From a virus, in IMG/VR virus record IMGVR_UViG_3300044825_002314, positions 1-32,355 of that record: a stretch of 32,355 nt of DNA. One strand, 5' to 3'. Below are positions 1-32,355 of this stretch, piece by piece. Positions within the stretch are counted from its first letter, which is position 1; each line of letters starts with the position of its first letter. A program made the position numbers and the translations under genes. The notes below the pieces were generated by a model. It saw only the letters and a list, made by a program, of their open reading frames with translations. It searched no databases and was not told the DNA's origin.

Positions 1-1
1 T

Positions 2-3000
2 TCCATTGCAAAAATAAATCCTAAACTAGACGTAACAAAAGGAAATTATGTAGAATTTGACTTATCTGATTCTAGTCTAACTGGATTAACATTGAGACTA
101 TATAAAGATTTTACATTTAAAAATGAACTTGAAGAATTTAAGTATATTTCGAATACTAGAAGATTTTTAAGAACTTCTTTGAATAATTATCCAAGAGAAA
201 TTTACTATTCTTTCTTTTCTACCACTTCCCCAGTATTTCCAGATTATGAGGTATTAAATAATAACCTAATTGAACTTATAGGAAGTGATTATAATTCAAA
301 TTATAATATATCAGTTTTAAGTGATAATTCATTTAAAATTAATTTAGATGGGAAACCAGAGAGTTTAGATTATAATGACGATAACGTAAGTGATATAAAA
401 TATACTACAAATTCTAAAAATACCTCAGGACCAATAGAAAAGATTAAATTAAATTTTGGCGGAAGAGGTTATTTTAAAGTTCCAAAACTTTCTAGAGTAA
501 TTTCTCAGAGTGGGAGAAATGCTATAGTAAAAGCAAAATCTAACAAAATTGGACGGATTACATCTTTAGATAGAATAAAGGATGGATTTGACTATCCAAC
601 AGATGTAACATTATCTCCGTTACTAAGTGTTCCAGCAGTTGTTCAAGTTGAGGATATTTCTAGAGTAGATTATGTAGGAATAATTACTGGAGGTAGAAAT
701 TATAATACTGCTCCAACATTAAAAGTAATAGGTAATGATAAAATAAAGTTACAATCTTATGTTCAAGGAAATTCAGTAGTTAGAGTTGATGTTATTGAAA
801 ATACAAATGATATATCTACACCATTACGTATTGTACCATTAAGAAATTCTAATGGGTATAGTATTGACGATATTTCAGTAAATGGTAACAACGTTACTTT
901 AGAACTACTTAATTCCGATAATCAAATTTATCCTTTAATCACAACTGGATATGGTACAACTGAAGTTAAATTTCCATTTGAACTTGGAGATGAAATTTTT
1001 ATAGAGAGGTGTAGATTATCTACGGAATTGGGAGAGGGTGGAGTTCCAATTCAAAAAGATAACTACAATTCGTCTAATTATGGATATAGATTCTTTACTG
1101 TTACTGGAATAAGCAGTGAAAACTATACTATAACTTATAGTATGCAAGGATTATCTGATAATCTTGGTGAGTATACTTCAGACTTTGGATATGGTTACGT
1201 AGTTAATAGAAAAGATATGGCTGAGTTTGAAATGATAATAGCTAATGATTTGAAGTATGTTTCTGGAGAAAATGTTTTTGGATATAATGAAAGAGGAACA
1301 AATACTTTTAGTGCTAAAGTAATGGAAAATGGTTGGGATAATGATATTAATGAACTTAGACTAATAGACGTTAAAGGTGAACTAAAAGTTGGTGATAAAC
1401 TAGCTGGTAAAATTTCATTATTAAATGGAAAAGTAACCGATGTTAACATATTTAATTTAATCTCTAATATTGATGTTACTAGGGATAAATTAAATGACTT
1501 AGGTGATAGAGTAGGATTTTTAAATGATTTTCAACAAAGAATTTCTGATAATAATTACTATCAAAAATTCTCATATTCAATAAAAGGTGAGGTTCCTTAC
1601 AATATCTGGAGAGAGCCCGTAAAATCTGTAATCCACCCATCTGGATTTAAAGAATTTTCAGATTTAGTTGTTGGTAGTGCTGCTACAGCTACTATGCGAG
1701 TTGGAACAGCTTCATCATTGGAGTTATTGGTTAATATTGATAACACCCAGTCATTATACACAAAGAATAACTTTGCGATGGTTACTGAGGAAGAACAATT
1801 TGAAGATGGTTCTGTAGAACGAGTAATTTTTGAGGATGGTGTTACATTAAAACCTTATATTTTATCAAAAACAAATAAAGTTATTAATATTGATGATATT
1901 AGTTCCCAGTTTACAGGAACATCTAAGTTGGGAATTGTTACCACAAAATCTGTAACTTTTATATCTACAGATTTATACCGTTTAGGTGTTAATACCGAAG
2001 GCTTAATAGAAGGTGATAAAATAGGATTTTCCACATATCATTTTTATCCCGATAGTACGTATATATTAACTATTGGTAATAATTATGTTGGAATAAGTAG
2101 TGATACTCCACATAGACTATATTCTAGGAATGGAATTACTACTTCAGTAACTCAGAATTTAGAATTCTATAGAAGAATTCCTGGAGATAAAATTATTGGG
2201 ATTTCATCATTTAAACTTACTAGTGATAATATACCATTGATATACAAAGAGTTTGATGCATCAAATAGTATTACTACATCTATAGTTTTAGAATCTGATA
2301 GCTTTATTCTACCAAATCATAACTTCCAAACAGGACAAAATATTAAATACACTCCACAATATGATTCAATAACTGCTATAGCAAATACAACTGTAGGTTC
2401 TGGTGCAATATTAGAACCAGTTTTCGTTGGAGCAGGATACTCTGTATCTAGAATTAATGTAATTAATGGTGGTTCTGGATATAGTTCGGTGAGTAAACCA
2501 GTAATTTTAATTACTGGAACAAAAACTCCACTAATTCAAGCAGCATTCAATCCTCAGATTCAATCAGGAATAATAACTAGTATACAAATAGTAAATCCAG
2601 GATATGGATATTTTCCAAATTCACCTGGAGAAATTGGAATATCAACAACAACTGAAAGTGAGGGTCGAAAAGATATAATAATGGGAGTTGGAGGTGGTAT
2701 TGGTAGTGCAATTTATGAACAAGGATATAATGTTGCTATTTCTACCACAGTATCAGGTATATCTTCAAATGTAGTTCCAAATTTCTCAGGACAACAAAAT
2801 AGATTCTGGGGATTTACCGAGCCTTATATCCCTGTTAAGCAAACTTCTGGTTCAGGAATAGATGCTAAGTTTAGTGTTTTCATAGTATACAATTCAACTA
2901 CAGGACAGCCAATATCAACATCTGTTGTTCTTAGAGATGGTGGAAGAGGATATTCTGTTGGAGATACAATCTCTATTGCTGGAACTTATATGGGAGGAGC

Positions 3001-6000
3001 AACTCCACAAAATGACTTATCATTTAAAGTATCTAAGGTTTCTAGTACAAGAATAGCTTCTGGAGCTAATGGAATTTATAATAATATTCCAGGAACTACT
3101 ACAGTTGGATTTGGCTCTGGAGCTATATTTAATGTTAGAAGAAATTCTTTGGGAGATATTAGTAATGTTAGTATTGTCTTTGGTGGAAGTAACTATGAAC
3201 TTACTGATAATATTAGTATTGCTGGAACTTATATTGGTGGTACTACACCTTTAGATAACTTATTAATATCTCCTACAATTTTAGGTACGGATAAACTTCC
3301 AGAAAATCTTTACGTTCAAAAAATAAACAATAACATATTTAAAGTTGCTGGTCTATCTACTGGAGGTATTTTAAACTTAGCTTCATTAGGAATTGGCACA
3401 CATAGCTTTGAAGTATTAAATCCAAATTCTAGTTCAGTCATAACTATTGATAATATTATCCAGACTCCGGTTTATAAAAAATCTCTAAAATTATCTTTAA
3501 GTAGAGATGTATCTTATAATGACAGTATCATATATGTTCAGTCTGGTATTAGTTCTGTAGTTATAAATGATATTCTACAAATAAATGATGAATATTTGTC
3601 CGTCAATAATATTAATGTAGATGGTCCAAATAGTATTCAGGTAACAAGAGGTTTCCTAGGAACTAATAAGGTTCCACATAATATAACAGATACTATATTT
3701 TTTGTTGGTGGTAATTATAATATAATAAAAGATGTTATATACTTTTCAACTCCACCTTATGGTCCAACTGGATTTCCAGGATTTGAAGTAAATTCATCTT
3801 TTAGTGGAAGACTATTCTCCAGAAGATTTGACCCATTTATTCCAGAAGATAAAAATATTATATTTGATGATATATCAAATCAATTTACTGGAATTGCAGC
3901 AACAGAATTTGTATTAAAATCCGATGGTGAAAATGTTGTTGGTATATTCACAAATACAAATAGTATAACTGGAAGCTCTGTTGGAGTAGATATAAACAAT
4001 AATCCACTAATATTGATAAACAATATTCCCCAAATTGGTGGTAAAGATTATGTTATAGATACCCCAGGACGAAATACCATCAAATTTATTAGTGGTGTTC
4101 CATTAGCAGGTAAGATAACAAAAGTTGGTTATACAACAGGATTTGGATACTTACCTTTAGTTGGTGCTTCAGCTACAGTTTCAGTATCTGCTGCAGGAAC
4201 AATATCAAATGTGTATTTGACTGGTTTTGGTAAAGGATATAGGACACCACCTATAATTTCAATAGCCTCTACAGTAGGTTCTGGAGCTTCTATTACATCG
4301 ACTATAGGGACTGCGGGGACTATTACATCATTAACTATAGTTAATCCTGGTTCTGGATACACTAATACAATACTTCCAGAAGTTAGAATTGATTTACCAC
4401 AAAATTACTACAATTTAGATCTAGAATATAAATCTGGTTCTTCAGGTCAAGGTCAAGGTGCAAAAGTATCCGTAACGGTTGGTAATGGTTCTAGTATAGT
4501 TGCATTTAACTTAGATTCTCCAGGAACATCATATAAAGTTGGTGATGTTTTAGTAATATCTGGAATTTCTACAGACCCAAAAGCATCAAATTTTAAACCA
4601 TTCGAAGTTACAGTTTTGGAAACATTTACTGATAAGTTTGCTGGATGGTATCCAGGACAATTTATACAATTTGATGATATATCATCGTTCTTCAATGGAA
4701 GGAAGAAGAAATTTACTCTAACTGTAACTCAATTTGGAGTGAAAGAGGTTATAAGTTTAAAAGCAAATCCAGAGGATGTAAATCTAACAAATAACTTATT
4801 CATATTTGTAAATGATATACTACAAGTTCCTGGAGAAGCTTATACATTTAGTGGTAGTAGAATAAATTTCACTGAAGCACCTAAGTCAGGTTCTAAGTGT
4901 AATATACTATTTTTCAGGGGTTCTGACCTTGATGTGGAGCAAGTAGATCCACCAAAAACAATAAAACAAGGTGATGTAATTCAAATTGATGAGAATATTT
5001 CAGATCCTTTTGATAGACCACAATTTGATAGAGTTGTTAAGGATATTGTAACAACAGATATATTAGATACCTTCCCATATGATAGTTTAGGTATATCAAC
5101 AGATCCAAATGATATTAGACCATTAAATTGGACAAAGCAAACTCAGGATAAAATTATTAACGGAGTTTTATATTCTAAATCTAGACCTAATTTAAAATCT
5201 AAAATAACTCCAACTGCTAAGATTATTAAAGATATTAAATTAACTGATAGAGAAATTTATGTAGATAGTGCTATCCCACTTTTTGAAGACATTGATGAGA
5301 ATAGAAATCTTCCAGAAGATTTGAGAGATGTGATTATAGTTAATAATAGAGAAATTACAGATCCAGAAATTTCTGTAGTAGTGTCCACCGGATCAACTAT
5401 TTCTAATATTATTATAGATAATCCCGGATCTGGCTACAGAAATAATACACAACCAATAATATCAATTTCGAGTAGATTTATTACTAAAAAAGATCCAATA
5501 TTTAATTGGAGTCCTAACGTAGGTATAGCCTCTACATCTAATTTAAATTCAATTGGATATGGAACTGGGTTTGTGGCGGTTGGTTCTAGTGGTTATAACT
5601 TAGTAAGCTTTGATGGAATTTCTTGGAATAAATCTAGAATAATTGATGCATCATACAACTTTACAGATGTTATTGGATATGGAAATTCATATATTTCTGT
5701 AGGTCAAACTGGATCAGTATACAGAAAAGTTGGACTGGATACAAATTCAACTTGGAGTAAGATAAATTTAAAGAGATTTACGGTTGATGTTCTTGGAGGA
5801 GTAACTATCGTAAACAGTAATTATAATAATCAATTTAACAAAGTCTCATTTAATCCAAGTAACAATAGGTTAGTTGTAGTAGGAAAATCTGGTGGACTTT
5901 TTAGTTCAGTAGGAATTAACACTACAGAACTATATGATAGGATATTATCTTTCTCAGATTTAAACTCCGTTACTAATAATCTAGTTTACTTTGTAGCAGT

Positions 6001-7120
6001 TGGTAATGCTGGTGATATATTATATTCAATAGACGGATCAACTTGGAATATTGTATTAACTAAAATTACATTACAAAATTTAAATGATGTAATATGGGAT
6101 GGAAGTAAATTCATTGCAGTTGGTAATAATGGTACAATTATAACTTCTTTAACAGGAGAAGTTTGGAATATTAATCTTGTTAATAATTTCAATAAAAATA
6201 TAATGAAAATAAACTATTATGATGGAGTATATACTATAATTGATTCTTCAGGTTACTTATACTTCTCATTGAACTTAACTGATTGGATTTATAGAGAAGT
6301 TTCTCAAAATTATTTGTTATCCGACATCATTTCTACAGGTAGTGTAGACTCTATTAAGTATGTTTCTGTTGGTACATCTTCATTTATATCATATTCTACT
6401 CCAGTAATTAATGCCGCAAGTGCTTCTGTAAATATAAGTAATGAACAAGTATCGAGTGTTGATATAATAAATGGTGGTTTTGGATATCCAACTGATATTG
6501 AGATTCCAGCAATAATTGAAACAGATGTTTGTGAAAAAGAGCAAATTTATTCAATAAAAGCAAAAGGTGATTTTGGAATTATAAAGAACTTGGTTGTATA
6601 TGAAACTGGATCAGCAGGATTTGGTACCACATCTCCTGCTATAGAATTTGTTTTGGAATCTAAAAATTTCAATACTCCAATTATCCCAACAATGCAATAC
6701 AGTCCTCTATCTGTAGGAGACTACTTTGTAATTAGTGATAGTAATGTAGAATGTGGTTATGCTCTTACTGGAATAACGACTAGCATTGGAGGAATGTCAA
6801 ATTATCCAGCATCTAAAGTTGGAACCGCCATAACATTTATAGATGGAATTTATAGAGTTGAGGGAATTTCAACATCATCTCTTGGGACAACAACAGTAAG
6901 ATGTCATTTTGCTCCTATGCCAAGTGTGGGTCCAGATAGAATACAAATAAATATTGGAGTTAATACTACAGGTTTCTATGGTAGATATAGCTTTGGTATG
7001 ATTTATGATTATCAAAACAGGGCTAGAGAAAATCCAAAACAGTTTATTATTAATAAGGATGAAGGTTTAGTAGGATTGAACACTGGTCCATTAATGTATA
7101 GAACCAGAAGCCTTGTATAA
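2..7120 (+). CDS. Giant repeat-rich virion structural protein (5' partial), gene-7 slot
   Basis: The reading frame is open from base 2, so the gene enters from the left. The TTG at 92 is therefore not its start, and about 2,372 codons are visible. It lies directly upstream of gp8, where T4 carries baseplate wedge gene 7, and resembles the very large structural proteins marine T4-like phages have there. Visible architecture: many short beta modules with a GxGY core (near 667, 2444, 2572, 2926, 3169, 4210, 4320, 4500, 5400 and 6450). Three modules begin with a DDIS(S/N)xF(T/N)G motif (near 1889, 3862 and 4668). One module has an INDE...TRGxxGT core (3560-3705). Seven AVG-type WD-like repeats lie at 5550-6405. 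The C-terminus (PLMYRTRSLV) looks native. No enzymatic motif, signal peptide or membrane segment was seen. A baseplate or tail-periphery role is inferred from position and composition. The exact T4 equivalent is uncertain. Confidence 0.8.
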   Translation, partial: SIAKINPKLDVTKGNYVEFDLSDSSLTGLTLRLYKDFTFKNELEEFKYISNTRRFLRTSLNNYPREIYYSFFSTTSPVFPDYEVLNNNLIELIGSDYNSNYNISVLSDNSFKINLDGKPESLDYNDDNVSDIKYTTNSKNTSGPIEKIKLNFGGRGYFKVPKLSRVISQSGRNAIVKAKSNKIGRITSLDRIKDGFDYPTDVTLSPLLSVPAVVQVEDISRVDYVGIITGGRNYNTAPTLKVIGNDKIKLQSYVQGNSVVRVDVIENTNDISTPLRIVPLRNSNGYSIDDISVNGNNVTLELLNSDNQIYPLITTGYGTTEVKFPFELGDEIFIERCRLSTELGEGGVPIQKDNYNSSNYGYRFFTVTGISSENYTITYSMQGLSDNLGEYTSDFGYGYVVNRKDMAEFEMIIANDLKYVSGENVFGYNERGTNTFSAKVMENGWDNDINELRLIDVKGELKVGDKLAGKISLLNGKVTDVNIFNLISNIDVTRDKLNDLGDRVGFLNDFQQRISDNNYYQKFSYSIKGEVPYNIWREPVKSVIHPSGFKEFSDLVVGSAATATMRVGTASSLELLVNIDNTQSLYTKNNFAMVTEEEQFEDGSVERVIFEDGVTLKPYILSKTNKVINIDDISSQFTGTSKLGIVTTKSVTFISTDLYRLGVNTEGLIEGDKIGFSTYHFYPDSTYILTIGNNYVGISSDTPHRLYSRNGITTSVTQNLEFYRRIPGDKIIGISSFKLTSDNIPLIYKEFDASNSITTSIVLESDSFILPNHNFQTGQNIKYTPQYDSITAIANTTVGSGAILEPVFVGAGYSVSRINVINGGSGYSSVSKPVILITGTKTPLIQAAFNPQIQSGIITSIQIVNPGYGYFPNSPGEIGISTTTESEGRKDIIMGVGGGIGSAIYEQGYNVAISTTVSGISSNVVPNFSGQQNRFWGFTEPYIPVKQTSGSGIDAKFSVFIVYNSTTGQPISTSVVLRDGGRGYSVGDTISIAGTYMGGATPQNDLSFKVSKVSSTRIASGANGIYNNIPGTTTVGFGSGAIFNVRRNSLGDISNVSIVFGGSNYELTDNISIAGTYIGGTTPLDNLLISPTILGTDKLPENLYVQKINNNIFKVAGLSTGGILNLASLGIGTHSFEVLNPNSSSVITIDNIIQTPVYKKSLKLSLSRDVSYNDSIIYVQSGISSVVINDILQINDEYLSVNNINVDGPNSIQVTRGFLGTNKVPHNITDTIFFVGGNYNIIKDVIYFSTPPYGPTGFPGFEVNSSFSGRLFSRRFDPFIPEDKNIIFDDISNQFTGIAATEFVLKSDGENVVGIFTNTNSITGSSVGVDINNNPLILINNIPQIGGKDYVIDTPGRNTIKFISGVPLAGKITKVGYTTGFGYLPLVGASATVSVSAAGTISNVYLTGFGKGYRTPPIISIASTVGSGASITSTIGTAGTITSLTIVNPGSGYTNTILPEVRIDLPQNYYNLDLEYKSGSSGQGQGAKVSVTVGNGSSIVAFNLDSPGTSYKVGDVLVISGISTDPKASNFKPFEVTVLETFTDKFAGWYPGQFIQFDDISSFFNGRKKKFTLTVTQFGVKEVISLKANPEDVNLTNNLFIFVNDILQVPGEAYTFSGSRINFTEAPKSGSKCNILFFRGSDLDVEQVDPPKTIKQGDVIQIDENISDPFDRPQFDRVVKDIVTTDILDTFPYDSLGISTDPNDIRPLNWTKQTQDKIINGVLYSKSRPNLKSKITPTAKIIKDIKLTDREIYVDSAIPLFEDIDENRNLPEDLRDVIIVNNREITDPEISVVVSTGSTISNIIIDNPGSGYRNNTQPIISISSRFITKKDPIFNWSPNVGIASTSNLNSIGYGTGFVAVGSSGYNLVSFDGISWNKSRIIDASYNFTDVIGYGNSYISVGQTGSVYRKVGLDTNSTWSKINLKRFTVDVLGGVTIVNSNYNNQFNKVSFNPSNNRLVVVGKSGGLFSSVGINTTELYDRILSFSDLNSVTNNLVYFVAVGNAGDILYSIDGSTWNIVLTKITLQNLNDVIWDGSKFIAVGNNGTIITSLTGEVWNINLVNNFNKNIMKINYYDGVYTIIDSSGYLYFSLNLTDWIYREVSQNYLLSDIISTGSVDSIKYVSVGTSSFISYSTPVINAASASVNISNEQVSSVDIINGGFGYPTDIEIPAIIETDVCEKEQIYSIKAKGDFGIIKNLVVYETGSAGFGTTSPAIEFVLESKNFNTPIIPTMQYSPLSVGDYFVISDSNVECGYALTGITTSIGGMSNYPASKVGTAITFIDGIYRVEGISTSSLGTTTVRCHFAPMPSVGPDRIQINIGVNTTGFYGRYSFGMIYDYQNRARENPKQFIINKDEGLVGLNTGPLMYRTRSLV

Positions 7121-7125
7121 GACCT

Positions 7126-7133
7126 TATAAATA
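7126..7133 (+). promoter_or_regulatory. T4-type late promoter box upstream of gp8
   Basis: An exact TATAAATA box lies just after the stop of the giant gene and 16 nt before the gp8 ATG. In T4-like phages this box is the -10-like element read by the phage sigma-type factor gp55. Initiation a few bases downstream would leave a leader of roughly ten A-rich bases with no clear Shine-Dalgarno sequence. Confidence 0.75.
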
Positions 7134-7149
7134 CTAAAAAAACACAAAA

Positions 7150-8715
7150 ATGTCAGCTATAGTATCAGACCAATTTAGAATTTTGAATGCAGAGACTTTT
7201 GTTAAAAGTCTTATTTCTATTGGTAGTACCTTCAATAAGTACTATACATTTATAGGTCAACCAAATTCTTCAAATCCATTAGCCCACGGTTCTAGTAATT
7301 GGGGTGATGGTTTACCCCCACTAGATGGATTTAAAGAAGAGATAGAGGTAAAAGATACAATTTTATCACTAAAGCAAATAACACCGAATGATGTTAGAAG
7401 AGTAGTTAGAAAATTAAAGTGGAGTGCAGGAACTACTTATGAGATGTATCGTCATGATTACAGCATTTATAATAGAACTCCAATAACATCTCAAGCTAGC
7501 TTGTATGAATCCAACTATTATATTGTTAATGAAGATTTAAGAGTTTATATATGTTTACAAAATGGCTCAAGTCCAGATTATCCTAGAGGTAGACCATCAT
7601 ACGATGAACCAACTTTTGTAGATTTAGAACCAAGACCTGCTGGAACAAGTGGGGATGGATATGTTTGGAAATATCTTTATACAATAAAACCATCAGAAAT
7701 TTATAAATTCGATAGCATTGAATTTATGCCAGTACCCGAAAATTGGGGAGAAGTTGGTGAAACTGTTTCAATAAAGAATAATGCTATAGATGGAAAAATT
7801 GAAATTATTTCTATCAAGAGTAGAGGTTCAGGTTATCAACCAACATCTCAAACTTTTTCAGATGTTCCAATTTTAGGTGACGGTATTGGAGGTAGAGCTA
7901 CAGTTACTGTAGATTCTTTTGGTAAAGTTAGCGATATTTTTGTTACTGATGGTGGTTCTGGATATACTAGAGGAATTGTAAAATTTGAGCCAGGTGCTCC
8001 AGGAATAAGCACAGTAGTAACTAACACCGGAACACTAGCTGAATTTGATGTAATAATTCCACCAAAAGGTGGACATGGTTATGATATTTATAGAGAACTT
8101 GGCTCATATAGAGTTCTTGTTTACACTAGATTCGTTACAGATGAATCCAATCCAGATACAATTCTTGGAAATGATTTTGCAAGAGTAGGAATATTAAAAA
8201 ATCCAACTGTTGTTGGTAGTCAAGTTGAACTCTTAGATAGAGCAGAAGTAAGTGCCTTGAAAGCTCTCAAATTATCTGGAATTACTTCATTAACGACATA
8301 CCCAGTTGATGGAATTATTACACAAAATGTTGGTTCCGGAAAGACTGCTATAGGATTTGTAGCTTCTTGGAATGATATCACTGGAGTATTAAAATATTAT
8401 CAACCAGTAGGAATGGCAACAGCCGCAGTAAGATATCAAATTAATGAGTTTACATCAAATCCTGGAGTTGGTGGAAACTTGTTTATTAATGGTTCAACAT
8501 CACAATCAACAGATTTGCAAATTGATGTTGGGTTTACAGGATTAAGTACCGTAATAAATAGTAGGACATATCAGTTGGGTAGTTATTTTACTTCTGGAAT
8601 TTCTTCTGCAGAGTATAATAAAAAGTCTGGTGAATTAATTTACTTGGATAATAGATTCCCTATCCCACGAAGTGCAAATCAAAAAGAAGATATTAAAATT
8701 GTATTGGAGTTTTAA
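7150..8715 (+). CDS. gp8: Baseplate wedge subunit gp8
   Basis: The opening SAIVSDQFRILNAETFVKS, the block VRRVVRKLKWSAGTTYEMYRHD (about residues 78-99) and the block TSGDGYVWKYLYTIKPSEI (about 175-193) are the pattern annotated as baseplate wedge gp8 in marine T4-like phages. In T4, gp8 forms dimers in each wedge, joining gp7 and gp10. This protein has 521 aa against 334 in T4. Part of the excess is a pair of GSGY beta modules (about residues 220-285) of the kind also found in the upstream giant protein and in gp14. The gene has its own TATAAATA box and follows the giant gene by 29 nt. Identity rests on remembered family resemblance and position, both of which agree. Confidence 0.82.
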   Translation: MSAIVSDQFRILNAETFVKSLISIGSTFNKYYTFIGQPNSSNPLAHGSSNWGDGLPPLDGFKEEIEVKDTILSLKQITPNDVRRVVRKLKWSAGTTYEMYRHDYSIYNRTPITSQASLYESNYYIVNEDLRVYICLQNGSSPDYPRGRPSYDEPTFVDLEPRPAGTSGDGYVWKYLYTIKPSEIYKFDSIEFMPVPENWGEVGETVSIKNNAIDGKIEIISIKSRGSGYQPTSQTFSDVPILGDGIGGRATVTVDSFGKVSDIFVTDGGSGYTRGIVKFEPGAPGISTVVTNTGTLAEFDVIIPPKGGHGYDIYRELGSYRVLVYTRFVTDESNPDTILGNDFARVGILKNPTVVGSQVELLDRAEVSALKALKLSGITSLTTYPVDGIITQNVGSGKTAIGFVASWNDITGVLKYYQPVGMATAAVRYQINEFTSNPGVGGNLFINGSTSQSTDLQIDVGFTGLSTVINSRTYQLGSYFTSGISSAEYNKKSGELIYLDNRFPIPRSANQKEDIKIVLEF

Positions 8716-8721
8716 GGAAAA

Positions 8722-11700
8722 ATGCCTCAAAATACTAACCTAGATGTATCTCCATATTTTGATGATTTTGAAGAAGATAAAAATTATCAAAAAGTTTTAT
8801 TTAAACCTGGGACTCCAATACAAGCTAGAGAGTTAACAACTTTACAGTCTATCCTACAAAATCAAATTGAAAGATTTGGCCAACACTTCTTCAAAGAAGG
8901 GTCTATGGTCATTCCGGGACAAATTGCATATGATCCAAATTATACATCGGTTAGTATTAACGATAGTCATTTAGGTATATCAGTATCTACATATATTGAT
9001 AAATTTGTCGGCAAATTAATAAAAGGACAAACTAGTGGTGTAGTAGCAAAAGTTGAAAGTTATATTAGTAACACCACATCAGAAAGGTCAGTATACACAC
9101 TATATGTAAAATATATTTCATCTAGTAATACAAATTTTACTACCTCATCATTTATTGATGGTGAGAATTTAATATCAGTTGAAAATGTAGATTATGAAAT
9201 ATCAGCAATACGAGCAAATAGTACTTTTGCTACTACGCTAAGTACTAATTCAACTTCTATTGGATCTGCTGCAAAAATTGCTGAAGGTATATATTTTATT
9301 AGGGGATTTTTTGTAAAAATTAATTCTCAAACAATAATTCTAGACCAATATACAAATACTCCATCATATAGAGTTGGATTAGAAATAATAGAAGAAATAG
9401 CAGTTGCATCTAATGATTATGAGGATTTATTTGATAATGCTCAAGGATTTTCAAATTTTGCAGCTCCCGGTGCGGATAGATTGAGAATCTATGCAGTACT
9501 TATTAAAAAAGATATTAATGATTTTAATGATGAAAATTTTATAGAATTACTTAGAGTCCGAAGTGGTATAATTGAAAAATTTGTAGAAAATACAAATTAT
9601 AATCTTATTAGGGATGAATTAGCTAGAAGAACTTATGATGAAAGTGGTGACTACTATATAAGACCTTTTGGAGTGTCTTTAAAAGAATGTTTAAATGATA
9701 GGATAGGAAATAATGGAATATTCTATCCAGGAGAAGTAACAAGACAAGGAAATGTTGCAACTAGTGATTTAGCTTGTGTATCAATATCTCCAGGAAAAGC
9801 TTATGTAAGAGGATATGAAGTAGAAACTAAAAATTTACTATTAGATATCAAAAAGCCTAGAACTACTGATAGAGTAACTAATGAAAATGTTCAGCTTTCT
9901 TTAGGAAACCAATTAATTGTAAATAATGTTTATGGTTCAATCCCAGTAGGATTTACTACTTCATCTCAAGTTTATTTTTACGACCAAAGGAACAGCACTC
10001 CTGGAAAATCTAATGGAACTTTGATTGGTATTTCTAAAGTTTATGATTATGAAGCAAGAAGTTCAGAGTATGTTGGTCCTCAAACAGAGTATGTAGTTTC
10101 TCTGTACGATACTCAACTGTTTACAAAAATAAAATTAAATTCAATATTTACTTCACTACAAGTACCAACATTTATAGAAGGTAAACATAGTGGAGCAAGA
10201 GGATTTTTATACTCATCAGTCACAAATAGCGATACATTATATTTGTACGATGTATCTGGTGTTTTTAACATTAATGAGCCGATAAAAATAGATGGTATAG
10301 ATAACAATAGACTAATAATTGAAATAAAAGATTATAAAATAGGTGATGTACATCAAGTTATAGCTAACGAGGGGATATCCGGAGTAGGTACATTTAGTTC
10401 AGATACTTTATTATCTAATAGAGTTTTTATATCTGATGTAGACGCACCATTTACAATCACTGCTTCTTCTGGAGGAATTAGTACTGTTTATTCTACAAGC
10501 ACATCTACTTTTAATAATATAGAGGTAAATGATGTAATTTCATATTCAAGACCTGGATTTACATTACCAACTTATAATAGAATTTCAAGTATAAATTCAA
10601 CATCTGGATTTTTTACTATAGTATCTACTCCAAATATATCTGGTGTTAGTACTGGAGGATTACCATCTTCCCAAATTGTGTCTAATGATTTAAGAAAAGT
10701 TGAAACTACAATATTAAATCCAACATCTTCTAATTTCTATGTTCCACTAAAAAATTCTAATGTATCTAATATTGATTTAACAACTACCAGTGCTACAATA
10801 AAACGTTCATTTGATATAACAGTATCTACTAGTTCATTTACATTTGTGTTAGATGCTCCAGAACTTTCTTTTGAAGCATTTGATGAAGATAGCTTTACAC
10901 TAACATTTAAAAATAGTGGTACAGTAATTCCATTAAGAGAATTTGTTAATATAACATTCTCATCAAACAGAAAAGAAGTTACAATTCAAGGTCTATCTCA
11001 AACTGGACCTGCATTATTTACAGCAGCATGTAAAATCAATTCAATTACAACCAGAAAGAAAATTTTCAATAGATGTGCTTCTATAATTATTGATAAATCA
11101 AATTCAGCGGCTTCTGGTATAGGTTCCACAACATTAAATGATGGACTTACATATAGTAAAGTTTATGGAACAAGAGTTCAAGATAAAGAGATATCTCTAG
11201 GTGTTCCAGATGTTATAAAAGTACTAGCAATTTTTGAAAGTTCAAGTACTAATAATCCTAACATTCCTAAATTAGTATTAGAAAATATATCTACAAATAT
11301 CTTAAATGCAGTTAAGGGAGAACAGATTTTAGGTTCTTCTAGTAAAGCTGTTGGATATTTTGTTGGTTATTTAAGTAGCAATGAAATTGAATATGTTTTG
11401 GCCAATGAAAATAAATTCATTGTAGGTGAAGAAGTAGTTTTTCAGGAAAGTGGACTCATTGCAAATATAACTTCTTTAATCAAAGGTGATAACAATATCA
11501 CAAATGATTTTGATTTAGATGGTGGTTACAGGAATCAATATTTAGATTTCTCTAGAATATTGAGAAAAAATTCATTAAACATTCCAAATAAAAAGATTAG
11601 AATAATTTGTAATAATTACACAATACCGAATAATGATTCAGGTGATATAGTTACTATAAATTCATATGACTCAGACAGATATCAAAGTGATTTACCTAGA

Positions 11701-14700
11701 ACATCTACATTCTTTGCATCAGATTTTATAGATTTAAGACCCGCAGTATCACAATACTCAGGAACATTTTCACCATTTGAAAGTAGGTCGAGAAATTTTA
11801 GTTCAACTTCAAATTCTTCTCCACATATTTTTTCGAAAAATACTACAATAAATTTCTCATATGAATATTATCTACCAAGAATAGACAAATTATTCTTGTT
11901 TAAAGATGGTAATTTTGTTATTAATGAAGGTAAACCTGCATTAAGTCCTGCTATTCCACAAGGTCTTGATAATGCACTAGAAATAGCTACAATAAAACTT
12001 CCAGCATATTTGAGGAATGTAAATGAAGCTACCTTAGAATTTACTCAACATAAGAGATATACAATGAAAGATATATCTCGTTTAGAGGATAGATTATCAA
12101 ATATTGAAAATTATACCTTGCTATCTCTATTAGAAATAGACACTAAAAATTTAATAATTAGAGATGATACTACTGGATTAGATAGATTTAAGTGTGGATT
12201 TTTTGTGGATAATTTTAGAGATATTAGTGGTGGAGACATCAATAGCCCAGACTTCAAAGCGAGTCTGGATATTCAAAATGGATTACTTAGACCATCACAC
12301 TATACAACTTCTTTAGATTTAATTCCTGGGACAAATAGAATTATCGGTTTTGGAAATACTACAGGACAAACTGTAGATTTAAGATATTCGTTAGACCTTG
12401 GCTCACCAAATATAAAGAGAGTTGGTGATGTAGTTTGTCTAAACTATACTGATGTCGAATATATTTCAAATCCATTTGCAACTAGAGTAGAAAATGTAAA
12501 CCCATTTAATGTAATCAATTGGGTTGGGACTATTGAATTAAATCCTTCTAGTGATGATTGGGTAGAGACCAGAAAACTTGGAGACAGGTCTATAGGTGGA
12601 TTTGAGGGGGACTATTTAGAGGCTATTACAAGACTCAACGCAGATATCAATACTGGTTTATCTCCAATAGAATGGGGTGCTTGGGAAACTACTTGGACAG
12701 GAGTTTCTGCAACTAGAAATATTACTTCTGGTGGGTTTATTCCAGGAAGAGGAGTTCCAATAAACACATCAACAAGAACTACCACAACACAACAGCAACA
12801 AAGAACTGGAACTCAATTCCAAATAAATGAAAGAATAGACAGTATTAGTCTTGGAGATAAAGTAATATCTTCATCAACAGTAAAATTCATGAGGTCTAGA
12901 AATATTGAAGTTATCGCTAGAAGATTGAAGCCAAATACTAGATTATATGCTTTCTTTGATAATGTTAATGTTACTGAATTTATGATTCCAAAGTTAATAG
13001 AAGTTACTATGAATTCTGGAACTTTTATTGAAGGTGAAACTGTGACTGGAGTTTTAGGTCCAAAACAAATAAGATTTAGGCTTGCTCCACAGAATCATAA
13101 ATATGGTCCAATTGATAATACAACTTCTCAAAATTCACCATTACCTGAAAACTATACTGTTGAAAATTATAAGAATGATATTTATAGACCAGAAAATTCT
13201 ATATCATCAATTTACTCTGCAACTAGTACTACATTAAATGTTGATACTGCTAGTTTAGAGATAAATGGGGTATCCGAATTTTTTGGTTGTATATCTGAAG
13301 GAATGAGATTGGTAGGGAATAATAGTAGGGCTGTTGCTACTGTATCTAAATTAAGATTAGTAAGTGATAAGTATGGTACATTCATAGGATCATTCTTTAT
13401 TCCTGACCCAATTTCTCCATCTACTCCAACATTTGAAACTGGAACCAAAACATTTGTTCTAACTACTAGCGAAGTAAATTCATCAACATATGGGTTCAGC
13501 GACAGCTCTGGAATTGGAAACTTCACTTCTAGTGGTATCTTGGAAAGTGTAGAATCAAATACACTAAGAATAAGAAATGCAGATGTTGAGGTTATAGAAA
13601 GACAAGACCAAAGAGTATTAGAAAATATAGAAGAAACTACGGTTGTTAGATATACTGACCCATTAGCTCAATCATTCTTAGTTGAAGATGAAAATGGTAT
13701 TTACTTAACTAAATGTGATATATTCTTCAAAACTAAAGATAGTAGTAATATTCCAGTTACATTACAAATAAGAACTGTTGAATTGGGACTCCCCACACAA
13801 ACAATATTACCATTTGGGGAAGTAACTCTAAATCCTGAATCAATTAATATCTCTGATGATGGAACTATCGCAACTACATTTTTCTTCCCATCCCCAGTTT
13901 ATTTGGAAAGTGGGAAACAATATTCTATAGTTTTACTATCCGCATCTAATGAATATACTGTTTGGATATCTAGAATGGGTGAAACTGAAGTAACTACTCT
14001 AGACTTACCTGAAAGTGACAGAGTTATAGTTTCTCAACAACCTCTACTCGGCTCCTTATTTAAGTCTCAAAATGGATCTACTTGGGATCCAAGTCAGTAT
14101 GAAGACTTAAAATTTAAACTTTATAGGGCACAATTTACTTCAGGAGAAGGTACCGTCAGATTCTATAATCCAGACTTAGGAATTGGTAACGGTCAGGTAG
14201 CAACATTAAAAATAAATCCAATATTTTCATATTCAAGAAAAGTTCTAGCTGGAGTCGGTAAAAGTTTAACTACCGCAGATAAAAACCTATTAGTTCCTGG
14301 TGCGACTATAACTCAAGAAACTAATAATTACTTTAGAGCGGACCTAGTTTCAGTTGTCGGTTCAATTGGAATAGGTTCAACATTGATAGTGACTCAAAAT
14401 TCAACTGGATTTGGAACTACTACAACAACTTTCAATAACGTAAAACTCATTTCATTTACTGGAATAGGTCAAAATGCTAGAGCAAATATTTCAGTAATAT
14501 CAGGTAGTATATCCACAGTCACTGTAGTTTCTGGTGGTACTGGATATATCCAAGGGGATACATTAACTGTTGATACAAATGACACCAACAATTTAGGGGG
14601 AGATTTAATAATTACTATACCAAATAATGTAGGAATAATAACATCATTTAATTCAATATTACTTGATAATGTTCAGGGAGATTTATTTGTAGATAGTACA

Positions 14701-16182
14701 TCAGATATAATTGTTAATGGTACTCCATTAACTTCTTCTCCAGTTTCAAGTACACCAACTGTACTTTCCGATGGATTACACTTACGCATATCACATCCCA
14801 ATCATGGAATGTACGATTATCAAAATTATGTAACTATTTCAGGTATAGAGTCAGATATTCCTCCAGTCAAGTTAACTGCAGATTTAAATTCAAATGCTAC
14901 TGAAATTTCACTAAGCTCTGTAGGGATTATGACTTATTTTGAAAATATTCCGGTAAATTCTAATAATCCGGGATATATTATTATAAACAACGAAATAATA
15001 AAATATACTGGATTTAATTTAGGTACAAATAAGTTGACTGGAATTACTAGATTTAGTAGTTCATTCTTCAATAGCGAAGATCCTTTACTTTCTATATGTT
15101 ATTATTCACAACTTCACTCTGTTGGAGATGATGTATATAAGTATGAATTCAACGGTATATCACTCAACAGAATAAACACCACACATAATCTAGGATTAGT
15201 AGACTCTGAGAAATATCCATTAACTTTAGATAGCTATCATGTGAAACTTAATATGAATTCTTCTGGAAACAAAGATAGAAGTTCATCAACCGGAATAAAT
15301 CCATTGTATTTCAATACTAAAAAGTTTGGCGGTTCATTTATTACAGATGCATCACAACTTAATACAGTAACTGGTCAAAAAGCAACTCAAAATATATTAT
15401 TCTCATCAATAAGACCAAATATTCAGAGTTTATTACCACCAAAGACAAACATAACAGCAAAAGTTAGAACTGTCACTGGTTCTAGTGTAGATGGTAATGA
15501 AGTTTCATTTGTCGATAGAGGATTTGAAGGGGTTTCATTAAATTCTAATAATTTCTTTGAAGAACCAAGGATGATTTGTTCAAAAATAAATGAAAATATT
15601 TACTTAGGAAATCTACCAGGTAAAAAATCATTTACAATGGAAATTAATATGAGTTCCACTGACAGAAAAGTATCTCCAATGATAGATTTGGATAGAGTGA
15701 ATATAATTACCACCACAAATAGAATAGATAAGCCAGTATTAGATTATATAACAGATGATAGAGTAAATCAAATTTATTATGATCCACATTCTGCAATTTA
15801 TATCTCAAAATTAATAAGATTAGATAAGCCTGCAGATTCACTAAAAGTTATATTTGATGCATATAGACATTCTACAAATGATATTAGAGTAGCGTACAGA
15901 ATTATTAGAGAAAATATCCCAATAGAGCAACAAGTATATGAATTATTCCCAGGCTATAATAATTTAGATAATAATAAAAATGTTATTAATCCCTCTAAAA
16001 ATGATGGATTACCTGATACACTAGTTCCAAGTTCAAATACTATTGATGATTATAGAAATTATGAATTTACAGCTAAAAATCTTCCACAGTTTAGTGGATA
16101 TCAAATTAAGATAATGATAAGTGGAACAAGCCAGGCTAATGTACCATTAATTAAAGATTTTAGAGCAATAGCAACACTATGA
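8722..16182 (+). CDS. DUF4815-type giant baseplate/tail protein
   Basis: This 2486-aa protein begins with NLDVSPYFDDFEEDKNY, then QARELTTLQSILQNQIERFG and FFKEGSMVIPG (residues about 4-66). That is the signature start of DUF4815 virion proteins. Further landmarks: a short helical stretch MKDISRLEDRLSNIENYT near residue 1114; FMRSRNIEVIARRLKPNTRL near 1390; PLAQSFLVEDENGIYLTKCD near 1648; a GTGY beta module near 1920-1975; and a C-terminus ending LIKDFRAIATL. It follows gp8 by 6 nt, with AAGGA at 8714-8718 only a few bases before the ATG, and it overlaps the next gene by 4 nt (ATGA). It sits where T4 has genes 9-12, so a role in outer baseplate or fibre attachment is likely. No catalytic motif was seen. 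At this length it is among the largest proteins expected in such a phage. Confidence 0.85.
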   Translation: MPQNTNLDVSPYFDDFEEDKNYQKVLFKPGTPIQARELTTLQSILQNQIERFGQHFFKEGSMVIPGQIAYDPNYTSVSINDSHLGISVSTYIDKFVGKLIKGQTSGVVAKVESYISNTTSERSVYTLYVKYISSSNTNFTTSSFIDGENLISVENVDYEISAIRANSTFATTLSTNSTSIGSAAKIAEGIYFIRGFFVKINSQTIILDQYTNTPSYRVGLEIIEEIAVASNDYEDLFDNAQGFSNFAAPGADRLRIYAVLIKKDINDFNDENFIELLRVRSGIIEKFVENTNYNLIRDELARRTYDESGDYYIRPFGVSLKECLNDRIGNNGIFYPGEVTRQGNVATSDLACVSISPGKAYVRGYEVETKNLLLDIKKPRTTDRVTNENVQLSLGNQLIVNNVYGSIPVGFTTSSQVYFYDQRNSTPGKSNGTLIGISKVYDYEARSSEYVGPQTEYVVSLYDTQLFTKIKLNSIFTSLQVPTFIEGKHSGARGFLYSSVTNSDTLYLYDVSGVFNINEPIKIDGIDNNRLIIEIKDYKIGDVHQVIANEGISGVGTFSSDTLLSNRVFISDVDAPFTITASSGGISTVYSTSTSTFNNIEVNDVISYSRPGFTLPTYNRISSINSTSGFFTIVSTPNISGVSTGGLPSSQIVSNDLRKVETTILNPTSSNFYVPLKNSNVSNIDLTTTSATIKRSFDITVSTSSFTFVLDAPELSFEAFDEDSFTLTFKNSGTVIPLREFVNITFSSNRKEVTIQGLSQTGPALFTAACKINSITTRKKIFNRCASIIIDKSNSAASGIGSTTLNDGLTYSKVYGTRVQDKEISLGVPDVIKVLAIFESSSTNNPNIPKLVLENISTNILNAVKGEQILGSSSKAVGYFVGYLSSNEIEYVLANENKFIVGEEVVFQESGLIANITSLIKGDNNITNDFDLDGGYRNQYLDFSRILRKNSLNIPNKKIRIICNNYTIPNNDSGDIVTINSYDSDRYQSDLPRTSTFFASDFIDLRPAVSQYSGTFSPFESRSRNFSSTSNSSPHIFSKNTTINFSYEYYLPRIDKLFLFKDGNFVINEGKPALSPAIPQGLDNALEIATIKLPAYLRNVNEATLEFTQHKRYTMKDISRLEDRLSNIENYTLLSLLEIDTKNLIIRDDTTGLDRFKCGFFVDNFRDISGGDINSPDFKASLDIQNGLLRPSHYTTSLDLIPGTNRIIGFGNTTGQTVDLRYSLDLGSPNIKRVGDVVCLNYTDVEYISNPFATRVENVNPFNVINWVGTIELNPSSDDWVETRKLGDRSIGGFEGDYLEAITRLNADINTGLSPIEWGAWETTWTGVSATRNITSGGFIPGRGVPINTSTRTTTTQQQQRTGTQFQINERIDSISLGDKVISSSTVKFMRSRNIEVIARRLKPNTRLYAFFDNVNVTEFMIPKLIEVTMNSGTFIEGETVTGVLGPKQIRFRLAPQNHKYGPIDNTTSQNSPLPENYTVENYKNDIYRPENSISSIYSATSTTLNVDTASLEINGVSEFFGCISEGMRLVGNNSRAVATVSKLRLVSDKYGTFIGSFFIPDPISPSTPTFETGTKTFVLTTSEVNSSTYGFSDSSGIGNFTSSGILESVESNTLRIRNADVEVIERQDQRVLENIEETTVVRYTDPLAQSFLVEDENGIYLTKCDIFFKTKDSSNIPVTLQIRTVELGLPTQTILPFGEVTLNPESINISDDGTIATTFFFPSPVYLESGKQYSIVLLSASNEYTVWISRMGETEVTTLDLPESDRVIVSQQPLLGSLFKSQNGSTWDPSQYEDLKFKLYRAQFTSGEGTVRFYNPDLGIGNGQVATLKINPIFSYSRKVLAGVGKSLTTADKNLLVPGATITQETNNYFRADLVSVVGSIGIGSTLIVTQNSTGFGTTTTTFNNVKLISFTGIGQNARANISVISGSISTVTVVSGGTGYIQGDTLTVDTNDTNNLGGDLIITIPNNVGIITSFNSILLDNVQGDLFVDSTSDIIVNGTPLTSSPVSSTPTVLSDGLHLRISHPNHGMYDYQNYVTISGIESDIPPVKLTADLNSNATEISLSSVGIMTYFENIPVNSNNPGYIIINNEIIKYTGFNLGTNKLTGITRFSSSFFNSEDPLLSICYYSQLHSVGDDVYKYEFNGISLNRINTTHNLGLVDSEKYPLTLDSYHVKLNMNSSGNKDRSSSTGINPLYFNTKKFGGSFITDASQLNTVTGQKATQNILFSSIRPNIQSLLPPKTNITAKVRTVTGSSVDGNEVSFVDRGFEGVSLNSNNFFEEPRMICSKINENIYLGNLPGKKSFTMEINMSSTDRKVSPMIDLDRVNIITTTNRIDKPVLDYITDDRVNQIYYDPHSAIYISKLIRLDKPADSLKVIFDAYRHSTNDIRVAYRIIRENIPIEQQVYELFPGYNNLDNNKNVINPSKNDGLPDTLVPSSNTIDDYRNYEFTAKNLPQFSGYQIKIMISGTSQANVPLIKDFRAIATL

Positions 16183-16379
16183 TACCAGTAGAAGGACATA
16201 AAGGATTGTATCGTGATGAAAATACAAATGCAATTATAAATTGTAATGAAAATGAATATCAATCATACATGCTACTTAAAAATAAGAAGCAAAATGATGA
16301 CTCTGAAATAAAAAGTTTAAGAAGAGAAATTGATGAATTAAAGTCTCTTTTGAAAACCGCACTATCAAACAAATTATAA
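16179..16379 (+). CDS. Small coiled-coil protein (66 aa), unknown role
   Basis: The protein starts IPVEGHKGLYRDENTNAII and ends with a charged heptad-like helix (SLRREIDELKSLLKTALSN, about residues 44-62) that should form a coiled coil. Its ATG overlaps the stop of the DUF4815 gene (ATGA), so translation is probably coupled to that gene. The opening resembles small proteins I recall from the structural regions of marine T4-like phages, but I know of no assigned function. The coiled coil suggests an assembly factor or small virion linker, which is inference only. Confidence 0.75.
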   Translation: MIPVEGHKGLYRDENTNAIINCNENEYQSYMLLKNKKQNDDSEIKSLRREIDELKSLLKTALSNKL

Positions 16380-16382
16380 ATA
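16375..16382 (+). promoter_or_regulatory. T4-type late promoter box upstream of the 112-aa gene
   Basis: An exact TATAAATA overlaps the stop codon of the 66-aa gene and lies 27 nt before the next ATG. The spacing is suitable for late transcription of the fibre/adaptor gene set that follows. Confidence 0.7.
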
Positions 16383-16409
16383 TAATAAGAAATACATGCG
16401 TTATAAGTA

Positions 16410-16748
16410 ATGGCGGTTTACGTAAGTAATATTACTATTCCAGCAGGTGAAGACTTTGAGCAAACATTTACGCTTGAGAATGCGGTCAATAACAGCTCTT
16501 TTGATTTAAATAATTATACTGCAAAATCACATTTAAAGAAGCATCCAGCGTCTTTAAACACTACTGCAATATTTAATGTATCATTTCCAAATAGACAAGC
16601 TGGAGAAATATTATTATCTTTAGGATCTACTATAACCTCAACATTGAAGCCCGGAAGATATAGCTATGATATAATAATTAATGATGGTAGTAAAAATAAA
16701 AGAGTTGTTGAGGGGAGTGCATTAGTTACTGCAGGAGTTACTACTTAA
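16410..16748 (+). CDS. Small beta-sandwich virion protein (112 aa), BppU-N-like
   Basis: The protein is a single beta-rich domain. It opens with YVSNITIPAGEDFEQTFTL, continues through alternating strands (QAGEILLSLGSTITSTLKPG), and reaches a GRYSYDIIINDG strand near residues 86-97. The arrangement of extended target, side-chain bounds, then LKPGxYxYDI resembles the N-terminal domain of phage upper baseplate (BppU-type) proteins, which attach receptor-binding parts. That link is by pattern only. The gene lies behind a late promoter and directly abuts the following 85-aa gene (TAA then ATG). A structural adaptor role at the baseplate or fibre is likely, but no T4 counterpart is recognised. Confidence 0.7.
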   Translation: MAVYVSNITIPAGEDFEQTFTLENAVNNSSFDLNNYTAKSHLKKHPASLNTTAIFNVSFPNRQAGEILLSLGSTITSTLKPGRYSYDIIINDGSKNKRVVEGSALVTAGVTT

Positions 16749-17006
16749 ATGTCCGACATAAAAGTAAAATTAAACAATAACTCTTTAATAAAAGCCAGAG
16801 TTGGTGTAGAGAATACGATAAAAGCTATTCCAACTGTTAGTTCTACTGCTGCTTCTTCATTAAATGCATTAAATGATGTAGATATTTCGAATCTTGGTGA
16901 TGGATATGTTCTGGTTTACGATGGTACCACCCAAAAATGGACTGCCACTAATACCCTTACACCTGGAGAAGATCAAGATCTAATCATCAATGGAGGTAAC
17001 TTCTAA
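16749..17006 (+). CDS. Small fibre-associated protein (85 aa) ending in NGGNF
   Basis: A polar N-terminal half (IKVKLNNNSLIKARVGVENT) is followed by ALNDVDISNLGDGYVLVYDG and TQKWTATNTLTPGEDQD. That is a short fibre-type beta segment common in tail-fibre and collar proteins of marine T4-like phages. The C-terminus NGGNF matches the DGGTF end of the next, larger protein. The codons for NGG also form the GGAGG ribosome-binding site for that gene. The gene starts immediately after the previous stop and overlaps the next start by one base (TAATG). It is probably a minor fibre or linker subunit. No specific function is known to me. Confidence 0.72.
   Translation: MSDIKVKLNNNSLIKARVGVENTIKAIPTVSSTAASSLNALNDVDISNLGDGYVLVYDGTTQKWTATNTLTPGEDQDLIINGGNF
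16992..16996 (+). promoter_or_regulatory. Strong Shine-Dalgarno GGAGG for the 704-aa fibre gene
   Basis: GGAGG sits inside the last codons of the 85-aa gene, 9 nt before the ATG at 17006. It fixes that start and stands out against the weak sites elsewhere in this AT-rich window. Confidence 0.75.
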
Positions 17007-19120
17007 TGGCAAGTCTTATTAAAATTAAACGTTCTACAGGAACGATTGCCCCAGCAACTCTACAGTATGGGGAACTTGCCTATACTACTGGCACTGGAAT
17101 TCATGGAAATAATGGTGGAAGACTATTCATTGGTGACAATGTTCCAAATTCTATAGCTATAGGTGGTAGATATTATACAGACTTGTTATCTATAGGTCCA
17201 GGTTTAGTAGCTGGACAGCAAAATCCTACAACTCCTTCTAATGGATTTGTAGCAATTCTAGACCAAAATCGCAAAGTAGATCAGTGGAATGTAGATAATT
17301 TAACATTAGACGGTAATACAGTATCATCAAATAATATTGATGGTGATATTTACTTAGACCCCAATGGTAGTGGAGAAATTGTTGTACCTGATGATACATT
17401 CCTAACTTTTGGTACCAGTAAGGATACTAAAATTAAATATGATGAAGCTACTGACGATAGATTAGAAGTTACTGGTGCGGATTGGAATTTTGCAGATGGT
17501 GTTGCTATCAGCTTAAGTGATACCACTTCTTCAACATCTACTAGTACTGGATCATTAGTAGTTTCTGGTGGGGTTGGTATTGCTGGAAATTTAAATGTTG
17601 GTGGGACAATATCTGGAAATATTACTGGTACTGCAACAACTGCTACTAGAGCACTTACTGTTGATACAACAACTGCACCAAATGGGACATTTTATCCAGG
17701 ACTTTTTGTTAGTGGTACTGGAGTAGGTTCTACCACAGTATATGTAGACACTGGAATTTCATATGTATCTAATACAGATACTTTATCTTTAACTGGAGAT
17801 ATTGCAATTAATGGTGGAGATGCAACTACTTCAGCATCTACTTTCAATTTAATTAATGCGACTGCAACTAATATAAATTTTGCTGGTGCTGCAACTGCTC
17901 TCAATATGGGAGCCTCAACTGGTATTGCTACTATTAGAAATGCAACCTTATCATTACCTAATGCAACACTAGTTAATATTAACGGCACTGACCCAACTCT
18001 TGCAAGCTCTTCATCAGGAACACTTACATTATTTAACACTAATTTAACTAGAGTTAATGCATTTCAAGCAGCAACTGATGTTGTTCTTTCTGCAACAACA
18101 GGAATTACCACAATACGTAATAAATTAACTGTTAGTGGTAATTTAGAGATTGATGGTAATAATATTCAATCTTCTACTGGAGCCAATGTAATTACTTTAA
18201 GTAGTAACAATGCTACTTTTGCTAATGATATTACTGTAAATGGGAATACAAATCTTGGGAATGCATCTACAGACCAAGTAACTATAGTAGGCAATTTAAA
18301 TCAAACTGGTATTGCAACAGTTAATGGGACATTTTATTCTGGTGCGGTAGGAATAAGCTCTAATACAATTTTCACCAGACAGGGAACTGGAGATAAACTT
18401 TTTATTGATCCATACCCCGATGGGTTAAGTAATGAAGGGACCGTAATTATTAAAGGTGATTTACAAGTTGATGGTACTACAACTACAGTAAATTCTGTAA
18501 CTGTTACTAGCAATAATCCAATTTATGTAGTTGGGGATAATACAACAACAAAAACAGTAACTGTTACAGTAACATCAGGAAATAATTTAACAATTGATAG
18601 TGTTGTTGGTATTAATACAAGTGATGCAGTTACTGGGACAAATATTCCAACAAATACAGTAATTTCTGGAATTAATACTAGTACTAAAGTTATAACTTTA
18701 TCTAATAGTATTACTGGCACTATAAACTCTGGGACACAACTTACAATTTCTCAGGGTGTTGATACAAATGATGATAGAGGTATTGCATTCAAATACATTT
18801 CTTCTGGAATTGGAACTTTAGCTGTAGTAAAAACTGGTTTCTTTGGTTACGTTGATAATACTTCAAGATGGACTTATGTTCCAGATGCCGGCATTGCTGG
18901 TAATGTAGTAACTGGAACAAAAGGTTTCTTAGACATAAAAGGAATTTATTATCAACCTGGTGATTTTTCAACTAATGGAGTCACATATTTTGATAGTACT
19001 GGGTTGATGAAATCTACGGTAGCTCCTGAGTCTGGTATAAGCACTTCTAACTATATACTTACAACAGATGCTTCTGGAGTACCTACTTGGACTAATACTA
19101 TAGATGGAGGAACATTCTAA
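17006..19120 (+). CDS. Tail-fibre-like structural protein (704 aa)
   Basis: The N-terminus SLIKIKRSTGTIAPATLQYG, followed by ELAYTTGTG and GGRLFIGDN, is the widespread head of phage fibre and tropism-determinant proteins. The remainder is low-complexity beta repeats rich in Thr, Ser, Gly and Asn: GSLVVSGGVGIAGNLNVGG near residue 188, VDGTTTTVNSVTVTSN near 490, and a TSGNNLTIDSVVGI module near 517. Such shafts normally trimerise. It sits between the baseplate genes and gp13, where T4 has gene 12 and wac, so a short-fibre, whisker or collar role is plausible. No chaperone domain is evident at the C-terminus, which ends DGGTF. Sequence alone does not establish receptor specificity. Confidence 0.8.
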   Translation: MASLIKIKRSTGTIAPATLQYGELAYTTGTGIHGNNGGRLFIGDNVPNSIAIGGRYYTDLLSIGPGLVAGQQNPTTPSNGFVAILDQNRKVDQWNVDNLTLDGNTVSSNNIDGDIYLDPNGSGEIVVPDDTFLTFGTSKDTKIKYDEATDDRLEVTGADWNFADGVAISLSDTTSSTSTSTGSLVVSGGVGIAGNLNVGGTISGNITGTATTATRALTVDTTTAPNGTFYPGLFVSGTGVGSTTVYVDTGISYVSNTDTLSLTGDIAINGGDATTSASTFNLINATATNINFAGAATALNMGASTGIATIRNATLSLPNATLVNINGTDPTLASSSSGTLTLFNTNLTRVNAFQAATDVVLSATTGITTIRNKLTVSGNLEIDGNNIQSSTGANVITLSSNNATFANDITVNGNTNLGNASTDQVTIVGNLNQTGIATVNGTFYSGAVGISSNTIFTRQGTGDKLFIDPYPDGLSNEGTVIIKGDLQVDGTTTTVNSVTVTSNNPIYVVGDNTTTKTVTVTVTSGNNLTIDSVVGINTSDAVTGTNIPTNTVISGINTSTKVITLSNSITGTINSGTQLTISQGVDTNDDRGIAFKYISSGIGTLAVVKTGFFGYVDNTSRWTYVPDAGIAGNVVTGTKGFLDIKGIYYQPGDFSTNGVTYFDSTGLMKSTVAPESGISTSNYILTTDASGVPTWTNTIDGGTF
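19106..19110 (+). promoter_or_regulatory. Shine-Dalgarno GGAGG that decides the start at 19122
   Basis: GGAGG lies in the final codons of the fibre gene, 11 nt before the ATG at 19122. The ATG at 19104 would precede this site and has no ribosome-binding sequence, so 19122 is preferred. Confidence 0.65.
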
Positions 19121-19121
19121 T

Positions 19122-19361
19122 ATGAATAATGATGTTGATGTGAATTTGTTAATTCAAAATTATCACAATAAAATTTCTACATTATATAATCAAAATATAC
19201 TACTAGAAGCAAAAATACAATCAATTATTCAAGATTTTTCAAAAGAAAAAGAACAACTACTGTTGAAAAATCTTGAATTACAAAAAGAATTGGATAATTT
19301 AAATAAAAAAATTTCAAAGAAATCAACTAGTTCCAATTTTACTGGTGTCGAAGAAAACTAA
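19122..19361 (+). CDS. Small coiled-coil protein (79 aa) upstream of gp13
   Basis: From the preferred ATG the protein is MNNDVDVNLLIQNY..., nearly all helix-forming. Heptad-like leucines and isoleucines run through ISTLYNQNILLEAKIQSII and ELQKELDNLNKKISKK, so most of its length should be a coiled coil, with a short polar tail. An in-frame ATG at 19104 would add six residues but lacks an upstream ribosome-binding site. The stop overlaps the gp13 ATG by one base, so the two are probably co-translated. Small coiled-coil proteins in this position could be neck or fibre assembly factors. No family name is recognised. Confidence 0.7.
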   Translation: MNNDVDVNLLIQNYHNKISTLYNQNILLEAKIQSIIQDFSKEKEQLLLKNLELQKELDNLNKKISKKSTSSNFTGVEEN

Positions 19362-20176
19362 TGTCACAACCATCATCTAGACAAGAATTAATAGATTATT
19401 GCCTAAGGAAGCTTGGATATCCTGTGTTGGAAATTAATGTTGATGACGACCAGTTGAATGATCGTTTAGATGATGCATTACAATATTTCCAAGAAAGACA
19501 TTTTGATGGAATAGAAAGAACTTTTTTAAAGCACAAATTAATATCAAGTGAATTGGAACTAATTAAAAATCAGCCTAAATTTACTACTGCAACTGGCAAT
19601 TCAGGAATAACAACAGCTGTTATAGAAGAATCTCAAAATTATATACCTCTTCCAGACACAGTTATTGGTGTAAATATGGTCTTTAAGACAGATGCTACAA
19701 CAATATCTGGAGGAATGTTTAATATCAAATATCAAATATTCCTAAATGATTTATATTATTATGGAGCATTAGATCTTCTAAATTATGCTATGACTAAACA
19801 ATATCTTGAGGACATTAGTAGAATAATGACTCCTGATGTTCAGTTAAGATTTAATAAAAAGCAACATAGATTATATTTAGATATTGACTGGGGAATTATT
19901 AGTGATGATACTTATATCATCATAGATTGTTATAGAATAGTAGATCCAACAGATTTTCCAAAAATTTATAATGATTATTGGCTTAAGAAATATTTAACTG
20001 CAAGTATTAAGAAACAATGGGGTCAAAATTTAACTAAATTTAGTGGGGTACAACTTCCAGGTGGAATTACATTAAATGGAGATAAAATATATGCTGATGC
20101 AGAAAAAGAGTTGGAAGAGATAGAAAGACAGTTAAGAGATGAATATGAACTCCCACCATTAGGATTGATTGGATAA
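19361..20176 (+). CDS. gp13: Neck protein gp13
   Basis: The protein opens SRQELIDYCLRKLGYPVLEI and continues DDDQLNDRLDDALQYFQERH (about residues 28-47), the typical gp13 start in marine T4-like phages. It is 271 aa long, against 309 in T4. In T4, gp13 and gp14 form the neck that closes the filled head below the portal and receives the tail. Aromatic-rich stretches (LNDLYYYGALDLLNYAMTKQ near residue 128; YRIVDPTDFPKIYNDYWLKK near 190) also fit. The gene is followed after 3 nt by gp14 and then gp15, the conserved neck and tail-completion order, which strongly supports the assignment. Confidence 0.87.
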   Translation: MSQPSSRQELIDYCLRKLGYPVLEINVDDDQLNDRLDDALQYFQERHFDGIERTFLKHKLISSELELIKNQPKFTTATGNSGITTAVIEESQNYIPLPDTVIGVNMVFKTDATTISGGMFNIKYQIFLNDLYYYGALDLLNYAMTKQYLEDISRIMTPDVQLRFNKKQHRLYLDIDWGIISDDTYIIIDCYRIVDPTDFPKIYNDYWLKKYLTASIKKQWGQNLTKFSGVQLPGGITLNGDKIYADAEKELEEIERQLRDEYELPPLGLIG

Positions 20177-20179
20177 GTT

Positions 20180-21562
20180 ATGGCACTAAATCCTTATTTT
20201 TTAAATGGAAATACAGCAGAACAAAGATTAATACAAGATTTAGTGAACGAACAACTAAGAATGTTCGGGCAAGAAATTGTCTATATGCCTAGAAAATTTA
20301 TAACAGAAAAGAAAATAATTAAAGAGTTATTAGTATCTAAATTTGATGATAGTTTTTATTTAGAGGCATATATAGCTAATCCAGATGGATTTGGAGGTCA
20401 AGGTGATATATTATCTAAATTTGGGGTGAGAAGTACAGATGAAATAACATTTATAATCTCTAAAGAAAGATATGAAGATTTTATTTCACCTTTTATATTA
20501 GAACAAAGTGATATTAAATTAGCAACTAGACCTCAAGAAGGTGACTTAATATATTTCCCATTAGATAATGGACTATTTGAAATAAAATATGTTGAGGGTA
20601 AGAGGCCATTCTATCAATTAAACAACTTATATGTATATGAACTTAAGTGTGAATTATTTGAATATGAAGATGAAATTATAGATACTGGATTAGACCAAGT
20701 AGATAATACTATTAAAGATTTTGGCTATATTATGACTTTAAATATGGTGAAAAATACAGCTAGAAATTCCCAGGTAATTATTGAATTAGCAAACTCTCAA
20801 AGTCCTATTCCAAATGCAAAATCAGTTTCTCGTATTGATATTATAAATGGAGGATATGGATATAAAACCACTCCAGAAGTAAAGATTGATCCTCCAGGTA
20901 TTAATGGAATTCAAGCTACTGCAGTTGCTATACTTACATCCAGAAATCAAGAAAATTATATAGATAAAATTCTAATTACAAATCCAGGTATTGGTTATAC
21001 AGTACAACCAAAAGTAGTTATAAAAACTTCAACTGGTTCTGGATTTATTGGAACTTGTATATTAAGCACAGGAACATTAGGTCTAATAAATCTAGTTTCA
21101 TCCGGTGAAGGATATTCAAAACCTCCCGTAGTATCAATTTCAACTTCACCAACTGGAAATAATGCAACTGCATTAGCCACAATAAATTCTTTAGGTGAGG
21201 TAACTTCAATAAAATATGTAAATGCTGGATCTGGATACACAACAAATCCAACAGTGACTATAGAACCTTCAATTGGAATTTCTACTGGAGATTATATCTA
21301 CAATGAAATTGTCCGTGGAGTTTCTACAGGAACAAGTGCTTATGTTAAAGATTGGGACGTAGATTCTAGAATTCTTAAAGTTTCTATAATTAATGGTAAT
21401 TTTGCACTTGGGGAAAGTGTAGTAGGTGTTGGAGCTACATATAAAATTTACTCAATAGATACATATGATTTATACGATACTTACGCATCAAATGATGAAA
21501 TTGAAGAAGAAGCAGACCAGATATTAGATTTTAGTGAAAGTAATCCATTTGGAGATTTCTAA
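20180..21562 (+). CDS. gp14: Neck protein gp14 with inserted GxGY beta repeats
   Basis: The start ALNPYFLNGNTAEQRLIQDL, then YMPRKFITEKKIIKELLVSK and FGVRSTDEITFIISKERYED (about residues 85-104), match gp14 of marine T4-like phages. Its place between gp13 and gp15 agrees. T4 gp14 has 256 aa and this has 460. The difference is largely explained by four GxGY beta modules at about residues 220-385 (INGGYGYKTTPEVKI, TNPGIGYTVQPKVVI, SSGEGYSKPPVVSI and NAGSGYTTNPTVTI). The acidic C-terminus ends ESNPFGDF. gp14 forms the outer neck ring with gp13. The inserted modules would project from the neck surface, which is inference. Confidence 0.87.
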   Translation: MALNPYFLNGNTAEQRLIQDLVNEQLRMFGQEIVYMPRKFITEKKIIKELLVSKFDDSFYLEAYIANPDGFGGQGDILSKFGVRSTDEITFIISKERYEDFISPFILEQSDIKLATRPQEGDLIYFPLDNGLFEIKYVEGKRPFYQLNNLYVYELKCELFEYEDEIIDTGLDQVDNTIKDFGYIMTLNMVKNTARNSQVIIELANSQSPIPNAKSVSRIDIINGGYGYKTTPEVKIDPPGINGIQATAVAILTSRNQENYIDKILITNPGIGYTVQPKVVIKTSTGSGFIGTCILSTGTLGLINLVSSGEGYSKPPVVSISTSPTGNNATALATINSLGEVTSIKYVNAGSGYTTNPTVTIEPSIGISTGDYIYNEIVRGVSTGTSAYVKDWDVDSRILKVSIINGNFALGESVVGVGATYKIYSIDTYDLYDTYASNDEIEEEADQILDFSESNPFGDF

Positions 21563-21604
21563 ACTACCGATAATTTAAATTAAAATATTTCAAATTTAGC
21601 CAAA

Positions 21605-21611
21605 CTAAATA
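21605..21611 (+). promoter_or_regulatory. CTAAATA late-promoter-like box upstream of gp15
   Basis: The 70-nt gap between gp14 and gp15 holds CTAAATA 21 nt before the gp15 ATG, with a TAGGA soon after. The same heptamer recurs before gp20 and before the gp67-like gene, at similar distances, so it is probably a variant late promoter. Nothing else is evident in the gap. Confidence 0.5.
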
Positions 21612-21632
21612 TATTAGGACTTCTGTAACATA

Positions 21633-22688
21633 ATGAACGGACAGTTTTACTATCACGAAATAATAAGAAGAACTTCCGCAGCATTTGGAACTCTTTTTAA
21701 TAATATTTTTATTCGTCATCAAGATGGCGAAGGTGATGACTTTAGTTATATTAAAGTTCCTATTGGATATGGTCCAATTCAAAAATTTCTAGCAAGAGTA
21801 GAGCAAAAACCAGATTTAAGAAATAGAGTTGCTATAACTCTACCAAGAATGTCTTTCGAAGTAGGTCAGTTAAGTTATGATAGCTCTAGGAAATCATCAT
21901 CATTACAAACATTTAATACTATAGTAGGTCCAAACAATACCCCAAGGCAACTTTATATGCCTGTTCCATATAATTTACCATTTGAATTGACTATAGCTAC
22001 AAAATATACTGACGATATGTTTCAAATTATAGAGCAGATATTACCATTTTTTAGACCAGAATTTAACTTGTCTGTAAATTTATCGTCAACAATAGGAGAA
22101 AAGAGAGATATTCCTCTAGTTCTTCAGGGAATATCTCCATTCCAAGATGATTACGAAGGAAATTTTGATAACAGAAGATTTATAACTACTACACTAAATT
22201 TTGTAGCAAAAATATATTTCTTTGGTCCAGTAGATACTGATGATAGTGGAAATATAATTAAGAGAGTTCAAGTGGATTATTATAATGATACTAATAGAGT
22301 TAATGCTTCAAGAACAAGAAGATACGTTGTTACACCAAGAGCTGTAACTGATTATAATGATGATAATGCTACTACAATAGCAAAATCCATTACAACTAAA
22401 ATTACAAAATTTGAAGTTGTAAATGGTTCTACATTAACTCCAAATACATATATTCAAATTAATAATGAAAATATGTATATAAAATCAATAGAAGGAAATT
22501 CAATTACAGTATTGAGAGGTCAAGATGGAACCCAAATTCAAGAACATCAAGAAGGTGATGTGGTAAATATTATAAACTTTATTGATGATGATTTGATAGT
22601 TCCTGGAGATAATTTTGAATTTAATGAAGAAACTTTTGATTTTGGTGATGGATTAATTTATAGTCCTAAAAAAGGTATAGATGTATGA
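21633..22688 (+). CDS. gp15: Tail completion and sheath stabiliser protein gp15
   Basis: The opening NGQFYYHEIIRRTSAAFGTL followed by NNIFIRH is the conserved gp15 start. VPIGYGPIQKFLARVEQKPD and LPRMSFEVGQLSYDSSRK follow in the expected order. In T4, gp15 is a hexameric ring that caps the tail tube and sheath and joins the tail to the neck. This one has 351 aa against 272. Residues about 265-316 carry an extra module (IQINNENMYIKSIEGNSITV, then RGQDGTQIQEHQEGD) that also occurs in the giant protein at the left end of the window. The stop overlaps the gp16 start (ATGA), beginning a chain of coupled packaging genes. Confidence 0.88.
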   Translation: MNGQFYYHEIIRRTSAAFGTLFNNIFIRHQDGEGDDFSYIKVPIGYGPIQKFLARVEQKPDLRNRVAITLPRMSFEVGQLSYDSSRKSSSLQTFNTIVGPNNTPRQLYMPVPYNLPFELTIATKYTDDMFQIIEQILPFFRPEFNLSVNLSSTIGEKRDIPLVLQGISPFQDDYEGNFDNRRFITTTLNFVAKIYFFGPVDTDDSGNIIKRVQVDYYNDTNRVNASRTRRYVVTPRAVTDYNDDNATTIAKSITTKITKFEVVNGSTLTPNTYIQINNENMYIKSIEGNSITVLRGQDGTQIQEHQEGDVVNIINFIDDDLIVPGDNFEFNEETFDFGDGLIYSPKKGIDV

Positions 22689-23125
22689 GTAGAAATTTTG
22701 ATTCCATAGATGAAGCATTAGAAATAGAAACAGATGCTAAAACTGTTTCTAGAGAAATTATACGTCAAGCAAAGCGTGAAGTAAAAAAGCCATTAACAAC
22801 CGATATTCTAGAAAGTGATAAAACTCATACTAGAAATACGGTATATGAATTAATTCAATTAGGTAGTGATGCTGCGTATGAAATGTTAGATATTGCGAGA
22901 GAAACTCAAAAAGCAAGAGATTTTGAAGTTGTAGGGCAATTACTAAAAGCAGTTGGAGATTTGAGTGATAAGCTATTAGATAATCAAAAGAAAATAAAAG
23001 ATATTGAAGCAGAAGTTTCAAGTTCTTCTAATGTAACTAATAATACAACAAATGCTTTATTTGTAGGAACTACTGCAGAATTACAAAAACTTCTTAAACA
23101 AAGTTCAAAGGAGACAAAAAAATGA
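22685..23125 (+). CDS. gp16: Terminase small subunit gp16
   Basis: This 146-aa, mostly helical, charged protein lies between gp15 and gp17 as in T4, where gp16 has 164 aa. The central LIQLGSDAAYEMLDIARETQ and KARDFEVVGQLLKAVGDLSD (about residues 56-96) form the helical hairpin and coiled coil typical of T4-family gp16, followed by KLLDNQKKIKDIEAEV. In T4, gp16 makes rings that bind concatemeric DNA and regulate gp17 cutting and ATPase. The ATG overlaps the gp15 stop, and the next gene's ATG overlaps this stop (ATGA at both ends), so translation is likely coupled. Confidence 0.87.
   Translation: MSRNFDSIDEALEIETDAKTVSREIIRQAKREVKKPLTTDILESDKTHTRNTVYELIQLGSDAAYEMLDIARETQKARDFEVVGQLLKAVGDLSDKLLDNQKKIKDIEAEVSSSSNVTNNTTNALFVGTTAELQKLLKQSSKETKK
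23107..23113 (+). promoter_or_regulatory. Strong Shine-Dalgarno AAAGGAG for the 319-aa protein
   Basis: AAAGGAG ends 8 nt before the ATG at 23122 and lies within the gp16 coding sequence. It supports that start and suggests robust translation. Confidence 0.65.
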
Positions 23126-24081
23126 AAACTTTCAAAGAGTTTTTAAATATTACAGAACAATTTAAATCTCATAAATCTCCGGAAGAACTTGCTAGAAAGC
23201 ATACAGTTTCTCTAGATTATATTAATTCTCAATTAAGTGTTGGATCAAAAGTAGAATTGGAGCATACAAAAAATAAAAAACTAGCAGAAATTATAGCATC
23301 ACAACATATTGATGAAAGACCAGATTACTATGAACTACTGAAAAAAGTAGAAAAATCTTCAATAAAAGAAGGAACTCTCCATCATTGGTTTAAAGGTTCA
23401 AAATCAAAAGATGGTAAGCCAGGATGGGTCCAAGCTGATGGTAGTCCTTGTGCTAATGAGCCAGGTGAAACAAAAACTCCAAAATGTTTTAGTAGTGCTA
23501 GATTAGCTGCCCTAAAAAGAAAAGGTAAAGTTGGTAAAGATATTATTAAATCAGCTATTAGAAGAAAAAGAGAACAAGACCCAAATCAGCAAGAAAAATC
23601 TGGTGCAGCAAAACCGACTATGGTTAAAACTTTCTCCAAAGGAACAAAACATAAACATTATATAAAAGCTGAACCAACTCTTAAAGAAGCCACTAAAGAT
23701 ATTCCAGGAAAAGGTAGCGGAACAAAAGATGCTTGTTATTACAAAGTTAAATCTAGGTATCGGGTCTTCCCTTCTGCCTACTCAAGTGGTGCCCTAGTCA
23801 AATGTAGAAAAGTTGGAGCAGCAAATTGGGGAAATAAATCTAAAAAAGTTAATGAAGAGTATACAAGACTACAGGAAACTGGAAATACATATAGTATTTT
23901 AATTTCTTGGAGAGGAATTTATAGAATGATTCAATTTTTCGTTCCTGGAAGTTTAAGACCAACAAGAAATGAAATAACTAATGAGATGGATAAAATTTAT
24001 CCAGGAGCAAAAGTTCTTAACTATAAGCCATCTATGAAGGACCCAACAAAACCATATTTCTTTTTTGGAATTTGTAAATGA
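23122..24081 (+). CDS. Multi-module basic protein between gp16 and gp17 (319 aa), unknown function
   Basis: At least four segments are visible. Residues 1-13 (MKTFKEFLNITEQ) are a leader seen on many marine T4-like proteins. About 18-75 is a helical module (SPEELARKHTVSLDYINSQL ... PDYYELL) resembling DUF5661-type domains. About 84-170 is a basic region with HHWFKGSKSKDGKPGWVQ, Cys110 and Cys122. About 175-242 has ACYYKVKSRYRVFPSAYSSG, Cys205, Cys228 and GAANWGN. The C-terminal segment, about 255-319, is YSILISWRGIYRMIQFFVPG ... TRNEITNEMDKIYPGAKV. The paired cysteines could bind metal and the basic regions could bind DNA. Both are inference. The gene is translationally linked to gp16 and to the following 58-aa gene by ATGA overlaps, so a packaging-related role is reasonable but unproven. 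Confidence 0.8.
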   Translation: MKTFKEFLNITEQFKSHKSPEELARKHTVSLDYINSQLSVGSKVELEHTKNKKLAEIIASQHIDERPDYYELLKKVEKSSIKEGTLHHWFKGSKSKDGKPGWVQADGSPCANEPGETKTPKCFSSARLAALKRKGKVGKDIIKSAIRRKREQDPNQQEKSGAAKPTMVKTFSKGTKHKHYIKAEPTLKEATKDIPGKGSGTKDACYYKVKSRYRVFPSAYSSGALVKCRKVGAANWGNKSKKVNEEYTRLQETGNTYSILISWRGIYRMIQFFVPGSLRPTRNEITNEMDKIYPGAKVLNYKPSMKDPTKPYFFFGICK

Positions 24082-24254
24082 GAAACCCAGATGAAATTCA
24101 ACTCAATGACTTAAATAAGCAATTTGAATATGCTAGGATGAGTAATGAGATTGATAGCTGTGATGATATTGAAGAACTCAAACTAGCCGTCAAATGTTAT
24201 TTGAAACTTTATCTAGCAACATTAGAAACTATTAATCAAATTCAAAATATTTAA
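24078..24254 (+). CDS. Small acidic helical protein (58 aa) upstream of gp17
   Basis: An ATG overlapping the stop of the 319-aa gene (ATGA) opens a 58-aa frame. It reads MRNPDEIQLNDLNKQFEYAR, then a run around MSNEIDSCDDIEELKLA and CYLKLYLATLETINQIQNI. It should be two amphipathic helices. It ends 3 nt before the terminase start, with codon use like its neighbours. Small proteins of this style before gp17 are familiar to me from marine T4-like phages, but no function is assigned. The tight coupling suggests co-expression with the terminase. Confidence 0.75.
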   Translation: MRNPDEIQLNDLNKQFEYARMSNEIDSCDDIEELKLAVKCYLKLYLATLETINQIQNI

Positions 24255-24257
24255 CTT

Positions 24258-25157
24258 ATGTCTTCTACTGAAACTTATTCTGGTAATCCATTACTCAAAA
24301 GAGCTAATGTTACTGTTGAATTTACGGCAGAACAAATACAAGAGTATATTAAGTGCTCTAAGGACCCAGTATATTTTTCTAAAAAATATGTAAAAATTGT
24401 AAGTCTTGATGAAGGTTTAGTTCCATTTAAAATGTATAAGTTTCAAGAGAAGCTTATACAAAATTTTCATAAGAATAGATTTAATATTTGTAAACTTCCT
24501 AGACAAGTAGGTAAAACAACTTGTGCGGTTGCATATTTAATGCATTACATTATTTTTAATGATAATGCAAACGTAGCACTCCTAGCGAATAAAGCTCAAA
24601 CTGCAAAAGATATTTTAGGTAGATTACAATTAGCATATGAAAATTTACCAAAATGGCTTCAGCATGGAGTTAAAATATGGAATAAAGCTTCATTAGAACT
24701 TGATAATGGTTCCAAAATTATAGCATCCTCTACATCAGGGTCTGCAATTCGTGGAGGTTCTTATAATGTAATTTTTTTGGATGAGTTTGCTTTCATTCCA
24801 AATCAAATTGCTGATGAATTTTTTAGTTCAGTATATCCAACTATTACTTCAGGTAAGAGCACTAAAGTTATTATGATTTCAACTCCGAAAGGAATGAATA
24901 CTTTTTATAAATTTTGGATGGATGCGATAAGAGGTAAAAATGAATATGTTCCTTTAGAAGTTCATTGGACTGAAGTTCCAGGTCGAGATGAAAAATGGAA
25001 GGCTCAAACTATCGCCAACACTTCGCAAGAGCAGTGGGAACAAGAATTTGAAAGTTTTTTACCTGAAACTTTGATAAATCTTGAAGTAGGTGGTAAGATA
25101 ATTGAGACTACCATAGGTGATTTATATAATAATTTATCTAGAAAAGAAACAACTTGA
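24258..25157 (+). CDS. gp17: Large terminase gp17, N-terminal ATPase half fused to N-intein
   Basis: Residues 1-265 are the ATPase half of T4-family gp17. The Walker A motif PRQVGKTT is at 81-88, the Walker B motif VIFLDE at 171-176, and the coupling motif STPKG at 208-212. The half ends at ...QEQWEQEFE. In an uninterrupted terminase this is followed by the Cys-containing linker to the nuclease. Here residues 266-299 (SFLPETLINLEVGGKIIETT, then IGDLYNNLSRKETT) are an N-intein and the frame stops with TGA. The nuclease half is a separate gene 37 nt downstream in another frame. Joined, the two exteins give about 565 aa, against 610 in T4. The half alone has no nuclease. Trans-splicing with the downstream product should restore the motor. 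There is no clear Shine-Dalgarno sequence. Confidence 0.95.
   Translation: MSSTETYSGNPLLKRANVTVEFTAEQIQEYIKCSKDPVYFSKKYVKIVSLDEGLVPFKMYKFQEKLIQNFHKNRFNICKLPRQVGKTTCAVAYLMHYIIFNDNANVALLANKAQTAKDILGRLQLAYENLPKWLQHGVKIWNKASLELDNGSKIIASSTSGSAIRGGSYNVIFLDEFAFIPNQIADEFFSSVYPTITSGKSTKVIMISTPKGMNTFYKFWMDAIRGKNEYVPLEVHWTEVPGRDEKWKAQTIANTSQEQWEQEFESFLPETLINLEVGGKIIETTIGDLYNNLSRKETT
25053..25154 (+). other. N-intein (34 aa) of a split gp17 intein
   Basis: These codons follow extein residue Glu265. The block A pattern is nucleophile-xxx-E-T-L-I (SFLPETLI), then GGK and a helix-forming IGDLYNN, which aligns by eye with the short N-intein of AceL-TerL (Cys1 ... DT ... EDLY). Position 1 is Ser in place of the usual Cys. 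The piece ends well before block B, so the break is at the unusual early site rather than at the common endonuclease site. Confidence 0.88.
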
Positions 25158-25165
25158 AAATATTA

Positions 25166-25173
25166 TATAAATT
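25166..25173 (+). promoter_or_regulatory. Possible late promoter box between the terminase halves
   Basis: TATAAATT, one base from the TATAAATA consensus, lies in the 37-nt gap, 21 nt before the ATG of the C-terminal half. In such AT-rich DNA this could be chance, so the call is tentative. Confidence 0.3.
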
Positions 25174-25177
25174 TAAA

Positions 25178-25182
25178 TAGGA
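25178..25182 (+). promoter_or_regulatory. Shine-Dalgarno TAGGA for the C-terminal terminase half
   Basis: TAGGA is 12 nt before the ATG at 25195. It is the only purine-rich site in the gap and supports independent initiation. An in-frame TAA directly precedes that ATG. Confidence 0.5.
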
Positions 25183-25194
25183 TTAAATTATTAA

Positions 25195-25539
25195 ATGAAA
25201 CTCCCAGATACTGTAGTTCGTAATAATAAAAACATAAAAATACTAACACCAAATGGATATCAACCATTCTTGGGTGTTAATAAGATTAAAAAAGACAAAT
25301 ATATTCATTTAACCTTTGAGGATGGTAGCGAACTTAAGTGTTCGCTAGATCATCCTCTTTCTACTATTGAGGGTATTATAAAAGCCAAAGATTTAGATAA
25401 TGAAATCGAAGTCTACACAAAAGAAGGTGGAACATTTCTTAAAAATTATAAAATTATAGAAGAAGAAGTAGAATTATACGATATTGTAAATTCTGGGATA
25501 GACCATCTTTACTATTCAAATAATTTAGTATCTCATAAT
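25195..25539 (+). other. C-intein (115 aa) of a split gp17 intein
   Basis: The order is: KILTPNGYQPFLGV near residues 15-28; a block B-like GSELKCSLDHPLST (44-57) with Ser50 and His53 in the TxxH positions; a block F-like ELYDIVNSGIDHLYYSNN (93-110) with Asp96 and His104; and block G VSHN (112-115), with penultimate His114 and terminal Asn115 followed by Cys. The segment from block B to block G is therefore complete, and there is no space for an endonuclease domain. Confidence 0.9.
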
Positions 25540-26442
25540 TGTAGTTTTCTAGGGTCAGTAGATACATTAGTTTCTTCAGCAAAATTACAATGTTTAGTTT
25601 ATAATGATCCAATAAAAAGATCAGAAGGATTAGATGTTTATGAAAACCCCATAGTAGATCATAACTATATGATTACTGTGGATGTTTCCGAAGGGACTGG
25701 GAAAGATTATCATGCTTTTGTAGTAATTGATATAACTTCTATACCTTACAAATTGGTAGCGAAATATAGGAATAACGAACTTAAACCTATGTTACTTCCA
25801 GACATAATTTATAAAGTGGCAACTTCTTACAATAAAGCATATGTATTAATAGAAATTGCTAGTGTTGGAGATCAAGTAGCTAAAGATTTAATGTTTGATT
25901 TAGAATATGAAAATATATTAATGTGTTCAATGAGGGGTAGGGCTGGTCAATTGGTTGGTCAGGGATTTTCTGGAAAAACTTCCCAACGTGGAATAAAGAT
26001 GTCCAAACAAGTAAAGAGAGTTGGATGTTCCAATTTAAAAACTATTATAGAAGATGATAAATTGATTATCAATGACTTTGATATTATTAGCGAATTAACT
26101 ACATTTGTATCTAAAAATAATTCATTTGAAGGTGAAATTGGATGTAATGATGACTTGAGTATGTGTCTTGTAATTTTTTCCTGGTTAATAGTTCAAGATT
26201 ATTTCAAAGAAATGACGAACAACGATGTTCGTAAAAGAATCTATGAAGAACAAAAAGATCAAATAGAACAAGATATGTCCCCATTTGGTTTTATAAATGA
26301 TGGTGTAATAAATGAAGACGAAGATTTCATCGAGAAAGAGACTGGAGATTATTGGTTGCTTGCAGATAATAATAATTTACCTCTTGAAGTTTGGAATCTA
26401 GATGAATATGGTGATATCAGTTATATGTGGAACTATAGGTAA
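25195..26442 (+). CDS. gp17: C-intein fused to large terminase gp17 C-terminal nuclease half
   Basis: Residues 1-115 are a C-intein. Residues 116-415 are the nuclease half of T4-family gp17, starting CSFLGSVDTLVSSAKLQ. The metal-binding acids of the RNase H-like packaging nuclease are visible: Asp163 in MITVDVSEGTG, Glu220 in YVLIEIASVGD, and Asp319/Asp320 in GCNDDLSMC. After splicing, Cys116 would directly follow Glu265 of the ATPase half. TAA immediately precedes the ATG, so this frame cannot extend upstream. The C-terminal tail is acidic and ends EYGDISYMWNYR. The tail sheath gene follows after 64 nt, behind its own late promoter. Without splicing this polypeptide carries a nuclease but no ATPase. 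Confidence 0.95.
   Translation: MKLPDTVVRNNKNIKILTPNGYQPFLGVNKIKKDKYIHLTFEDGSELKCSLDHPLSTIEGIIKAKDLDNEIEVYTKEGGTFLKNYKIIEEEVELYDIVNSGIDHLYYSNNLVSHNCSFLGSVDTLVSSAKLQCLVYNDPIKRSEGLDVYENPIVDHNYMITVDVSEGTGKDYHAFVVIDITSIPYKLVAKYRNNELKPMLLPDIIYKVATSYNKAYVLIEIASVGDQVAKDLMFDLEYENILMCSMRGRAGQLVGQGFSGKTSQRGIKMSKQVKRVGCSNLKTIIEDDKLIINDFDIISELTTFVSKNNSFEGEIGCNDDLSMCLVIFSWLIVQDYFKEMTNNDVRKRIYEEQKDQIEQDMSPFGFINDGVINEDEDFIEKETGDYWLLADNNNLPLEVWNLDEYGDISYMWNYR
25326..25347 (+). repeat. 8-bp inverted repeat within the C-intein block B codons
   Basis: TAGCGAAC at 25326-25333 and GTTCGCTA at 25340-25347 are perfectly complementary around a 6-nt loop. This is one of the strongest short hairpins I noticed in this AT-rich window. 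It is fully within coding sequence and its function is unknown. Confidence 0.6.
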
Positions 26443-26460
26443 ACTTTAAAAACTGCTTTT

Positions 26461-26468
26461 TATAAATA
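26461..26468 (+). promoter_or_regulatory. T4-type late promoter box upstream of gp18
   Basis: TATAAATA follows a T-rich run and is followed by CTACTAGG. It is 38 nt before the sheath start, in the 64-nt gap after gp17. It is the most convincing promoter in the window and precedes a high-copy structural gene. Confidence 0.8.
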
Positions 26469-26494
26469 CTACTAGGAAATAAAGACTTCGTTTT

Positions 26495-26499
26495 AGAGG
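26495..26499 (+). promoter_or_regulatory. Shine-Dalgarno AGAGG for gp18
   Basis: AGAGG is 7 nt before the ATG at 26507, which fixes the sheath start. Confidence 0.65.
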
Positions 26500-26506
26500 T
26501 AAGCAG

Positions 26507-28942
26507 ATGGCGGTAAATTTAGTATCACCTGGTGTTAGTATCCGTGAAGTAGATCTAACAAAAGGTGGAATCAGTGCAGGTTTACAGAATGTTGGTGCGA
26601 TAGCAGGTCCTTTTGAGAAGGGTCCAATTAATCAACCCACTTTAATTGAAAACGAACAGCAACTTTTAGATATTTTTGGAAAGCCAAAAGTAGAGGATGA
26701 CCAATACGAATACTGGATGAGTGCATCAAATTATCTTTCTTACGGTGGGGCATTAAGAGTAATTAGAAATGATGTTGCTAATAATACTGCAGCTCTGAGA
26801 AATTCTAATGTAGGCGTTTCCATTACCTCAGTAAATTTAAAAATTACAAATTCTATAGATTTTGAAAATAATCATAGTGGAGATACTGGCTGGATTTTTT
26901 CCGCCAAAAATCCTGGAAGTTGGGCTAATAACTTAAAAGTTTGTGTTATCGATAGTTTAGCAGATCAGATTGTTTCTGGAATTAATACCACTCAAATTAA
27001 CGTTTCTGGATTTTCTACGGCAGCTACTCTCACTAATGTAACTGTAGGAATAACTACTACTATTTTAAGTGGAGTTAGTACTGCTGGAATTGCAATCAAT
27101 ATGTTTGTCCAAAGCGGTTCTTTAGCAAATTCTGTAGTAAGTGGATTAAGTGCTGCTAATGGTGGTACCATTACATTTTCAACTCCATCAACAAACACTG
27201 GAATAAGTACTGAAACAATTAGAATTGGTGTAACTACTACTAATGTTGTTCCTAGAGATATTCAAGTTGGATATGCAGTAACTCAAGCACTTTCTAAGAC
27301 TGCGGTAGTTGGAACTTCAGTAACTACAATAGGTGGTTATTTACGTGGTATCGTAACTGAAGTTGGTAATGGAAAAATTTCTGTTAAGGTTACTGATAGA
27401 GTAGAGAATGGAATTTCATATCCAGCAACATATGCAAATCCAGGAAATGCAAATTCTTCTATTAACGCATTTTCATTTGATACCCTTAGAGCATTAGATT
27501 TAACTATTACTAATAGTACTGGTAGTACTTCTACAAGATATTCTACATCAAATCTATCCATCACTGACTGGTATGATAATCAAATTATTCAATTAACAAA
27601 TTCTCAGATATTCTGGAAATCTATTGCCCCCAAGCCTGGAACTTCTCAGTATGCTTCAGAAAGAAGCTCCAAGAATGATGAGGTTCATATTGTAGTTATT
27701 GATGATACTGGTTCAATTTCTGGAATTTCTGGGAATATTCTAGAAAAACATCTATCATTGTCTAAGGCAACTGATGGTAGAATTTCCCCATCTCAACCAA
27801 TATACTACAAAGATTATGTGAATAATAATTCACAATATCTATATACTGCAGCATCTGAAGGTGGAATTGGTTCAGATTTAGTATCATCCGGTACTGGCTC
27901 CACTACAGTCACTATAACTAGTTTCACTTGGGGTAGAGTAGCTCAAGGAAGTAAGTTCAATTGCGTAGGTTCTAAAGTTTATACATTAACTGGAGGAACT
28001 GATTATAGCGGCACCAATACTATTGGTGGTTACTCTGTAACCAATGGTGATGTAATCTCATCATATGAATTACTAACAAATCAGAGTGAGTTTGATTTAA
28101 ACTTTTTAATTTGTGGACCATCTGGTGGACCAACAATTTACGACGCACAATCTAAAGCAAATTCATTAATTGCTATTGCAGAAAACAGAAAAGATTGTGT
28201 GGCAGTAATATCTCCATTTAAATCAGGTATAGTAAATGTATCTAACCCAACCACACAAACTACAAATATTATTGAATTTTTCTCTCCACTAACTTCATCA
28301 TCATATGCAGTATTTGATAGTGGATACAAATATACTTTAGACAGATTTAATAATAAGTTTGTATATATTCCTTGTAATTCTGATATTGCCGGTTTAATGG
28401 CTAGAACTTCTACAAATAATTATCCTTGGTTCTCACCTGCGGGAAGTGCTAGAGGTAGCCTAAATAATACAATTAAACTAGCCTATAATCCTTCACAGGG
28501 TCAAAGAGATACACTTTACACAAATAGAATCAACCCAATAATCTTCTCACCTGGAGCAGGATTTATTCTATTTGGTGATAAAACTGCACTATCATATTCT
28601 TCAGCATTTGATAGAATTAATGTTAGAATGCTCTTCTTAACTATTGAGAAATCAATTGAAGAAGCTGCAAGAGCACAACTATTTGAGTTTAATGACGCAA
28701 TTACACGCTCAAACTTTATCAATATTGTAGAGCCATATTTGAGAGATGTAAGATCCAAGAGAGGAATTACTGAATTTCTAGTAGTTTGTGATGAAACTAA
28801 TAATACTCCAGACATAATTGATTCTAATCAATTTAAGGCAGATATTTTTGTAAAACCTGCAAGATCTATAAATTTTGTAGGTCTTACCTTTGTAGCTACC
28901 AGAACTGGAGTTTCATTCTCTGAAGTTGTAGGTACTGTATAA
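26507..28942 (+). CDS. gp18: Contractile tail sheath protein gp18
   Basis: The start AVNLVSPGVSIREVDLTKGG, then GAIAGPFEKGPINQPTLIEN and LRVIRND (about residues 82-88), is the standard myovirus sheath N-terminus. The C-terminal third (KRGITEFLVVCDETNNTPDI, then FVKPARSINFVGLTFVATR) is the conserved sheath core. The protein polymerises around the gp19 tube and contracts on infection. At 811 aa it is longer than T4 gp18 (659). A Thr/Ser/Gly-rich segment at about residues 150-300 (including AGIAINMFVQSGSLANSVVS) looks like fibre-type sequence inserted in the outer domain. A late promoter box and AGAGG precede it, and gp19 follows after 22 nt. Confidence 0.95.
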   Translation: MAVNLVSPGVSIREVDLTKGGISAGLQNVGAIAGPFEKGPINQPTLIENEQQLLDIFGKPKVEDDQYEYWMSASNYLSYGGALRVIRNDVANNTAALRNSNVGVSITSVNLKITNSIDFENNHSGDTGWIFSAKNPGSWANNLKVCVIDSLADQIVSGINTTQINVSGFSTAATLTNVTVGITTTILSGVSTAGIAINMFVQSGSLANSVVSGLSAANGGTITFSTPSTNTGISTETIRIGVTTTNVVPRDIQVGYAVTQALSKTAVVGTSVTTIGGYLRGIVTEVGNGKISVKVTDRVENGISYPATYANPGNANSSINAFSFDTLRALDLTITNSTGSTSTRYSTSNLSITDWYDNQIIQLTNSQIFWKSIAPKPGTSQYASERSSKNDEVHIVVIDDTGSISGISGNILEKHLSLSKATDGRISPSQPIYYKDYVNNNSQYLYTAASEGGIGSDLVSSGTGSTTVTITSFTWGRVAQGSKFNCVGSKVYTLTGGTDYSGTNTIGGYSVTNGDVISSYELLTNQSEFDLNFLICGPSGGPTIYDAQSKANSLIAIAENRKDCVAVISPFKSGIVNVSNPTTQTTNIIEFFSPLTSSSYAVFDSGYKYTLDRFNNKFVYIPCNSDIAGLMARTSTNNYPWFSPAGSARGSLNNTIKLAYNPSQGQRDTLYTNRINPIIFSPGAGFILFGDKTALSYSSAFDRINVRMLFLTIEKSIEEAARAQLFEFNDAITRSNFINIVEPYLRDVRSKRGITEFLVVCDETNNTPDIIDSNQFKADIFVKPARSINFVGLTFVATRTGVSFSEVVGTV

Positions 28943-28947
28943 TCCAT

Positions 28948-28954
28948 TAGGAGG
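28948..28954 (+). promoter_or_regulatory. Very strong Shine-Dalgarno TAGGAGG for gp19
   Basis: TAGGAGG lies in the gp18-gp19 gap, 10 nt before the ATG. It is among the strongest sites seen here and fits the high copy number of the tube protein. Confidence 0.75.
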
Positions 28955-28964
28955 ACCATAACAA

Positions 28965-29618
28965 ATGGCTAACGAAGCAACAACAAATTTACCACAATAT
29001 ACTGAAAGAACTATAACAGACTTTAAGTCTAGATTAGTCGGTGGTGGAGCCAGACCAAATCTATTTGAATGTGTTTTAAATTTCCCTGATGGATTAGGAG
29101 TAACTCCAGACGCAGATTTTAGATTTATGATAAAAGCTGCACAAATTCCAGGTTCAAATATTAGTACAATTCCAGTTCCTTTTAGAGGAAGGACTCTAAA
29201 AATTGCTGGTGATAGAACATTTGATCCATGGACAATTACAGTTATTAATGATACTAATTACAAGATTCGCAATGCATTTGAAAAATGGATGAATTTCATG
29301 AATCGTCATGATGATAATGCTGGAGTAATTACACCTGCAGCTTATCAAAGAGAGATGTTAGTATATCAGCTTGGAAGAGGAGTTGTAAATGAAGGTGGAG
29401 CTAGTGGTGCAAGTTTACCTGCGACCGCATCAAGTATGCCTGTACTAAAAACTTATAAGTTTTTTGGTTGTTGGCCTTCAGATATTACACCTATGGAACT
29501 ATCATATGATAGTTCAGATACAATTCAAGATTTCCAAGTAACATTACAATATCAGTGGTGGGATACTTACGAACAAAACTCAAGCACTAGTATGCTTGGT
29601 ACTTCAGAAACCACCTAA
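28965..29618 (+). CDS. gp19: Tail tube protein gp19
   Basis: The protein has 217 aa (T4: 163). Landmarks are TITDFKSRLVGGGARPNLFE, FMIKAAQIPGSNISTIPVPF, RTLKIAGDRTFDPWTITVIN and a C-terminal MELSYDSSDTIQDFQVTLQY. These follow the tube/Hcp-like beta-barrel fold of T4-family gp19, whose hexamers stack to make the inner tail tube. The extra length is mainly in the N-terminus and in a Gly/Ala/Ser loop (GASGASLPATASS near residue 145). The gene follows the sheath gene and precedes the portal gene as in T4, and its translation signal is unusually strong. A CTAAATA box overlaps its stop. Confidence 0.94.
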   Translation: MANEATTNLPQYTERTITDFKSRLVGGGARPNLFECVLNFPDGLGVTPDADFRFMIKAAQIPGSNISTIPVPFRGRTLKIAGDRTFDPWTITVINDTNYKIRNAFEKWMNFMNRHDDNAGVITPAAYQREMLVYQLGRGVVNEGGASGASLPATASSMPVLKTYKFFGCWPSDITPMELSYDSSDTIQDFQVTLQYQWWDTYEQNSSTSMLGTSETT

Positions 29619-29621
29619 ATA
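29615..29621 (+). promoter_or_regulatory. CTAAATA late-promoter-like box upstream of gp20
   Basis: CTAAATA shares its TAA with the gp19 stop codon and lies 28 nt before the gp20 ATG. It recurs in the same arrangement at the end of gp20. Confidence 0.5.
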
Positions 29622-29649
29622 TTTCAAGACACTCTAGAGTAAATTTTGA

Positions 29650-31314
29650 ATGGCTAAATTATTTGGATTTCAAATTGATGGTGTGGGGGATAAGTCTAAA
29701 AATAGTAAAGTCTTATCCCCCATACCTAAGAACGACGAAGATAAGTCAGATTATTTTATAACAAGTGGATTCTACGGACAATATGTAGATATAGAAGGAG
29801 TTTATAAAAGTGAAGCTGATTTAGTCCGTAGATATAGAGAAATGGCACTTCACCCAGAATGTGATAGTGCTATAGAAGATATTGTTAACGAAGCTATTGT
29901 ATCAGACCTAAATGATAGTCCCGTTCAGATAGATTTAACAAATCTTCCTGCTTCGGATAAGTTAAAAGATATTATAAGAAAAGAATTTAAAAAATTAAAA
30001 GAAATCATGGACTTCGATAAGAAAGCCCATGAAATTTTTAGAAATTGGTATATTGATGGTAGAATTTATTATCATAAAGTTATAGATTTAAAACATCCAG
30101 AAGAAGGAATAAAAGAATTAAGATATATTGATCCCCTTAAAATTAAGTATATTAGAAAGTTAAAGAAAACTGAACAAAATAATCTTTCTAATCAAGTAAG
30201 ATCTCTATTAAGTAATCAAAATTATAGTGAAGATATATTAAATCCAGAGATAGAGGAGTATTATGTATATGATCCAAGTGTAGGTTATTCCCCAACTACT
30301 TCAAATTTACATTCTGCATCTAAAGCAATAAAGTTAACTAAGGATAGTGTAACTTACATAACTTCTGGTTTAGTAGATAGAAATAGACAAACAATATTGT
30401 CATATTTACATAAGGCTATCAAAGCCCTCAATCAATTGAGAATGATTGAGGATAGTATTGTAATTTATAGACTATCTCGTGCAAGTGAGAAGAGACTATT
30501 TTATATTGATGTTGGAAATTTACCAAAAATAAAAGCTGAGCAATATATGCGGGATGTAATGAACCGCTATAGAAATAAGTTGGTCTATAATGCAGATACT
30601 GGGGAGATAAAGGATGATAGAAAATATATGGCCATGCTTGAGGATTATTGGCTTCCAAGAAGAGAGGGTGGAAGAGGTACTGAAGTAAGTACACTTCCAG
30701 GAGGTCAAAATTTAGGAGAGCTTGCAGATATTGAGTATTTCCAGAAAAAACTTTATAAATCTTTAGGTGTACCATCAACAAGACTTGATGCTGGTGGTGG
30801 GTTTAATTTGGGTCGTTCATCAGAAATTTTAAGAGATGAATTGAAGTTTACAAGATTTGTTGGTAGATTGAGAAAAAGATTCTCTCAGATGTTCATAGAC
30901 ATGCTGAAAACTCAATTAATTCTTAAAAATATTGTAACCCCAGAAGATTGGAATGTTTTATCAGACCACATCCAATTCGATTTCCTATACGATAATCATT
31001 TTTCTGAATTAAAGAAAAATGAAATTATGAATGATAAATTGGGAGTAGTTGCTGCTATGGACCAATATATTGGAAAATATTTTTCTATAGATTATATACG
31101 GAGAGAAATTTTGAATCAATCCGATGATGAAATTATAGAAATTAATAAGCAAATCGAAAAAGAAAAAGAAGAGGGATTAATTGTGAGTCCAGAAGATATG
31201 ATGACCCAACAACAAGGTCAAGAACAGCCTACACCTGGAAATGTAGATACTTTGGGATCCCCAACAAAAGAACCTGGAATATCTACCGCAAATATAGAGC
31301 CAGGGGAAATCTAA
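29650..31314 (+). CDS. gp20: Portal vertex protein gp20
   Basis: The protein has 554 aa (T4: 524). Conserved portal segments appear in order: ADLVRRYREMALHPECDSAI, EDIVNEAIVSDLNDSPVQID, FRNWYIDGRIYYHKVIDL, LRYIDPLKIKYIRK, IYRLSRASEKRLFYIDVGNL, and YRNKLVYNADTGEIKDDRKY followed by MLEDYWLPRREGGRGTE. The dodecameric portal nucleates prohead assembly, docks the gp17 motor and forms the DNA channel. The C-terminal tail is Gln/Pro-rich and acidic (MMTQQQGQEQPTPGN ... NIEPGEI), probably flexible. A CTAAATA box precedes the gene, and TAGAG lies about 10 nt before the start. Confidence 0.95.
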   Translation: MAKLFGFQIDGVGDKSKNSKVLSPIPKNDEDKSDYFITSGFYGQYVDIEGVYKSEADLVRRYREMALHPECDSAIEDIVNEAIVSDLNDSPVQIDLTNLPASDKLKDIIRKEFKKLKEIMDFDKKAHEIFRNWYIDGRIYYHKVIDLKHPEEGIKELRYIDPLKIKYIRKLKKTEQNNLSNQVRSLLSNQNYSEDILNPEIEEYYVYDPSVGYSPTTSNLHSASKAIKLTKDSVTYITSGLVDRNRQTILSYLHKAIKALNQLRMIEDSIVIYRLSRASEKRLFYIDVGNLPKIKAEQYMRDVMNRYRNKLVYNADTGEIKDDRKYMAMLEDYWLPRREGGRGTEVSTLPGGQNLGELADIEYFQKKLYKSLGVPSTRLDAGGGFNLGRSSEILRDELKFTRFVGRLRKRFSQMFIDMLKTQLILKNIVTPEDWNVLSDHIQFDFLYDNHFSELKKNEIMNDKLGVVAAMDQYIGKYFSIDYIRREILNQSDDEIIEINKQIEKEKEEGLIVSPEDMMTQQQGQEQPTPGNVDTLGSPTKEPGISTANIEPGEI

Positions 31315-31317
31315 ATA
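31311..31317 (+). promoter_or_regulatory. CTAAATA late-promoter-like box upstream of the gp67-like gene
   Basis: CTAAATA again shares its TAA with a stop codon, here that of gp20, and is 24 nt before the next ATG. A second box-like TATAAATT lies at 31328-31335. Confidence 0.45.
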
Positions 31318-31341
31318 CATTATAATTTATAAATTACTATT

Positions 31342-31506
31342 ATGGATCCTATTGTAGATATGATTATAAATGATGCTAAGGCATCAGATATTACAGATAA
31401 AATAAAAGAAGTTCTATATTCAAAAGCTGCTGAAAATATAGAAGCTCTAAAGCCATACGTTGCATCCTCTATTTTTGACGATGATATTGAGATCGAAGAA
31501 GAGTGA
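31342..31506 (+). CDS. gp67: Prohead core protein, gp67-like (54 aa)
   Basis: The small protein starts MDPIVDMIINDAKASDITDK and continues IKEVLYSKAAENIEALKPYV and ASSIFDDDIEIEEE. It has a helical N-terminal half and an acidic tail. It sits immediately after the portal gene, where T4 has gene 67, whose product (80 aa) likewise has a helical head and a very acidic C-terminus. gp67 is an internal prohead core component removed during maturation. Identity rests on position, size and charge pattern rather than strong sequence recall. The following gene starts with GTG overlapping this stop. Confidence 0.68.
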   Translation: MDPIVDMIINDAKASDITDKIKEVLYSKAAENIEALKPYVASSIFDDDIEIEEE

Positions 31507-32267
31507 GCAAATCTAATCTTAATCAAGAAGATTTAAACGATTTCTTTTCTTTAATTGGAAATGCAAAAAAAGAAAAGAAAGAAAAAATGGAGGAGTTAGT
31601 TTCTAACTCCTTCGAAGATTATTTTTGGGAAGAATTAAAAAAAGAAACTGAACCCAAAAAGAAAAATAAAAAAAATATTAAAAGTTCCGACATTTCTTTG
31701 ATCGGAAGGGGAGAATCCCCTACAAATAATTTTATACAGTCTACACATGTTTCTACTTCTTTGGGTGAAAGTGTAGATTCTTTGATGGAAAAATCTTTAG
31801 GTCTTCTTTCTGAACCATCTAATATTAAGCAACAGAATGATCCATTAACTCCATTAAATCAAAATTTTGCAACACTAGAGGATCTTCAAAAACATTATAG
31901 TCTTTTTCTGTCTCGCATTCAACAACAACTTTCTACATTAGGTGGTGGTGGTGAGACCAATCTCACTTTTATGGATGTACCAATTACATCCGTGACTACA
32001 TCTTCATACACAGTAAAACCACAAGATTACTACATCGGCGTAAATTATGCAGGTGCAGTCACTATTACTCTACCAAATGCAGATAGAGAAGGAAAAATTT
32101 TTGTTATCAAGGACGAACTTGGAGAGGCATCAAAAGGAACTAACAGATATATTACGGTCTTACCAACAGGATCAGACTTAATTGATGGTAGAGATAGAGC
32201 AATTCTTGCTTATGATTATGGCAGTTTAACATTTATTTGGAAAAGTAATTCTTGGAGGGTAATCTAA
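31503..32267 (+). CDS. Virion-type protein with charged N-terminus and fibre-like C-terminal domain (254 aa)
   Basis: The gene starts with GTG overlapping the gp67-like stop (GTGA). Residues 1-60 are highly charged and Lys-rich (NAKKEKKEKMEELVSN, then ETEPKKKNKKNIKS). The middle has LTPLNQNFATLEDLQKHYSL and LFLSRIQQQLSTLGGGGETN. The C-terminal domain (about 155-254) reads ITSVTTSSYTVKPQDYYIGV, then AGAVTITLPNAD and DYGSLTFIWKSNSWRVI. That beta domain is common on tail-fibre and structural proteins of marine T4-like phages. In T4 this site, between 67 and 21, holds gene 68, but resemblance to gp68 was not recognised. The role is unknown: a scaffold-associated or capsid-decorating protein is conceivable. 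Three short inverted repeats lie in its first 220 nt. Confidence 0.72.
   Translation: MSKSNLNQEDLNDFFSLIGNAKKEKKEKMEELVSNSFEDYFWEELKKETEPKKKNKKNIKSSDISLIGRGESPTNNFIQSTHVSTSLGESVDSLMEKSLGLLSEPSNIKQQNDPLTPLNQNFATLEDLQKHYSLFLSRIQQQLSTLGGGGETNLTFMDVPITSVTTSSYTVKPQDYYIGVNYAGAVTITLPNADREGKIFVIKDELGEASKGTNRYITVLPTGSDLIDGRDRAILAYDYGSLTFIWKSNSWRVI
31591..31611 (+). repeat. 9-bp hairpin within the 254-aa gene
   Basis: GGAGTTAG (31592-31599) and CTAACTCC (31603-31610) pair perfectly around a TTT loop, extended by one A-T pair. No U-run follows directly, so it is not a typical intrinsic terminator. Confidence 0.6.
31685..31721 (+). repeat. Two adjacent short inverted repeats within the 254-aa gene
   Basis: TTCCGA (31685-31690) pairs with TCGGAA (31702-31707). 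AGGGG (31707-31711) pairs with CCCCT (31717-31721). The second stem contains an unusual G/C run for this window. Both are in coding sequence and their function is unknown. Confidence 0.45.
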
Positions 32268-32355
32268 TGTCTCATTTATATGATCCTTGGAAGCCTGGAG
32301 ATGATGCATTTGGTCGTTTGAGAACGTCAAATCCTTATACTCTTGGCGACTATAA
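32267..32355 (+). CDS. Virion structural protein, 5' end only (3' partial)
   Basis: An ATG overlapping the previous stop by one base (TAATG) opens a frame that runs off the window after 29 codons: MSHLYDPWKPGDDAFGRLRT, then SNPYTLGDY. The DAFGRLRTSNPYTL motif is a recurrent N-terminus of structural proteins in marine T4-like phages. A Gly/Arg-rich ribosome-binding context (TTGGAGGG) lies about 15-20 nt upstream. The truncated length prevents any functional call beyond a probable virion protein. Confidence 0.65.
   Translation, partial: MSHLYDPWKPGDDAFGRLRTSNPYTLGDY

What the first reader, a model, noticed from the sequence alone, without database searches (positions are those of the whole stretch)
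24258..26442. Large terminase split into two genes joined by an early-break split intein
Seen: the ATPase half ends in a 34-aa block A intein segment and stops. The nuclease half, 37 nt away in another frame, begins with a 115-aa segment holding blocks B, F and G and ending His-Asn before Cys. The break is between blocks A and B, not at the usual endonuclease site. Known: AceL-TerL is a natural split intein with a similarly short N-piece in a metagenomic phage terminase gene. Inference: this is a relative of AceL-TerL, and the packaging motor here (about 565 aa) exists only after protein trans-splicing. If so, assembly of two late products would be a control point for DNA packaging.
Basis: partly seen in the sequence, partly recalled or inferred. 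Interest (0 to 1): 0.93.

Follow-up and report, generated by a model that had tools for sequence, protein, structure and literature searches.

The report
Phage packaging motor in two halves
A T4-like, cyanophage-related virus encodes its DNA-packaging motor as two separate proteins, each carrying half of a self-removing "intein" that should stitch them together; this is a new member of a small known family of such split inteins (GOS-TerL/AceL-TerL), not a new kind.

Summary
The large terminase (T4 gp17) is two ORFs: an ATPase half (24258-25157, 299 aa) ending in a 34-aa intein N-piece, and a nuclease half (25195-26442, 415 aa) starting with a 115-aa intein C-piece that ends His-Asn before Cys. 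Homology to the consensus atypical split intein Cat-TerL is strong (C-piece E 2e-22; profile of the N-piece region E 9e-8). Intein-free relatives carry the exact predicted joined sequence (QWEQEFE-CSFLGSVDTL, 88-90% identity over 565 aa). The closest characterised relative is GOS-TerL rather than AceL-TerL: same Ser1/Cys+1 nucleophiles, break and C-piece length. About 50 distinct environmental alleles share site and break. Most (35) carry a homing endonuclease in the break; 18, including this one, lack an intact one, and here a piece of that gene's start probably remains. Only one distant relative is contiguous. So the split looks like the footprint of a homing-endonuclease 'fractured gene' kept functional by trans-splicing. 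A packaging 'control point' is not supported by anything found. Splicing itself is inferred, not shown. Verdict: new member of a known kind, with a useful natural series around it.

The parts
24258..25052 (+). N-extein: gp17 ATPase domain, 265 aa, ends EQEFE
   Evidence: PF03237 E 1e-21; phrog_5989 E 2e-63; Walker A/B and STPKG motifs
25053..25154 (+). Intein N-piece, 34 aa, Ser1; stop TGA at 25155-25157
   Evidence: Aligned with 13 relatives; profile of that alignment matches CatN 6dsl_A E 9.2e-8
25143..25165 (+). Probable remnant of the 5' end of a lost homing-endonuclease gene, overlapping the tail of the intein N-piece
   Evidence: 22 of 23 bases, with one 1-base gap, match the start of the endonuclease gene of L018 at the homologous place; 5 of 300 shuffles as good; other relatives matched less well
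25158..25194 (+). 37-nt gap between the halves; AGGA ribosome-site-like motif upstream of the ATG; weak T4-late-promoter-like TATAAATT at 25166
   Evidence: promoter match not above chance (94 one-mismatch TATAAATA sites on this strand)
25195..25539 (+). Intein C-piece, 115 aa: conserved H53, D96, C-terminal H114-N115
   Evidence: CatC 6dsl_B E 2.2e-22; fold Z 13.5 to 6dsl; invariant columns in 31 relatives
25540..26439 (+). C-extein: gp17 nuclease domain, 300 aa, starts Cys+1 (CSFLGS); stop at 26440-26442
   Evidence: 3c6a E 6.5e-45; PF17289 E 1.8e-15
22685..23125 (+). Small terminase (gp16), context
   Evidence: phrog_445 E 9e-36
26507..28942 (+). Tail sheath (gp18), context; exact late-promoter-like TATAAATA at 26461
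   Evidence: phrog_23 E 8e-122

Best explanation
The gp17 gene of a T4-like (cyanophage-related) virus is interrupted near the ATPase-nuclease hinge by a naturally split class 1 intein of the GOS-TerL/AceL-TerL family. The two precursors are translated separately (the second from its own ATG). The short N-piece is captured by the near-complete C-piece to rebuild the HINT fold. Ser1 attacks the Glu265-Ser1 bond (N-O acyl shift), Cys+1 takes over the chain (oxoester to thioester), Asn115 cyclises, and an S-N shift leaves ATPase-EFE-CSFLG-nuclease, a normal 565-aa terminase. The split most likely arose as a 'fractured gene': a homing-endonuclease gene sat between the intein halves and was later deleted here, leaving the two-gene layout. 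Shown here: anatomy, homology, catalytic residues, empty-site alleles, endonuclease-bearing relatives, purifying selection. Inferred: splicing itself, that packaging depends on it, and the direction of endonuclease loss.
For: Both ORFs and residues. CatN/CatC homology and fold. Intein-free alleles L020 and L024 with the exact predicted junction, 90% and 88% identical over 565 aa. The same intein and break in about 50 distinct alleles, the terminal His-Asn intact in every C-piece that reaches it. C-piece dN/dS about 0.1; pooled N-piece pN/pS 0.45. An endonuclease gene of about 365 aa (HTH plus DUF559/MTES_1575-type nuclease) fills the break in Ser1-type relatives, a GIY-YIG gene of about 190 aa in AceL-like ones, a 72-aa remnant in L023. 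A match to the endonuclease start at the expected place in the window. The published GOS-TerL intein (Ser1/Cys+1, 37/115 aa) trans-splices (PMC11766414).
Against: No splicing assay and no read-level data. Generic intein HMMs stay below their curated cut-offs. The N-piece alone has no significant match; only the family profile, which includes extein residues, does. The endonuclease scar rests on 23 AT-rich bases, and its 3' side is not significant.
Confidence: 0.93

Rival explanations
1. Sequencing or assembly error: a single contiguous mini-intein was broken by a false stop and frameshift.
For: One contig; no reads available.
Against: The same two-ORF layout occurs in dozens of independent contigs with different gaps (44-nt overlap to about 1.1 kb), many with a whole gene in between. 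In the window the second ORF is fenced by TAA directly before its ATG, and the MKLP start of the C-piece recurs in L007, L010, L014, L016 and L092.
Confidence: 0.02
2. The two proteins work as a two-subunit terminase without splicing; the intein pieces are dead remains.
For: gp17 ATPase and nuclease are separable domains; the insertion lies at about T4 residue 354 by alignment, in or near the interdomain linker (domain limits from general knowledge).
Against: All catalytic intein residues are kept and the C-piece is under strong purifying selection, also between endonuclease-free alleles (W-L092, L010-L016).
Confidence: 0.04
3. The split is kept by selection as a regulatory switch for packaging.
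For: Many endonuclease-free alleles remain split and only one distant relative (L145) is contiguous; in L126 the two ORFs are in one frame and directly adjoin at a single stop codon.
Against: Close relatives have an uninterrupted terminase. The endonuclease explains the origin of the split. Failure to re-fuse can be simple irreversibility. No regulatory signal was found.
Confidence: 0.07
4. RNA-level or translational joining: a group I intron, or ribosomal hopping as in T4 gene 60, unites the ORFs.
For: Hopping over about 50 nt is known in T4 (general knowledge).
Against: No Rfam match in L001 (window locus) or in five relatives. In endonuclease-bearing relatives the endonuclease ORF overlaps the N-piece and adjoins or overlaps the C-piece, leaving no room for an intron core. 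The C-piece has its own start, and joining would still leave an intein inside.
Confidence: 0.01

Closest known systems
GOS-TerL split intein (Bachmann and Mootz; described in PMC11766414 and PMC10189870)
   Same: Large terminase host gene, Ser1/Cys+1, early break, C-piece 115 aa in both, N-piece 37 aa (here 34)
   Different: Identified from metagenomic databases; here on a 32-kb viral contig with 37 nt between the halves and no endonuclease gene.
AceL-TerL split intein (Thiel et al. 2014; PMC11766414)
   Same: Large terminase gene, short N-piece (25 aa), early break
   Different: Cys1 rather than Ser1; C-piece 104 aa. Its look-alikes here (L026-L028) carry a GIY-YIG gene in the break and are 36-39% identical to the window C-piece
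Cat-TerL consensus intein (PDB 6dsl)
   Same: Both pieces homologous; fold Z 13.5, 42% identity over 107 residues
   Different: Engineered consensus with Cys1
Fractured genes with split inteins and a free-standing endonuclease (Dassa et al. 2009, title seen in a reference list)
   Same: Relatives carry a free endonuclease gene between intein halves
   Different: The window lacks it
Aeromonas phage PX29 genes 17A/17B (NC_023688)
   Same: Cultured phage annotated with N-intein on 17A and C-intein on 17B of the terminase
   Different: GIY-YIG domain fused to the C-intein half; only 30% identical

Membership tests
GOS-TerL/AceL-TerL atypical split inteins | Host gene is a T4-type large terminase, interrupted at EFE|C | tested here: met
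   intein-free alleles show the empty site
GOS-TerL/AceL-TerL atypical split inteins | Short N-piece (25-37 aa) with block A and long C-piece (about 104-115 aa) with blocks B, F, G | tested here: met
   34 and 115 aa; published lengths 37/115 and 25/104 (PMC11766414)
GOS-TerL/AceL-TerL atypical split inteins | Sequence and fold homology to the family consensus Cat | tested here: met
   CatC E 2.2e-22, CatN E 9.2e-8 by profile, fold Z 13.5
GOS-TerL type | Ser1 with Cys+1 | tested here: met
   SFLPET at 25053; SHN|C at 25540
GOS-TerL type | No NX-motif histidine (R/K-H) | tested here: inconclusive
   No R/K-H pair seen ahead of block B in the C-piece; not aligned to a Ser1 reference structure (PMC10189870)
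Class 1 inteins in general | Score above curated intein HMM cut-off | tested here: not met
   PF14890 13.7 of 35.8 bits, TIGR01445 19.8 of 24.5; a score of convenience on a split domain, not a defining biochemical feature
GOS-TerL/AceL-TerL atypical split inteins | Protein trans-splicing activity | not testable with these tools
   Needs expression
Fractured gene arrangement | Free-standing endonuclease gene between the intein halves | tested here: not met
   Only 37 nt here; probable 5' remnant; present in most relatives

The most novel reading that the evidence does not exclude
The two-gene state of the packaging motor is itself maintained by selection after the endonuclease is gone (endonuclease-free split alleles are scattered over the tree, contiguous ones almost absent), so that assembly of two late products times or limits DNA packaging.
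Probability: 0.07. Interest if true: 0.75.

Novelty: new member of a known kind. Interest (0 to 1): 0.4.

Why it matters
In 2023 the Ser1/Cys+1 combination was described as known from a single intein, GOS TerL (PMC10189870). Here 35 distinct alleles carry it, with apparent Ser/Cys switches inside the clade, separately evolving halves, and endonuclease-bearing, decaying and endonuclease-free forms side by side. This is a supply of natural short-N-piece split inteins for protein labelling, and a data set for asking how a selfish endonuclease turns an essential gene into two and why it stays that way.

Tried and rejected
The first Pfam and NCBIfam calls failed on an interval that crosses stops. 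The model of the whole C half was poor (pLDDT 50); only the intein part (about 60-90) was read. The N-piece alone against PDB gave nothing. A 3' endonuclease scar was sought and is not significant. A late promoter for the second half is not above chance. Rfam found no intron. The original papers on GOS-TerL and on fractured genes are not held, so their content is taken from later papers. Endonuclease state on the C-piece tree needs 15 changes by parsimony, but well-supported branches force only 5 and the label is no more clustered than shuffled labels, so the number of losses is not settled.

Full report
What is there. Searches confirm the two ORFs, their frames and the 37-nt gap. The first is a complete T4-type terminase ATPase (PF03237 E 1e-21) that ends EQEFE and runs on for 34 residues starting with Ser. 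The second starts with 115 residues ending SHN and continues as a gp17 nuclease from CSFLGS (3c6a E 6.5e-45). TAA stands directly before the second ATG, so the second protein must start on its own. By alignment the insertion point corresponds to about T4 gp17 residue 354 (taking the first nuclease aspartate as T4 Asp401, general knowledge), in or near the linker between the two domains. The neighbours are in the normal T4-like order: tail sheath stabiliser, small terminase, two genes of unknown function, large terminase, tail sheath, tail tube, portal.

It is an intein. The C-piece matches CatC of the solved consensus atypical split intein Cat at E 2.2e-22 and its predicted fold matches that structure best (Z 13.5, rmsd 2.4 A, 107 residues, 42% identity). 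A profile of 14 aligned N-piece regions matches CatN at E 9.2e-8, extein residues EFE included. Generic intein models fall short of their cut-offs, as can be expected of a split, divergent domain. His53, Asp96 and the terminal His-Asn are invariant in 31 relatives.

The exteins join correctly. Relatives without an intein at this site, L024 (one uninterrupted ORF) and L020 (with another intein at the P-loop), carry QWEQEFECSFLGSVDTL; the joined window exteins are 88% and 90% identical to them over 565 residues.

Relatives show the history. Three scans of the viral contigs and annotated phages gave 54 distinct C-piece alleles with both junctions in view, among them the window and two cultured Vibrio phages. 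35 have Ser1 and 19 Cys1. 35 were classed as endonuclease-bearing, by the size of the break: where looked at, it holds a free gene of about 365 aa with HTH and DUF559/MTES_1575-type nuclease domains in the Ser1 type, or a free GIY-YIG gene of about 190 aa in the AceL-like Cys1 type; in VP-1 and K469 the N-piece reads on into a GIY-YIG domain. L143, whose N-piece runs to 157 aa without an identified domain, was put in this class by hand. 18 have no intact endonuclease gene: their two ORFs overlap by up to 44 nt or lie up to 265 nt apart, the latter with a 72-aa remnant in L023. One, L145, is a contiguous mini-intein. The window's own tail, AAAGAAACAACTTGAAAATATTA, matches the start of the L018 endonuclease gene at the homologous position (5 of 300 shuffles as good), so loss of an endonuclease is the likely origin of the 37-nt gap. 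The C-piece tree puts the window near L014, L007 and L092, of which L014 and L007 carry the endonuclease. Parsimony needs many changes of endonuclease state, but support is low and strongly supported branches force only five.

It is in use. dN/dS of the C-piece is about 0.1 for window-L007 and 0.08 for window-L014, and low in nearly all pairs; the N-piece is looser (pooled pN/pS 0.45). These are counts on few sites with near-saturated synonymous positions, so they show constraint, not its exact strength. L018 and L019 share nearly the same intein (dS 0.1-0.2) in exteins that differ more (0.77-1.34), which suggests recent horizontal movement of the intein.

How it should work. A published relative, GOS-TerL (37/115 aa, Ser1/Cys+1), trans-splices by oxoester-to-thioester transfer and its N-piece can be exchanged with that of AceL-TerL (PMC11766414); [quoted passage not shown] The window shares the sequence features that could be tested, so the same chemistry is the best inference. 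That gp17 function needs splicing is inferred.

Observation exact. Split-intein reading right; nearest relative corrected to GOS-TerL; the assembly-error worry largely answered by independent contigs; the control-point idea has no evidence and a simpler explanation in the endonuclease footprint. A new member of a known kind, with a rich natural series around it.

Noticed in passing
L118 and L122: Cys1 alleles whose C-pieces fall inside the Ser1/Cys+1 clade, so residue 1 seems to have switched naturally; support of the branches is moderate.
   Followed up: partly
L023 against L014 and L021: N-piece resembles L014, C-piece resembles L021: the two intein halves have separate histories, as if recombined.
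   Followed up: partly
L007, L010-L012, L016-L018, L020: A second insert after about residue 86 of the same terminase, inside the P-loop (GK|T): a contiguous intein, with LAGLIDADG in L010. Some genes thus carry two inteins.
   Followed up: partly
L004 (Shigella phage JK32), L006 (Pseudomonas phage PspYZU05): Related C-piece at another terminase site (after about residue 176, at Walker B), also spread over separately annotated genes.
   Followed up: no
L002 (Vibrio phage VP-1), L003 (Vibrio phage K469): Cultured phages with the N-piece fused to a GIY-YIG endonuclease and the C-piece on an overlapping ORF; annotated only as terminase or hypothetical protein.
   Followed up: partly
window 7126, 16375, 26461: Exact TATAAATA, T4-late-promoter-like, 24-46 nt before three structural genes.
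   Followed up: no
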